Part shown: in pieces, positions 1-64,000 of the stretch
How the letters are laid out: every line of letters begins with the position of its first letter
How positions within the stretch are numbered: position 1 is the stretch's first letter
Assembly (NCBI RefSeq): GCF_008386235.1
Contig: NZ_CP040671.1
Location: forward strand, 1,924,001 to 1,988,000
Direction: 5' to 3'
DNA length: 64,000 nt
From: Thermosynechococcus sp. CL-1
Lineage (GTDB): Bacteria; Cyanobacteriota; Cyanobacteriia; Thermosynechococcales; Thermosynechococcaceae
Position numbers and translations under genes: made by a program
Notes under the pieces: generated by a model
What the model saw: the letters and a program-made list of their open reading frames with translations, nothing else
The model's database searches: none
What the model was told of the DNA's origin: nothing

Positions 1-1429
1 AGCGAACACGCACCGTTCCCCGGAAAAACACTTGGGGAGCCGGGGGTTCCAAAAATTGGAGGACCACACTGCGGTGATCTTGTTTGAGAGGGGTTTGCAG
101 CGTTAGCACCACCGACTGGAACTGACGGGTATTGTTGACCAAGGGCAAGGTCAAACTATAGTGAACACCATAATTGCCATGGGCGTAGTAGGCGGTGTCT
201 GGATAGCGTACTAACATGGGGGCACTTTGAATTTGACCCGTGCCAAGGGTACCTCGGTGGAGCGTACTAATGCCATAGGAGATGGCTCGCCCCGGTGCCG
301 GAATCGTTAAAGCCTGTCCATGGGTTTGGCCATCGGTGAGGGTAGCTTGCCAGCGAGAGCCCTGACTGACACCGGCCACACGGCCATAAAAGAAGCGACC
401 AAACTGACTACTATTGGGGGGCGTGGGTGGAATGTCGCGGGGGGTAACCAGTTGACCGCGATGGAGCATTGCCCACCATTCCTCTAGGGTGGGTGCCCGT
501 TCGGTGCCCTGCTCGTTCATGCGGGCAAACATTGACATTTGCGCTAAGTAAATCGGGCCACTACTTTCTAAATACATCAGGGTGGAGCGGCCATTGGAGG
601 AGGAGACTTCACCAAAGGGATTTGTATCCGGGATTAGGGGTAACTTGGGGCCGACGCTGCCATCGGCATTGAGCATAAACTCTGCCCGAACCCGATTGAG
701 TACCGCATTGGGAAATTGAGTGGGCAACGGCAGCGGCAAATTCGCCAACATCCGCGCTTCGCGAGGGGGAATGGTTATCTGTGAGGGAAAGAACGTCTGC
801 CGTACCCCCCGCAGCACTTGGTTGGTGACGCGACTCCCAGGCCCTGAAAAAACAAAGCCCGTGGGGTTATCGAGCATGGCGGGCAAATTGCGGAAGGGAG
901 CATCTGGCGTACTTAAAAAACTAGCGGCTTGATGAAATCTCACCGTGACATAGCGATCCGTTGGGTTATAGGCCAACAGCCCCAAATAGAGGGTTGGCGT
1001 ACTCACCGCCCGATTGGATTGGGTAATGTGGTGGGCAAAGACATCAAAGCGCCCCTCTAAGGGATAGTTGAGGTGAGCCGCCGGTTGCCATTTCCCGTGG
1101 GGTGGAAAGGTGGAGAGGAGAATTCCCTCAGAGCGCACCATCTCTGGACTGTTGCTGTTAAAGACGGGCACATCGTCTAATTGGCCGGGAAGTGGACGAA
1201 TGTCTTGGGGAAAATAGGCAAAATTGGTGGGTGTGACGTAGGCCGTTGCAGCGGGTGGGGAAGGGACTTCAGGGGGTGGAACGTTGACGGGTACCGCATT
1301 GGCCTGAACAACAACATTCGAGCGAGGCGAATATTCCTGTACAACGGTGGATGAATGTTGGGGTGGAGTTGCTAGAGCGGCTTGTGCCACAAGAATGGGA
1401 GCAAGCATATTCGATCCAAACCACAGCAT
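1..1429 (-). CDS. DUF3370-family secreted protein, C-terminus cut by window edge
   Basis: The frame is open from an ATG at 1429 to the left edge of the window, so the C-terminus is missing. I recognise the cyanobacterial DUF3370 family from the stretch FPQDIRPLPGQLDDVPVFNS near residue 70, followed by a 'SEGILLSTFP' type segment. No biochemical function is established for the family as far as I know. The N-terminus (MLWFGSNMLAPILVAQAALA) resembles a signal peptide ending in ALA, so export to periplasm or surface is likely. A second in-frame ATG at 1408 would shorten the signal and is less attractive. The gene is divergent from rpaA with about 460 bases between them. Confidence 0.7.
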   Translation of the reverse strand, partial: MLWFGSNMLAPILVAQAALATPPQHSSTVVQEYSPRSNVVVQANAVPVNVPPPEVPSPPAATAYVTPTNFAYFPQDIRPLPGQLDDVPVFNSNSPEMVRSEGILLSTFPPHGKWQPAAHLNYPLEGRFDVFAHHITQSNRAVSTPTLYLGLLAYNPTDRYVTVRFHQAASFLSTPDAPFRNLPAMLDNPTGFVFSGPGSRVTNQVLRGVRQTFFPSQITIPPREARMLANLPLPLPTQFPNAVLNRVRAEFMLNADGSVGPKLPLIPDTNPFGEVSSSNGRSTLMYLESSGPIYLAQMSMFARMNEQGTERAPTLEEWWAMLHRGQLVTPRDIPPTPPNSSQFGRFFYGRVAGVSQGSRWQATLTDGQTHGQALTIPAPGRAISYGISTLHRGTLGTGQIQSAPMLVRYPDTAYYAHGNYGVHYSLTLPLVNNTRQFQSVVLTLQTPLKQDHRSVVLQFLEPPAPQVFFRGTVRVR

Positions 1430-1890
1430 TACATGAGTGAGCAGTTCGCAAAAGTGAGGACAGGATCATCGTTTCTGCCCAAAAGTTGCATTCCCAAAGT
1501 ATAGCCTAGGTTTGTAGAAAATCCGCTGAAGACCGCATAAAGCTCGCGGCATGAACGTAATTCTGGTTTAGCTTGCTGCGCGTAATACCAGCCTAGAACT
1601 GGGTTTCAGACTGCGCCAAGTGCTGATTAGAAAGTGGTCTAGGCCAATTCTCGATCGTTCAGTGTCCTATAGATTGAACACGCTCAACACTGTACAAGTT
1701 GATGCAGGATAGCCTCTGATCTGCTGGTGGTATTCCTTATTTTAGAGTAAGCTCTGTATCCCTAGATTGGCGTCAAATATTGAGAAAATCTAAAGAAACT
1801 CAACAAACTCTTAAGGTTTTTGCAGCGATGTTTATAATTCTCTCAGAAGCGGTAGCTGGCCGCCTGTGAGGATTGAGTGCTGTTCATTTT
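1430..1890. promoter_or_regulatory. Divergent intergenic region upstream of rpaA
   Basis: No convincing gene lies in these roughly 460 bases. A TATAAT hexamer at 1833-1838 sits about 50 bases upstream of the rpaA ATG, with TTAAGG at 1811-1816 as a weak -35 candidate (16-base spacing), so this is the best visible rpaA promoter. The rest should hold the promoter of the divergent DUF3370 gene. No HLR1-type direct repeat (RpaB box) was found by eye. Confidence 0.4.
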
Positions 1891-2619
1891 ATGAAGCCCC
1901 GCATCTTAATCATTGATGATGATCCTGCGATCGCCGACGTCTTGGCAATAAACCTGCAAATGGCGGGCTACGAGGTCACTAAGTCCTTAGATGGGATGCA
2001 AGGGCAAGCCCTCGCCGTGCAACTTTCGCCCGATCTAATTCTCCTTGACCTGATGTTGCCCCAAGTGGATGGCTTCACCATTTGCCAACGCCTGCGGCGT
2101 GATCCGCGTACCCAAGATGTTCCGATTTTGATGCTGACGGCTCTGAGCCAAACCCATAACAAAGTGGAGGGGCTTAACGCGGGTGCCGATGACTACCTCA
2201 CCAAGCCCTTTGAATTGGAGGAAATGCTGGCCCGGGTACGTGCTCTTTTGCGACGAGCCGATCGCATTCCGGCAACCGCAGGCCATCGTGAAATCCTCAG
2301 CTATGGGCCATTGACACTAGTGCCTGAACGGTTTGAGGTCTCTTGGTTTGGCAAAATTATTAAGCTGACGCGCCTTGAATTTGAACTGCTGCACTGCCTG
2401 CTGCAACGCCACGGCCAAACCGTTTCCCCCAGTGAAATTCTCAAGGAAGTCTGGGGCTACGATCCCGACGATGACATTGAAACCATCCGTGTCCATATCC
2501 GCCACCTGCGGACAAAACTAGAACCCGACCCCCGCAGTCCTCGCTATATCAAAACGGTGTATGGAGCCGGCTATTGCTTAGAGCTGCCGAGTCATATTGA
2601 ACCCCCCAATGCGTCCTAG
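1891..2619 (+). CDS. rpaA: Response regulator RpaA (OmpR family)
   Basis: 242-residue two-domain regulator. The receiver domain (about 4-120) has the acidic pocket IIDDD and the phospho-acceptor D53 in LLDLMLP, with K in the LTKPFE segment. The C-terminal winged-helix DNA-binding domain (about 135-235) contains [20 protein letters not shown], very close to RpaA of other cyanobacteria. RpaA receives phosphate from the clock-linked kinase SasA, drives circadian output and affects phycobilisome association with photosystems. I chose ATG 1891; a TTG at 1873 would add six residues but its upstream GAGGA is too close to act as a ribosome site. The stop codon overlaps that of the convergent NYN gene in the shared sequence CCTAGG. 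Confidence 0.9.
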
Positions 2620-4487
2620 GAGGGGGATTCCGGTGCCTTCTCTGGACTCTGGGGGGGTAGTTGCAGCGGCTTGAGGGGAACCGCTTGGGCAAAGACCTGC
2701 TCATTGATGGTCTCGCCAATCTTGCTGAGGCGTTCTTCCACGGCTTGGCGAAAACTTTTTTGTAACGCGATGACCAAAGCATCAAAGTCCTTGATGGCAG
2801 GGTTGAGGGTAAGGGTGTCACCACTGGGGTGTAGTGTGCGCGTCAGAATACCCGCTTTGACATAGTTGGCGATCGCCCGCTTAATCCCCTGCTGACCAAT
2901 GCGCTGCTGCTGCCGACGAGCTTGCTCAAGAATAATATTTATCATTCTCTCAAAAGGGGCATTGCGGGGACGATGGGCAATTAACCACTGTCCCACCTGA
3001 GTCAGTAAAAAATCTGCCGCCACTTCATCGGCAAAGATACCACGGTAGATCGAGACGGTGTGAATGGTTTGGGGACTGGAGGTGCGCAGGGTGTAGCGCT
3101 CAGGTAGGTTATTGCGCCAGCAGAGAATCGTTCTACCCAATTGACCATTCACCGCAACGCCAATTTGTAACTGATGGTGTGTGGTTAAGTAGGCCACTAA
3201 TTCAGAGGGCTTGCAAAAGCCAAATCGCAGCGGATCCAATTGGGGGGCAACGGATCTCATTTCTAAAAATACGGTATTAAAGACCATACCCCTAGCCAAT
3301 TCTCGCCGTCTTGTTGCATCAGTGGTGTAGTAGGAGAATAGCTCCAAAAGTTTTTCAGTTTCCCGTTGTTGAATCGCCAATGGCGGAATTTGTTCATAGT
3401 TCAACGGCTCAATGGGAAGACGCCGAGGTGAGGATGGCGCGGTGCGATTTTCTGGATTGGGTTGACGCGGGGGAGGCGTGCCGTTTCTGCCATTGGTGGC
3501 GGGGGCAGAATGAATGAAGGGATTCTCAAGGAAAATAAATTGGTGGCACACCCGCTGAAAGCTATCACTGGCGGCGTTACGGTAGGCACAGCCAATCACG
3601 GTTTTACCGTAATCCCGCAGGCGCAGGGCAATGGAGCCAAAGCCACCATCCCCGGAGATGAGTACAAAAGTATTGATGTCGGGATGTTGGTAGGCTAGAT
3701 CAATGGCATCAAGGGCAAGTTGAATGTCCGCTGCATTCCGCTGATTGTGATTGCGACCATAGACGCCAACCCGCTCGATTTGCGATCGCTCCAGTTGAGC
3801 ATTGAGGGCTTGGAGAATTTGATTTTGCCAGTTTCCATAGGCACGCTGGATGGCGATTTCCCCGAGATCAATAGTGCTTTTAATTGCCTCCAGAACGTTG
3901 TCTAGGGAAACAAGCTCATTCACTTTGGCGGGGTCTAGTCGCTGCCCTTGGTTAAAGACTAAGTTTTCAATATCGTAGAGGACAGCGGTTTTTAGGGCAG
4001 TTGCTGGGGGTTGGGGTCTTTGCAGAAGGGTTTGAATGGTTTGCAGAGCGGCACTCTGGGCGTGAATGGCTTCAATGAGTGGCTCAAGTTGCTGCGCCGT
4101 CGCCGTGTTAACAGCAGCGTCCCTTTGATTGTCCTTGAGGGTTTCCAGCCTCTGCATGATCTCGTTGTGAATCGGGTGCAGGGCTTCAGGAAGTGCTTGG
4201 TGCAGGTGCTGTTCAAGGTCAGTGAGTTGTTGGCGTTGTTGTGCCAGTTCTTGCAGCAGAAGTGCTTTGAGTTCGGTGGTCTCTGGGGAGGAGCAGAGGA
4301 CGGTGTGAATGTCTCGAATGAGGCGATCGCTACGGCGTTGGTTCTTTTCAATAAGGGGCGCACCCGCAAGGGCACCGATGCCACTCCCTAAAAGGGTTGC
4401 TAAGGGTTGTTGGGGTTGAATCAGTGTGGCAATACCACCGAGGGCGATCGCGCTAACAGGAGCAATGAACCAAAGCTCTGGCTTCAT
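2616..4487 (-). CDS. Membrane-anchored NYN-domain (LabA-like) protein with C-terminal LOTUS-like region
   Basis: 623 residues. The N-terminus carries hydrophobic segments (about 6-45), then a Gln-rich, probably coiled-coil region (70-160). An NYN nuclease-like domain follows (about 165-325), with the acidic motifs [10 protein letters not shown] (D172) and [13 protein letters not shown] proteins are PIN-like and often act on RNA; the family includes LabA, a clock-output protein of Synechococcus. A segment near 400-455 ([20 protein letters not shown]) resembles an OST-HTH/LOTUS module, a pairing seen in other NYN proteins. The gene is convergent with rpaA and the two stop codons overlap. A role in clock output is inference from domain and position only. 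Confidence 0.75.
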
Positions 4488-4540
4488 TCAAAATGTGATA
4501 GGAATTACACGAATTAGGAAAATATGATAGCAAAAAATGT

Positions 4541-5572
4541 TTAGACACTGAGTTGGGCTTGGCGCAGTTGGCCACAGGCGGCTTGCCGATCCAGACCCCG
4601 CGATCGCCGAATACTGGCAGTAACCCCTAGGGCTTGCAGTTGGCTGAGAAATTGCCGCAAACGCTGCTCGGTGGGACGTTGATAGGCTGCCTCAGTAATG
4701 GGATTGTAGGGAATCAGATTGACATGGCTCTGAAAGCCCCGCAATAGCTGTGCTAGCTCCTCGGCGTGCTGGGGGCGATCGTTGACCCCCGCCAGAACCG
4801 TATATTCAAAGGTGATGCGGCGCCCCGTTTGCTGCACATAGGCACGACAATCGGCAATCAGTTGGCTGAGGGGATAGTGCTTGGCGCTGGGAATGAGCTG
4901 CTCCCGTAGGCCTTGGTTGGGGGCATGGAGGCTGACGGCAAGGGTGATTTGCAATTGATATTGTGCCAGTCGCTGAATTTGTTGGGGAATACCAACCGTT
5001 GAGAGGGTAATGTGCCGCTGACCAATACCAATGTCGCGGTTGAGACAGGTGACGGCCTGCAGGACAGCCTTTAGGTTCAGCAGGGGTTCCCCCATACCCA
5101 TAAACACCACATGGCTGACGCGGCGCTCCATTTCACTTTGGATGGTGAGTACCTGATCGATGATTTCATGGCTCGCCAGATTGCGGCGATAGCCCCCTTT
5201 GCCCGTGGCACAAAAATCACAGGCCATTGGACAACCCACTTGGGAAGATACACACACCGTCAGGCGATCGCCACTGGGAATGCCCACCGTTTCAATGGTT
5301 TCGCCATCGGCTAAGGTCAACAGAAGCTTGACAGTGCCATCTTGGGCATCATGGCGATAGCGAACTTGAGAGCGGCCAATTTCTACCTCAGCGAGAGCGT
5401 CACGCCACTGCTTGGGAAAAACCGTAATCTCTTGGAGCGATCGCGCCCCCTTTTGATAGAGCCACTGATGGAGTTGTTGCGCCCGATAGCCGGGCTGCCC
5501 TTGGGCTTCGACCCATGCTTTCAACTCTACTGCGGACTGTCCCAGCAGCGCCATAGTGTTCAACCGCTTCAC
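4541..5572 (-). CDS. rlmN: 23S rRNA (adenine2503-C2)-methyltransferase RlmN
   Basis: 343 residues, the usual family length. This radical-SAM enzyme methylates C2 of A2503 in 23S rRNA and also A37 of some tRNAs, using a methyl-cysteine intermediate. The cluster-binding motif CPMACDFC gives C114, C118 and C121; GMGEPLLN (SAM contact) and the conserved C-terminal cysteine in RQAACGQ are present. The start at 5572 precedes a second ATG seven codons in ([10 protein letters not shown]), which could be the true start. The gene stands alone, with CRISPR array 1 and its leader upstream on the other side. Confidence 0.93.
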
Positions 5573-6019
5573 TTCCCCTTGATCCTAACAAACTGCCAAC
5601 CTGCTCTTTTCTGGAATAGGGGCACAAGAAAGAACGCTGAGGCGCTGGGACAATTGCTTTGCAGTTTTGCTAAGAGCAGTTAATCTTTCTCTTGCTGACG
5701 GGTCAGCAGCACTAAAATTTGCGAGACCCCAGAGAATGCCAGCTGAGTTTTGTCCAAGATTGTGGCGCATGCAAGCACCTCTGGACTCAAATATTCTCCG
5801 AACGCACCGATATTCAAATACAGCCCCTTGACTAGGTTTGAGAGTTTTTGTTAGATTTAGAGGTGCTTGAAAATCTCTGAACCTATTCCCCAGAGCGGGA
5901 TTGACAACTGAATACTGGCCGAGGCTAAAAATTTTACAGTCACAAAAAAACCAAGTGCCAGAGGTGCTTGAAAAGTGACTGTGCTAAGCTAGTCCTAGAG
6001 GCATTTCTAGGGCGCCGCT
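5573..6019 (+). promoter_or_regulatory. Probable leader of CRISPR array 1
   Basis: About 450 bases without a credible gene between rlmN and the first repeat. The part from about 5800 is AT-rich. The 15-mer AGAGGTGCTTGAAAA occurs twice, 101 bases apart (5859-5873 and 5960-5974), and its 11-base core is present inverted (CAAGCACCTCT, 5772-5782). A 6-bp inverted repeat CCTAGA/TCTAGG (5994-5999, 6006-6011) ends nine bases before the first repeat. Only 34 bases separate the other end of the array from a gene stop, so this side is the only roomy place for a leader. That predicts rightward transcription of the array. Confidence 0.55.
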
Positions 6020-7927
6020 GTGCCTCTACCTTTGATGCCGTAAGGCGTTGAGCACATTCTGGGATCCTTATTTTCGGTCCCAAACCGAAGGAGTGCCTCT
6101 ACCTTTGATGCCGTAAGGCGTTGAGCACTCACTGATCAGGGCGAGGAGACCGCCCTTGCGGCTGTGCCTCTACCTTTGATGCCGTAAGGCGTTGAGCACT
6201 CATCGTGCATGAACTTATGCACATTTTACTTTCTGTGCCTCTACCTTTGATGCCGTAAGGCGTTGAGCACGTCTACCACCTAACGGTAGCGTCAAGCCTT
6301 CTCTAGTGCCTCTACCTTTGATGCCGTAAGGCGTTGAGCACGAAAATATTGGGTTGGTGAATCTAACGGCCACTCTTGAGTGCCTCTACCTTTGATGCCG
6401 TAAGGCGTTGAGCACTTTCGCCCACATCGAAAATGATATAGTTACAATACTTGTGCCTCTACCTTTGATGCCGTAAGGCGTTGAGCACGTATGGGAAACA
6501 AATTATGAAATCTACACTAGGTGGGTGCCTCTACCTTTGATGCCGTAAGGCGTTGAGCACGCTTCTTGGGATGCCTAGCGGTTCTCTAGTTTACCTAGGT
6601 GCCTCTACCTTTGATGCCGTAAGGCGTTGAGCACGTAGGCATACATTGACTTTATCTGGCTCTCCAACGTGCCTCTACCTTTGATGCCGTAAGGCGTTGA
6701 GCACTTCGGTAAACAACCGAACAACTTGGCAGTCGTCAAAACGTGCCTCTACCTTTGATGCCGTAAGGCGTTGAGCACCCCAACCACCCGTTCAACCACC
6801 TGCTCAGCCACCCGTGTGCCTCTACCTTTGATGCCGTAAGGCGTTGAGCACCAGACGGAAGAGAAAGATGCATAAGCATTATTGGTGGGTGCCTCTACCT
6901 TTGATGCCGTAAGGCGTTGAGCACAGAGGGGTAGAAGGCTTTTAGGATGCTAACAATAGTGCCTCTACCTTTGATGCCGTAAGGCGTTGAGCACAAGCTG
7001 TTGAAGAAATTGCAAAAAAAGTACGTGAATGTGCCTCTACCTTTGATGCCGTAAGGCGTTGAGCACGCCTGTTGACGTTGCTCTTTTGTTACTTCCTCAT
7101 GTGCCTCTACCTTTGATGCCGTAAGGCGTTGAGCACACCGCCTTGGTTATCAGAAGTAACAAAAGCGGGTTTGTGCCTCTACCTTTGATGCCGTAAGGCG
7201 TTGAGCACATTGCGCAATTGTAAAAAGTTCTGCCACTTTGTACGTGCCTCTACCTTTGATGCCGTAAGGCGTTGAGCACGATACAGTTGGATATACCGAA
7301 TTGCCGAATAACAAGTGCCTCTACCTTTGATGCCGTAAGGCGTTGAGCACGTAGTAATCCGCAAACGGCAGATTAATTTGAGCCCGCAAGTGCCTCTACC
7401 TTTGATGCCGTAAGGCGTTGAGCACCAAACTTCTAAGTCCATTCAAGAAGCAGTCGTTTGGGTGCCTCTACCTTTGATGCCGTAAGGCGTTGAGCACACT
7501 GTAATTGCGCTAATTCACTACGATAACGCTCCAGTGCCTCTACCTTTGATGCCGTAAGGCGTTGAGCACAAAAACCTTTCGCCTAAAAAGTTTTTTGGTT
7601 TTTTTGTGCCTCTACCTTTGATGCCGTAAGGCGTTGAGCACTTAGCTAACAAAACAAAGAGCTCTCCTGTGTAATAGTGCCTCTACCTTTGATGCCGTAA
7701 GGCGTTGAGCACCTGCGGGGAAATACCAGTTCCTGTCGTCGACTTGGGTGCCTCTACCTTTGATGCCGTAAGGCGTTGAGCACAGTGATGATTACTTTCT
7801 TCGGCCTTAGGCTCAGGAAGTGCCTCTACCTTTGATGCCGTAAGGCGTTGAGCACCTTCAAAAATATCAACTTTGTTTTCGGAATTAACTAGTGCCTCTA
7901 CCTTTGATGCCGTAAGGCGTTGAGCAC
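6020..7927 (+). CRISPR. CRISPR array 1: 27 identical 36-bp repeats, 26 spacers
   Basis: The repeat starts GTGCCTCTACC and ends GGCGTTGAGCAC; all 27 copies look identical, including both terminal ones. Repeat starts: 6020, 6093, 6164, 6235, 6306, 6380, 6453, 6525, 6599, 6669, 6743, 6816, 6889, 6959, 7031, 7101, 7173, 7244, 7315, 7390, 7462, 7534, 7606, 7677, 7748, 7820, 7892. Spacers are 34-39 nt. The ends GTGC/GCAC are complementary, and an internal GCC-GTAA-GGC hairpin is followed by GTTGAGCAC, which resembles the 8-nt handle position of type III-like repeats in Thermus. That and the left-side leader favour plus-strand transcription. No cas gene is in the window, so the subtype is not assignable here. 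Confidence 0.98.
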
Positions 7928-7961
7928 TGGATTCGCTCGGCAGCAGGGGCGGGAACTCGCA

Positions 7962-9101
7962 TCACCCTTGATTTGCCGATGCCGTCAACAGTTGTTGCAG
8001 GTACATCTGCGCAGGGGAATAGTCAGGGTTAAATTCAAGGGTCTTTTGAAAATAGGCGATGGCGCGATCGCGCTCCTGAAGGGTCATGTAGGTAAAACCT
8101 AGACTGTAGGCGGGTTGAGTCGTCATCCACTGGCGATCGAAGGGTTCAGCGCGATCGTAGGTTCCCTGCTCAAAGAGATCTAAACAGCGGTGAAAGTAGG
8201 GCAGTGCTCCGCGATGTAGACCCAATTCAAAGATGAGTAACCCCGCCACATAGAGCAGGGGCGGATAGCGATCAAAGAAGCGTAGGCCATAGCTGAGGTA
8301 ATACTGAGCCGTTTCGTAGTCCTTGGCCTCAAAGGCGCGGTAGCTCACCCAAAAAAGGAGATGACGCAGCCATGTGGTGTCCTTCGGCAAAACTCCCTGT
8401 TCGACGGCAGGGGCAATTTGCTCAAGGGCTTGTTCATACCATGTTTGGGCGCGATCGCCATCGCCACAGGCGGCATAGTGATCCCCAAGACACACCAAGT
8501 TTTGCAGTCGGCGATCGCCCTGCTGCACCATTTTTTCGAGGATGGGGATATTGCGATCGCGAAGCTTTGCCAGAAACTGATCTGGTGTCTGTTGGTTGTG
8601 GTGAATGAGATAGACCCCCTGCAACTGACCCACCACTGCCTGCCGCTCCCGATAGTACAGTTGCTCATGGAGTGCCCCGGCAAAGTGAAGATCAGGAAAG
8701 CGACGGCCAAAGCGGACATTCCAAAACTCGCTCCAGTTGAGCTCCCTCGCCTGTTCACGACGCAGCAGACTCCACTGATTGATAATATGTGCACTTGCAG
8801 CGGTCAATTGGTCTCGCCATTGGGGATCCGTAACCACCAATTCTTCATCGGCATCAATGTAAAAGACCCACTCCCCGCTTGCGTGGGCTAGGGAGGCATT
8901 GCGAGCGGCGGCAAAATCCGCTTGCCAGACAACGGCATGGACATGGGGAGTAAATTCGTGGGCAATGGCGATCGTCTCATCGGTGGAACCCGTGTCCACA
9001 ACAATGATTTCATCCACCCAAGGCCGCACCGACTGCAAGCAGCGCCGTAATTGATGGGCTTCGTTTTTGACAATCATGCACAGAGACAGCAGGGGAGCCA
9101 T
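7962..9101 (-). CDS. Family 2 glycosyltransferase with C-terminal TPR repeats
   Basis: The N-terminal GT-A domain starts SLCMIVKNEA and has the nucleotide-sugar signature IIVVDTGSTDET and the metal-binding YIDADEE. After about residue 170 the chain becomes TPR-like helices. This architecture is common in bacterial proteins that glycosylate lipids, polysaccharides or proteins; the substrate cannot be told. I chose the ATG at 9101 (MAPLLSLCMIVKNE) because it lies just after the sipA stop (9115). The longer frame to 9155 would overlap sipA by 41 bases. The 3' end lies 34 bases from the last repeat of CRISPR array 1. Confidence 0.85.
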   Translation of the reverse strand: MAPLLSLCMIVKNEAHQLRRCLQSVRPWVDEIIVVDTGSTDETIAIAHEFTPHVHAVVWQADFAAARNASLAHASGEWVFYIDADEELVVTDPQWRDQLTAASAHIINQWSLLRREQARELNWSEFWNVRFGRRFPDLHFAGALHEQLYYRERQAVVGQLQGVYLIHHNQQTPDQFLAKLRDRNIPILEKMVQQGDRRLQNLVCLGDHYAACGDGDRAQTWYEQALEQIAPAVEQGVLPKDTTWLRHLLFWVSYRAFEAKDYETAQYYLSYGLRFFDRYPPLLYVAGLLIFELGLHRGALPYFHRCLDLFEQGTYDRAEPFDRQWMTTQPAYSLGFTYMTLQERDRAIAYFQKTLEFNPDYSPAQMYLQQLLTASANQG

Positions 9102-9114
9102 AGCAGCGAAGGCA

Positions 9115-9339
9115 CTACAGCCGTTTGAGATACTTGGCTTCCAGCAAAAAGGCACCCCGCCCTAGGCGCACGACCCAATAGTTCCCCGGTTGCTGGCTGA
9201 GGATCACCCCTTCTTCACCGAGGGTGAGGATACTGGCGGGACGCAACATTGGCATTGGCTCCGCTGTTTTTACATAGGGGGGCAGTTCCACAAGGCGAAC
9301 GCGATCGCCCACCGCAAAGGCTTCTTCCATTCCCACCAA
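9115..9339 (-). CDS. sipA: SipA (DUF3148), activator of NblS histidine kinase
   Basis: 74 residues forming a small SH3-like beta barrel. The conserved core LPPYVKTAEPMPMLRP and the ending RLGRGAFLLEAKYL match the SipA/DUF3148 family. In Synechococcus and Synechocystis SipA binds and stimulates the kinase NblS (Hik33), which controls stress and high-light genes through RpaB. Start choices are 9339 (MVGMEEAF) or 9330 (MEEAF). It is followed by the glycosyltransferase 13 bases downstream, so the two are probably cotranscribed. Confidence 0.88.
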   Translation of the reverse strand: MVGMEEAFAVGDRVRLVELPPYVKTAEPMPMLRPASILTLGEEGVILSQQPGNYWVVRLGRGAFLLEAKYLKRL

Positions 9340-9415
9340 AGGATGCTTGAAATTGGTAATACTGATAACACAATCTAATATACCGCCTCGACCTGTAGCG
9401 CTTTTGTCAAAAGTT

Positions 9416-9790
9416 TTAGAGTGTCTTCAAGTAGCTTAATAGGTCGGCCATGTCTTGGGGTTGGGCTTGAAACTTGGGCATGGGAGGGGTATTGCCACTG
9501 ATAATTTGCTGGATGAGTTTTGTTTGCGATCGGCGGTGGCTAATCTGCACAAGGCTAGGGCCCACTTCGCCCTTGCCATCAATGCCATGACAACCCGCAC
9601 AATTGAGAATAAAAATTTGCTCGCCGCGACTCGGATCGCCCACCGCCGCCCGTACCGATTGAATGTAGGGATCCCGCAGGGGCAATAGCAGAGAAACCCC
9701 CCAACCGCCACCCACCACCAGCACGACCAAGACAGGCAGCAGCCAGCGCCATACCGTTGATCGAACCCCAACCGTGTTGACTAAACTCAT
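9416..9790 (-). CDS. cytM: Membrane-anchored c-type cytochrome, CytM-like
   Basis: 124 residues with one N-terminal transmembrane segment (about 14-37) and a class I haem c domain. The haem site is CAGCH near residue 64, and the sixth-ligand methionine is probably in TPPMPKF. The ending PQDMADLLSYLKTL matches what I recall of cyanobacterial cytochrome cM. CytM is a low-abundance cytochrome linked to repression of heterotrophy and to respiratory or photosynthetic regulation; its exact role is debated. The gene stands alone, preceded by an AT-rich spacer. Confidence 0.75.
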   Translation of the reverse strand: MSLVNTVGVRSTVWRWLLPVLVVLVVGGGWGVSLLLPLRDPYIQSVRAAVGDPSRGEQIFILNCAGCHGIDGKGEVGPSLVQISHRRSQTKLIQQIISGNTPPMPKFQAQPQDMADLLSYLKTL

Positions 9791-9885
9791 TCACTTATCG
9801 GGAAAGATTAAAAATTGTTTATTATTGTTACAACTGCATTCTAAACCCTGCACTCAGCCAGATTCAAGCCACTAAGTAAAAATTC

Positions 9886-11238
9886 CTAAACTGCGGTGCC
9901 ATTGCCCTGAAAGCGATGATAGACCGTGCGCAATGCCTCGCGATCGCCGACATTGCCGGGGAACAGCACCACTGGTAATTCGGGAAAACGGGGATGATCA
10001 GCACCCGTGCGCACCACGGAGCAGCCGGGAATCACTTGCCCCAAGAGGCGAACTGTGGCTAGGTTTAACCCTTTACTGAGGACATCGTTGGAGGTGATGC
10101 CCCCCTTGCTGATCAGATAGCGCAAATCGGCGGGTAACTGTTGAACAATTGCCATCAGCACTTCCGAGACTCGCTGCCCAAAGGCTAACCGTGTCGCTGC
10201 ATCCGCGAAGGTGAGTTCCTCACGACTGGTAAAGATGACGGGGGTTTTCTCACTGGCGATCGCCTGATCCACTGCCGCCAAGACTTCGTTGATGATGTCA
10301 GGTTCAGCCGCCCCACTGTCGCGCAATCGTGCCACAGGCACTTCAATGGGAAACACATCAGGTTCCTCCAGCAAAGCGGTCAGTTGTTCAGTGGTTTTGC
10401 GCACGTGGGAACCCACTAAAACCACACCATAACGACCCGGTCGGCAATAGGTGGCCATTGCCTCTGGGGGGGTGGGCTGGGGCGGCAGCTGCGCTAAGGC
10501 CGTGAGCAAACTGGCAGCACTGCGGAACAAAAAGCGTTTTCCTTGACTGGCAAGCTCAAGCACTGCTGCTGCAAACTGGTCTAAATCCTCTTGGCTCTCG
10601 GCATCCACCACCCCGCAGACATTGCCTTGTAACTGACTCAAGCGGCTGCGCAGGGTCTCTGGATTGCGCACATCGGCAAGGACAAAACGCTCTACGGTTG
10701 CGGCGGGGATGCGCCCTTGGGTCTTTTCGGCCACATAGTCGGGTAAGTAGCTGTGGTGATAGCCAAAGACGGAATCGCGGGCAAACTCCGTTTCATGGAC
10801 GGGCACCGGCTGACCTGCAATCAGCAGATAGTGCTGGCTATCACGGGTAATGCGCCCTCCCTCCAGAAAGGCAGGCACCAGAAAGTGGGCATCAAAGGGT
10901 CCCAGTTCAGCGGCAATCACGTCGGTTTCAAGGGGGTAGTGGCCGCGGAGGGTGGAGTCGGAACGGCTGACAACCATGTAATCGGTGGTGCCGGTTTGGG
11001 CGATCGCTGCCTTCAAATGACAGCAGACGGTGCGCGTGACCTCCGCTGCGATTTCTGCTGGCAAAGCACGGGTATTGGTGAGGATAAAGAAAATGGGCAC
11101 AGGATCGGTGAGGCCACGACAGAGGGTATCCACATCCCAGCGGGTCAACAGCAGGCAACTGTGCACCGTTTGCGAACCGGTGGGGTCATCATCTAGGACA
11201 ATAATTTTTGGGCGCGTCACCGCGGGCATCTCCGACAC
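9886..11238 (-). CDS. Four-carbon acid sugar kinase family protein (DUF1537/OtnK-like)
   Basis: 450 residues. The N-terminal domain opens IIVLDDDPTGSQTVHSC, the family signature for substrate binding, and has SRSDSTLRGHYPLE downstream. The C-terminal nucleotide-binding domain includes ISKGGITSNDV and near the end LFPGNVGD. Characterised relatives phosphorylate four-carbon acid sugars such as threonate, erythronate and related compounds. In cyanobacteria the substrate is unknown, and no partner aldolase or dehydrogenase is adjacent. Start is GTG 11238; an ATG three codons later (11229) is possible. Divergent from the ADP-ribosylglycohydrolase gene. Confidence 0.82.
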   Translation of the reverse strand: MSEMPAVTRPKIIVLDDDPTGSQTVHSCLLLTRWDVDTLCRGLTDPVPIFFILTNTRALPAEIAAEVTRTVCCHLKAAIAQTGTTDYMVVSRSDSTLRGHYPLETDVIAAELGPFDAHFLVPAFLEGGRITRDSQHYLLIAGQPVPVHETEFARDSVFGYHHSYLPDYVAEKTQGRIPAATVERFVLADVRNPETLRSRLSQLQGNVCGVVDAESQEDLDQFAAAVLELASQGKRFLFRSAASLLTALAQLPPQPTPPEAMATYCRPGRYGVVLVGSHVRKTTEQLTALLEEPDVFPIEVPVARLRDSGAAEPDIINEVLAAVDQAIASEKTPVIFTSREELTFADAATRLAFGQRVSEVLMAIVQQLPADLRYLISKGGITSNDVLSKGLNLATVRLLGQVIPGCSVVRTGADHPRFPELPVVLFPGNVGDREALRTVYHRFQGNGTAV

Positions 11239-11355
11239 TCTTTCGTTTGCAGTTTATCATTGGGGTGATCGCGACAGTTCTTTTCTAAAATATGGGGTAC
11301 CTAGGGTGATAAGAATTCTTGAGAACTCTTGAAAAATCCGATCTGGTTGCTCCCT

Positions 11356-12366
11356 ATGAATGCTGAATACGTTGTCAATGGATTATTGGGTGCCTGTTTA
11401 GGGGATGCCCTTGGTGTACCCGTGGAATTTAGCACTCGCTGGGAGCGCGATCGCGACCCGGTGGTGGATATGCGCAGCTATGGTACCTATTACCAGCCGC
11501 GGGGGACATGGTCGGATGATAGTTCGCTGATGCTGTGCCTTGCCGATGCCCTCTGTGGGGGATTTGACCTAGAGCAGATTGCCGCTAAGTTTCTGGCATG
11601 GTACACCGAGAATCTCTGGACAGCCCGTGGCACCGTCTTTGATATCGGTATTGCCACCCGTCGCGCCCTGATGAAGTTGGAAGCAGGGAATTCACCCCTT
11701 ACCTCCGGTGGGACTGACGAATACAGCAATGGCAATGGCGGTTTGATGCGCACGCTCCCCCTTGCCTTTCAGTATTGGCGGCATCGCGATCAGCAGCGGC
11801 TCCTAGAGGAAGTGCATCAGGTGTGTGGCATCACCCACGCGCACCCGCGATCGCAATTGGCCTGTGGAATCTATGTTTTTTTTGCCATCCAGCTTCAGCA
11901 GGGAATGGCCCCCATGCGTGCCTATGAGGCAACCATTGCTTGGGCAAATACCACCTACAACCATGACTCCTTTGCTGCCGAACTGCACCATTTTGAACGC
12001 ATCCTCAGTGGCAAGCTGCCCCACCTTGATCGAGGCGCGATCGCATCGGGGGGCTATGTCGTGCATACCCTTGAGGCCTCACTGTGGTGTCTCTTGAACA
12101 GTCAATCCTACTTGGAGGCAGTGCTGAAGGCGGTCAACTTGGGGGGCGATACCGATACAACCGCAACAGTGACAGGCGGCATAGCTGCCCTTGCCTTTGG
12201 CCTTGGGGATGTGCCTGCGGATTGGTGGCAGACCTTGGCACGCTACAAAGACATCGTGGCCTTGGGGCAACAGCTTGGCCAAGCAATCTCAGAAAATCCC
12301 TATCCTCTACGGGGGGTACCCATCGAATACACTGATCCCACTGAACCCGTTGCCCTAGAGGATTAG
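11356..12366 (+). CDS. ADP-ribosylglycohydrolase family protein
   Basis: 336 residues. Family hallmarks are GACLGDALGVPVEF near the N-terminus, GTWSDDSSLMLCLADAL (the acidic metal-binding cluster) and NLGGDTDTTATVTGG near the C-terminus, which supplies the second pair of metal-binding aspartates. Members remove ADP-ribose from proteins or free acceptors using magnesium; the group includes DraG. No nitrogenase genes are present here, so the target is unknown. I chose ATG 11356; a TTG at 11329 would add nine residues. Confidence 0.88.
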   Translation: MNAEYVVNGLLGACLGDALGVPVEFSTRWERDRDPVVDMRSYGTYYQPRGTWSDDSSLMLCLADALCGGFDLEQIAAKFLAWYTENLWTARGTVFDIGIATRRALMKLEAGNSPLTSGGTDEYSNGNGGLMRTLPLAFQYWRHRDQQRLLEEVHQVCGITHAHPRSQLACGIYVFFAIQLQQGMAPMRAYEATIAWANTTYNHDSFAAELHHFERILSGKLPHLDRGAIASGGYVVHTLEASLWCLLNSQSYLEAVLKAVNLGGDTDTTATVTGGIAALAFGLGDVPADWWQTLARYKDIVALGQQLGQAISENPYPLRGVPIEYTDPTEPVALED

Positions 12367-12409
12367 GACACCCTTGAATGATTAGTTTTAGCACGAAGAA
12401 AGCTGAGGC

Positions 12410-15400
12410 TTAGGCGCTGAAATACTTGGCGGTGGGATGGTAGCAGATGATCGCCGTGGTGGATTGCTCAGGGTAGAGTTGTTCGCTCTCGTCCATGTAC
12501 ATCCCCATGCGATCGCTCTCGAGGAGTCGCAGCAACGTATATTGATCCTGCATATTCGGGCAGGCAGGATAGCCAAAGCTATAGCGGGAGCCTTGGTAGC
12601 GCTGGGCAAGAATATCGCGAATCGACTCTGGATCGGGAGTGCAGCCCAATTCACGGCGAATGCGGGCATGACACCACTCTGCGAGGGCTTCCGCCGTTTG
12701 CACCGCCATGCCGTGGAAGTAGAGGTAGTCACTGTATTGATTGGCCGCAAATAGCTCCTGCGCCACTTGGGTAGCAATTTCGCCAACGGTCACCGCCTGC
12801 ATGGGAAAGACATCAATGATGCCCGATGCCACAGGGGCAAAAAAGTCGGCAATACAGAGGCGACGCCCCCTCTTTTGGCGAGGGAAGGTAAACTGGGCGA
12901 TCGCCCGCTCAGGGACGCAGGCACTTTTGTCACCAACCCGCTGCGGATCGTAGAGATAGACCGTGTTACCCTCACTTTGGCAGGGGAAGTAGCCATAAAT
13001 CAGTTCAGGATGGAGTAGGTTTTCCGCAAGGATGCGCTGTTTCCACTCCTCAAGGATGGGATAGACCTTCTCGGCAAGGAAGGCATCATAGGTGGCACGG
13101 TCTTGATCCTTGGGTTTGCGAAACTGCCACTGACCGGCAATCAGGGCTTGGAGATCCAGATAGGCAAAGACCTCAGAAAGGGGAATCTGATCCGCCTTGA
13201 GGTGACGAATGCCCCAGAAGGGGGGTGTGGGGCGGGGAATCTCCAGCGCAACAGCGTCAGAACGGCGTGTATCTACTACTTCTGGCGTTTCGGGTTCAGT
13301 CACCGAGGGGGGGGCCGGTGTGGCCTCTGCCTCTGGGGGAGAGACCGTTGTGCCATCCAAAAATCCTTGGCGATCGTCCCACTGCCCTGCGGCCTTTGCC
13401 CGCATCAGCCGATCCATAAAATGCAAATCGGCAAAGGCATCCTTGCCATAGATCACTTGACCGTGGTAGGTGGCGCGGCAATCCTCGTAGACAAACTTGG
13501 GTGTGAGGGCCGCCCCCCCTAGAATCACGGGAACGGTAATGCCCCGCTCATTAAAGATCTCCAGATTTTCCTTCATAAAGGCGGTGGATTTCACTAAAAG
13601 GCCGCTCATGGCAATGCAGTCTGCCTGATGTTCTTTGTAGGCTTGGATGATATTTTCAACGGGTTGCTTAATCCCCAAGTTAATCACCCGATAGCCATTG
13701 TTGGTGAGGATAATATCCACCAAGTTTTTGCCAATATCATGGACATCGCCCTTCACCGTGGCAATCACAACCGTGCCCTTGGCGGTGTCCCCCGTGGCCG
13801 ATTTTTCCATAAAGGGTTCGAGGTAGGCAACGGCGGCCTTCATCGTTTCTGCGGACTGCAAGACAAAGGGCAGTTGCATCTGCCCAGCGCCAAAGCGTTC
13901 GCCCACCACTCTCATGCCATCGAGCAAGAAGGTATTGATAATTTCAAGGGGAGTATAGGTTTCAAGGGCTTTGGCAAGGGTGTCCTCCAGCCCCAGGCGA
14001 TCGCCATCAATAATGTGGCGCTTTAGCCGCTCCTCAATGGGCAGGTTCTCCACCTGCGAGCGATCCGGTTGGGTGGTTTTGCCCTCAAAGAGGCGGGTCA
14101 GTTCCGCAAGGGGGTCGTAGACACACACGTCCCCCTCAAAGCGCCGCCGATCATAGATCAGATCACGGCACACTTCTTGGTGCTCTGGCTCAATTTTCGC
14201 CAAGGGCAGAATCTTGGCAGCACTGACAATGGCAGCATCCATGCCCGCCTGCATCGCCTCATGGAGAAACATCGAGTTCAGGACTTGCCGCGCCGCCGGG
14301 TTCAAACCAAAGGAGATATTCGAGACCCCCAGCAAAATATGACAGCCGGGGAGTTCAGCGCGGATACGGCGAATGGCGGCAATGGTTTCCCGACCGTTGA
14401 CCCGATCCTCCTCAATCCCTGTGGAAATCGGCAGTGCCAAAGGGTCAAAGAAAATCTCGTAGGGGGGAATGCCGTAGTCAAGGGCGGCTTTATAAGCCCG
14501 TTCAGCAATGGCAAACTTTTTCTCAGCCGTTCGTGCCATCCCCTCTTCATCAATCGTGCCGACCACAACGCCAGCGCCATAGGTTTTCGCCAGTTCCAAA
14601 ACTTTGTAAAAGCGGGGTTCACCATCCTCAAAGTTGGTGGAGTTGAGCAGGCATTTGCCCCCCGCCACTTTGAGTCCCGCTTCCATCTTTTGCCACTCCG
14701 TAGAGTCAAGCATCAGGGGCAGGGTGACATTGGTAACCAACCGCGACACCAACTCGTGCATATCCCGCACGCCATCGCGCCCCACATAGTCCACGTTGAC
14801 ATCAAGGATGTGGGCACCTTCACGCACTTGGGCACGGGCAAGGGCAACGAGGCCATCCCAGTCTTCGGCATTGAGGAGATCGCGGCATTTTTTCGAGCCA
14901 CTGGCATTGAGCCGCTCACCAATAATCAGGAAGGAATTCTCTTGGTCGTAGGGCTGCGGGCTGTAGATCGAGGCAGCCGCGGGAATCCGTTGGGGCGATC
15001 GCGCCTTGGGGGTCAAGGTCGCTGCAATCTCCGCCAGAGCAGCAATGTGATCCGGTCGCGTGCCACAACAGCCGCCAATCACTTGCACCCCAAAGTCCTC
15101 GACAAAGCGGGTGAGGGCTAGCCGCAGTTCCATCGGTGTTAATTTGTAGTAGGCACAACCACCAATGTTCTCAGGCAAGCCGGCGTTGGGAATGCAGGAA
15201 ATCACAAAGGGGGAGTGCTGCGAGAGGTAGCGGATATGCTCCGTCATCAGGTCAGGCCCTGTGGCGCAGTTGAGTCCCAAAATATCAATGGGATAGGGTT
15301 CCAGAATCGTCAGGGCAGCACCAATTTCCGAGCCAACCAGCATCGTGCCCTGCTGCTCCATCGTCACGGAGACCATGAGAGGGCGGCGTTCTCCCCGCTC

Positions 15401-15943
15401 CCAAAAGACGGCCATTACCCCATTGAGTGCCGCCTTGATTTGCAGCACGTCTTGGCAGGTTTCAATAATAAATAGGTCAACCCCGCCATCAAAGAGACCC
15501 GCCGCTTGTTCGCGAAAGGCAGTGTAGAGGGTGTCGTAGTCGATGTGGCCAAGGGTGGGGAGTTTGGTACCAGGCCCCATTGAGCCAGCGACAAAGCGGG
15601 GTTTTTCGGGGGTGCTAAATTCAGCGGCCACGGACTTGGCCAGTTCGGCGGCTTTCTTGCTAATTTCGTAGGCGCGATCGCCCAAATTGTATTCACTGAG
15701 AACAACGGAGGAGGCTCCAAAGGTATTGGTTTCAATGACATCGGCGCCTGCTGCCAAAAAGTCCCGATGCACCTTGGCCACCGCCTCTGGCTTGCTGATG
15801 ACCAAGTATTCATTGCAGCCTTCGTACGCCTTGCCCCCAAAGTCCTCTGCCGTCAGGTTTTGCGCCTGAAGATTCGTGCCCATTGCGCCATCAAAGACAA
15901 TGACGCGCCGCGGTTCTGCATGGAGATACTCAAGAAACGACAT
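12410..15943 (-). CDS. metH: Cobalamin-dependent methionine synthase MetH
   Basis: About 1177 residues with the full modular order: homocysteine-binding barrel (1-310, [10 protein letters not shown]; zinc ligands in [12 protein letters not shown]), folate-binding barrel (about 330-600, [14 protein letters not shown]), B12 cap and B12 domain (about 640-880; [10 protein letters not shown] carries the histidine that ligates cobalt), and the AdoMet reactivation domain at the C-terminus. It transfers the methyl group of 5-methyltetrahydrofolate to homocysteine. ATG 15943 is chosen because GGTGG lies at suitable distance upstream; ATGs at 15949 and 15973 are alternatives. The segment before the reactivation domain (about residues 870-920) is a Pro/Ala-rich linker. 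The 5' region adjoins CRISPR array 2. Confidence 0.95.
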
Positions 15944-16134
15944 AGACATCCACCAAGGCCAGCCGATTTGCACCAGAGGGTTTTTCTGATTTTAATCTCT
16001 CCGGGAGCGGTACAGCCCTTTGCTCACGGATGAAACTGACAGCTCGGCCTTGACACTTCTTGCGACAAAACAATTAGGGGTGCAGAAAACACCCCCTCAC
16101 AGAAATTGGTATTTCTCCGTTCTTCATGTTCCAT
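15944..16134. promoter_or_regulatory. metH upstream region between metH and CRISPR array 2
   Basis: About 190 bases that must contain the metH promoter and leader on the minus strand. I looked for a cobalamin or SAM riboswitch and saw no recognisable box. A CCGAGC/GCTCCCGG partial complementarity is present but too weak to name. It is also the distal flank of array 2 if that array is read leftward. Confidence 0.35.
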
Positions 16135-17602
16135 GTTTCCATTTAATCTACTTCCCCGAAGGGAAGCAAGGTTTGAGGGTGGGCTTAAACTTCACCCAAA
16201 TACCAAGATGTTTCCACTTAATCTACTTCCCCGAAGGGAAGCAAGTTGACCCTAGGTGGTCTTTCAAATAACCAAATTTTTGACCTGTTTCCACTTAATC
16301 TACTTCCCCGAAGGGAAGCAAGTTGACCCTAGGTGGTCTTTCAAATAACCAAATTTTTGACCTGTTTCCACTTAATCTACTTCCCCGAAGGGAAGCAAGT
16401 TCCCTTTGCGGTCGCACAACTTATCAAGAAGTTGTGTTTCCACTTAATCTACTTCCCCGAAGGGAAGCAAGTCCTATTAATATTTTGAACTTAACTACAG
16501 ACGCGGTGATCAAGTTTCCACTTAATCTACTTCCCCGAAGGGAAGCAAGTTACATCTACTAACCATGATTTTGGTAAGCATACATTGACTTTATGTTTCC
16601 ACTTAATCTACTTCCCCGAAGGGAAGCAAGGGGTTTTCTTGCAAGTCAACTAGAATCACCAACCAAGTTTCCACTTAATCTACTTCCCCGAAGGGAAGCA
16701 AGCAAACAAGTTTTCGTGCCGATTGGGTTCCTTGTTCTAGGCGGGTTTCCACTTAATCTACTTCCCCGAAGGGAAGCAAGAACAGAAGGGAACAAGATTC
16801 TAAAAGGTCTATTGGCACAAGTTTCCACTTAATCTACTTCCCCGAAGGGAAGCAAGATCTCCAACAGAAATGTTGGAAATATTGTATAAATTTAGAATGT
16901 TTCCACTTAATCTACTTCCCCGAAGGGAAGCAAGTACTTGTTTTTTTTGTTGTTTCATTGGAGGTTTAGTATGTTTCCACTTAATCTACTTCCCCGAAGG
17001 GAAGCAAGTCTCTGTCCGCCTCTCTACGAGAGGCAATTGTTTGGGTGTTTCCACTTAATCTACTTCCCCGAAGGGAAGCAAGTACTGCGGTGACACAGCT
17101 ACTCAGTTTTGGTGAACTGAAGTTTCCACTTAATCTACTTCCCCGAAGGGAAGCAAGAAAAAGCGTTTGTCCCAATTGGGTTTCTTACCCTAGGGTTTCC
17201 ACTTAATCTACTTCCCCGAAGGGAAGCAAGAGCGAACACAATTTAGCAGTAATTCCTTTGGAATTGTTTCCACTTAATCTACTTCCCCGAAGGGAAGCAA
17301 GTTAAAGAATATTGGGATGGTTGCATTTTTGGGGATTTGTTTCCACTTAATCTACTTCCCCGAAGGGAAGCAAGTTGGGAAAACCCTCAAACAGAGGGTT
17401 CCAAAATCTTAAGTTTCCACTTAATCTACTTCCCCGAAGGGAAGCAAGAAGGAAATAAATCAATGAAAAAATCTCCATTAGAAATGTTGTTTCCACTTAA
17501 TCTACTTCCCCGAAGGGAAGCAAGAACAGGCTACACCATCGACAAGGACTACGTAACCTTGTTTGAGTTTCCACTTAATCTACTTCCCCGAAGGGAAGCA
17601 AG
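16135..17602 (-). CRISPR. CRISPR array 2: 20 repeats of 36 bp, 19 spacers, different repeat from array 1
   Basis: On the plus strand the repeat starts GTTTCCACTTAATC and ends GAAGGGAAGCAAG. Repeat starts: 16135, 16210, 16287, 16364, 16436, 16514, 16595, 16667, 16745, 16821, 16899, 16973, 17047, 17122, 17195, 17266, 17339, 17413, 17489, 17567. Spacers are 35-45 nt. The first repeat has one change (C to T at its eighth base); the others look identical. Read on the minus strand the repeat ends GTGGAAAC, like a standard crRNA handle, and contains a CTTCCC-TTCG-GGGAAG hairpin. With the degenerate copy and a duplicated spacer at the left end, this favours leftward transcription from a leader near 17603-17800. 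No cas gene is nearby. Confidence 0.98.
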
Positions 17603-17796
17603 AGCATCTTCAATATAGCCTCTCCCTGAGCGGATTGCAACCCCCTGTTCCGAGGGATCCCCTGCGAGGGGTGTCAAATCATTTTCTACGAAGCCACTGA
17701 AAATACTCAAACCCTCTTCTAGAGCGACTCCGAGGGATTCTACGCAAGAATCAGAAATTGGGGCACTTGAATAGATCCGTCGGCAGAGAAAATTGA
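17603..17796 (-). promoter_or_regulatory. Probable leader side of CRISPR array 2
   Basis: About 190 bases without a gene between the last repeat and the muramidase gene. It contains a CCCCT-GCG-AGGGG hairpin (17659-17671) and two copies of CCGAGGGAT (one at about 17650, one near 17730). Assignment as leader rests on the inferred leftward direction of the array, not on a known leader motif. Confidence 0.4.
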
Positions 17797-18465
17797 CTAG
17801 CGTAACGCATCCCTCCCCGGAGAGTGTGCAGTCTGGGAGGCGGCTAATTCTTGAGCCAACAGTTGCTGGTAAATCTCTTCGAGGTGGGGTGTGATCAGGT
17901 TGCTTTCAAGGCCGTAGCCCAGACTAGTCCACGTATCCGACAGTAGGGCAAAAACTTCCTGTACACGCCCCTCCCGCAACAGTTGGGGAATATCGGCATT
18001 CCAAGCAGCCGGATCTGTGAGCCAGCGATAGACCACCTGATCTTGATACTCTGGGGCAAAGCTATAGCCCTGCCAAAACCAGCTCGGCGGTTGGGGATGA
18101 TAGCGGGCGGCTTTTTCTGCCCAAGTGGTGGTGAGAAATTGATAGCGGCCTGCGGCGGTGGTACATAGGTGCTGATTGGGACCGCGGCGAATGGGAATAC
18201 AGCGATCGGGATGCTGGCTGAGGTCTTGGATGTGCTCGCCACCATAGAGCAGGGTGTAGGGATTGGCGTCGTTGGCCTCACTGGCAGAAATGGTGCGCAT
18301 CAGTGCCCGTACATAGGGATCACCCCCCTGCATGACTAAGGGGGCAATTTGACCCGGCTGCCAGCGGTACCAGTACCACCAGAGGGCACTTGAACGCGAC
18401 CCAAAAAAGAAATAGCCCATGCCCACTAGAAGAGCGATCGCCAGCAACCAACGGGAAAACCGCAC
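17797..18465 (-). CDS. Membrane-anchored GH104-type (lambda endolysin-like) muramidase
   Basis: 222 residues. A transmembrane or signal-anchor segment (about 6-25) is followed by a lysozyme-like domain: ALMRTISASEAND supplies the probable catalytic glutamate and TTAAGRYQFLTTTW is the family's second motif. The fold cleaves peptidoglycan glycan strands, so a periplasmic wall-remodelling role is likely. I chose GTG 18465: GAGG overlapping the stop of the upstream gene lies eight bases before it. The open frame runs on to 18672, but that would overlap the upstream gene by about 200 bases. It is coupled to the NmrA-like gene (10-base gap). The family is common in phages as well as in cyanobacterial chromosomes. 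Confidence 0.78.
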   Translation of the reverse strand: MRFSRWLLAIALLVGMGYFFFGSRSSALWWYWYRWQPGQIAPLVMQGGDPYVRALMRTISASEANDANPYTLLYGGEHIQDLSQHPDRCIPIRRGPNQHLCTTAAGRYQFLTTTWAEKAARYHPQPPSWFWQGYSFAPEYQDQVVYRWLTDPAAWNADIPQLLREGRVQEVFALLSDTWTSLGYGLESNLITPHLEEIYQQLLAQELAASQTAHSPGRDALR

Positions 18466-18475
18466 CAACTGATCC

Positions 18476-19138
18476 TCACACTGCCGCAATTGAGCGGAAT
18501 AACTCTGGATAGGCGGCTGGGGTTTGATCAGGACGGCTGACCACCTCAAAAATTTTGTTGTAGGCACTCGGCTCGCCCAAGGCTGCCACACAGATTTCCG
18601 CCACCCGCGATCGCGCGATACTGCCCTCAAAGAGGGTATCTGCTGGGGCAATGATCGGAAAGCCACCGTCATCGGTTTCCTTTAGCCCCCCCGGCCGCAC
18701 AATCGTGTAAGTTAGACCGCTTTCTTGAAGATAACGTTCTGCCTGCTGCTTCCAATACAAAATCAGCCAAAAAAGATTCAGGGGATGGAAAAATTGCGAG
18801 ACACACAGCGACGAGACGAGAATAAACTGCTGTACATCAGCGGCTTTGGCAGCATCCACCAGATTCTTGGTGCCCAGATAATCCACACTTAGGGGTTCCA
18901 AGGGGTTGAGGCTGGGGCTGGCTCCTGTGGCACAAATCACCGCATCACACTCTTTGAGCGCTGGGGGCAGCGTCTGCGGCTGGGTCACATCAGCGGTGCG
19001 AATCTCTACCGTTGGCCAGCGCCCTTGGGCTTTGGCGGGATTGCGCACAACAGCGATCGCCTGATGCTCAGACGCTTGTAGGGCATTCACAATGCGATGA
19101 CCTGTGCGACCTGTGGCACCAACCACGGCAACTTTCAC
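18476..19138 (-). CDS. NAD(P)-binding atypical SDR, NmrA/Ycf39/Tic62-like
   Basis: 220 residues of a Rossmann-fold protein. The nucleotide-binding motif VAVVGATGRTGHRIV is at the N-terminus; NLVDAAKAADVQQFILVSS and YTIVRPGGL follow the atypical SDR pattern without a classical YxxxK. Relatives include Ycf39 (photosystem assembly) and Tic62; substrate is unknown. GTG 19138 is chosen because GGAGGGA lies six bases upstream. A TTG at 19159 is the longer alternative. It sits in a leftward run with the LapA-like gene and the muramidase. Confidence 0.8.
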   Translation of the reverse strand: MKVAVVGATGRTGHRIVNALQASEHQAIAVVRNPAKAQGRWPTVEIRTADVTQPQTLPPALKECDAVICATGASPSLNPLEPLSVDYLGTKNLVDAAKAADVQQFILVSSLCVSQFFHPLNLFWLILYWKQQAERYLQESGLTYTIVRPGGLKETDDGGFPIIAPADTLFEGSIARSRVAEICVAALGEPSAYNKIFEVVSRPDQTPAAYPELFRSIAAV

Positions 19139-19168
19139 AGCACGTCCCTCCGATGGCAACGCCTTTGA

Positions 19169-19690
19169 TCATAGGGGAATATCCCAGTCTTCTTCATCCT
19201 CTGGGGGAGCGTCCTTGGGGGGTGGCGGCGTCAGAATGCGGTATTCGGCATCCACAACCTCTTCTGGGGGCGGTGGGGCTTTGGCGGTGGCTTTGCGGGA
19301 AGGGCGATATTGGTACGAGTAGGTCGTGCGGGGGCGATCTTGAATCTCTGGTTCGCGGGGGGCTGACTCAGGCTCGCTAAACCAATCCTCCACATCGCTG
19401 GTATCGATCTCTGGTTCATCCTCCGGCGGACGCATCGAGGCATCCAGTTCTGGTTCAGGGGGTTGCGATCGCGGGGTTGGCCGTGCTACTGGCGCTGGCG
19501 CTTCTGCGGTTAGCCAGAGTAAACACTGCCCCGCCACGATTCCTGAGAGGGCTGCCACCACAAGCCAAGCAGCAAGGGGGAGCGCCGGAGTTTGCTGTCC
19601 CAAAAAGCGCAGGGAGACCAGCGGTTGCCAATTTTGGACGACCAGTGTCGTGAGCAGGGCGATCGCCCCCAGATAAATCCAAGCGCGCAT
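19169..19690 (-). CDS. LapA-domain-like (DUF1049) two-helix membrane protein with charged tail
   Basis: 173 residues. The N-terminus (MRAWIYLGAIALLTTLVVQN) and a second hydrophobic segment (about 38-62) form a two-helix hairpin as in LapA/DUF1049 proteins. The remainder is Pro- and acidic-rich, probably disordered and cytoplasmic. The ATG overlaps the stop of ubiX (TAATG), so the two are translationally coupled. The longer frame to 19729 inside ubiX is unlikely. Function is unknown. Confidence 0.65.
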   Translation of the reverse strand: MRAWIYLGAIALLTTLVVQNWQPLVSLRFLGQQTPALPLAAWLVVAALSGIVAGQCLLWLTAEAPAPVARPTPRSQPPEPELDASMRPPEDEPEIDTSDVEDWFSEPESAPREPEIQDRPRTTYSYQYRPSRKATAKAPPPPEEVVDAEYRILTPPPPKDAPPEDEEDWDIPL

Positions 19691-20325
19691 TAGGAAAGGG
19701 GTCCTTGCCAACGTTGCAGCGGCACACAATCTAACCCTAACTGATCAAGGGCACGGGCGATGACAAAATCCACTAGATCCTCAATGGTCTGCGGCCGGTG
19801 ATACCACGCAGGGATGGCGGGTACAATTCGCGCCCCGGCCATTGCCAATTGGGTGAGGTTTTGCAGATGAATGAGACTAAAAGGCGTTTCGCGGGGCACC
19901 AGCACTAATGGACGGTGTTCCTTGAGGTGGACATCCGCCACCCGCTCTAGGAGATCGGAACTCAGTCCTGCCGCCAACTTAGCGACCGTACTCATACTAC
20001 AGGGGAGAATCACCATGCCCAAGGTGCGAAAGGAACCGCTGGCGATCGCCGCTGCCACATCCGTTGGCCGATGACAGGTGAGGGAACCTTCCCAGACTTG
20101 CGCCTGTTCGCGCCAAAACAGTTCCTGCTTATCGGGCTGAATCGGCAGGGTGAGGCCATATTCTGCTTGCCACACCTGATGCACAGCCTTTGATGCCACT
20201 AATTGAATAGGATAGTCCGCTCGTAATAGAAATTTAATGGCACGCACTGCGTAAATCAGACCAGACGCACCCGTTACACCCAAAACAATTGGCAAAGAAG
20301 AGGAGGTCACAACCGCGATCACCAA
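19690..20325 (-). CDS. ubiX: Flavin prenyltransferase UbiX
   Basis: 211 residues. UbiX attaches a dimethylallyl group to FMN to make the prenylated flavin cofactor of UbiD-type decarboxylases. Motifs are GVTGASGLIYAVRAIKFLL near the N-terminus (FMN binding), CSMSTVAKLAAGLSSDLLER, RPLVLVPRETPFSLIHLQN and the C-terminal PAIPAWYHRPQTIEDLVDF. The start is uncertain: TTG 20325, GTG 20322 and GTG 20310 are all in frame before SLPIVLGVTG and none has a good ribosome site. Confidence 0.9.
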   Translation of the reverse strand: MVIAVVTSSSLPIVLGVTGASGLIYAVRAIKFLLRADYPIQLVASKAVHQVWQAEYGLTLPIQPDKQELFWREQAQVWEGSLTCHRPTDVAAAIASGSFRTLGMVILPCSMSTVAKLAAGLSSDLLERVADVHLKEHRPLVLVPRETPFSLIHLQNLTQLAMAGARIVPAIPAWYHRPQTIEDLVDFVIARALDQLGLDCVPLQRWQGPLS

Positions 20326-20407
20326 ACAAAACCGTTATAAGGTTAACAAAGTTAGAGCAACCACCCCCTTTTGATGCACTGCAATCCCGCCCAACGCGAC
20401 TTGGTAA

Positions 20408-20920
20408 ATGCCCATGACAGCGCCTGACCCTGCATTTTCTTCCCCCAGTGAGTGGGCAGCCGTCTCTCCCGAAGTGCTCGGGGAGTTATTTGATGCGGCC
20501 TTGTTGGAGGGACTCGTGAGTAGTGAAACCCCAGACTTAGAAGCACTGTTTCAGGATTTGACTCCCCTCGATCTCAAACCAGCAGCGGGTGCGATCGCCC
20601 CCGAACAGTGGCAACAACTGCAAGCCCAACACCAGCAAATTACCCAGCACCTTGAGGAAACCCTGACCTATCTTGCCAAGGTGAAAGCATTGGCCTACCA
20701 GCTTCAGGCCGTGGCCAGTGAGTTTGTGCCCACCCCCAAGTATCGGCGCCGCCAACCGCCCCCTCCCCATCCCTTGGAATATCTCACGGCTGAACTCCTG
20801 CGGGCGATCGCCCACACCCAAGCCAGTTTAGAACCGGTCTATGAACCCCTCCATCAACTGGGGGAAACCCTCAATGGTACCTCGACGCCACAGATTAGCG
20901 AATTTCCCCTAGAGCCTTAG
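20408..20920 (+). CDS. Conserved hypothetical protein, helical
   Basis: 170 residues, not recognised. It is rich in Gln, Leu and Glu with a likely coiled coil in the middle (about 62-105, with QLQAQHQQITQHLEETL) and a short basic Pro-rich patch KYRRRQPPPPHP near 115-125. No signal or membrane segment. Its stop overlaps that of the convergent deacetylase gene by four bases (TTAG). Alternative start is the ATG two codons later. Confidence 0.6.
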   Translation: MPMTAPDPAFSSPSEWAAVSPEVLGELFDAALLEGLVSSETPDLEALFQDLTPLDLKPAAGAIAPEQWQQLQAQHQQITQHLEETLTYLAKVKALAYQLQAVASEFVPTPKYRRRQPPPPHPLEYLTAELLRAIAHTQASLEPVYEPLHQLGETLNGTSTPQISEFPLEP

Positions 20921-21816
20921 TTAGGGGGCATGCGGGGTGGCTCCAATTGCGGTCCACCGGGGATGCTACTGGGGGGTATCGGTATCGGCTCAGGACTGGG
21001 CAGGCTTTCTGGAGTGGGAACTGGGGTTGGACTGGGTTCCGCGGTGGGTGTTGGTGTGGGTGTCGGAGTGATTGTAGGTTGAGGCTTCGGCGTGGAGGCT
21101 TTAACTGCCAGTTGCAGCAGTTCCGGCACAGTGACAAAGCGATAACCTTTTTGCCGTAGGCGACGAATCAGCGTGGGGAGAGCTTTGCGGGTAGTGGCGC
21201 GATCGCCCCCGCCATCGTGGAGCAAAATAATGCTGCCAGATCTTACTGCCTTGAGCGTGCGCTCAACGATCTGCGCTGCTGTCGTGTGGGGTCGGGTGTC
21301 TTGGGGATCCACTGACCACAGGATGATGGCGTAGTTTTTCGACTTGGCATAATCCACTAGCCCCGTGGTCAGATTGCCCCCCGGTGGCCGAAACAGGCGC
21401 GTTTGCGCTTGGCTTTGCTTGGCAATGAGCGCAGAGGTGTTTTCAATTTCTTGCTTGGCGACTTCAGGATCAACGGGCTGATAGGGATGACTCCAACTAT
21501 GGTTGCCAACGGCATGACCGGCTTTGACAATGTCAGCAATGATATTGGGGTACATGAGGGCGTGCTTGCCAAGAACAAAAAATGTGGCCTTGACCTCCTC
21601 CTCCTTGAGAATTTGCAGCACTTGGCGGGTTGAGGTTCCCCAAGGGCCATCATCAAAGGTCAGCGCCACCACTTTTTCGGGCTTCAAGGGTTTGACTTGA
21701 TAGACCAACTGCCCCCAAAATTTGCTAGGACTGAGAAAGCGTGGCACATCCGCTGCTAGCGTTGCCGATGCTGCAAACAAGGCCAAGACCACCGACAGGT
21801 GCCACTGCCGTCCCAT
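20917..21816 (-). CDS. Polysaccharide deacetylase (NodB / CE4 family), secreted
   Basis: 299 residues with a signal peptide (MGRQWHLSVVLALFAASATLA). The NodB domain spans about 45-230: VALTFDDGPWG supplies the catalytic base and metal-binding aspartates, GNHSWSHP the two metal-binding histidines, and RPPGGNLT and ILLHDGGGDR the later motifs. It would remove acetyl groups from peptidoglycan or an exopolysaccharide. The C-terminal 60 residues are Pro/Thr repeats, a wall-spanning linker without a visible domain after it. The start lies 25 bases upstream of the glyQ stop on the same strand, so cotranscription is possible. Confidence 0.88.
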   Translation of the reverse strand: MGRQWHLSVVLALFAASATLAADVPRFLSPSKFWGQLVYQVKPLKPEKVVALTFDDGPWGTSTRQVLQILKEEEVKATFFVLGKHALMYPNIIADIVKAGHAVGNHSWSHPYQPVDPEVAKQEIENTSALIAKQSQAQTRLFRPPGGNLTTGLVDYAKSKNYAIILWSVDPQDTRPHTTAAQIVERTLKAVRSGSIILLHDGGGDRATTRKALPTLIRRLRQKGYRFVTVPELLQLAVKASTPKPQPTITPTPTPTPTAEPSPTPVPTPESLPSPEPIPIPPSSIPGGPQLEPPRMPPN

Positions 21817-21840
21817 GGATACTCCTTGAGTGATGGTGAC

Positions 21841-22728
21841 TTAGGGGGCGATCGGCGTTGGCTCCTTCAGCAGTGGAAATCCTAGGGCTTCCCGTTGTTG
21901 GACATAGGCTTGGGCGACGCGCCGTGCCAGTCCACGAATGCGACCAATGTAGCGCGTGCGCTCTGCCACCGAAATCACACCACGGGCATCCAGCAGGTTA
22001 AAGGTGTGGGAACACTTGAGCACATAATCCAAGCTGGGCAGTACCAACTGCTTTTCCAGAAGCTGCTCCGCCTCCTGCTGGTAGAGACTAAAAAGGGCGA
22101 ACAATCGTTCCGGGTCAGAGGCTTCAAAGTTGTACGTGGATTGCTCGATTTCCCCTTGGAGATGGACATCGCCATAGGTGAGCGTAGAGTTCCAGCGGAT
22201 ACTGGCGATCGCATCCACCTCTTGGAGGTACATGGTCAACCGTTCCAAGCCATAGGTAATTTCAATGGAGACCGGCCGACAATCCAAGCCACCACACTGC
22301 TGGAAATAGGTAAACTGCGTCACCTCCATACCATCGAGCCAGACCTCCCAGCCCACCCCCCACGCGCCAACGGCGGCATCCTCCCAGTTGTCTTCAACAA
22401 AGCGAATGTCATGCTCCTGGGGGCGAATGCCAAGGGCGCGCAGCGACTCCAAATAGATTTCTTGGATATTGTCAGGAGAGGGCTTAATCAGCACTTGGTA
22501 CTGGTAGTAGTACTGATAGCGGTTGGGATTCTCGCCATAGCGGCCATCCCCCGGTCGGCGACAGGGTTCGACATAGGCCACTGCCCAAGGCTCAGGGCCG
22601 AGGGCACGCAAAAAGGTATGGGGGCTTTTGGTACCGGCGCCCTTTTCCACATCGTAGGGCTGGGCAATCAGGCATCCCTGAGCCGCCCAAAATTGGTGCA
22701 GTGTGGCAATAACGTCCTGAAAGTACAT
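21841..22728 (-). CDS. glyQ: Glycyl-tRNA synthetase alpha subunit
   Basis: 295 residues, typical for the alpha chain of the bacterial alpha2beta2 enzyme. Motifs are [19 protein letters not shown] at the N-terminus, [36 protein letters not shown] and [21 protein letters not shown] 22728 is the family start; the longer frame to 22770 overlaps cysH. The beta subunit gene is not in this window, as is usual when glyQ and glyS are unlinked in cyanobacteria. Four bases separate it from cysH. Confidence 0.95.
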
Positions 22729-22732
22729 GGGC

Positions 22733-23443
22733 TTAGATGTGGATGCCGCACTCGGTTTTGCCCATGCCACGCCAGCGACCCGCCCGTTCGTCTTCCCCTT
22801 CGGCTACAGGGGTAGTGAGGGGTTCATCGCCAATGCTGGCATAGCCGCGATCGTGGAGGGGATTGTAAATTACTCCGTGCTCCATCACGTAGGTCCATGT
22901 TTGTTTGCGTGTCCAAGCAGCGAGGGGATTAATTTTCAGACGACCCTGCTTGTCCAGTTCCACGTAGGGCATATTGGCACGGGTGACCGCCTGATCGCGA
23001 CGCCGTCCCGTAATCCAAGCCACCGTATTCAGTTCTGCTAAGCCCCGTTGCAGTGGTTCAATTTTAGTAAGATGGTGAAACTGCTCAACATTGGTTTCCC
23101 AAAGCTTGTCGCCATAGCGAGCAGCAAAGGCCTCACGACTGTCCACATCGGGGGTTTTATAGGTGCGCAAATCCAGACCATATTTTTCCTTGGCCTGCTG
23201 CACAAATTCAAGGGTTTCTGGAAAGTGATGCAGCGTATCCAAAAAGAGAACAGGCACCGGCGGATTGGGGCGTAGATCACGGTAGAGCAAATCCGTAATC
23301 ATCATGTCATCGACATTAAAGGCACTGGTCTGCACCAGCCCTTGGGGAATTTCAGCCACTGCCCACGCTAGAATTTCGCGGGGATGTGCTCCCTCAAAGC
23401 GTTGGTTGAGGGCGTCGAGGTCAAAGGATACGGATGCAGCCAT
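22733..23443 (-). CDS. cysH: Phosphoadenylyl-sulfate reductase
   Basis: 236 residues. CysH reduces PAPS to sulfite with thioredoxin. The substrate loop [10 protein letters not shown], the [15 protein letters not shown] segment, the ITGRRRDQ motif and the C-terminal catalytic cysteine in GKTECGIHI are all present. The paired CC...CXXC cysteines of the plant/APS type are absent, which favours PAPS as substrate. Start is ATG 23443 by homology; ATG 23473 would add ten residues. Confidence 0.92.
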
Positions 23444-23559
23444 AGGAGGTGTTAGCACGGTTTTAGAAAGCATTCTTTAGCTTACCAAAGAATTGGGTCT
23501 AAAGCCCCGCCCTGCGACTCGCGATCGCCCCCCTGCCAACAATTTCTCCAACTTTGACA

Positions 23560-24483
23560 CTAGCGAGGCATTGGGTACCCTTCAATCCAAGTCATGCCAG
23601 CATTTTTGGAAGTCGCATTATAGGACCACGTTTGCGGGCTGGAGGTCAACACTGCATACCGCCCCGGCGCTACCACAATTTCGGGTTGCACGACCCAATA
23701 GTAGCGATCTTCCAGCCGTGCAGGCCATGTGCCCACCACTTGCCGCGTTTCCACATTTCAGAGCATCACTTGTCCAGCAGGGGCACCCCGACCACCGTTC
23801 CAGTGATAGGTAGTAATTTTACTAAAGTGATAGGGGCGATCGAGTACTAGAATCCGTGCTTCAGGAGGACAGCTGGCAACGGCATGGGGATTGTTGTTGG
23901 AGAAGACAATTCTTGGTGTCATCTGGGGTGGGTGACTATAGGTGGGGGTTGGTGCCGCTGGCCGAGTCACCGTAGAATCAGGTTCCACTGTAAAGGAGGT
24001 AACGACCCGTTGGGCTGCTTGCCCACCGCCTGCTTGGCGCACGCAAGGAGAATCAATCAAAACTTGGAAATAGTACATTTCCCTTGAGGTTAAGTGCCAG
24101 ATATTGACACGATGCATTGGTACACCCTCTTGATAGTTCCTCACTTCTCGTCCCCCTTGGTACACGGTACTAGAGATCGTTTTAATATCTGGGCTGTGGT
24201 TCAGCAATTAACCAGTAGCGGTATAGCGTGCCATGCGCACTGGGTGACGAACTACATAGTTGAGGGCAAGGTAAGGCGTTTCATCGGTGACCTGCTTCAG
24301 GTAGGCGGGGCCTTGAACTTTGAACCATCCTTCCTTGGGCTGACTACAGTTTTGCCAGCCAGCGATCGCTGGCCAGTTAACCTCTAAGCGAAAATTGACG
24401 GGGTTGGCGAGTCCTTGGGGAACAACAACAAGACCCATGCCTAGCAACAGCGTCAGCGCTGACTTAAAGTGGATATTTAACAT
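23560..24483 (-). pseudogene. Secreted-protein gene broken by two in-frame stop codons
   Basis: One frame runs from ATG 24483 to a stop at 23560 (308 codons), interrupted by TAA at 24208-24210 and TGA at 23758-23760. No frameshift is involved: the three pieces (91, 149 and 65 residues) are in the same phase and read as one protein. It starts with a signal peptide (MLNIHFKSALTLLLGMGLVV...) and ends VQPEIVVAPGRYAVL...WIEGYPMPR. Both stops are one transition from sense (CAA to TAA, TGG to TGA). The family is not recognised. Readthrough is unlikely because the two stops differ and no special element is visible. Confidence 0.75.
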
Positions 24484-24880
24484 TGCCCTGCCTCCCTAAT
24501 AATTCCTCAATAGTGAATAGCTAATTGAAAACAGCCCCAAAGTGACTGAAATTGAAATAATAATTAACTACAAAAAATCAAAAAATAATTGCTTCTAAAG
24601 TCCTTTTCTAAAATGTTGGTTACTGATAATTAGTTTCTATCTCTTTGAAAAGGTTTCTAAATCGCTACTACAATGCTAGCATTGTGTCAAATTTACCAAG
24701 AATAAGGCATTGAAAAACTTAATATCCTTCCCCTGATTAGAGGTTTTTCCCGTTCCATCGTTACAGTTTGGCTTTGCCCAACTCAGCCGTCAGATGAATG
24801 CCTTTATCTGTCCACTGGTGCATCAATGGAGCCGACAATGTGTCTTTTCATCCGCCTAAAGTCATTAAAGAGGGATATTC
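24484..24880. other. AT-rich intergenic region with a 16-bp perfect palindrome
   Basis: Nearly 400 bases without a gene, clearly more AT-rich than its surroundings from about 24500 to 24740. It contains the perfect palindrome ACAATGCTAGCATTGT at 24670-24685, a candidate operator for a dimeric regulator. It should also hold the promoter of the pseudogene to its left. Nothing else is recognisable. Confidence 0.45.
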
Positions 24881-25690
24881 CTAATAGACGCGACCTAAGG
24901 GGGGTGTCCAAGGGGTCTCCGGTGTTGTGACTACCGACAGGAGGCTGCCAATGCCTTCAATTTCGACGCGCACGCGATCGCCCACCTGTAATGCACCAAT
25001 TCCTGCGGGTGTCCCCGTCAATACCACATCCCCCGGCAGCAGTGTCATCACATAGCTAATGAAACTCACCAACTTGGCGGGTGAGAAAACCATTTGATCA
25101 ATCGTTGCTGATTGGACGGGTTGCGCGGCCTCATTAATAAAGGTTTGCAACCGCGCATCGCTAGGAACCTCTCGCACAATCCAAGGCCCTAGGGGGCAAA
25201 AGGTGTCAAACCCCTTAGCCCGTGTCCATTGTTGCTCCCGCTGCTGCAGATCCCGAGCCGTGACATCGTTGGCGATCGTGTAACCCCAAATATGCTCAAG
25301 AGCTTCATTTTCAGGGCAGGCACGGGTACGACGACCAATGACCACCGCCAATTCCCCCTCATAGTCCACCCGCTTTACTTGGGGCGGATACCAAATGGGA
25401 CAGCCGGGGGCTTGAACCGTTGTCGGCGGCTTTAGAAAAATCAATGGCTCAGGGGGCACACTATCGCCCATTTCGGCAGCGTGCTTCACATAGTTGCGTC
25501 CGACAGCAACAATTTTTGAGGGGGAGCAGGGAGCCAGCAGTTGATAGCTATCGGGACTGAGGACTTGGTTCGTGGGTTGGCCATGGAGCCACGGTGCCGC
25601 ATCCCAAATCATCACTTCGCGGTTGAGTTGCAGTGTGCCGTAATGAATCTGTCCCCCCGTGGTCTGTACCCGCACAAACCGTTCCACCAT
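24881..25690 (-). CDS. Fumarylacetoacetate hydrolase (FAH) family protein
   Basis: 269 residues. The FAH-like fold is marked by SKIVAVGRNYVKHAAEMG, PLIFLKPPTTV, VDYEGELAVVIG (metal-binding acids D, E, E), YTIANDVTARDLQ and LLPGDVVLTGTPAGIG. Members are magnesium-dependent hydrolases, decarboxylases or isomerases of keto acids; acylpyruvase or oxaloacetate decarboxylase activity is common for this length. The pathway is not indicated by neighbours. It is divergent from rpsF. Confidence 0.88.
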   Translation of the reverse strand: MVERFVRVQTTGGQIHYGTLQLNREVMIWDAAPWLHGQPTNQVLSPDSYQLLAPCSPSKIVAVGRNYVKHAAEMGDSVPPEPLIFLKPPTTVQAPGCPIWYPPQVKRVDYEGELAVVIGRRTRACPENEALEHIWGYTIANDVTARDLQQREQQWTRAKGFDTFCPLGPWIVREVPSDARLQTFINEAAQPVQSATIDQMVFSPAKLVSFISYVMTLLPGDVVLTGTPAGIGALQVGDRVRVEIEGIGSLLSVVTTPETPWTPPLGRVY

Positions 25691-25805
25691 AGTGAATTAG
25701 TCCCCTCTTTTCCTTGCCAAGAATGGCAAACTGCGGTGCTAGAATTATAAAGCCTTGCTTTTTGCATCCGTCAAAAGGCCATTTGTCCAAAGGGAGTTGA
25801 CCTCA

Positions 25806-26150
25806 ATGATTACACGGAACTACGAAACGCTCTATATTATTCGTCCTGATGTGGGCGAAGAACAACTGGAACAAACCATTAGCCAATTTCGCACTTTTTT
25901 AGAAGAACAGGGTGCGACAAAGCTTAAGGTGCAAAATCGCGGTAAGCGTCGGTTTGCCTACCCGATCAAGAAACTGCGGGAGGGCTACTACATTCTGATG
26001 ACCTATACCGCTGCTGGGACGGCGATCGCCCCCCTAGAACGCGCCATGCGCCTCAATGAAAACATCCTCCGCTTCATGACGATTGTCCTTGAAGAAGAGG
26101 CCGACACCGAAGACGCCGAAGACGAAAATCCTGTTCTTGCCCGTGCTTAG
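25806..26150 (+). CDS. rpsF: 30S ribosomal protein bS6
   Basis: 114 residues. The N-terminal YETLYIIRPDVGEEQL and the RRFAYPIKKLREGYYILM core are typical of bS6, which pairs with bS18 on the 30S platform. The C-terminal tail is acidic (EEEADTEDAEDE), as usual. ATG 25806 is the homologous start and follows GGGAG nine bases upstream; the open frame extends 17 codons further to 25755. It is not followed by rpsR or ssb, unlike many bacteria. Confidence 0.96.
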   Translation: MITRNYETLYIIRPDVGEEQLEQTISQFRTFLEEQGATKLKVQNRGKRRFAYPIKKLREGYYILMTYTAAGTAIAPLERAMRLNENILRFMTIVLEEEADTEDAEDENPVLARA

Positions 26151-26190
26151 GACAGTACACTGATCCAAATTCACTTGAAAGGGGGGCATC

Positions 26191-27810
26191 ATGGCACCAT
26201 CTCCCGGTTCTTGGAAGTGCGATGGCGTACCTAAAAACGGTAAATCCTACCCCAATGCCAGTGGTCCCCACCCCCCCTATGAAAACTTTGGCCCCGACTG
26301 TAACATCTGTGGACTACCCCGTGAGGCCATGAATCCTGCCAGTGGTAATGGCGGTGCCGGGGCGGGAAAATCGAAACTACCGCTAGTTGCTGCTGCCCTT
26401 GGGGTGGTTCTATTACTCGCGGGTGGTATTGGTTTCCTTGGCTATCGAATCTTTATTGCTAACCGCAACGGCACTACGCCACTGCCGATAGGAGGGACAA
26501 CCAGCGGCAACCACTTGGTGAGCAAAACCACTGCCCGCAACACAGCCTATATTAGCCAAGGGGAGCGCATCCTGATCAGTGAACCCAATCCGCAGCGAGC
26601 AGCCCTGAAGCAAGAAGCCGCCCTTGCCTTTGATCAGGGAGATTGGGCACAGGCGATCGCCAAGTATCAAGAACTCGTCACCCTCGATCCCAATGATCCA
26701 GAGGCGCGCATTTATCTTAACAATGCCCGTGCTCGCCAAGCCGGCAACCCGATGACGATGGCCACCGTTGTTCCCATTGGTACTAGCCCCGATACTGCCA
26801 AGGAAATTCTGCGGGGGGTCGCTCAGTACCAAGAGCGCTTTAATGCCAGTGGCCCCAGTCGTGCCCTTGAAGTCGCCATTGTCAATGAAAACAGCCCCAA
26901 TGGTGTGACCAGTTTGGCCGAAGATTTGATCAACAGTTCAATCCAAGGGGTACTGGGTCATGGCACCGACGCCAATAGTCGTGCCGCTCTACAGGTTTAT
27001 GAGCAAGCAGGGATTGCTGCCCTTTCTCCCCTGACCACGAATGTCACCCCCCAAGGCAACGGCACAGTACAGGTACAGACGCTATCTCTGAATGAAAAGG
27101 GGCAACAACTCCTCAATACCTACCTTGACAATGCCGCCAATACCCTCGCCCAAGCCGCTGCGAAAAAAGTCCCTAATGCCAAAGTGGCTGTTCTCTACAA
27201 CAGCGATAGTCCCTACAGTGATGAACTGAAAACTAAGTTAGTCGCTGCTCTGCCTCGGTTTGGTGCTCAAGTGGTGCAACAGATGGATGTGGCCGCCTCC
27301 GGCTTTAATGCCAATACAGCAATGACCACAGCACAGCAAGCGGGAGCCAATGTGGTCATTTTGGCCATGAGTCGCGCCCGGGTGAATGATGCCGTTGCCC
27401 TTGCTATTGCCAATCAAACCCAAACTACCCCCGTGCAGTTGTTTGGTAGTGATCAACTCTACAGCCCTGATTTACTGATCAAGGGGGATAGCGCCATCAA
27501 TGGCATGATTCTAGCAGTGCCTTGGAGTACTAACCCCAGTGATCCCTTTGCGCAGCAGGCAGCCCAAGCGTGGCGGGGGCAAATTAGTTGGCGCACCACA
27601 ACCGCCTACGATGCTACGCAGGCGCTGGCTCAAGCCATGGCCAAAGGGGGCGATCGCGCCAGCACCCAACAACTGCTCCGCCAAGGGGTACAAATTCAGG
27701 GGCAAACCGCCAGTGGTACCTTTGATCGAGTTCCTCTGGTGCAAGCAGCACCGGGACCCAATGGCCCTAAAGGCTCCAACTACCAGTTCAACCCCCTCGG
27801 TAGCATCTAA
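26191..27810 (+). CDS. Membrane-anchored ABC-type amino-acid-binding-like protein with zinc-finger-like N-terminus and TPR
   Basis: 539 residues with an unusual order. Residues 1-50 are Gly/Pro/Asn-rich with a cysteine pair CNIC preceded by WKCDG, possibly a metal site. A transmembrane helix follows (about 67-90). Residues about 125-175 look like one TPR unit (AALAFDQGDWAQAIAKYQEL...). The remainder (about 195-535) resembles a type I periplasmic binding fold of the Leu/Ile/Val-binding class (VAIVNENSPNGV, VAVLYNSDSPYSDELK). It would sit at the cytoplasmic membrane with the ligand domain outside. Ligand unknown, and no transporter permease is adjacent. Confidence 0.7.
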   Translation: MAPSPGSWKCDGVPKNGKSYPNASGPHPPYENFGPDCNICGLPREAMNPASGNGGAGAGKSKLPLVAAALGVVLLLAGGIGFLGYRIFIANRNGTTPLPIGGTTSGNHLVSKTTARNTAYISQGERILISEPNPQRAALKQEAALAFDQGDWAQAIAKYQELVTLDPNDPEARIYLNNARARQAGNPMTMATVVPIGTSPDTAKEILRGVAQYQERFNASGPSRALEVAIVNENSPNGVTSLAEDLINSSIQGVLGHGTDANSRAALQVYEQAGIAALSPLTTNVTPQGNGTVQVQTLSLNEKGQQLLNTYLDNAANTLAQAAAKKVPNAKVAVLYNSDSPYSDELKTKLVAALPRFGAQVVQQMDVAASGFNANTAMTTAQQAGANVVILAMSRARVNDAVALAIANQTQTTPVQLFGSDQLYSPDLLIKGDSAINGMILAVPWSTNPSDPFAQQAAQAWRGQISWRTTTAYDATQALAQAMAKGGDRASTQQLLRQGVQIQGQTASGTFDRVPLVQAAPGPNGPKGSNYQFNPLGSI

Positions 27811-27861
27811 AGCCGGTCAACTAATGCTAAGCTATTGCCGATTGGTGTTTTAGGAATCTCC

Positions 27862-28731
27862 ATGACTGCAAAAATTGGCATTATTGGCGGTAGTGGTCTC
27901 TACAAGATGGAGGCTCTCACCGATGTCGAAGAGGTACGTCTGACTACGCCCTTTGGTGATCCTTCCGATGCCTTTATTTGCGGCAAGATTGCTGGGGTTC
28001 CAGTCGTCTTTTTGGCACGCCATGGCCGCGATCACCATCTACTGCCGACGGAGATTCCCTTTCGTGCCAACATCTATGGCTTCAAATCCCTTGGGGTCGA
28101 GTACCTGCTTTCTGCGTCTGCGGTGGGTTCCCTACAGGAACAGGTGAAACCCCTTGATATGGTGGTGCCCGATCAGTTTATTGACCGTACCCGCAACCGC
28201 ATTTCCACATTCTTTGGGGATGGCATTGTGGCGCACATTGGCTTTGCCGATCCGGTGTGTCCTGCTCTTGCTGGTGTTCTCGCGGATGCGATCGCTGATC
28301 TCAACCTGCCCGATGTCACCCTCCACCGCCAAGGTACCTATGTGTGTATGGAAGGCCCTGCTTTCTCAACGCTGGCAGAGTCCAACCTGTACCGCTCGTG
28401 GGGCGGCACCGTAATTGGCATGACGAATCTACCGGAGGCCAAACTGGCTCGTGAAGCGGAGATTGCCTATGCAACGCTGGCGCTCGTTACCGATTACGAC
28501 TGCTGGCACCCCGAGCATGACTCAGTCACAGTGGAGATGATTATTGGCAACTTGCAGCGCAATGTCAAAAATGCCCAAGCGATTATCTGTGAAACCGTCA
28601 AACGCCTCCATGCCAATCCACCAGCCTCTAAAGCCCACCGTGCCTTAAAGAATGCCATTCTCACTCCCCTTGACAAGGTACCCGCAGCCACCAAGGAGAA
28701 ACTGCATCTGCTCTTGGCTAAGTATCTCTAG
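27862..28731 (+). CDS. mtnP: S-methyl-5'-thioadenosine phosphorylase
   Basis: 289 residues. The enzyme splits methylthioadenosine with phosphate in methionine salvage. The phosphate-binding [12 protein letters not shown] at the N-terminus, [20 protein letters not shown], the substrate segment [15 protein letters not shown] and [17 protein letters not shown], and DYDCWH are all MTAP signatures. ATG 27862 is the homologous start. Its stop shares the tetramer CTAG with the convergent kinase gene. Confidence 0.93.
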
Positions 28732-31700
28732 GTCATAGACTCTGCTGTATTCTGATCACCCTCAAAACTGATCTGCTCACACAGTTGCGGATAGGTCGTC
28801 TTGGGACTGAGGCAGCGACAGCGGTTGAGGGCGGCGGCAAGGGCTTCAATTTTAATCGGTTTACTGATGTAGTCATCCATCCCCGCCGCAAAGCAGCGTT
28901 CGCGATCGCCAGCTAGGGCATTTGCCGTCATGGCAATAATCCAAGGACGCTGGCTGGGGGGCCATTGGGCACAGATGCGTTCGGTGGTCTCGAGGCCATC
29001 CATCTTTGGCATTTGCACATCCATCAGCACCACATCGTAGGGGCGCTGTTGCAGTGCTTCAAGCACCTCGAGGCCATTGGCCGCCACATCGGCACGGTAG
29101 CCCATCCGCTTGAGAATATGCAGTGCCACCTTTTGGTTAACAGCATTATCCTCAGCAAGGAGGATACGCAGCGGAAAGCGACTGCCCAAGTTGGGATCAA
29201 TGCCTGTTTTTGTCAGGGCAGGCTGAGTTGTAGATTCACTGCTAAGGGTCTTAATTAGGGTTTGCCGTAGGGTGAGAGGGCGAATGGGTTTGGGGACGTG
29301 GGCTGTGATCAACTCCTTGCGACTAGCGGTTTCCAGCCAACTCAGGGGTGTGAGCAGAATAATCGGCTGTTGATTGAAGTGCGGCTCTGATTGCAACCGC
29401 TCTGCTAACTGAAGCCCAGTCATCTCGGGCATATTCAAATCAATTACTGCCAAATCCCACTGGGGAGCGGCCTCTAGCACCAGTTGGGGATTGCCATACC
29501 CGATAGGCACCATCCCCCAGTTTTGCAGTAATGTGCAGAGATTCTCACGGCTAGCGGCATTGTCATCAACAACGAGGACACGCTTGCCCTCCAAAGCCGG
29601 ATGAAGCGTTGGCGGTACATAGGGTTTTTGCCCCTCAGCGAGGATCGTAAAGGTAAAGGTTGTACCTTGACCTTCAGTACTCTCAACGGACATATCGCCG
29701 CCCATTAGCTCACAGAGGCGTTTGCTAATGACTAGCCCTAGGCCTGTGCCGCCATACTCGCGCGTCGTGGAGGCATCCACTTGACTGAAGGGCTTGAAGA
29801 GTCGATCCAAGCGATCGCTGGGAATGCCAATGCCCGTATCCTGAACTTGAAATTGGAGAAAATCCTTGCCCTCGTGCTTGACCGCGCTCACATGGACGAC
29901 GACTTGGCCTTCGTGGGTAAACTTAATGCCATTGCCCACTAGGTTAACGAGGATCTGCCGTAGCCGGGTCACGTCCCCTTTAACTTGGGCAGGGGTTTTG
30001 GGGGTACAGGTGTAAAGTAACTCTAACTCCTTCTCCTCGGCTTTGCTGGCCAATAGGCTTAGGACATCCTCCACACACTCGCGCACATCAAAGAACTGCT
30101 GCTCTAGCACCAGTTTGCCCGATTCAATTTTCGAGAAGTCAAGAATATCGTTAATAATTGTCAGGAGTGCCTCGCCGGCCTGGTGCAGAGTTTGCAAAAA
30201 GTCCCGCTGCTGCTCATTGAGGGGCGTATCCAACAGCAAATTGGTAAAGCCCAAAACCGCATTCATCGGGGTGCGGATCTCATGGCTCATGGTGGCCAAA
30301 AATTCACTCTTGGCCCGGTTGGCCAGTTCCGCTTGCAGCCGCGCCTGTTCCAGTTCGTGGTTTTGCTGAGCTAACAGCTGTCGCTGCTGCTGTTCATGGC
30401 GCAGGAGTTCCGCTTGGGCGATCGCAATCCCCACTTGAGCGGCCACTGCTTCCAGAAGTTCAATCTCATCGGGAGTCCACTGCCGCTGGCGATCGCACTG
30501 ATGCAGGCCAATAATGCCATTGGGTACGCCTTTATAGGAGGTGCGAATAGCCAGCATTGACTGGATTTGAAATTGATGACACAGCTCAATGGCACTGCCC
30601 AGTAGGGGCTCTTGAGTCACATCGTGGGAAACAACGGCGGCATCACTCCTGAGCACCTCCAAGGCGTGGGGGTTGTTTTCCACGGGCACACTGACCCCCC
30701 GCATTGAGGGGTAGCCCGGTTGCAGGTATTCAGCCACATCGGGAATACGCGGCGGTGGCCCCGGCTCGTAGCGATGAATTAAACAGCGACTGACCCCAAA
30801 GGCCTGACCAATTTGGGTGACGGTTGTTTCAAACACCGTTTCCGTATCGAGGCTCTGGCGAATCTGTTCGGTAATTTGATTCAGAAGCAACGCCCGCTGC
30901 ATTTGCTGTTGCAGTTGCTGACGTTGGCGGGTTTCCTGTTCCAAAAGTTGCACTTGGGCAAGGCCAATTCCCACTTGCGCCGCCACACTCTTGAGTAAAC
31001 TTTTAATCGCCTCCGTCCACCGCCGCTGGCGATCGCACTGGTGCAAAATGAGCAAACCATTCGCTTGATTGCGATAGGCCGTGCGCACAATCACCGCAGA
31101 TTTCACATTCAGGACTTCGCAGTACTCATGAAGTGAGGTTAGACGACTGTCTGTTGCCACATCCTCGCAGCTAAACACCTCATCGGAGGCAAAAACCGAT
31201 TCCAAAAACGCTCCCCGCATCTGGCTCAAATCGAGAGGGCATTCCTTGACGGAAGACACCCCCGGTGCACAGTACTCAGCCACCAGTGCCATCGGCGCAT
31301 GCTCTTGATAGACAAACAAGAGACAACGACTGACATTGAGGGTTGTCCCCACCTGCTGAACTGCCGTGCGACAAATGTGCTCCCGTTCAATTTGCTGGCG
31401 AATTTCCTCGGTAATGCGATTGAGCAGGAGCGTGCGCTTCACCTGCTGCTGTAAAAACAGTTGTGCCCGCTGCCGTTCGGTGACATCACTTTGAATGCCA
31501 ATGTAGTGGGTAATTTCACCAAATTCGTTATAAATCGGGGAGATGGCAAGTTCATTCCAGAAGGGTTGGCCGTTTTTGCGGTAGTTGCGCAGCACCACCC
31601 GGCAGGATTGGCCTTTTTTAATTGCATTACGAATGGCTTCAGCCCCCGGTTGATGGCGATCGCGCCCCTGCAAAAAGCGGCAATTTTTGCCAATCACCTC

Positions 31701-32774
31701 CGTTGCTCGGTATCCTGTCATCCGCTCAAAGGCGGGGTTCACATAGATAATTGGATTATCGGGTTGGCGGTAGTCGGTAATCACAATGCCATTGGTGCTA
31801 GCAATAATGGCTCGCTCCCGCAGTCGCAGCTCCGCCTCAATTTTTTTCTTGTCGGTAATATCAATGGCTAACTCCAAAAAGCCAATCAGTTGCTCTTGGC
31901 TATCATGAATCGGGGTGACTGACAGGGACACAGGAAAGCGAGAGCCATCCCGCCGTACAAATGTCCACTCCTGCTCATCGGCCAAGCCCCGCCGCGCCCG
32001 AGCCACGAGAGTCTCAAACCCCGCAGGAATGGGTTCTCCCAATTGTGCACTGAGGATCTGGGCATAGCGCTCCACCTCTTGAGGATCAAGGAAACGTTCT
32101 GGAGTCGCTTTACCCACCAGTTCTGAAGCAGGATATCCTAGCCATTCCTCAGCGGCTCGATTCAGCAGCGTGATAATGCCATCGGTACGGGTGGCAATGA
32201 TGGCGTGATTACTACTATTGAAGACCGCCTCTTGGAGGCTGCTCATCTGCTGAATGTAGGCCAGTTGTTGCTGGGTGACCTCTAAGTGATGGCGGATTTC
32301 CAGTTCACTAATGACTTGGCGAGCAAGGGTGCGCAGGGTTTGCTGTTGAACGGGGTTTAGCTCACGCGGCTTATAGTCCACCACACAGAGGGTGCCAATG
32401 CCATAGCCATCGGGCGTCATCAAGGGCATCCCCGCATAGAAGCGGATATAGGGCGGCCCTGTAACAACGGGATTATCGGCAAAGCGGGGATCCAGCCGCG
32501 CATCCGGTACAATGACGAGTTCTGGTTGCAGGATAACGTGAGCACAAAAGGCAACATCCCTAGGGGTTTCACAGGCATCAATGCCTACTTTGGCTTTAAA
32601 CCACTGCCGTTGACGATCAACAAGACTAATGAGGGCAATGGGCGCTTCGCAAATTGCCGCCGCTAAGTGGGTAATTTCATCAAAGATCGGTTCCGGAGGC
32701 GTATCTAAGACTCGATACTGCTCAAGGGCACGTTGCCGTTCCGGTTCATTTGCTGGCAATGGGGCAGCAGGCAT
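28728..32774 (-). CDS. LOV-domain hybrid histidine kinase (GAF-PAS-LOV-GAF-GAF-HisKA-HATPase-REC-REC)
   Basis: 1348 residues, soluble, no membrane segment. Order: GAF (about 25-165), PAS (180-305), PAS/LOV (318-435), two GAFs (450-610, 630-795), HisKA with H831 in [10 protein letters not shown], HATPase (about 930-1050, GTGLGLVIS), receiver 1 (VVDDNA...LNMPEMTG) and receiver 2 ([10 protein letters not shown]...[10 protein letters not shown]). The LOV module has GKNCRFLQG with adduct cysteine C365, N397 and N407 of the [11 protein letters not shown] segment, and Q428 in YIGIQSDVT, all the flavin-binding residues of blue-light LOV sensors. The two later GAFs end [16 protein letters not shown] and lack the Cys-His bilin site. 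It lies upstream-adjacent to the petJ-psbV2-psbV cluster on the same strand. Confidence 0.9.
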
Positions 32775-32974
32775 AGCCCAAGTGTACCGCCTTTTTGTAG
32801 GAGCAAGTCTTTCATCATTATATGAATTGCACTGGTTCTAGAGAGGATTCCCTAGGGGATGCAGAACACAACATCTATCTTTGCAGGACTTGGAGGGCAG
32901 TCACAGAATAAAAAAAGGATGTAGCACCTACGCCTACACCCTTCATCAATCCTTATTTTCAGACGGTGGCAATT
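32775..32974. other. Intergenic between the LOV kinase and petJ
   Basis: About 200 bases. The right part holds the petJ terminator; the rest must carry the promoter of the minus-strand LOV kinase gene. No other element is visible. Confidence 0.4.
32911..32942 (-). terminator. Rho-independent terminator after petJ
   Basis: On the minus strand GGTGTAG, a short loop and CTACATC form a 7-bp stem with one G-U pair, followed at once by CTTTTTT. It lies about 35 bases downstream of the petJ stop and fits an intrinsic terminator. Confidence 0.65.
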
Positions 32975-33313
32975 TTAGCCTGCCCAACCCTTGGCAGCTT
33001 GATCGAGCACGTAGGCGGCTACATCCTGAATTTGTTCATCGGTGAGACGACCAGCAAAAGCGGGCATGGCATTTTTGCCGTGCTGCACTTGGTAGATAAT
33101 GGCATCCTCGGAGTACATACCAAATTGCTCAAGGGCTTCTTTTTTCAGGGTTTTGTTGGCCATCACCACATTGCCACCCCCCATGTGACAGGCTGCACAG
33201 TTGCCGCTAAAGACTTTGGCACCATTGGCTAAATCTGCCGCAAAGGCCGCAGGGGTGAGGTTGACAAACAGCGCGATCGCGATCGCGCAAACACAAATGA
33301 ATAGCTTTTTCAA
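32975..33313 (-). CDS. petJ: Cytochrome c6
   Basis: 112 residues: a signal peptide ([18 protein letters not shown]... to AFA) and mature protein starting [18 protein letters not shown]. The haem site is CAACH and the methionine ligand lies in KNAMPAFAG. Lumenal cytochrome c6 carries electrons from cytochrome b6f to photosystem I; Thermosynechococcus uses it in place of plastocyanin. The start is TTG 33313 with GGAG seven bases upstream; no ATG fits in frame at this point. A six-codon upstream frame (ATG 33330, MKGELR) ends at a TGA overlapping this TTG. It is last in the psbV-psbV2-petJ cluster. Confidence 0.95.
33271..33288. repeat. Overlapping HIP1 octamers in the petJ signal region
   Basis: Two GCGATCGC (HIP1) octamers at 33273-33280 and 33279-33286 share two bases and make an 18-base perfect palindrome. 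HIP1 is very frequent across this window, as in many cyanobacterial genomes; here it lies in the part of petJ that encodes the Ala/Ile-rich signal peptide. Confidence 0.8.
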
Positions 33314-33330
33314 CGGAGTTCTCCTTTCAT
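33310..33330 (-). promoter_or_regulatory. Possible leader mini-ORF (MKGELR) coupled to petJ
   Basis: ATG at 33330 starts a six-codon frame whose TGA (33312-33310) overlaps the petJ TTG (33313-33311) as TTGA. The petJ ribosome site GGAG is inside this mini-ORF. Translation coupling or chance are both possible. Confidence 0.3.
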
Positions 33331-33412
33331 GGAATGCGTCAGGGTATGGATAAAGCCCCAAAAATCAAGGGGTGCAAGGTTCACCAAAGGTCAGTGTAGC
33401 AAAGTTCCCAAC

Positions 33413-33940
33413 CTAGGGGACACTGTCCGGAAAGCTTTCTACGCCCCAACCGGGGGCTACGGCTGCCGCTCGCAAAATAAAGGCAGCTAAGGTCTCCAGC
33501 TGTTTCGTGGTCAACCAGTCCTCACTCACGCGGCGGCAGGAATAACTCTCTTCGCTGCCATCGTAGGACATCGGCGATCGCTGGAAAGCAACGAGGCTGG
33601 CGATCGTATCCCGTGGCGGCGTTGCCCCCTTGAGATCCTTCAGAGAGAGGGACACCAAAGGATTGGGTAACGTGCTGCCACCGACATGACAGTTTTTGCA
33701 GTTTTCCTCAAAGAGCCGCTTGCCACGGGTCAGATCCGCTGCTGTGAAGGTTTTGGTCTCACCGCGGTCATTGAGGGGCAGTTCCACCGTATCTGTGACC
33801 TTCAGGTATTGGATCACATAGTTATCGACCCCAGAGGCCGCCAGCGCCGTTGCCGGGGCGATCGCCCAGCCCAGCAGCAAGAACAGTAGGCCACTGCAGA
33901 GCCAGACAACAGGCCGAAGCCGAGAGTGAGGTTGGTGCAT
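33413..33940 (-). CDS. psbV2: PsbV2, cytochrome c550-like protein
   Basis: 175 residues with a signal peptide (about 1-35, ending ALAAS). The haem site is CKNCH. The chain parallels PsbV along its length (RGKRLFEENCKNCHVGG, LKGATPPRDTIASLVAF, SPMSYDGSEE). Where PsbV has the axial-ligand histidine in EVHPSLR, this protein has SYSCRRVSEDW, so a cysteine stands at the distal haem position; an unusual haem ligation is known for PsbV2 of T. elongatus. Its place in photosystem II is not settled. It sits 29 bases after psbV. Confidence 0.92.
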   Translation of the reverse strand: MHQPHSRLRPVVWLCSGLLFLLLGWAIAPATALAASGVDNYVIQYLKVTDTVELPLNDRGETKTFTAADLTRGKRLFEENCKNCHVGGSTLPNPLVSLSLKDLKGATPPRDTIASLVAFQRSPMSYDGSEESYSCRRVSEDWLTTKQLETLAAFILRAAAVAPGWGVESFPDSVP

Positions 33941-33969
33941 GAGTTGGGAAGATCCTTCTTGAGTTGTGA

Positions 33970-34461
33970 CTAGTAGTAAATTTTACCGCCTCCCCATTTA
34001 TCCCCAAGAATCTTGGGTTCGACGAGGATGTGACCGGCAATCGCCACCAAATCTTTCTCCGTCAGATTGCGCATTTTCGGGAAAATGTCGGCACTGCGCA
34101 AACTGGGGTGCACCTCAGCAATTTCCTGCTCGCCATCGTAGGTGGTGGGGTTTTTCATATAGTCCACCAAGCCTTCGATGTTATCCCGTGGCGGTGTGGC
34201 CAAAGCCAGGGTTTCAGTGCGCAAATCCAAATTGGGGTTGGTTTTGGTGATCCCCCCCACATGGCAGGAGGCGCAAGCATACTGGAAGAGACGCTTACCC
34301 TCAAAGTATTGCTTTTCCGTCAGGGTAATGGTTTTTCCTTCACTGTTGAGGGGAACGGTCAGGACGTCAGGGGTCAGTTCAGCGGCCAGTGCTGTACCTA
34401 GGGTCAGTTGCCAGAGGCAGAGGCAAAGGGCGACCGCAAGCCAAATGCATTTTTTTAACAT
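33970..34461 (-). CDS. psbV: Photosystem II extrinsic protein PsbV (cytochrome c550)
   Basis: 163 residues: signal peptide (MLKKCIWLAVALCLCLWQLT... to ALA) and mature chain starting AELTPDVLTVPLNSEGK. Haem site CASCH, distal ligand histidine in AEVHPSLRS, and C-terminus GGGKIYY that reaches into photosystem II. It stabilises the manganese cluster on the lumen side. GGGAG lies five bases before the ATG. A few residues (D in TPDV, F in QYFEGK, N in TNPNLD, I in KIYY) differ from the T. elongatus/vulcanus protein as I remember it. Confidence 0.96.
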   Translation of the reverse strand: MLKKCIWLAVALCLCLWQLTLGTALAAELTPDVLTVPLNSEGKTITLTEKQYFEGKRLFQYACASCHVGGITKTNPNLDLRTETLALATPPRDNIEGLVDYMKNPTTYDGEQEIAEVHPSLRSADIFPKMRNLTEKDLVAIAGHILVEPKILGDKWGGGKIYY

Positions 34462-34482
34462 AGTTCTCCCAATAAGCAGGTC

Positions 34483-34689
34483 TTACGAGTGCGGTGACGT
34501 GTCCCGTTGATCGGTCGGTGTAGCAGAGTCCGTCAAAGCCAAAATGATTGCTTTGGCATCTTCAAGGGGCAGGCGCGTTTGCGGACTGGTATAGCGAATA
34601 CCCAAGCGATCGCACAACCCACAGACGGTTTCGACCGAGACGCCGTAGTCCGCTGCCAAATCAGCGATCGCCATATCCACAAATCCCAT
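34483..34689 (-). CDS. Small conserved protein with helix-turn-helix/IF2-N-like fold
   Basis: 68 residues. [28 protein letters not shown] and [13 protein letters not shown] resemble a MerR or IF-2 N-terminal mini winged helix. The C-terminal 15 residues are Ser/Thr/Asp-rich and probably disordered. The stop is 21 bases before psbV, so it may be cotranscribed with psbV, or the psbV promoter may lie inside it. Function unknown. Confidence 0.6.
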
Positions 34690-34832
34690 GCTGCTACTCT
34701 CCGCTTGGGATCAACGACCAAGTATCATTATCATGCCATTGTGCGGCTTCTTTACCAAAAAGCGTCCCCTTCGCAAAGAGAAGTGCCGCCACAGCGTACA
34801 CTGTTGATGTGGCCGTTCAGATGGAGTTTGCA

Positions 34833-36122
34833 ATGAAACGAGTCTTGGCGATTATCCTTGGGGGCGGTGCCGGCACACGTCTCTATCCCTTGACCAAGCG
34901 TCGAGCCAAGCCTGCGGTTCCCCTTGCTGGAAAATATCGCCTCATTGATATTCCTGTGAGCAATTGCATCAACTCCGAAATTAATAACATTTACGTCCTT
35001 ACCCAATTCAACTCGGCCTCCCTCAACCGTCATATTGCTCGTACCTATACCTTCCCCGGCTTGACGGGCGGCTTTGTCGAAGTCCTAGCAGCCCAACAAA
35101 CCCCAGAAAATCCCAACTGGTTTCAAGGCACTGCTGATGCGGTGCGTCAATACCTGTGGCTGTTGGCCGATTGGGACGTGGATGAATACCTGATTCTTTC
35201 AGGAGATCACCTCTACCGCATGGACTATCGCCTGTTTGTGCAGCGCCATCGCGAAACGGGCGCCGATATTACCCTCTCCGTCTTGCCCGTCGATGAAAAA
35301 GCCGCCTCTGGCTTTGGCTTGATTAAGGTAGATGGCACAGGGCGAGTCATTGAATTCCGCGAAAAACCCAGCGGTGATGCCCTACGGGATATGCGCGTGG
35401 ACACAACCCGCTATGGCCTTAGTGCCGAGGAAGCCCATCGCAAACCCTACATTGCCTCAATGGGGATTTATGTCTTTAAGCGGCAAGTGCTGATTGATCT
35501 GCTGCAACAGATGGCCGATGCCACGGACTTTGGCAAGGAAATCATTCCCGCCGCGGCCCGTTCTCATCTTGTCCAAACCTACGTCTTTAATGGCTACTGG
35601 GAAGATATTGGCACAATCGGCTCCTTCTACGAAGCCAACCTTGCGCTTACCCAACAACCCCAACCGCCCTTTAGCTTCTACGACGAAAACGCCCCTATCT
35701 ACACCCGTCCCCGCTACTTGCCCCCCAGCAAGATTCTCAGTTGCACCATCACCGAGTCCATTATTAGTGAGGGCTGTATCCTCAAGGAATGTCAAGTCCA
35801 CCATTCCGTCTTGGGGGTGCGATCGCGCGTAGAATCCGGTTGTGTCATTGATCATTCCCTGCTGATGGGCGCCGACTACTACCAAGACTCGGCGCAGCGC
35901 AGCCAGCTCCTGTTGCAACATAAAATTCCCATCGGCATTGGTGCCAACAGTGTCATTCGCGGGGCAATTGTCGATAAAAATGCCTGCATTGGCCGCGATG
36001 TCAAAATCATCAACAAAGACCATGTTGAAGAATCCAACCGTGAGGATCAAGGATTTTATATCCGCAGCGGGGTGGTGGTGATTATCAAAAATGCCGCGAT
36101 TCCCGATGGTATGGTTATCTAA
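34833..36122 (+). CDS. glgC: Glucose-1-phosphate adenylyltransferase
   Basis: 429 residues. ADP-glucose pyrophosphorylase makes the glucosyl donor for glycogen. The N-terminal [26 protein letters not shown] is the nucleotide-binding and regulatory motif, [10 protein letters not shown] and [10 protein letters not shown] line the active site, and the C-terminal left-handed beta helix binds 3-phosphoglycerate, the usual cyanobacterial activator. GGAG six bases before ATG 34833 supports this start; ATG 34821 is the alternative, and the open frame upstream to 34548 is antisense to the small gene. Confidence 0.96.
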
Positions 36123-36210
36123 GCCATAAGCAAATTTGAATTGGCAAGCGCGGAAAACCTGTGTAGCATATCAACAGTAAGCGTCCAACCCTCTAGCGGA
36201 ACTGCCATCT

Positions 36211-37395
36211 ATGCCCACGATAGAGACTCGCACAGAACCCATGGTCATCAACATGGGGCCGCACCATCCCTCAATGCACGGGGTTTTGCGGTTAATGGTG
36301 ACCCTTGATGGCGAAGATGTCATTGACTGTGAGCCGGTGATTGGCTACCTCCATCGCGGCATGGAGAAAATTGCTGAAAACCGCACCAACATTATGTTCA
36401 TCCCCTACGTGAGTCGTTGGGACTACGCCGCCGGGATGTTTAACGAAGCGGTCACCGTCAACGCTCCCGAAAAGTTGGCTGGTATTCCTGTGCCCAAACG
36501 CGCCAGCTATATCCGCGTGATCATGTTGGAGTTGAACCGCATTGCCAATCACCTGCTGTGGTTAGGCCCCTTCTTGGCGGATGTCGGTGCCCAGACGCCC
36601 TTTTTCTACATCTTCCGTGAGCGGGAATACATCTACGATCTCTTTGAAGCCGCCACAGGCATGCGCTTCATCAACAACAACTACTTCCGCATGGGGGGAG
36701 TGGCCGCCGACCTCACCTATGGCTGGGTAACCAAGTGCCGCGACTTTTGCGATTACTTCCTGCCCAAAGTGGATGAGTACGAGCGCCTGATCACCAACAA
36801 CCCCATCTTTGTGCGCCGCTTACAGGGGGTGGGCAAAATTAGCCGTGAGGATGCCATCAACTGGGGGCTATCGGGGCCGATGCTCCGTGCCTCTGGGGTG
36901 AAGTGGGATCTGCGCAAGGTGGATCACTACGAGTGCTATGACGACTTTGACTGGGATGTACCCGTGGCCACCGAAGGTGATTGCCTTGCCCGCTACATTG
37001 TCCGTATTCAAGAAATGCGCGAGTCGGTGAAGATCATTCGCCAAGCCTTGGATGGTTTGCCCGGTGGTCCTTATGAAAACCTCGAAGCCAAGCGGATGTT
37101 GGAGGGTGCCAAGTCGGAATGGAATGGCTTTGACTATCAGTACATTGGCAAGAAGCTGGCTCCCACCTTCAAAATTCCCAAAGGCGAACACTATGTGCGG
37201 GTTGAATCGGGGAAAGGGGAGCTAGGGATTTACCTGATTGGGGATGATAATGTCTTCCCTTGGCGCTGGAAGATTCGGCCACCGGATTTCAATAATCTGC
37301 AAGTGCTGCCCCAGTTGCTGAAGGGGATGAAAGTGGCGGATATTGTTGCTATCCTTGGCAGTATCGATGTGATTATGGGATCCGTCGATCGCTAG
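36211..37395 (+). CDS. ndhH: NAD(P)H-quinone oxidoreductase subunit H
   Basis: 394 residues, full length. NdhH is the 49-kDa-type subunit of the NDH-1 peripheral arm, at the plastoquinone site. The N-terminal [16 protein letters not shown], the [15 protein letters not shown] segment and the C-terminal ending [17 protein letters not shown] are diagnostic. In cyanobacteria the complex works in cyclic electron flow, respiration and CO2 uptake. The other ndh genes are not here. The NdhI maturation factor CRR6 gene lies about 3.5 kb downstream. Confidence 0.97.
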
Positions 37396-37424
37396 GAAAG
37401 TGTTGAGCCACCAGCGAGGGAGCC

Positions 37425-38009
37425 ATGGCTGTTCAATTACCGTTTTTTACCTCCACCAACTTCAGTGGCCTCTTTAATGAGCGGTTTTGGCAGAATGCGT
37501 GGCCACTACCGCCCCAAAATCAACTGCAGCGGGGTGAACTAGTGCCTGATGTGGAACTACCCGGCGTAGGACTAACCGTGCCCGTGCGCCTTTCAACGGT
37601 GTGGAAAGAGCAGCCGCTCCTACTGGTGTTTACCCGTATCTTTACGGAGCATCAGTACTGTCCGCTGTGCTACCCCTATCTCAAGGCCTTGAATGCAAAC
37701 TATGAAGCATTTCAAGGCAAGGGAGTGGCCGTTCTTGTGGTCACTAGTACCGATGCCCAGCAAAGTGAAAAGGTCAAGGCGGATATGGCTCTAAAGATGC
37801 CCCTGCTCTATGACCCCAGTTGCCAAGTCTTTCGCAAATACCGCACGGGTCAAGCCTTGGGGGCACCGCTACCGGCGCAGTTTCTCATTGATCAGGAAGG
37901 CAAGCTGCGCTACAAGCATCTCTTCTCGTTTTTAGAACCCAATGCTCCCCTAGAGCGCTTGTTTCAGGAAATTGACGCCCTGAGGGCAACAGTGGCAACA
38001 GCAGCTTAG
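37425..38009 (+). CDS. Peroxiredoxin-like (AhpC/TSA) protein
   Basis: 194 residues with a thioredoxin-like fold: LVFTRIFTEHQYCPLCYPYL places a CPLC pair where peroxiredoxins have the active cysteine, and QFLIDQEGKLRYKHLFSF matches the family C-terminal half. A classical PxxxT/SxxC peroxidatic motif is not obvious, so thiol-disulfide exchange is as likely as peroxide reduction. It follows ndhH by 29 bases and may be cotranscribed. Confidence 0.75.
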   Translation: MAVQLPFFTSTNFSGLFNERFWQNAWPLPPQNQLQRGELVPDVELPGVGLTVPVRLSTVWKEQPLLLVFTRIFTEHQYCPLCYPYLKALNANYEAFQGKGVAVLVVTSTDAQQSEKVKADMALKMPLLYDPSCQVFRKYRTGQALGAPLPAQFLIDQEGKLRYKHLFSFLEPNAPLERLFQEIDALRATVATAA

Positions 38010-38047
38010 GGGCGATCAAAACTCGCTAGGATAGAAGGTATCTCTTT

Positions 38048-38121
38048 GGGGCTGTAGCTCAGTCGGATAGAGCGAGCGCCTCCTAAGCGCTAGGCCGTGC
38101 GTTCAAATCGCACCAGTCCCG
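38048..38121 (+). tRNA. tRNA-Arg (anticodon CCU)
   Basis: A 74-nt cloverleaf: acceptor GGGGCTG/CAGTCCC with one G-U pair, D stem GCTC/GAGC, anticodon stem AGCGC/GCGCT around loop CTCCTAA, T arm GTGCG-TTCAAAT-CGCAC. Anticodon CCT reads AGG. CCA is not encoded. Confidence 0.96.
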
Positions 38122-38172
38122 TTCTTGCCCTTAGAATAAAAAGCAAATCTTTGTAACGTCAGTGTTGCATCT

Positions 38173-39561
38173 GTGATAGAGCGATCGCCAGCGAATTCCC
38201 TCCTAAAGGAACTTCAAGGCACGATTGATGACCTTGAGGACTACCAAAGCGCCCGTAGCTACGAAGCGGCCAAGAGTGCCCTTGAAAAATTACTGTTCGA
38301 GTGCAAAGCCACTGGCAGCGAAAAAGCCTCCCTCGCCCGCGCGATCGCTGACCTCGAAGCAATGCTCGACAAGCTCCACTATGGTGTCGTGCAAATTGCC
38401 GTCTTTGGTATGGTGGGGCGGGGAAAGTCCTCTCTACTAAATGCGCTGCTAGGGGAACCCTACTTTGCGACTGGGCCGATTCATGGCGTCACTCAAGAAG
38501 AAGCCAGTGCCCTGTGGCAAATTTCGGAAGCCCAGCGGGGTAATCCCATCCGCCTCATTGATACACCGGGGTTAGACGAAGTCAATGGCGCCGCACGGGA
38601 GCAACTAGCACGAGAGGTAGCAGCTCAAGCGGATTTGATTCTCTTTGTTATTGCTGGCGACTTGACCCGTCTTGAATATCAAGCCCTCAGTGAATTGCGG
38701 CAGGTAGGCAAGCCAATGATTCTGGTTTTTAACAAAGTGGATCAGTATCCAGAGGCTGACCGGGAAGCAATCTATGCCAAACTCCGCGATGAGCGCGTCA
38801 AAGAACTCCTCTCCCCCGAAGAGATTGTCATGGTAGCAGCAGCGCCCCTTGTCCCCCAAGTGAACCGCGATCGCCAAGGCCGAGTACAGGTGAAAATGAC
38901 CGTCGGTGCCCCCCAAGTGGAACCCCTGAAGCAAAAGATCTTGGAGGTGCTCAATCGCGAAGGGAAGGCCCTGATTGCCCTGAACTCAATGCTTTTTGCC
39001 AATAAAGTCAGTGAAGAATTAGCCCGCTACAAGCTGGAACTGCGGGATCAGGAGGCCAACCAACTGATTTGGAAAGGAGCTGTCGCCAAGGCGCTGGCGA
39101 TCGCCCTCAACCCCGTCACCGTGCTCGATATGGTCAGCAGTGCCGTCATTGACTTGACCACAATTCAACTGCTCTCGCGCCTCTACAGCATTGAACTCAC
39201 AGAAGCAGGCGCCAAGGAGCTATTACAAACAATCGCCCTCGCCATGGGCAGCATCAGTTTAGGGGAATTTGCTGTCAACTTAGGACTCAGTTCCCTCAAG
39301 GGACTGTTGGGATTAGCTACGCCCATGAGTGGCGGCATTGCCCTTGGCCCTTACCTCTCAGTCGCCATGACCCAAGCGGGGATTGCTGGCTTTGCCTCCT
39401 ATACGATGGGACAAGTAGCCAAAACCTACTTTGCCAACGGCGCAGGCTGGGGAACGGCTGGGCCGAAAACCGTAGTGCAACAAATCCTCAGTCAGTTGGA
39501 TCAGCGCCATATTCTCAATCGGCTGAAGTCAGAAATTCAAGCCCAACTCTACCCTAGTTAA
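38173..39561 (+). CDS. Era/MnmE-like GTPase with C-terminal membrane (DUF697-like) domain
   Basis: 462 residues. The G domain shows G1 GMVGRGKSSLLNALLG, G3 DTPG and G4 NKVDQ. The C-terminal 200 residues are hydrophobic and helical with Gly-rich turns (GSISLGEFAVNLGLSSLKG), as in DUF697-type GTPases that touch membranes. Function in cyanobacteria is unknown; dynamin-like or ribosome-assembly roles are alternatives. The start is GTG 38173. The last eight bases overlap the convergent FGGY kinase gene. Confidence 0.83.
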   Translation: MIERSPANSLLKELQGTIDDLEDYQSARSYEAAKSALEKLLFECKATGSEKASLARAIADLEAMLDKLHYGVVQIAVFGMVGRGKSSLLNALLGEPYFATGPIHGVTQEEASALWQISEAQRGNPIRLIDTPGLDEVNGAAREQLAREVAAQADLILFVIAGDLTRLEYQALSELRQVGKPMILVFNKVDQYPEADREAIYAKLRDERVKELLSPEEIVMVAAAPLVPQVNRDRQGRVQVKMTVGAPQVEPLKQKILEVLNREGKALIALNSMLFANKVSEELARYKLELRDQEANQLIWKGAVAKALAIALNPVTVLDMVSSAVIDLTTIQLLSRLYSIELTEAGAKELLQTIALAMGSISLGEFAVNLGLSSLKGLLGLATPMSGGIALGPYLSVAMTQAGIAGFASYTMGQVAKTYFANGAGWGTAGPKTVVQQILSQLDQRHILNRLKSEIQAQLYPS

Positions 39562-40828
39562 AATTCAGGCCTGCTTGAGCCAGACGAGCTGTTCCATAGG
39601 CGGCCTCTGTTTGAGGTGAAACGGCCACGGGAACCCCTAGGTATTGCTGGCGGAGGGCTAACCATGCGGGATTACGGGCACCGCCCCCCGCCGTCCAGAC
39701 CCGTTTCAAGGGCGAGGCACCCAGACGTTGTAATTGTTGATAGCCTTGGGCTTCAATGCGGCTGAGACTTTCGAGAAGTCCCTGCAAAAAGAGGCGAGGG
39801 TCGTCGGGTCGGGGTTCTAGGCGCGGTTCAAGATGCGGATCGTTGATAGGAAAGCGCTCACCCCGCTTGAGCAGAGGATAGTAGTCCAACCCCGTGGGTT
39901 GATTGACATCGATTTGGGCGCTGAGGCGCTCTAGTTCCGCTGGGGTAAAAAACTGGGCTAAAATTGCGGCGCCACAGTTGGAGGCACCCCCCACCAGCCA
40001 GCGATCGCCTACGGCGCGCGAGCTGCGATCGCCCAAGCGATGACTGTAGATACCTGCTGCCAAATCCTCTACCCTAGAGGCACTCAAGAGCTTGAGCACA
40101 AGGGTTGACCCCAAAGATGTCACCGCCTCACCCACCTGCGAGGCACCACTCGCTAAAAAGGCGGCAATGCTATCGGTGGTACCGGCACACACCTCACACT
40201 CTAAAGACAAGCCTAAATCGGTGGCTGTGACCTTTCCCAGAACTGTACCGGGGGGAATGACCTTAGGGAGCAGGGGCTGCAAGGACGCAAGCGTGGGGTG
40301 GCTGAACCAGTCGGGGTAAGCTTCCTGTGCCGGGTCATAGCCCAACTTCAGGGCATTGTGCCAGTCGGAAATGCCCAATTGACCATGGAGCAAAAAGGCC
40401 AGCCAATCCGCTTGGTGTACCAAAACAGCGTTGACCGTGGGGTAGTGGGTCTGGAGCCACAACAGCTTAACGAGACTACTGGTGGCACTCAGGACAAGGT
40501 GATCCGTGGTTAAAATCTGCCGCAGGGTTTGAACGTGATTCTGGGCGCGATCGTCGTTATAGAGGAGAACGGGTGAGCAGGGCTGCCCCTGAGCATCACA
40601 GAGGAAAACGGTGCTAGAGGTGGCATCAATAGCAATCCGCTGAATTTGCTGACGGATAGCGCTTGGAATATCTAAAATCAACGCCCGCAGAGTTGCCGCC
40701 CATTCTTGGGGGCGTTCGGGCTGGTGCAACGGACGACGGGCAGTGGCGAGAATCTTGCCTTCAGGATCGATGGCGATCGCCCGCGCCCCCGAGGTACCAA
40801 AATCAATCCCCAGTGCGATGACCGCCAT
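39554..40828 (-). CDS. FGGY-family carbohydrate kinase (xylulose-kinase-like)
   Basis: 424 residues. ALGIDFGTSGARAIAID is the N-terminal phosphate-binding motif and VWTAGGGARNPAWLALRQQ plus PQTEAAYGTARLA form the second ATPase half. The substrate is uncertain; cyanobacterial and plant D-ribulose/xylulose kinases of this shorter type are the closest match that I know. It converges on the GTPase gene with an eight-base overlap. The CRR6 gene lies 15 bases upstream on the same strand. Confidence 0.85.
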   Translation of the reverse strand: MAVIALGIDFGTSGARAIAIDPEGKILATARRPLHQPERPQEWAATLRALILDIPSAIRQQIQRIAIDATSSTVFLCDAQGQPCSPVLLYNDDRAQNHVQTLRQILTTDHLVLSATSSLVKLLWLQTHYPTVNAVLVHQADWLAFLLHGQLGISDWHNALKLGYDPAQEAYPDWFSHPTLASLQPLLPKVIPPGTVLGKVTATDLGLSLECEVCAGTTDSIAAFLASGASQVGEAVTSLGSTLVLKLLSASRVEDLAAGIYSHRLGDRSSRAVGDRWLVGGASNCGAAILAQFFTPAELERLSAQIDVNQPTGLDYYPLLKRGERFPINDPHLEPRLEPRPDDPRLFLQGLLESLSRIEAQGYQQLQRLGASPLKRVWTAGGGARNPAWLALRQQYLGVPVAVSPQTEAAYGTARLAQAGLNFN

Positions 40829-40843
40829 AGCGCTAGGGAGCCT

Positions 40844-41326
40844 TCAAAACTCAAGGAGGTCAAAAAGAGCCGTATCTAGCTCATAGCCAAACATTGCCGC
40901 CATGCCTTTAATTTTTTCAGCAGCAGGATAGCCCTGTCCCTGAAGCCATTGCCAAAGGGTAAAGACCTTGGCCATCACAAAAATATCAAGGGCTTGGGGG
41001 TTGAAGATAATACCCTGCTGCGGATGAAATTCGTGGGGCACCAGCATTGCCCCATAGCGCACCAGTTCACCCGCTGACCAATCCAATAAGTAGGGCAACC
41101 ATGGGTAGCAGACATCAGCACGAATGAACCAAAGGCGCACAGCTGGCAATTCCGAAAGTTCTAAATCAGGTTCATCGGCTGGCCGGGGATAGTCAATTGT
41201 AAAACGCAGTGCTTGGTGATGATCTAGAAGCCGCTGCTCTGCAATCAGGGGAGCAAGGACTTGTTGCAGGGGAGATACATCAAGACGATCAATTTGATCT
41301 GGCGTTAACTGGATCGCGATCGCCAC
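40844..41326 (-). CDS. CRR6-family NdhI maturation factor (DUF1817)
   Basis: 160 residues. The core RLWFIRADVCYPWLPYLLDW and YGAMLVPHEFHPQQGIIFNP with ALDIFVMAKVF identifies the CRR6 family (chlororespiratory reduction 6), which assists insertion of NdhI into the hydrophilic arm of NDH-1 in plants and cyanobacteria. No signal peptide, consistent with a soluble assembly factor. It is the only assembly factor in the window and complements ndhH. Confidence 0.88.
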   Translation of the reverse strand: MAIAIQLTPDQIDRLDVSPLQQVLAPLIAEQRLLDHHQALRFTIDYPRPADEPDLELSELPAVRLWFIRADVCYPWLPYLLDWSAGELVRYGAMLVPHEFHPQQGIIFNPQALDIFVMAKVFTLWQWLQGQGYPAAEKIKGMAAMFGYELDTALFDLLEF

Positions 41327-41355
41327 TACCTCACTTCTCCCCGGCGGCCAACTAT

Positions 41356-41598
41356 TTAGAGAACCTGCTGCACTTCTGCAATTTCCGGAATGGCTTCTTT
41401 CAACTTGCGCTCAATCCCCATGCGCAGCGTCATCGTCGAACTAGGACAAGAGCCACAGGCACCCTGTAAGCGCAGCCGTACCACAGGTCCTTCAATTTCC
41501 ACAAGTTCGACATTACCGCCGTCGGCCATCAAATAGGGGCGCAGTTCATCAAGGACTTTTTCGACGTTTTCTTGACTTAGTTCAAGGGTTGCAGCCAT
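41356..41598 (-). CDS. NifU-like scaffold protein (Nfu C-terminal domain)
   Basis: 80 residues. [18 protein letters not shown] and [20 protein letters not shown] with the CGSC pair are the Nfu signature; two monomers bind a bridging Fe-S cluster and deliver it to photosystem I and other proteins. ATG 41598 is preceded by AAGGA eight bases upstream; the frame to 41625 is longer but has no ribosome site. It lies upstream of CRR6 on the same strand. Confidence 0.93.
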
Positions 41599-41777
41599 TG
41601 TTACTGTCCTTGGCGTATCGTTCACATTTCCTTAGTCTAGCATTTGCAGGGGCGATCGCCCTTTGGGAATTGCAAGGGATGGCAATGGATCTGACTCTAG
41701 GGAAATCTGCTGAACAATGTTTAGGAAGGGCAACGCTCAAGGATACAATAATAGCTTGGTGAACTGCACGGTAGGAC

Positions 41778-42335
41778 ATGATTTCCAGTAATGATTTTCG
41801 CCCCGGTGTAAGTATTGAGCTGGATGGTGCCGTCTGGCGAGTCGTCGAATTTTTGCACGTCAAACCCGGTAAAGGCTCAGCCTTTGTGCGAACAAAGCTA
41901 AAGAATGTACAAACGGGCAACGTGATTGAGCGCACCTTCCGCGCCGGCGAGACCGTTCCCCAAGCCACCCTTGAAAAACGCACCATGCAGCATACCTACA
42001 AAGATGGCGAAGACTATGTCTTTATGGACATGGAAAGCTATGAGGAGGCTCGCCTCACGCCCGCACAAATGGGCGATCGCGCCAAGTATCTCAAAGAAGG
42101 AATGGAAGTCAATATTGTCAAATGGGGTGAGCAAGTCCTTGAGGTGGAGCTACCCAACTCCGTTGTTTTAGAAGTGGTGCAAACCGATCCGGGGGTTAAA
42201 GGGGATACCGCCACCGGTGGCTCGAAACCCGCCATTGTCGAAACCGGTGCCCAAGTCATGGTACCGTTATTTATCTCTGTCGGCGAGCGGATTCGCATTG
42301 ATACTCGCTCAGATACATATCTTGGCCGCGAATAG
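41778..42335 (+). CDS. efp: Translation elongation factor P
   Basis: 185 residues, three OB-like domains. [20 protein letters not shown] and [20 protein letters not shown] are the N-terminal signature; the loop lysine of KPGKGSA is the usual modification site. C-terminal [17 protein letters not shown] is intact. EF-P relieves ribosome stalling at polyproline, abundant in several proteins here. accB follows five bases later, a pairing conserved in cyanobacteria. Confidence 0.97.
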
Positions 42336-42340
42336 GAGTA

Positions 42341-42826
42341 ATGGGTGTGGAGCTTGACCTCAACCAAGTACGCGAACTGCTACTAATGTTCGACCAAACC
42401 AGCGTCACCGAACTCAACCTTAAGAGTGGCGAACTGGAACTTCAACTCCGCAAGCGTGAGCAGCTCAGTGGCAGCGCCCCTGTGGTTGTGGCTCCAGCTC
42501 CTGCATCAACCGTCACGCCCACCCCTGTGCCCCCGCCAGCCGTCACTGCCGATCCGGAACCGACGCCACCCGCCGCCAACCGTAAAACCGTGGATATTGT
42601 GGCGCCAATGGTAGGAACCTTTTATCGTGCCCCCGCTCCCGATGAACCCCCCTTTGTCGAAGTGGGGGACACAGTGAAAAAAGGCCAAGTGGTTTGCATC
42701 ATTGAAGCCATGAAGCTGATGAATGAAATTGAAGCCGAAGTCAATGGCCAAGTGGTCGAAATTCTGGTGCAAAATGCTGAACCAATTGAGTATGGTCAAA
42801 CCTTAATGCGCATTTTGCCTAACTAA
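42341..42826 (+). CDS. accB: Biotin carboxyl carrier protein of acetyl-CoA carboxylase
   Basis: 161 residues: short N-terminal helical part, a Pro/Ala/Thr linker (about 45-80) and the biotinyl domain with the biotin-accepting lysine K125 in [12 protein letters not shown]. It carries the carboxyl group between biotin carboxylase and carboxyltransferase. It forms an operon with efp (five bases apart). accA is at 58164. Confidence 0.96.
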
Positions 42827-43001
42827 ATATCGTTTTTTGTTTTTTCAGCAAAGGCAGGCACTAATTGCAAAGATATGTTAAGCATTGAGGAGTTTAAGGC
42901 CAACAATTCAATGCTTTCAAGCCTTTGTGCTCTTGCCGAGACCCTAATTGAAAAATTAGAATTTAGAAACATCTACCACCACTGCCTGACGAGGTTGGCC
43001 T

Positions 43002-44810
43002 GTGCAAGCAACTGGAGCATACATTCTTATTGATACTCTATGCCGTCACGGCGTTAAGCATATTTTTGGCTATCCCGGGGGCGCAATTTTACCAATTTAT
43101 GATGAGCTTTACCGTGCTGAGTCGCAGGGAAAGATTCAGCATATTCTAGTACGCCACGAACAGGGGGCAGCCCATGCCGCTGACGGCTACGCTCGTGCTA
43201 CAGGTCAAGTGGGCGTCTGTTTTGCCACTTCAGGGCCAGGAGCAACCAACTTAGTGACAGGCATTGCCACAGCCCACATGGATTCGATTCCCCTGCTGGT
43301 GATCACCGGTCAGGTGTCTCGCTCCGCCATTGGCACCGATGCCTTTCAGGAAACGGATATCTTTGGCATTACGCTGCCCATTGTCAAGCACTCCTACGTC
43401 GTGCGGGCAGCCAAGGACATGGCACGGATTGTTGCTGAGGCAATCTACATTGCCACCACCGGTCGGCCAGGGCCGGTGCTCGTGGATATTCCCAAGGATG
43501 TGGGGCTAGAGGTCTGTGAGTATGAACCGATCGAGCCGGGGCAAGTCAAGCTAAGGGGCTATCGTCCCACGATTCGCGGCAATGTGCGCCAAATTGCCCA
43601 AGCGGTTCAACTGATTCGTGAGGCCAAGCGACCCTTGCTCTATGTGGGCGGCGGTGCAATTACAGCAGGTGCTCACGAGGAAGTGCTCAAGTTAGCTGAG
43701 TTATTCCAGATTCCGGTGACAACAACCCTGATGGGCAAGGGGGCGTTTCCTGAGTCCCATCCCCTCTCCGTGGGTATGTTGGGGATGCATGGCACCGCCT
43801 ATGCCAACTTTGCCGTCAGTGAGTGTGATCTATTGATTGCCGTGGGGGCGCGGTTTGACGATCGCGTCACCGGTAAACTGGATGAATTTGCCTCCCGCGC
43901 TAAGGTGATTCACATTGACATTGATCCTGCCGAGGTGGGCAAAAACCGCGTGCCGGATGTGCCGATTGTTGGCAGCGTTAAACCCGTGCTCCAGCAACTT
44001 CTCAAGCACATTGAAGACAGTGGTGAAGCCGTTGAACCCGCCACCCAGGCGTGGCTCGAGCGCATCAAGGTCTGGAAAGAGGACTATCCCCTTGTCGTGC
44101 CGCAACCCAGTGGTGAACTCTCGCCCCAAGAGGTGATTGTTGCCTTTGGCCGCCATGCGCCTGATGCCTACTACACGACTGATGTGGGTCAGCACCAGAT
44201 GTGGGCAGCGCAATTCCTGAAAAATGGCCCGCGGCGTTGGATCTCCAGTGCTGGCTTGGGCACGATGGGCTTTGGCATGCCCGCAGCAATGGGGGTGAAG
44301 GTGGCACTACCCGATCAACAGGTGATCTGTATTAGTGGCGATGCCAGTTTTCAAATGAATTCCCAAGAGTTGGCCACATTGGCGCAGTACGGTATTGCTG
44401 TCAAGACGGTGATTATTAACAATTTTTGGCAGGGAATGGTGCGCCAGTGGCAACAGGCCTTTTACGAGAAGCGTTATTCCCATTCCAATATGGCCAAGGG
44501 GATGCCCGATTTTGTGAAATTGGCGGAGGCCTACGGGGTTAAGGGGTTGCGGGTGAGCGATCGCCACGATTTGGATGCCATTGTCCAAGAGGTCTTAGCT
44601 TACGATGGCCCCGTGCTCCTAGATGCCCATGTCACTCGTGAGGAAAATTGCTATCCGATGGTGGCTCCCGGCAAAGCCAACTCCCAAATGCTAGGGCTGC
44701 CGGAACGCAAGGTGCTGGAAAAGGCTGCCGAATTAATCTACTGCGCCAACTGTGGGGCAAAGACAATTTCGACCCATCGCTTTTGTCCAGAGTGCGGCAG
44801 TAAGCTCTAG
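43002..44810 (+). CDS. ilvB: Acetolactate synthase large subunit with C-terminal zinc-ribbon tail
   Basis: 602 residues. ThDP-dependent enzyme that makes acetolactate and acetohydroxybutyrate in branched-chain amino-acid synthesis. The catalytic glutamate lies in [20 protein letters not shown], the FAD region near 240-330, and the ThDP-binding [12 protein letters not shown]...NN motif near 445-470. The GTG start has GAGG seven bases upstream. Residues about 577-602 form an extra CANCG...FCPECG zinc ribbon that is not part of the usual acetolactate synthase fold. The stop overlaps the convergent GHL10 gene (CTAG). Confidence 0.94.
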
Positions 44811-45976
44811 GGAGTTGGACAGGCTTGAGCAAACAACCGCCTTGGCAGGGGCTGGCGAAAATGAAAGAGGATCGTATTTTGGCGGCGATCGCGCGGTTCG
44901 GGACCACGCCCCCATAACGTTTCAAAGGAGAAAAAGGACACCCCTAACCCTGATCGCAGCGCGGCTTCTACCTTGGCATCCACCAGTTCAATGGGCACAG
45001 GGTTGGTGCGTAGCCCCGTGAGGACACCAACGGCAGTGGGAATTTTCGCTTGGGCGTGGAGCATCTCTGGCTGAGTTAACTGCTGCACAAAGCTGGGGAG
45101 ATTGTAGCGATAGACTTGCACAATCACTTCATCGAGGAGGCCGAGGGCGACCCACTGCGGCCAATCTTGGAGAAATGTCTGGTAGGCGGTGGGCAATGTG
45201 GTCGGTGAGACGGAAAAAATGGCATTGGGAAATTCTTGCTTGACCCGCTGCCGCAACGTTTGCACAAAGGCGGTGAGTTTGTCGGCACGCCAGCGCATCC
45301 AGTCTGGATCACGGGGATTGTCGGGAACGGGCTTTTGGGTTTCCTGCTGATAGAGGGCACGGGTGTAGTCATCGTAGCCAAACTCCACGGGCAGGCTGAG
45401 GTGGTCATCAAACTGCACCCCATCCACGGGATACTGCCGCAGCACCTCTAGGACAATGTTGGTCAAGAAAGCCTGCACCTCAGGATGAAAGGGATTCATC
45501 CAAGCTACTTCACCAGCCGCCGTTAAGCGAGTGGTTTGACCATTGACCCCTTGGGTGAGCCAGTCTGGATGGGCAAGGGCGAGTTCTGAGGTTTCTGGCA
45601 CCATGAAGCCAAATTCAAACCAAGGAATGATCAACAGATTACGGCAGTGCGCCTGCTGGGTGAGTTCCCAAAGAAGGTCGTAGTCCTGAATCCCTCGCAG
45701 CACAAAGGGCTGGATGCCCAGATTCCTAGCCGTAGCACTGGGGAAACTGACATACCCAGAGTTCCAGACAACGGGATAGAGAGTGTTGAAGTTCAACCGC
45801 TGTAAATCATTGAGGGTTGCCTCCAACCGAGGGCGATCGCGCAGGATCGGTAAATCATTGGTTGTCAGCCAGACGCCGCGAATCAGCGTTGAGTTTTGTG
45901 CCTGTACTGGCCAAATCGTCCAACACAAACTCCAACAGAAGAGCACGAACAACAGCCAAACGCGACGATGCAGCAT
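44807..45976 (-). CDS. Secreted GHL10 (DUF187-type) glycosyl-hydrolase-like protein
   Basis: 389 residues with a signal peptide (residues 1-26, ending VQA). The barrel starts [16 protein letters not shown] and includes [25 protein letters not shown] and [19 protein letters not shown], characteristic of the GHL10 family. These are probable glycoside hydrolases acting on extracellular polysaccharide or peptidoglycan; activity has not been shown for most. Neighbours give no more specific hint. Confidence 0.85.
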
Positions 45977-45979
45977 AGG

Positions 45980-46627
45980 TTACAGCGCCAGTGGACGGAG
46001 ATGTCCTGACTCTAGGAGAAAAATCTGAGTACAGACTCTGCGTAAAAATGCAGGGTCATGACTGACGATGAGACCGGGGGTGGTATCCGCCTGCAAAAAC
46101 TCGATCAACGTGCCACAACTTCGCTGATCCAAAAAGGCCGTGGGTTCATCATAGAGAATCAACTGGGGCTGCATGGCTAAAATGCCCGCGATCGCCACCA
46201 TGCGTTGTTCGCCTCCCGACAGTTGATGGGGCATGCGATCGGCCAAGTGACTGGTTCCTGTCTTGGCCAAGGCTTGGTCAACTCGCTGCTGAACCTCTGG
46301 AGGGGAACAGCCCAAGTTTTCTGGGCCAAAGGCGACATCCTCGGCCACGGTAGCCCCGATTAACTGATCCGCTGGATGTTGCAGCACGACCCCCACCGCC
46401 GGTTGAAACTGTCCAGCCACCACCGACTGTCCCAAGCAGGTGATCGTTCCCCGCTGTGGCGCAAGAACAGCCGCACAGAGCAGCAGAAGTGTGGTTTTGC
46501 CAGAACCATTGTCCCCCATGATGCCTAGGCGATCCCTCCGCTGCACCGTGAGATCAATCCCTTGGAGTAGTGAGGGGGTTGCTCCATAGCCAAAATGGAG
46601 ATCCCTGATTTCCAGCAGGGCAGTCAC
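45980..46627 (-). CDS. ABC transporter ATP-binding protein (CbiO/EcfA-like)
   Basis: 215 residues. Walker A GDNGSGKTT, Q-loop VVLQHPADQL, signature LSGGEQRMVAIA and Walker B LILYDEPTAF, then the switch histidine in IVSHDPAF. The set VLQHPADQLIGATVAEDVAFGPENLG is typical of energy-coupling-factor transporters for cobalt, nickel or vitamins. No membrane component is adjacent. Four bases separate it from the GHL10 gene, and it follows the E2 gene by 13 bases. Confidence 0.88.
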   Translation of the reverse strand: MTALLEIRDLHFGYGATPSLLQGIDLTVQRRDRLGIMGDNGSGKTTLLLLCAAVLAPQRGTITCLGQSVVAGQFQPAVGVVLQHPADQLIGATVAEDVAFGPENLGCSPPEVQQRVDQALAKTGTSHLADRMPHQLSGGEQRMVAIAGILAMQPQLILYDEPTAFLDQRSCGTLIEFLQADTTPGLIVSHDPAFLRRVCTQIFLLESGHLRPLAL

Positions 46628-46640
46628 AGTTTAGAGCGTC

Positions 46641-47927
46641 TTAGAGCGTCAAGGCTTGGGGATTGGTTTCAATCAGTTTCGCCAAATCCTGAAGGAAAGC
46701 GGCAGCATCGGCACCATAGATCACACGGTGATCACAGGTGATATTCACCTTCATCTGCCGTTTCACCCCCAGCAGGCCATCCTCGGTGGCAACTACCGTC
46801 GGACGCGACGCCCCCACCGCCATAATGGCTCCTTGACCGGGGGTGAGAATGGCGTCGAAGAAGTCAACCCCGAACATTCCTAAATTGGAGAGACTAAAGG
46901 TACCCGTGCTGTACTCCTCAGGTTGCAGTTGCTTGGCGCGCGCCCGCTCCACTAATTCTTTCCAAGTGCGCGAGAGGCTGTAGATGTCAACTTGGTCGGC
47001 GTTCTTCAGCACCGGTGTAATCAGGCCACCCCCCGGCATCGCCACAGCCACAGCAATGTTAATGTCGCGACGGTATTGAATCCCTTGCTCCGTGTAATAG
47101 GCATTCATGATCGGGTGTTTTTGCAGCGTCAGGGCGATCGCCTTGGCAAGGAGCGCCGTCATTGTCACCCCTTTTGACTTGATTTGCTGGTACAGCCGAT
47201 CCAACGCATCCGTTGTAATCGTGTAGGCCACGTGGAAATCGGGAATGCCAAGGCTGGCCACCATATTCCGCACCACCGCATTTTGTAGCGTTGTCAGGGG
47301 CACCAGATCCTCTTTGACGACGACCGGGGCAGTCGCAGGGGGGGCTGTGGGGACAGGGGGTGTCGCTACTGGTGTAACGGGAGTTGCAGGCGCACCAATC
47401 AAGGCTTCCACATCAGCGGCGGTAATCCGACCATTGGGACCCGTTCCCTTGAGCGTCTGCAAATCAATTTTGTGTTCCTTGGCCAATTTGCGGGCACGGG
47501 GGGAAGCAACCACTCGCCCAGTAGTTGCAGCAACAGCACTGGTGGGAGAAGCCACTGCCACAGGAGCCGTTGCGGAGCCATTACTTGTGGCCGCAGCGGG
47601 AGTCGAGGCCGTTGCTGCAGAACTCGTCGTAGAACTGGTCGCCGCCCCAAGGGACTTGGCCTTTGCCTCTGCTTCCGCAATTTCTGCTTCTGTTTCTGCC
47701 ACGAGGCCAATGGTGGAACCGACGGGTGCCACTTCGCCAGCAGGCACGGTAATCACCGCCAAATAGCCGTCGTAGAAGGACTCCACATCCATATCGGCCT
47801 TGTCGGATTCCACAATCAGCACGGTTTCCCCCTTGGCCACCTTATCCCCGGGAGATTTCACCCAAGAGACAATTTTCCCTTCGGTCATGGTGGAGCTGAG
47901 GGCGGGCATGAACAGTTCACGAATCAT
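46641..47927 (-). CDS. pdhC: Dihydrolipoamide acetyltransferase (E2) of pyruvate dehydrogenase
   Basis: 428 residues. A lipoyl domain (1-80) with the lipoyl lysine K43 in VESDKADMDVES, an Ala/Ser/Thr linker, a peripheral-subunit-binding domain (about 138-175, SPRARKLAKEHKIDL) and the catalytic domain to the C-terminus with CDHRVIYGADAAAF. It carries acetyl groups to CoA for fatty-acid synthesis. The AT(S/A)-rich linker is long. Assignment to the pyruvate complex follows the single E2 of cyanobacteria. Confidence 0.93.
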   Translation of the reverse strand: MIRELFMPALSSTMTEGKIVSWVKSPGDKVAKGETVLIVESDKADMDVESFYDGYLAVITVPAGEVAPVGSTIGLVAETEAEIAEAEAKAKSLGAATSSTTSSAATASTPAAATSNGSATAPVAVASPTSAVAATTGRVVASPRARKLAKEHKIDLQTLKGTGPNGRITAADVEALIGAPATPVTPVATPPVPTAPPATAPVVVKEDLVPLTTLQNAVVRNMVASLGIPDFHVAYTITTDALDRLYQQIKSKGVTMTALLAKAIALTLQKHPIMNAYYTEQGIQYRRDINIAVAVAMPGGGLITPVLKNADQVDIYSLSRTWKELVERARAKQLQPEEYSTGTFSLSNLGMFGVDFFDAILTPGQGAIMAVGASRPTVVATEDGLLGVKRQMKVNITCDHRVIYGADAAAFLQDLAKLIETNPQALTL

Positions 47928-47992
47928 AGAGGCTGCTATCCTTGGTTGGCAATCGAGAGGGAGTCAAATTCACTAAAAATGAAAGGTAAAAG

Positions 47993-48427
47993 TTAGAGCG
48001 TGCCGCGAATTTCTTCGATGACGCCATTGCGCAGGAGAATCTCCACCTGCATTTTTTGGATCAAGTTGTCTCCTTTAGTGACATAGAAGAAATTATCCAC
48101 TTGACCTTGATCCACTTCCTGCCCCATTTCTAGGCGTTGCACCTGATCCAATTGTTGAAGAATCAGATTTTTTTGCTGCAACAGTTGCGCCTTTTGGTTG
48201 TTGGCTTGTCCTTGAACCTCTTGAATACGGGCATTGACCACATCCGCTGCTTCATTACTTTTGCGCAGTTCGTCAATCACTTGCTGCAATTGAAAATCCA
48301 ACTGCTGAATTTGGCCATCCACTTGATTTAGTTGTGCCTGAAGCTGCCTTTGGGCATCGTCTTTCCACTCGGGAGTGACGATTGCTTTCACCATAATCTG
48401 GCGCCGCAGGAGCAGTTTAGTATCCAT
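47993..48427 (-). CDS. YlqD-family coiled-coil protein
   Basis: 144 residues. After VKAIVTPEWKDDAQRQL the middle (about 25-105) is a Gln-rich coiled coil; the C-terminus GDNLIQKMQVEILLRNGVIEEIRG is a beta segment typical of YlqD proteins. Function is unknown. ATG 48427 (MDTKLLLRRQ) matches the family; ATG 48439 adds four residues. It follows the acyl-ACP synthetase gene closely on the same strand. Confidence 0.7.
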   Translation of the reverse strand: MDTKLLLRRQIMVKAIVTPEWKDDAQRQLQAQLNQVDGQIQQLDFQLQQVIDELRKSNEAADVVNARIQEVQGQANNQKAQLLQQKNLILQQLDQVQRLEMGQEVDQGQVDNFFYVTKGDNLIQKMQVEILLRNGVIEEIRGTL

Positions 48428-48444
48428 AGGGTCTGTCATGGAGA

Positions 48445-50421
48445 TTACTCAAACATGGCGTTAATCATATCGCGGTAGCGATCGCTCACGACATGACGAC
48501 GAATTTTTAGGGTTTGGGTCAAAAGACCATTCTCTATCGTAAAGGGTTCGAGGACAAAGCGAAATGTGGCAATGCGATCATCTCGGCGATAGCCGGGGCG
48601 ATTTTGCACTTCCCGCAGCAGTTCTTGGCGGTAGAGATCAATAATCACTTTGCTCTCCAGCGTCACCAGTTCACCCGTGCCCGCTGGTGCCGGTCGGTTC
48701 GGCAACTCTAGCCGGTACCCCTTGGCAGCCACCCACTGCTCCAGCGCTTCCAAATTAGGCACAATCAAGGCACCCAAGGCTTTTTGATCTTGACCCACCA
48801 GCATAATCTGGTCAATGTAGGCGCTGCGGATACAGGCATCCTCAATGGGCTGCGGTTCAATATTTTCGCCGTTGCTGAGAACAATCGTGTCCTTCTGCCG
48901 CCCCGTCAGCACCAAATCGCCATTGGGGGTGAGGTAGCCCAAGTCGCCCGTGTCAAACCAGCCCTCAGCATCCAGCACCTTGGCAGTGGCCTCCGGTTTG
49001 TTGTAGTAGCCGCGCATCACTTGTGGCCCTTTGGCCATCACCAGTCCTTTTTGGCCAAACTCGACGGGGGCTTTAGTTTCGGGATCCACAATCTTAATGG
49101 CGGTATCGGGAATGGGACGGCCGGTGGAGCCGCGTAGATTTGCCCAAGAGCGGCGAGCGGTCAGTACCACAGCCGTTTCTGTGAGGCCATAGCCCACTAG
49201 CACTTCTAGGTTGATGACTTCATAGAATGTGTCCAAATGGGGGGCAAGGGCACCGCCACCACTAATCACCTGTTTAATTTCACCGCCTGTGGCTTCACGA
49301 ATTTTGCTATAGACACGCTTCTCCCCCAGTTCGTAGAGAGGCTTGAGGAAAAAGGTTTGCAGACGGGCAACCAATTTTTGCCAACCGCTGGGATGGGGGT
49401 TGGTCAGGCTGAGGCCGGTGAGCAGTCGCCGTTGCAGGACATATTGCTGGCCCACACTGAGGAAAAACTGGGCAAGACGCCGCTTTGTGGCCGGAGCATC
49501 GCGCAGTTGCTTTTGCACCCCTTCATAAAAGCCTTCCCAGATACGAGGTACGGCAATCATGTAGTGGGGCTTACACCGTTTTAAGTCATTCTTGAAGTGA
49601 CGGAGGTTAGTATAGGTTTGGCTACAGCCACAGGCAAAGAGAAAGTACTCGGCCACCCGTTCGTAGGCATGCCAAATGGGCAAGATACTGAGAATGCGAT
49701 CGCCCACCTGCGGTTGCACAATTGCCCAGAGATTGACAATTTGACTCAGTAGCCCCCCATGGGTGACCATCACGCCCTTGGGTTGACCTGTGGTAACGGA
49801 GGTGTACATCAGCGTTGCCAAGTCATCGGGGGTAATGGCGACTGCCCGCACTGTGCCATATTGTCCTTCCGTAAAGACTTGACCAAAATTCAAGAGCCGC
49901 AGGGGAAAATGCTCAAGTTCTGGGGATTCTGCACTTAAGAGCACAACAGTTTCCACCCCTGTCTCTGCTAAACCCTCTTGAAGTTTGCGCAAGGTGGCCA
50001 AGTTTTCAATCAGCAGCAGGGTTGCCCCACTATCGCGCAGAATGTAGAGCAGTTCTTGGGCCTCTGCGGTACCACTGCGCACCACATTAATGGCACCGGC
50101 CATCATACTGCCTTGATCGGCAATCAGCCAGCGGGGACTATTGTCAGCAAATAAGGCCACGCGATCGCCGGCAGCGACACCCAGCGCTTGTAGGCCAGCA
50201 GCAAAGCGTTGAATGCGTTGATAGAGTTCACTGTAGGTAATGCGCGTCGGAGGGTCTTCGTAGGGCGCATCAACAGCCACCACCTCCCCATGGCGTTGCG
50301 CTAGTAGAGGCCAAATTTCCGGCAGCGACTGGAGGGTTTTGTAGGCCAAAAAGTGATCGGGTAACGACGCATCTTGGGGTAGGCCGCCGGGGGGAGTGTA
50401 GGTGTAGGCCGCACTGGTCAT
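48445..50421 (-). CDS. aas: Long-chain acyl-ACP synthetase / AMP-dependent ligase
   Basis: 658 residues. Adenylate-forming enzyme: P-loop-like TLMYTSVTTGQPKGVMVTHGG, the VLVGYGLTETAVVLTARR region and WFDTGDLGYL motif define the superfamily, and the length and HFPLRLLNF-type insert fit the long-chain class. In cyanobacteria the single Aas reactivates free fatty acids to acyl-ACP, the substrate of AAR (59162). ATG 50421 is preferred; the frame runs to 50463. A Y/S/V change in the usual TSGTTG-type motif (TSVTTG) is visible. Confidence 0.88.
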   Translation of the reverse strand: MTSAAYTYTPPGGLPQDASLPDHFLAYKTLQSLPEIWPLLAQRHGEVVAVDAPYEDPPTRITYSELYQRIQRFAAGLQALGVAAGDRVALFADNSPRWLIADQGSMMAGAINVVRSGTAEAQELLYILRDSGATLLLIENLATLRKLQEGLAETGVETVVLLSAESPELEHFPLRLLNFGQVFTEGQYGTVRAVAITPDDLATLMYTSVTTGQPKGVMVTHGGLLSQIVNLWAIVQPQVGDRILSILPIWHAYERVAEYFLFACGCSQTYTNLRHFKNDLKRCKPHYMIAVPRIWEGFYEGVQKQLRDAPATKRRLAQFFLSVGQQYVLQRRLLTGLSLTNPHPSGWQKLVARLQTFFLKPLYELGEKRVYSKIREATGGEIKQVISGGGALAPHLDTFYEVINLEVLVGYGLTETAVVLTARRSWANLRGSTGRPIPDTAIKIVDPETKAPVEFGQKGLVMAKGPQVMRGYYNKPEATAKVLDAEGWFDTGDLGYLTPNGDLVLTGRQKDTIVLSNGENIEPQPIEDACIRSAYIDQIMLVGQDQKALGALIVPNLEALEQWVAAKGYRLELPNRPAPAGTGELVTLESKVIIDLYRQELLREVQNRPGYRRDDRIATFRFVLEPFTIENGLLTQTLKIRRHVVSDRYRDMINAMFE

Positions 50422-50534
50422 TGGTTTGGCTCCAGACGCAACACCTAGATAATAAACCCTCAATGGGACACCTCATGCAGGTTTAACAATTTCAATGTGA
50501 GATCATAAGAATCGGTTACTTAGCAAGCAGTCCT

Positions 50535-51131
50535 ATGGTGCCCTTTGTTCTTGCCTCTGCTTCGCCGGCGCGCCGCCAACTGCTGCGACAGGTTGGCATT
50601 GATCCCATTATTCAACCCAGTCACTTTGATGAATCCGTGATTCAGGCAACTACTCCCACGGAACTGGTGCGATTACTGGCACGGTGTAAGGCAGAAACAG
50701 TGGCTCAAACCTACCCACCCCCCGCCCTCATTTTGGGCTGTGATTCTGTGCTGGTTCTAGGGGGAGAAATTTATGGTAAACCAGCCTCACCGGAGGTGGC
50801 GATCGCCCGCTGGCAACAAATGCGCAGTCAAACGGGAGAATTGCTGACAGGCCATGCCTTGATTGACTTGGCACAGGGGCGCACCTGTGTTGAGGTGGAG
50901 TCCACCCAAGTTATTTTTGCCGATATTAGCGATGCCGAAATCGCTGCCTATGTCGCTTCTGGTGAACCCCTTGCCTGTGCTGGTTGTTTTGCCCTCGATG
51001 GCCAAGGTGGTGCCTTTGTCGAGAAAATTGTCGGGACTCCTAGTAATGTCATTGGCTTGAGCTTGCCCCTACTGCGGCGGATGCTGCTGAGCTTGGGATA
51101 CACCCTTGGCGATGTGCAAGGCAAGAAATGA
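50535..51131 (+). CDS. maf: Maf-family nucleotide pyrophosphatase
   Basis: 198 residues. [16 protein letters not shown] at the N-terminus, [18 protein letters not shown] in the centre and [26 protein letters not shown] are the Maf motifs. The enzyme hydrolyses non-canonical nucleoside triphosphates such as dTTP, UTP or modified nucleotides and is linked to septum inhibition. It precedes rplS on the same strand by about 65 bases. Confidence 0.93.
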
Positions 51132-51196
51132 AAAACTAGCCTAGACAAGTCTAAATGCTTAGGGTATGCTAAGAGATTGCGAGTTAAGGAACTGTC

Positions 51197-51559
51197 ATGA
51201 ACGCCCAAGAGATTATTCGCTCGATTGAAGCGGAGCAAATGAAGACTGACTTGCCCGTGATTCATGTGGGCGATCGCGTTCGGGTCGGAGTCAAAATTCA
51301 AGAAGGCGGTAAAGAGCGCGTCCAACCCTACGAAGGGGATGTGATTGCCATGCGCAACACGGGCATTAACCGCACCATTACCGTGCGCCGTGTCTTCCAA
51401 GGAGTGGGCGTTGAGCGCGTCTTTTTGCTACATTCGCCACGAATTGATAGTATAAAAGTAATCCAGCGGGGTAAAGTCCGCCGTGCCAAACTCTACTACC
51501 TGCGCAACCTCGTAGGTAAAGCCTCGCGTATCAAAGCACGGTTCGATCGCCCTCTGTAA
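51197..51559 (+). CDS. rplS: 50S ribosomal protein bL19
   Basis: 120 residues. [31 protein letters not shown] and the C-terminal [18 protein letters not shown] are the bL19 signature. The protein sits at the subunit interface. tRNA-Trp follows eight bases after the stop, so rplS and the tRNA may be cotranscribed. Confidence 0.97.
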
Positions 51560-51567
51560 ACAGCCTT

Positions 51568-51640
51568 GCGTCCTTAGTTCAGTTGGTAGAACGTCGGTCT
51601 CCAAAACCGGATGTCGGGGGTTCGAGTCCTCCAGGGCGCG
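51568..51640 (+). tRNA. tRNA-Trp (anticodon CCA)
   Basis: A 73-nt cloverleaf: acceptor GCGTCCT/AGGGCGC, D arm, anticodon stem around loop CTCCAAA (anticodon CCA, Trp), T arm GGGGG-TTCGAGT-CCTCC. CCA is not encoded. The stop codon of a nuclease-like gene on the other strand starts at the next base. Confidence 0.96.
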
Positions 51641-52324
51641 TTAGTTAGTCTGATCTGAAGGTTTTGGCGTCTTAAAGTCCTTTGCAACAGGGATGTACTG
51701 GACTAAATGCTTGAGTATCTGGGCGACGCGGATGAGATTGCGATCGCTATCGCCAAGCAAACTAAAGTTGTGGGATAGCGCAAATTCATTACCGAGCAGT
51801 TTCACAAAAAGATAGTCATAGCCATTGGTCACCAAGCCAAAAATGGGGATATTGCGGTCGGGACGGGCAGACATATAGGCAAGGGCTTGGGGCACAGCGC
51901 GTAAGACACTAAAGCCACTCCGTTTACCTTCAATCACGACTAGCCAGAAGTTGTCCCGAATGGTCAGCGCATCTATCCGTCCCTCTAGGCTGACTTTGCC
52001 CTCCTCACTATCAACTTCCGTTTGGATTTCTACCCATGTTTCACCGCGAATGCGATAGGGGGGGTCACACAGGCCTAATGCGTCTAGTAAGGGGGATAGC
52101 AAGATAATGTTTAGCGTTCCCTCGCTCACTTCACTTTCTTCTAAGTAGAGTAAATACCGTTGGGATAAGCGGTTTAATGCCTCTATTTCCCTATCGCTGA
52201 GCTGTGATGTTGCGGATTGCCACTCAGGGAAAAAGTTAGGGTTTCTTGATTTAGTGAGGCCTAGTTTGGTCTCTAAATCCCGAAAGGTGATGATTCCTCT
52301 AGCGATCGCGGTTGCAGTAGCCAT
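51641..52324 (-). CDS. PD-(D/E)XK nuclease-like protein (type I restriction HsdR N-terminal-like)
   Basis: 227 residues. LEGRIDALTIRDNFWLVVIEGKR gives the D...ExK catalytic pattern of PD-(D/E)XK nucleases, and the context resembles the N-terminal nuclease domain of type I R subunits. The helicase and the HsdM/HsdS subunits are absent, so it is a stand-alone domain, common in cyanobacteria and of unproven role. Its 3' end is adjacent to the tRNA-Trp 3' end. It could be part of a defence system or a house-keeping nuclease. Confidence 0.75.
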   Translation of the reverse strand: MATATAIARGIITFRDLETKLGLTKSRNPNFFPEWQSATSQLSDREIEALNRLSQRYLLYLEESEVSEGTLNIILLSPLLDALGLCDPPYRIRGETWVEIQTEVDSEEGKVSLEGRIDALTIRDNFWLVVIEGKRSGFSVLRAVPQALAYMSARPDRNIPIFGLVTNGYDYLFVKLLGNEFALSHNFSLLGDSDRNLIRVAQILKHLVQYIPVAKDFKTPKPSDQTN

Positions 52325-52346
52325 TATTACCCATTAAAAACGATAC

Positions 52347-53594
52347 CTAGCGAACTTCAGAGACGAGGGGTGTGCCGCGATCGCTCCCCTGAAATTGTAG
52401 CGCTGTTTTTGCCAGTTCCAATAATTGCAGTTCAGGGGGATAGTGCCTTTCTTGCTTGAGGCGTTGAATGTCCTGTTTCCCCAGTTGCCAGTGCAACCGT
52501 TTGGCTAGAGCCAGTAGGACATCGCTGCGATCAATGACGCCCGCCACAGCATCTGCAGGGGTTAAAACCGTAACAAAGCGTTGTTGCTGCTCCTCTAGGG
52601 TGCAAACCGTCTTGGCGAGAGAGTCTGATTCTTTGACGGTGGCGATCGCCCGCAGGGGGACGGCTAACTCTTCGACTGGCGTCACTTCCCAGCGGCTGCG
52701 CTCCACATGGTTCAAGGCTTGGGGATCCAAATAGCCTCGGTAGCGACCAGCGGTGGCGACAAAGTAGGCTGTGGGCTGGCGATCAGCCAGGAGGAGATAG
52801 CGATCGGCAAACTCCCGCAGAGAGAGCGTCCCCTCAATGACGCGAAAATCCCGTGTCATGGCCTCGGCAGCCGTTAGAGTGAGCAGCGTTTCTTGGAGCT
52901 GGCTGAGACGGTGGTAGAGTATCGCATTTTGCAGGGCAAACCAACCCAACAGTCCCAACCACAGACCGTTACCACTGCCAAGGAGGGTCAGCAATAGCCC
53001 AAAACTAATAGCTAACCATCCCAACATCTGCCCCGATCGCGCCGCCCAGCGCATCCCCTGAAAGCGATTGCCTGTCAATTTCCAAACGGCTGCCTTGAGC
53101 ACTTGACCCCCATCGAGGGGAAGTCCCGGCAGAAGGTTAAAAACCCCCAAGACAAAGTTGATATTGGCCAGATAGAGCAACAGTTCATGGAGGGGATGAT
53201 CCGCCGGCAGTACCACGGCTGCCCCTTGCAACAGGGCAAAAAGGGCAAAACTCACCAAAGGCCCCGCGATCGCCACCTGAAAAGCTTGACCGGGGGTATT
53301 GGATTCCCGTTCAATGGCCGCCATGCCGCCAAAGAGAAAGAGGGTAATCGAGCGCACCGTAATCCCTTGGGAACGAGCCACCAAGCTGTGCCCCAATTCA
53401 TGGAGCAAGACTGAGGCAAACAACAGCAGGGAAACGACAAATCCCATTCCCCATGCCAGTGCTCCCCACTGCGGGTACGTGGTCTGCCAGTCACTGCCAT
53501 TGAGAAAGGTAAACAGCAGAATCACCAGAAACCACGACCGATCAATGTAGAGGGGAATGCCAAAGACACGCCCCACTTGCCAACCTTGTCCCAT
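52347..53594 (-). CDS. Site-2-protease-like membrane metalloprotease with CBS domains
   Basis: 415 residues. The S2P core has at least five transmembrane segments; H65, E66 and H69 of LLHELGHS bind zinc and NLLPGLPLDGG provides the third metal ligand. The C-terminal part (about 245-370) has two CBS-like segments. Such proteases cut membrane-anchored anti-sigma factors or transcription factors. No SRA-like regulator is adjacent. It is divergent from the small membrane protein at 53735. Confidence 0.87.
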   Translation of the reverse strand: MGQGWQVGRVFGIPLYIDRSWFLVILLFTFLNGSDWQTTYPQWGALAWGMGFVVSLLLFASVLLHELGHSLVARSQGITVRSITLFLFGGMAAIERESNTPGQAFQVAIAGPLVSFALFALLQGAAVVLPADHPLHELLLYLANINFVLGVFNLLPGLPLDGGQVLKAAVWKLTGNRFQGMRWAARSGQMLGWLAISFGLLLTLLGSGNGLWLGLLGWFALQNAILYHRLSQLQETLLTLTAAEAMTRDFRVIEGTLSLREFADRYLLLADRQPTAYFVATAGRYRGYLDPQALNHVERSRWEVTPVEELAVPLRAIATVKESDSLAKTVCTLEEQQQRFVTVLTPADAVAGVIDRSDVLLALAKRLHWQLGKQDIQRLKQERHYPPELQLLELAKTALQFQGSDRGTPLVSEVR

Positions 53595-53734
53595 GCTGAC
53601 CTCAGTGCATCGCGCTCTATCTCCATTATCGCCCCAGATTCTGAATACACATGATTTACAAAAATTTGCGTCTCAAAACGTGACCTTCCCATCTCTGGCC
53701 TAAAATAAAGGCAACGCTGCTAGAGGATGGTGCG

Positions 53735-53947
53735 ATGTCTCAAGCCCCTGTACTGGTCTCTGCCAATGGCCATGTCCTAGACGTGCCCTTTGATTCCTTT
53801 TGGCAAGGGTTGCAGGAGTTTGGCTCCCATTTGCTGTGGTCATTGTGTCTCTCACTGCTCCTGAGCCTTCTCCTCAGTCTGATCAGCTACTGGCTTAGCG
53901 TGACTTTCGGGATACCCGTACTGCCCTTCTTTTTGATTGTTGTTTAA
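53735..53947 (+). CDS. Small single-helix membrane protein, unknown
   Basis: 70 residues. After a polar N-terminus there is a long hydrophobic stretch (about 33-70: LLWSLCLSLLLSLLLSLISYW...). Not recognised. It precedes the holin-like gene by 17 bases and may be coexpressed. Confidence 0.5.
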   Translation: MSQAPVLVSANGHVLDVPFDSFWQGLQEFGSHLLWSLCLSLLLSLLLSLISYWLSVTFGIPVLPFFLIVV

Positions 53948-53964
53948 CTTGTGGGGAGCTGCGT

Positions 53965-54324
53965 ATGTGGGGTTTACTCATTACTTGGATTGTGACCAGT
54001 ATTAGTTTGTTTATTGTGTCGCGCCTCTCGTTTTTGGGCGTGGAAATTGATAAATTCACAACTGCGCTGTGGTCGGCGATTGTCTTCGGCTTTTTGAATG
54101 CCACGTTGGGGGCTATCCTGAAATTCTTTGCATTCCCCTTTATTTTTCTGACGTTTGGCTTGGTTGCGCTGATTATCAATGCCGCTATTTTTGCCCTTGC
54201 AGCAGCCCTTGTGGATGGCTTTAGACTACGCAATGGCTTTTGGAGCGCCTTTTTTGGCTCGATCGCCCTCAGTATTGTCAACTGGGCTTGCTTTAATCTG
54301 CTGGGTCAGGCCGGCTTGCTCTAG
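53965..54324 (+). CDS. Phage-holin-4-2/DUF-type four-helix membrane protein
   Basis: 119 residues with four transmembrane segments (about 1-22, 32-52, 57-78, 88-110). The pattern LFIVSRLSFLGVEIDKFTTALW and ALVDGFRLRNGFWSAFFGSIALSIV fits the phage_holin_4_2 family, widespread in bacteria and usually not involved in lysis. Function unknown. Its stop overlaps that of the convergent cobJ gene (CTAG). Confidence 0.7.
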   Translation: MWGLLITWIVTSISLFIVSRLSFLGVEIDKFTTALWSAIVFGFLNATLGAILKFFAFPFIFLTFGLVALIINAAIFALAAALVDGFRLRNGFWSAFFGSIALSIVNWACFNLLGQAGLL

Positions 54325-56150
54325 GATGCCTTTCCTAGATAGCCACGAGGGGTAATCAGCCAATCATGGAAGCAGCGGGTACTGGCATTGCCGATCAGCA
54401 CCAAGCTGAACATATCCACTGTTTCCGGTTTCAAGGCGCCAAGGGTGGTGAGGGTGATGTGCTCCTCAGGGCGATAGGCGGCACGGACGATCGCTACGGG
54501 TGTTTGTGGTGAACGATATTTTAAGAAAATGGCTTTGGCATCCACCAATTGCTGCTGGCGATCGCGCGAACGGGGATTGTAAAGGGCAGTTACAAAATCC
54601 GCTTCTGCCGCTGCCCGTAAGCGCTTCTCAATCACTGGCCAAGGGGTCAGGCGATCGCTGAGGCTAATCGTACAAAAATCGTGCATCAGGGGTGCTCCCA
54701 AACGAGCTGCCGCCGCATTAACAGCACTCACCCCCGGCAACACCTCTACGGGTAAATCACTGATACCCGCTTCTGCCAATAGCTCCAGCACCAGACCCGC
54801 CATGCCATAGATGCCACAGTCGCCCGAAGAGACCACAGCGACATTGAGTCCCCACTGAGCCAGATCAATCGCTGCTTGGGCACGTTGTCGCTCTTGGGTA
54901 ATGGTATAGGCAGCAACCATCTGTCCCGGTCGCCGCAGGGGAGCCAGCAATTCTAAGTAAAGCCCATAGCCCACGAGAATATCGGCGGCCAAAAGGGCAG
55001 AACGGGCTGCGAGGGTGAGTTGATCCAAGGCTCCCGGACCAGTGCCAATCAGGCTCAAGGCACCTTGGCGGGGAATGAATTCCCGTTCAGACTGGGCAAT
55101 GGCGATCGTCACCGCACCGGGTTCACCCCCTTGACGGTAAATCTGCTTAGGAACAATTAAACGCCCCCCCTCACTGGCTAACACTGCTGCGGCTTCAGCC
55201 ACACTGGGCGTTCCCATTTCTGCGGCGACAATGGTTGAGGGGGTGGGTACGCTAACAGGCGCCAATTCTTGAGCGGAAAACCAGCGGCTTGGCCAATCGT
55301 GCGCCTCAGCCACCTGACATAACCCCACTTCATCGGCTTTGCGATCAATACTAGCAAGGCCGGCGATCGCCAGCGGGCTTAACCCGGCTTGGGCAAGGGT
55401 ATGATCAATGGCCTGCTGGATCAGGGCTGCCGATGTTCCCCGTTCACAGCCAATGCCGAGCCACAGTACCCGTGGATGCCAAGCCACACCTGAGGTCAAA
55501 GAGGAGGGCAACGCTTTTTCGGTAATCCAAACCGCATTTTCTAGGGGTGGGGTGCTGACAAACTCAAGGGGGTGATCTGAACTAAGAGCCGTGCGCCACA
55601 AAGAGCTACCGCAGGTTTGATACACTTGCAGCGGTTTTCCTTGAGCCTGTTGGCTAGCGATCGCATTCCAGTCTCCTGCCCCCCGTTGCCACCCCAAGGC
55701 CGTTCCCCAGGTATCCACAGCAAAGTAGCCTTGGGCATGACTTGCTCCCGTGAGAATGGGTGTCGCCCCAATGGCGGCGCTGAGCACTTGACACAGGCGA
55801 TCGCCCCCAGCCCCATGACTACCTAGCAAACTCACGATCCATTGACCATCCTCAGACAGAACGCAGACCGCCGGATCCTGTCTTTTGTGGGTCAACAGGG
55901 GCGCGATTAACCGCACCACAGCACCACAGGCTAGGGCAAAAATCCAAGCCTGATAGTGGCACCAGTGGTTTTCGAGATGCGCGGCAAGGGGGCGATCGTA
56001 GCTTTGTACCCTAGGGTGAGTGGATGCTAAATGGCTGGGTACCCAGATGCTCAGGGGAATCCCCGTGTCCACAAGGCGTTGCAGTTGAGCCAGCCCTTGG
56101 GCAGTGGTGGCGATCGCCCCAATGGGTTGAAACTGGTCTAACCGTGGCAT
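54321..56150 (-). CDS. cobJ: CbiG-CobJ fusion: cobalt-precorrin 5A hydrolase / precorrin-3B C17-methyltransferase
   Basis: 609 residues. The N-terminal half (about 1-335) is CbiG-like, with a central Gly-rich LGSHGAGGDRL and VLWLGIGCERGTS. The C-terminal half (about 360-605) is the SAM-binding CobJ/CbiH methyltransferase: LIGTGPGALDQLTLAARSAL and VVSSGDCGIYGMAGLVLE. Both activities belong to cobalamin ring contraction, consistent with the B12-dependent MetH here. The fusion is common in cyanobacteria. It follows the TM2 gene by three bases. Confidence 0.92.
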   Translation of the reverse strand: MPRLDQFQPIGAIATTAQGLAQLQRLVDTGIPLSIWVPSHLASTHPRVQSYDRPLAAHLENHWCHYQAWIFALACGAVVRLIAPLLTHKRQDPAVCVLSEDGQWIVSLLGSHGAGGDRLCQVLSAAIGATPILTGASHAQGYFAVDTWGTALGWQRGAGDWNAIASQQAQGKPLQVYQTCGSSLWRTALSSDHPLEFVSTPPLENAVWITEKALPSSLTSGVAWHPRVLWLGIGCERGTSAALIQQAIDHTLAQAGLSPLAIAGLASIDRKADEVGLCQVAEAHDWPSRWFSAQELAPVSVPTPSTIVAAEMGTPSVAEAAAVLASEGGRLIVPKQIYRQGGEPGAVTIAIAQSEREFIPRQGALSLIGTGPGALDQLTLAARSALLAADILVGYGLYLELLAPLRRPGQMVAAYTITQERQRAQAAIDLAQWGLNVAVVSSGDCGIYGMAGLVLELLAEAGISDLPVEVLPGVSAVNAAAARLGAPLMHDFCTISLSDRLTPWPVIEKRLRAAAEADFVTALYNPRSRDRQQQLVDAKAIFLKYRSPQTPVAIVRAAYRPEEHITLTTLGALKPETVDMFSLVLIGNASTRCFHDWLITPRGYLGKAS

Positions 56151-56153
56151 GAA

Positions 56154-56648
56154 CTAGACATCAAAGCGATAGCGCACTGCACCCGTTTCTGGATCGTTAA
56201 ATACTGTGGCGTAGCCGAGGCGTTGGGCTTCAAAGAGCAGTTCCTCAACGGTTTGGGCATCAAAATGGGTATAAAGTGCGGCTTGGGCGGCAGAAAGGAC
56301 GCCACCGTGTTCCTTAGCCACTTGCAGTAAGCGGTGCATGGGCGTCGCGGGGTTGAGGTCGGCTTGTTCCCATGCGGTCAGATAGCGCCCCCGCAGGTAG
56401 GTATTGCGGTGATCCACCATCCCCGGAATTAGAAAGAGATCAATGAATTGACCAATGCCACAAAAGCCAAAGGTGATCAGGTATAAAAAGCCAATCATCG
56501 GCTGGCCGACATAGAAGCGTTGCAGGCCACAGAAACCCCCAAAGCTCAAGCACCACAGCAGATAGGCAACCCCCACCTTGAGGAATTTTGGCTGCGTTTG
56601 CCAGCGTTGGCGATGAGTGGAAAAGTAAAAGTAGAGTGTTTGCCCCAT
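56154..56648 (-). CDS. TM2-domain membrane protein
   Basis: 164 residues. Two transmembrane helices (about 26-46 and 53-73) with the GLQRFYVGQPMIGFLYLI and GIGQFIDLFLIPGMVD motif of the TM2 family. The C-terminal 70 residues are soluble and look like a small winged helix (GVLSAAQAALYTHFDAQTVEELLFEAQRLGYA). Function unknown. cobJ starts four bases after its stop. Confidence 0.82.
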   Translation of the reverse strand: MGQTLYFYFSTHRQRWQTQPKFLKVGVAYLLWCLSFGGFCGLQRFYVGQPMIGFLYLITFGFCGIGQFIDLFLIPGMVDHRNTYLRGRYLTAWEQADLNPATPMHRLLQVAKEHGGVLSAAQAALYTHFDAQTVEELLFEAQRLGYATVFNDPETGAVRYRFDV

Positions 56649-56737
56649 GATCTCAGGAGGATTCCGCTACTTCTCATCCTAACCTAAGTTTCTGAGAACC
56701 ACTGCGGGGGCTAGCGATCGCCCCCCAAGAATACGTC

Positions 56738-57427
56738 CTAGAAATTCGGCTGATGACGAATCAGATTCAGAAACTCCTCACGGGTCTTTTGATCTTCACG
56801 GAAGACCCCCAACATTGAACTGGTCACCGTCCACGAGCCGGGTTTTTGGACACCGCGCATCACCATGCACATATGGCTGGCTTCCATGACCACAGCCACC
56901 CCCTGCGGATCGAGAACGGTTTCAATGGCTTCGGCCACTTGACGGGTCAGGCGCTCCTGCACTTGCAGCCGCCGCGCATACATTTCGACAACCCGTGCCA
57001 GTTTGCTGAGGCCGATCACCCGCTGGTTGGGGATATAGGCCACATGGGCTTTGCCAATGAAAGGCAACATGTGATGCTCACAGAGGCTAAAGAAGTTAAT
57101 GTCGCGCACTAAGACCATTTCATCGTGGCCTTCATCGAAAATCGCGCCGTTGACAAGGGTTTCAAGGGATTGACTATAGCCACTGGTGAGAAATTGCATC
57201 GCTTCAGCAACCCGCTTGGGGGTTTTCAGTAACCCCTCGCGATCGGGATCCTCACCCACATTCAGCAGAATGGTGCGCACTGCGGCCATCATTTCTTCTT
57301 TGGCAACATCTGGGGGGGGTGGGTGGGGAATCGCTTCTTTGCCTTGGTGGGTGTTGCGATCGGGCAGAATTGCCGGAGTGGTCGCTTTACCGTTAATGAT
57401 CGAATCGGGCATATTGAACGTTGTCAT
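56738..57427 (-). CDS. folE: GTP cyclohydrolase I
   Basis: 229 residues. FolE turns GTP into dihydroneopterin triphosphate for folate and pterin synthesis. [20 protein letters not shown] and [10 protein letters not shown] provide the zinc ligands and the catalytic histidine; REEFLNLIR closes the C-terminus. The first 40 residues are an unconserved, Pro-rich extension. It follows the SDR gene by 32 bases on the same strand and may be coexpressed. Confidence 0.95.
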
Positions 57428-57459
57428 AGAAAGAGTGACAAGTGAAGGACAAAGGGAGC

Positions 57460-58167
57460 CTAGAGGGTTCCGCCAAGGGGCATCACCACTAGCTCTTCCA
57501 CAAAAGCCGTTTGCGGCAATTGAGTCGTGTACAAAATCGTGTTAGCAACGTGTTCAGGGGTTAACATCCCCGTGCGGTCAAAGTCTCCTGCTACGTCTTC
57601 CCAAATGGGGGTATCAACGGCGCCGGGACAGATGGCAATCACGCGGATACCGTGGGCGCGTTCTTCAGCCGCCATCGTTTTGGTCAAGGCCATGAGGGCA
57701 AACTTCGAGACACAGTAGGCGCCCCAGTCGGGAAAAACTTGGCGTCCAGCAATTGAAACAACATTTACTATCGTACCGCACTGGCGGGATCGCAGTTGCG
57801 GCAGTACCGCTTGCGAGCAAATGAGGGCACTGGTGAGGTTGACGTTAAGAATTTGCTGCCAGTCCGCCAAGGGTTGATCAATCAGGGGCACGGTTCTTGC
57901 CATACCGGCATTATTCACCAGTACATGGACATCGCCAACACGAGCGAGAATCTCATCAAGGCGCGATCGCAGGGGTTCAGGATCGCTAAAGTCCACGCTA
58001 AAGGTATGGGCTTCAACCCCACAGGCCACCACTTGGGCATGAACGGCAGCAAGTTTAGCGGGCGATCGCCCCAACAGCACGACATTAAACCCCGCTTGGG
58101 CAAAGGCAATGGCCGTGGCGGCCCCAATGCCACTACTGGCGCCCGTGATTAAGACTTGTTGGGTCAT
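57460..58167 (-). CDS. Short-chain dehydrogenase/reductase
   Basis: 235 residues of a classical [15 protein letters not shown] cofactor motif, [13 protein letters not shown] and [13 protein letters not shown] (catalytic Tyr and Lys). Substrate unknown. The start codon overlaps the accA stop (ATGA, four bases), so the two are translationally coupled and the enzyme may act in acyl-lipid metabolism; that is inference. Confidence 0.87.
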
Positions 58168-59138
58168 ACTGCTTCACTAAAGACGCCCATGCGCCGGAAC
58201 TTTTGATAGCGCAACTCCCGCCGTTCACTACTGCTGAGGGCTTGCACTTCCGCCAAATTTCGCAGGAGAGCCCCCTTGAGATTTTCCGCCGCTTCTACGG
58301 GGTTGCTATGGGCAGCGCCGACAGGCTCGGGCACAATTTCATCAATAATTCCCAGCTTCAGCAGGTCGCGAGCCGTAATTTTCAGGGCTTCCGCCGCTTG
58401 GGGCGCCTTTTGGGCATCGCGCCAGAGAATCGCGGCACAGGCTTCTGGGGGCGCCACACTATAGACGGCATGCTCAAACATCAGCAGGCGATCGCCGACA
58501 CCAATGGCCAAGGCTCCCCCTGAGCCACCTTCACCAATCACGGTGCAGATGATCGGCACCTCAAAGCGAAACATCTCCCGCAGATTGTAGGCAATCGCTT
58601 CCCCTTGGCCAAACTTCTCCGCCTCTACCCCAGCCCAAGCCGCTGGTGTATCAATAAAGGTGAGGATGGGCATCTGAAAACGGTTCGCGTGCTCCATCAG
58701 ACGCAGGGCTTTGCGATAGCCCCCTGGTGAGGCCATACCAAAATTGCGAGCCACATTATCCTTGGTATCGCGACCCTTTTGCTGCCCCAGCATCACGACG
58801 GGTTGACCATTGAGGCGACCAATACCACCGACAATCGCTGGATCATCGCTGCCTCGGCGATCGCCATGGAGTTCAATCCACTCTTCGCTAATGGCTTGGA
58901 TGTAATCCAGCGTGCTGGGACGGCGCGGATGACGAGCCACCTGCAGGGTTTGCCCCGGCGTCAGCTTACTGAAAATTTCATAGCGCAGTTGCTTGGCGCG
59001 CTCTTCCAATTCACGGATTTGCTCCGAGACATCAACGCCAAACTCCGAGGACTTATCCCGCACCTGCTGAATTTGGGCTTCTAGCTCCACGAGGGGCTTT
59101 TCAAACTCCAACAGAAGCGTGCGACGTTCGTTTGCCAT
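58164..59138 (-). CDS. accA: Acetyl-CoA carboxylase carboxyltransferase subunit alpha
   Basis: 324 residues. [18 protein letters not shown] near the N-terminus, [14 protein letters not shown] and [20 protein letters not shown] are AccA signatures. With AccD it transfers carboxyl from biotin to acetyl-CoA, the first step of fatty-acid synthesis. It follows aar by 23 bases; ado-aar-accA is a well known cyanobacterial gene order. Confidence 0.97.
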
Positions 59139-59161
59139 AGGCGATTGGGTTCCTTTTGGTG

Positions 59162-60190
59162 TTACTGGGTGTTCAACAGTAGGGGCTGAAATCCGTGTTT
59201 ACGGGAGACTTCACCAATTTGCTGCATCTTTTCCACCGTGATTTGATTGCGACCCCAAGAGAAATTGGTGTGCCAGCCCTCAAACTCTAAAAGCATGGCT
59301 TCCGCAAAACAAGCAAACATCTGCCGTGAGGGCACATCCATATTCACAATTTCCATAATTTTCCAGTCAATATCGAGGGCGTGCTCGACAATGCCACCAT
59401 TGAGAACATGAATCTCGGGGTGCTGAATTTTGGTGCCCATATTTTTGGGGTAGCCGCCATCAATCATCAGCGAGGGGCGCTTCAACTGCTCAACGCTCAG
59501 CTCGACTCCCTTGGGCATACTGGCCACCCAAACCACAATATCGGCAAGGGGTAGGGCATCCATTAGGTCTAGAATTTTCCCCCGTCCCAATTCCGCCTGT
59601 AGGTCTAGCAGGCGATCGCGATTCCGTGCCACCAGTAAGAGATCCTGCACATCCAAGCAGGTATTCAACCAACGGCAGACGGCACTGCCAATATCCCCAG
59701 TAGCCCCACAGACAGCCACAGTTGCCTGACGCAAATCAATCCCCACTTGGGGCGCCGCCTGCTCAATTTGTTGGCAGATGATATAGGCGGTGTGGGTATT
59801 CCCCGTGGTAAAGCGGCGAAAGTCTAGCTCGATATTGCGAACGTGGGACATTTTCTCCAGATCAAAATTCTCAAAAATGATCGAGGAGAAGCCCCCCAGC
59901 GCCGTAATGTCAATATCATGCTTTTGGGCGTGGGCCATGGCGTTAATGATTTTGCGAGTGGCCGCCTTCACCCGCTGGTTGGCCAGCATTTCCGGTAAGA
60001 AGCAGGACTCGACGTATTTGCCATAGATAGTTTTGCCCGTGACGCTTGTCACCGTAATCTCATCGACGATCTGCGGCGGTGCCATACACCAAAATTCCAA
60101 GCCTTGATCGGCGTATTCGGGATACCCTAACTGGTGGGCAACGGCTTGGGCGTGCTCCAGATTCGTCAGATGACCAATTAATCCAAACAT
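59162..60190 (-). CDS. aar: Long-chain acyl-[acyl-carrier-protein] reductase (AAR)
   Basis: 342 residues. [20 protein letters not shown] at the N-terminus, [10 protein letters not shown] and the NADPH-binding [19 protein letters not shown] identify AAR, which reduces acyl-ACP to fatty aldehyde for hydrocarbon synthesis. Next to ado (44-base gap) and accA. Confidence 0.97.
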
Positions 60191-60234
60191 ACAAGCGTGC
60201 GGTGACTAAAATGTAACGATATGTTAAGCCACCC

Positions 60235-60930
60235 TTATGCCGCAGTTAGGCCATAAACCGACATCTTCATAATTTCGCGGGTGGTAAAGCCGATATTTTC
60301 TAGGGCACCACTGTACTGAATCATGAAGTCTTCCACAAGGGCGTCTTTTTCCATGCCAAGCACTTTGGCGTCTGCTTCCACTTGGTTGAGCATTTTCCAG
60401 ACCAAGGGCAGGTTGGCGCGATTGGCTTCTTCAACTTCCGCTTTGACGCTCTCAAAGTTTTCCTTTAACCAGATTTCGCCAAAGTTGAGGTGGCTGTACT
60501 CATCTTTGACCACACCCTCAGTAATTTTGCGGGCAAAGGGATCTGCCATCGGGATGTAGATGTTGTAGGCCGCGATCGCGAAGCACTCGATGATTAAAGC
60601 TTGAATCAGCAAGCAAGTCGCAATTTTCCCCTCTGCCAGTGCCGCTTGAAAGTTACCGTGCAGTTTTTCAAAGAAGGCCTTGGCAAATTCCATATCTGGG
60701 GTCACGCTCAGGTTGCGACCACAGGCCTCAAACCCCTTTCTGTGGCGGGCTTCCATCTTGGCCAGGCGGGTGAGTTCTTCTTGGTGCTCAGGCAGCAGCT
60801 TGGCTAGGTCAATGTAATTGTCGTGAGCTTCCTGTTCACCTTCAATGACAATGGCGTTGATGCGGCTGTAGGCATCCTTGTAGCGATCGCTATGGTAGTC
60901 CAACTCAGGGGTAGCGGTAGCCGTTGTCAT
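60235..60930 (-). CDS. ado: Aldehyde-deformylating oxygenase (ADO)
   Basis: 231 residues, the standard length. A ferritin-like di-iron protein: [26 protein letters not shown] (ExxH) and [15 protein letters not shown] (second ExxH) supply the metal ligands. It converts C16/C18 aldehydes to alkanes, mainly heptadecane and pentadecane. ATG 60930 has GGAG nine bases upstream and matches other ADOs; the frame to 60951 is spurious. First gene of ado-aar-accA. Confidence 0.97.
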
Positions 60931-61077
60931 TGCGAACTCTCCTAAACACAAATTTATTGGAAGTTATGAGGTAGCAGGGCTTCCGTTATCATAGCGCAGC
61001 AGCGATCCCCTGACGAGGGGCAACGTGCCAGAGATTTTCGAGTTCCTGAATAGGCGAATCTCTATGCACCGATAGCA

Positions 61078-61524
61078 CTAGAAACTGCCCATATTGCTTG
61101 GGGGTGGCACTTCTGGCAACGGCTGAGGGGGAGGAGCGACTGACTGAATAGGGCCATTGTAGTCAATGCGAATCATCGGATTGCTGGGGTCGGGGTTGAC
61201 CGTGACAATACTTTCAATAGTTGGTGGTTCCGCAGGTGCCCCCCCTAGAAAGCGAAAGGTAAACGTACCATCACCATTGTCCACGTAGGGAGATTGACTC
61301 GCAGGCCCAAACATGGATGCTTCAGCGCGGTAGCGACTCAACCCGCCATTCGCCCGCTCTGCTGCCTGTCGTGCCCAATTCCGTGCCCGCTGGAGGACTG
61401 GATTATCTACCCCAAAGGGATTAAAGTTTTCCCGTGGTGGTGGCTCTGTCTGTGCCAGCACTGGACTGATACCTGTCAACGCGCACGTTAGAATCAGGCT
61501 GAATGCCATAGGGCGAAAGGACAT
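61078..61524 (-). CDS. Secreted hypothetical protein
   Basis: 148 residues with a signal peptide (about 1-24, ending VLA). The mature part is Pro-rich (PPPRENFNPFGVDNP...) with a short beta-rich middle (SPYVDNGDGTFTFRF) and a Pro-rich tail. Not recognised. ATG 61524 is preferred over TTG 61527. It is divergent from grpE. Confidence 0.6.
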   Translation of the reverse strand: MSFRPMAFSLILTCALTGISPVLAQTEPPPRENFNPFGVDNPVLQRARNWARQAAERANGGLSRYRAEASMFGPASQSPYVDNGDGTFTFRFLGGAPAEPPTIESIVTVNPDPSNPMIRIDYNGPIQSVAPPPQPLPEVPPPSNMGSF

Positions 61525-61854
61525 CAACGCAAACTCCCACTCCTAAACTTTGCTTTGGCAGTCATGTACCCCTTAAGTGACGAGCAACTGAATCTTTCAG
61601 TTCCAAACCCAATATGAACCTTGTCCTAAAATAGGGGATCCATAAAGGGGAGGCAATTCTCTTCAATAGTGCCCCTCAGGTTTTTGGCTGCGTGCCAGCC
61701 TTGGGAAAAGAGCCGTAGTAGAGAAGTCCGTAATAGACGGATGCCTCGCCCCTATTGATACAATGGGTAAAGTGATAGGCTAAAACGATTGCATGAGTTA
61801 AACGCACTGCGGTGCGCAATCCACAGTCTAGAGGGCATAAACCTGAGTCAACCT
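61525..61854. promoter_or_regulatory. Intergenic region upstream of grpE
   Basis: About 330 bases between two divergent genes. It has a short inverted repeat GCAC-TGCG-GTGC near 61805 and no classical CIRCE element (TTAGCACTC-N9-GAGTGCTAA). A TACAAT near 61760 could be a -10 box. No further element is visible. Confidence 0.35.
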
Positions 61855-62541
61855 ATGAGTGATGAAACCGTAACCAACCCCGCTGCTGAAGCCCAAGAAG
61901 GCGAAATTACCCCCGATGTCGTTGAGAATCATGCAGAGGCCACCACGAGCGAAGAGGGTCAAGCATCTGAGGCGACCTCTACGGATACTCCTGCGGATGC
62001 AGCGGACTTGCTAGAGAAAATTGCTGCCCTTGAAGCTGCCAAGGCTAGTCTTTCGCAGGTGGTGGAGGAGCGCAATAGCCAATATATGCGCCTTGCCGCT
62101 GACTTTGAAAACTTCCGCAAACGCACCCAGCGAGAAAAAGAGGAACTAGAGCTACAGATTAAGTGCAGCGTCATTGCTGATTTACTGCCGGTGGTGGATA
62201 GCTTTGAGCTAGCCCGCACCCACATTCAAACCGAAACAGAGGCGGAAGAAAAAATTCACCGCAGCTATCAGGGGGTTTACAAGCAACTGGTGGAGTGCCT
62301 CAAGCGCATTGGTGTTTCGGCGATGCAGGCCAAAGGCAAGCCCTTTGATCCCAATCTCCATGAGGCTGTGCTGCGGGAAGCAACGAATGAGCACCCTGAA
62401 GGCACGGTGATTGAAGAACTCAAGCGGGGGTATATGCTGGGCGATCGCGTGTTGCGCCATGCCATGGTCAAAGTGGCCGCTCCTCCTGAAGAGGGTAGTG
62501 CCAGTGACACGAATCCCACCAATGATGTGACGGACGTATAG
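61855..62541 (+). CDS. grpE: Co-chaperone GrpE
   Basis: 228 residues. The acidic N-terminus is followed by a long coiled-coil helix (about 60-130, YMRLAADFENFRKRTQREKE) and the beta domain with GVSAMQAKGKPFDPNLHEAVL and GYMLGDRVLRHAMVKVA. It is the nucleotide exchange factor of DnaK. ATG 61855 is the homologous start; the open frame extends to a TTG at 61789. dnaK is not in the window. miaB follows by 15 bases. Confidence 0.95.
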   Translation: MSDETVTNPAAEAQEGEITPDVVENHAEATTSEEGQASEATSTDTPADAADLLEKIAALEAAKASLSQVVEERNSQYMRLAADFENFRKRTQREKEELELQIKCSVIADLLPVVDSFELARTHIQTETEAEEKIHRSYQGVYKQLVECLKRIGVSAMQAKGKPFDPNLHEAVLREATNEHPEGTVIEELKRGYMLGDRVLRHAMVKVAAPPEEGSASDTNPTNDVTDV

Positions 62542-62556
62542 GGGCACTTCAAGGGA

Positions 62557-63909
62557 ATGCCACGCCGCTACTACATCACCACCTTTGGCTGCCAAATGAA
62601 CAAGGCCGACTCCGAGCGCATGGCCGGGGTTCTAGAAGCAATGGGCTTAGAACCGGTGGCCGAGCCGGATGAGGCCGATGTCTTGCTCTATAACACCTGC
62701 ACGATTCGCGACAACGCCGAGCAGAAACTCTATTCTTACCTAGGGCGGCAAGCCAAGCGCAAGCATCAAGAACCCAACCTAACGCTGATTGTGGCCGGTT
62801 GTGTGGCTCAACAGGAGGGGGAACAATTGCTGCGGCGAGTTCCTGAAGTGGATCTGGTGATGGGGCCGCAGTATGCCAATCGCCTTGGTGAGCTGCTGGA
62901 GCAGGTGTGGAATGGCAGCCAAGTGGTGGCAACGGAGCCACTGCACATTGTTGAGGACATTACCAAACCCCGCCGCGATAGTAGGGTCACTGCTTGGGTC
63001 AATGTGATCTATGGCTGTAATGAACGCTGTACCTACTGTGTGGTGCCGGGGGTACGGGGGCAAGAGCAATCCCGCCGCCCCGAGGCAATCCGCGCTGAAA
63101 TTGAGGAACTGGCGGCTCAAGGCTACAAGGAAGTGACGCTCCTTGGGCAAAACATTGATGCCTACGGTCGTGATTTGCCGGGAATTACCCCAGAGGGGCG
63201 GCGACAGCACACGTTTACTGATTTGCTTTACTACATTCATGATGTTGCTGGGATTGAGCGGATTCGCTTTGCCACCAGCCATCCCCGTTATTTTACAGAA
63301 CGCTTAATTCGCGCCTGTGCTGAACTTCCCAAGGTGTGTAAGCATTTTCACATTCCCTTTCAGTCGGGGGATAATGAAGTTCTCAAGGCGATGGCACGGG
63401 GCTATACTCGCGAGCGTTACCTACAAATCATTGAAACGATTCGCCGCTATATGCCGGATGCTGCCATTAGTGCCGATGCCATTGTTGGTTTTCCGGGCGA
63501 AACAGAAGCCCAATTCCAACGCACCCTAGATCTGGTGGCGGAGGTGGGCTTTGACCAACTGAATACAGCAGCCTATTCGCCGCGCCCGAATACGCCAGCG
63601 GCCACTTGGGACAATCAAGTACCGGAAGAAATTAAAGAAGACCGTCTGCAACGGCTGAATCATTTAGTGGCCACGATCGCTGGCGATCGCTCCCAACGCT
63701 ATCTTGGCCGGGAAGAGGTGGTGCTGGTGGAGGGGGTCAATCCCAAGGATCCGCAACAAGTCTATGGCCGCACCGATGGCAACCGCCTGACCTACTTACC
63801 CGGTGAGATTGAGACCCTACGGGGACAACTGGTGCGGGTCCGCATTACCGAGGCGCGAGCCTTTAGCCTCAGTGGCATGCCTCTGACAGCTCATTCCTTG
63901 GTTGGCTGA
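62557..63909 (+). CDS. miaB: tRNA-2-methylthio-N6-dimethylallyladenosine synthase
   Basis: 450 residues. The N-terminal UPF0004 domain carries C12 ([15 protein letters not shown]), the [10 protein letters not shown] and VAGCVAQ cysteines, which bind the auxiliary cluster. The radical-SAM motif is [13 protein letters not shown]. The C-terminal TRAM domain ends near the stop. MiaB adds the methylthio group to i6A37 in tRNAs reading UNN codons. It lies close to grpE and may share its transcript. Confidence 0.96.
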
Positions 63910-63919
63910 TTTAGGGGGG

Positions 63920-64000
63920 CTAGATCGCACAAATCACTTCATCGCGGCAGAGGGTGGGATCCACGTAGGGCAGCATTGGCTTATCGCCAACGTAAATTCC
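63920..64000 (-). CDS. C-terminus of an unrecognised gene cut by window edge
   Basis: The minus-strand frame from 64000 to a TAG at 63920-63922 encodes 26 residues ending LPYVDPTLCRDEVICAI. The rest lies outside the window, so no family is named. Confidence 0.4.
   Translation of the reverse strand, partial: GIYVGDKPMLPYVDPTLCRDEVICAI

Follow-up and report, generated by a model that had tools for sequence, protein, structure and literature searches.

Array 2, a CRISPR array in a window of 64,000 nucleotides from Thermosynechococcus sp. CL-1, contains two pairs of diverged look-alike spacers (8/14 and 10/18), with a third likely pair (9/17) positioned between them, and in each case the members differ in age. 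We lean, with moderate confidence, towards the reading that the array recorded related invaders at least twice and retained spacers from the same narrow regions, as judged from the spacer sequences. Spacers 8, 9 and 10 would have been gained from one invader, and spacers 14, 17 and 18 singly and later, from homologous sites in diverged relatives of that invader.

The coordinates of the features discussed here are collected in Table 1. The array layout, the spacer numbering and all six positions of paired spacers given by the sequence-only reading proved exact. Identical direct repeats, unique spacers of similar length (apart from spacers 2 and 3) and a leader at one end identify the locus as a CRISPR array. 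Repeats are identical in 19 of 20 cases, the exception being the leftmost (16135), which carries one mismatch and stands at the trailer end, opposite the leader side. Spacers 2 and 3 are a one-unit duplication within the array.

Table 1 Positions of the arrays, spacers and other features discussed
Feature	Position	Strand	Remarks
CRISPR array 1	6020..7927		27 repeats of another type
Array 1 spacer overlapping spacer 6	6635..6668		
CRISPR array 2	16135..17602	-	20 repeats of 36 nt, 19 spacers of 35-45 nt
Spacers 2 and 3 with intervening repeat	16246..16363		identical 41 nt
Spacer 4	16400..16435		weak candidate partner of spacer 13 (17083-17121), 15/20 nt
Spacer 6	16550..16594		overlaps array 1 spacer
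Spacer 8	16703..16744		older member of 8/14
Spacer 9	16781..16820	+ (putative coding strand)	older member of 9/17; TEGNKILKGLLAQ
Spacer 10	16857..16898		older member of 10/18; reads SPTEMLEILYKFR if on plus
Spacer 14	17158..17194		newer member of 8/14; aligns wholly within spacer 8 site
Spacer 17	17375..17412	+ (putative coding strand)	newer member of 9/17; WENPQTEGSKIL
Spacer 18	17449..17488		newer member of 10/18
Leader of array 2	17603..17792 (end approximate)	-	conserved beside a repeat in other members of the genus
Small gene starting MKKSPLEML	L122 (IMG/VR contig) 543-803		

The approximately 190 nt to the right of the last repeat of array 2 also adjoin repeats, in conserved form, in other genomes of the genus, and a query of this repeat and flank (17567–17800) matched eight of 11 genomes at E ≤ 0.001, own genome counted. 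We took the right-hand flank as the leader because the same sequence follows a single repeat in two relatives, G006 (L010) and G009 (L009); by eye, too, the flank at the G009 site resembles that of array 2. With the leader on the right, the newest spacers are on the right, hence spacers 8, 9 and 10 are older than 14, 17 and 18. The crRNA of the array appears to read from the minus strand. Dispersed leader copies, each with a single, mostly degenerate repeat, were found three times in the own genome besides array 2 and six times, as long copies, in G009; these may be read as CRISPR relics or as a spreading leader-repeat unit. The three copies in the own genome (G000:C1) are located at 2161562–2161786, 2176649–2176828 and 879820–880007 (L094, L037 and L038). 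The genome carrying array 2 also has GCGATCGC-rich sequence.

Pair 8/14 is well beyond chance and stands without help from the other pairs. Its members are identical at 27 of 37 ungapped positions, a score of 17 (match +1, mismatch −1) against a best same-strand score of 15 in 400 dinucleotide-shuffled versions of array 2, and none of 2000 pair shuffles reached its score, either as DNA or in translation. Both spacers had been said to encode VPIGFL. This frame exists on the plus strand, as (Q/K)(V/A)FVPIGFL with a translated score of 42, but the pair is open on the minus strand as well, in the same third-base register, where PR(T/V)RNPIGT scores slightly better (45), hence VPIGFL is not established.

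Pair 10/18 exceeds chance at the DNA level but is unremarkable in translation. The match of 16 of 18 bases noticed earlier was confirmed (score 14), and this score was reached in four of 2000 pair shuffles as DNA but in 142 of 2000 in translation (translated scores: minus 23, plus 20), with 0.0125 pairs scoring at least 14 as DNA expected per shuffled array 2 (400 dinucleotide shuffles). On the plus strand, spacer 18 resembles what may be a ribosome site and gene start, consisting of AAGGA, nine bases and ATG AAA AAA TCT CCA.

Pair 9/17 is ordinary as DNA, with 16 of 23 nt identical and a score of 9 that 199 of 2000 pair shuffles reached. In translation (TEGNKIL/TEGSKIL) its score is 30 on the plus strand and 22 on the minus strand, the former being reached in four of 2000 pair shuffles, and the synonymous changes named for it are all present. 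When spacer 9 was set against the three spacers between 14 and 18, a slot test picked after the pairs had been seen, seven of 2000 shuffles reached the translated score and 285 of 2000 the DNA score. We regard 9/17 as likely in context, which depends on its position between 8/14 and 10/18.

It could instead be that only 8/14, and perhaps 10/18, is real, and that 9/17 and the collinearity are products of chance and of selection by eye, which would leave no more than one or two target sites sampled repeatedly. The DNA score of 9/17 is equalled by 2/6 (= 3/6), and over all pairs of a shuffled array 2 (120 shuffles) 0.125 translated scores of at least 30 are expected. Furthermore, the three pairs do keep the same order, as was claimed, but three pairs will be collinear in one of six cases by chance, so the order carries little weight. 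What speaks for the pair is that it sits exactly in its slot, with the low count for the translated score there, and we consider the chance account unlikely, although it deserves serious attention. Shuffled spacers had been proposed as the test of the three look-alike pairs; 8/14 survived this, as did 10/18 as DNA, whereas 9/17 as DNA did not, its rarity being confined to the translated score and to its slot.

Most differences had also been said to fall at every third base. This holds for six of ten in 8/14 (p = 0.039 for that phase alone, uncorrected for phase choice) and four of seven in 9/17 (p = 0.16), but for neither of the two in 10/18, and the third-position excess gives modest support for coding.

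Ranked over array 2 on the same strand, with 2/3 set aside, the best pairs are 8/14, 10/18, 4/13 (score 10) and then 9/17 and 2/6. The best inverted pair has a score of 11, and all three named pairs are in one orientation, which fits a requirement that spacers be antisense to transcripts. Pair 4/13 (AVAQLI/AVTQLL) was rejected as a fourth collinear pair: matches as good came up in 12 of 2000 pair shuffles at the DNA level and in 18 of 2000 in translation, and a shuffled array should contain 1.7 pairs with its DNA score.

The alignments are offset between the spacers by about 2 nt in 8/14, about 15 nt in 9/17 and 22 nt in 10/18. Members of a pair look independently acquired, since the boundaries are shifted (in 9/17 and 10/18), the lengths differ and the repeats are identical. 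Five to seven other spacers separate the members of each pair, and the double immunisation proposed by the sequence-only reading is partly supported, in that the members are apart in acquisition time and look like independent acquisitions. It is scarcely credible that an old block of the array was duplicated and its spacers then mutated in place: spacers 2 and 3 prove that unit duplication occurs in array 2, but mismatches take up as much as 30 percent of the positions in the paired stretches, against a single divergent repeat among 20, and boundaries and lengths are shifted.

The look-alikes could possibly derive from related invaders, from variants in one invader population or from paralogous genes of one invader. 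If paralogous genes or mixed variants in a single invader or wave gave both members at once, a diverged copy would be required for every one of two or three sites, and the five to seven intervening spacers tell against it as well. We find this improbable, even though the collections searched yielded no target and look-alikes are also present within arrays of the relative G008 (arrays a and ie). Retention of spacers from related invaders met at different times is the reading we carry forward.

Random sampling of 18 distinct spacers from one 40-kb genome would give 0.085 same-strand pairs overlapping by at least 18 nt, with a probability of 0.002 for two or more such pairs and 0.00025 for three or more. 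In a 5-kb model, 0.69 pairs are expected and these probabilities are 0.14 and 0.03, which suggests that sampling was concentrated or that the target was small.

Array 2 also has a target site in common with array 1, whose repeat occurs next to the type I cas genes at another place in the genome as well. Spacer 6 and one array 1 spacer are identical at 20 of 21 nt in their overlap (score 19, against at most 15 in 100 shuffles). The overlap was found over 219 spacers in 13 arrays of six genus genomes, the arrays being those near cas1 or leader hits, a set that is not exhaustive. At up to three mismatches, the own genome carries the site only within the two arrays, and an overlap between arrays of different type indicates that both sampled one target or invader lineage. 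On the minus strand the overlap reads VGEPDKVNVCLPKSWLVDV (by eye) and its sole difference is synonymous (Leu); on the plus strand this difference is Lys/Arg. Three cross-array pairs, including that of spacer 6, reach a score of 12, against 0.69 expected; the matches of spacers 7 and 16 to the array 1 spacer at 6342–6379 (score 12) were read as chance. Within array 1, the adjacent spacers at 7067–7100 and 7137–7172 share CTTTTGTTACTTC on opposite strands, with a score of 13, the maximum over 30 shuffles of array 1.

Among 12 arrays of the genus with at least five spacers, four have non-identical pairs scoring at least 14 and the other eight have none, so look-alikes are neither peculiar to array 2 nor the rule. 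The pairs occur in array 2 (n = 2), G008a (n = 2), the own type I-adjacent array (n = 1, low-complexity) and G008ie (n = 2, one inverted). When each of the four was shuffled 30 times, the mean was 0 to 0.07 such pairs; single shuffles reach 16 for the own type I-adjacent array and 17 for G008ie. Diverged or abutting pairs were also seen in G008 between spacers 9 and 39 of L107 (29-nt repeats) and in L101 (25/26, 3/25 and 15/21), and some G008 look-alike pairs lie far apart within their array.

Recombination that joined array segments from two separately immunised lineages would account for the shared order with no need for one lineage to have been exposed repeatedly, and leader-bearing arrays or relics are present in genus members. 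However, no array 2 spacer recurs in the arrays of five other genus genomes (from the same 13 arrays and 219 spacers; best cross-genome score 14, inverted), a weak test as these relatives are other species. We judge recombination to be very doubtful.

Searches of phage, plasmid, IMG/VR and genome collections, limited by how sensitive the patterns were, found no target of the array 2 spacers, hence the terms “related invaders” and “homologous gene” are drawn from the likeness of the spacers to one another. In blastn searches with the whole of array 2, the phage collection returned six records at E 2–6 and the plasmid collection 34 records, 33 of them at E 5. The one match at a low E-value, to a Euhalothece plasmid (E 2e-5), was unconvincing; it consists of three pieces at 74 percent, has no annotated feature beneath it and is perhaps repeat-like. 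Spacer 6 merged with the overlapping array 1 spacer (58 nt) gave 130 phage records (best E 0.4 among 20 listed), and tblastn with joined spacer translations gave no match in phages.

IMG/VR was scanned eight times with back-translated patterns and the matches were read in frame. The 9/17 pattern had one match, and none with a stricter pattern (first codon fixed as GAA) or with the spacer 17 half, and there were four matches to the plus-strand and ten to the minus-strand pattern of 8/14, five and two to two patterns of 10/18, and ten to the spacer 6 composite. Read in frame, none was convincing as a homologue. Two scans of genome contigs with exact patterns gave no matches. In 386 genomes of the phylum, the plus-strand 8/14 pattern found only spacers 8 and 14, from which it was built, and three further queries run over 29 genomes of the order (the pattern of 9/17, the overlap of spacer 6 and the core of spacer 10) found the own arrays only, plus one place with three mismatches in G014.

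When 58 spacers of the own genome were compared with 30 IMG/VR contigs by blastn-short, 40 lines were obtained at E ≤ 0.5, against 50 in a reversed-contig control. Three real lines and no control lines fell below 0.01: spacer 5 on L030 and spacer 11 on L022 and L024. The first (16/16 nt) was rejected as it shows no extension (21/42 over the whole spacer), and the other two are matches of the 15-nt T-run in spacer 11.

The spacer 18 reading MKKSPLEML occurs at a true start codon, as the pattern demanded, in L122 and L123 (the latter from a 36-kb record), and these were compared with the spacers together with a 14-kb stretch of the record of L123. About 0.5 matches are expected for patterns as strict as this one, by a rough estimate which assumes some 60 Gb. 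As a target L122/L123 was rejected, since the other array 2 spacers score at most 37 and controls (G008a, G003i) at most 39, and the match is probably chance. Neither the MKKSPLEML protein nor the first 8 kb of L122 had a relative in the phage collection. Two array 1 spacers, 15 and 13 from the right end, had translated scores of 42 and 41 (controls at most 39), the former on L122 and L127 (G410 stretch) and the latter, which is Phe/Cys-rich, on L127.

The single Cas1 match in the genome is fused to Cas4 and belongs to a type I system away from array 2 (Cas4-Cas1 fusion, Cas3, Cas8a1/Cmx1, Cas7, Cas5, Cas6 and Cas2). No Cas1 stands beside array 2, which may therefore no longer acquire spacers; in G008, by comparison, a Cas1 adjoins an array whose leader is related (75 percent). 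A type III-B Cmr2/Cas10 was detected above cut-off, far from the window and not adjacent to array 2, and Cmr3 under cut-off (31.6 of 100.4 bits). On the putative minus-strand crRNA, the repeat end GTGGAAAC resembles type III handles, and to judge from this end the array 2 crRNAs may serve the type III-B (Cmr) complex of the genome. The strand scores conflict, 9/17 being better on plus and both 8/14 and 10/18 slightly better on minus, and minus-strand coding of 8/14, 10/18 and the spacer 6 overlap would ill suit type III RNA targeting.

If the invaders were related phages, as we suppose, the overlaps could recur because the spacers kept come from a confined portion of the invader under strong selection, such as early transcripts, or because the invader genome is small. 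Selection would be the simplest mechanism and is borrowed here from Thermus. In that system, protective type III spacers against phage phiFa are reported to cluster in early genes and on one strand, by selection and not by acquisition bias, unlike those against phage phiKo, which are more evenly spread over the genome (PMC7515739), and natural type III protospacers occupy a narrow part of phiFa (PMC6452258). There is a slim chance that older, mismatched type III spacers primed new acquisition at the same sites of diverged invaders, in which case array 2 would refresh its own memory at fixed addresses. The placement of spacer 14, wholly inside the spacer 8 site, is what primed renewal would be expected to produce, and no test favours priming over selection.

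If repeated recording of related invaders is correct, one chromosome keeps an ordered record of encounters between its host and diverged relatives of a single invader, key sites being resampled. Such arrays would offer a way to find hot target regions and virus divergence without the virus in hand, and the peptide stretches marked here could serve to recognise invaders of the genus in hot-spring viromes.

On this reading array 2 is a natural example of an already known kind of event. The Thermus type III studies (PMC7515739, PMC6452258) share with it a thermophilic host, and would also share the retention, through selection, of spacers from a narrow region and one strand; our evidence differs, in that the Thermus phages are known and matched by spacers, whereas in array 2 it consists of diverged spacer pairs within one array. 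Type I and III-B systems aimed at the same phages in one cell are described in a Marinomonas study (PMC5576922), where III-B uses type I crRNAs, whereas arrays 1 and 2 are two separate arrays with overlapping spacers. In the work on Yellowstone cyanobacteria (PMC5017753), spacers of hot-spring hosts are directed time and again at endolysin genes of viruses and were matched to virome contigs, whereas the array 2 pairs mapped to no virus in the collections searched.
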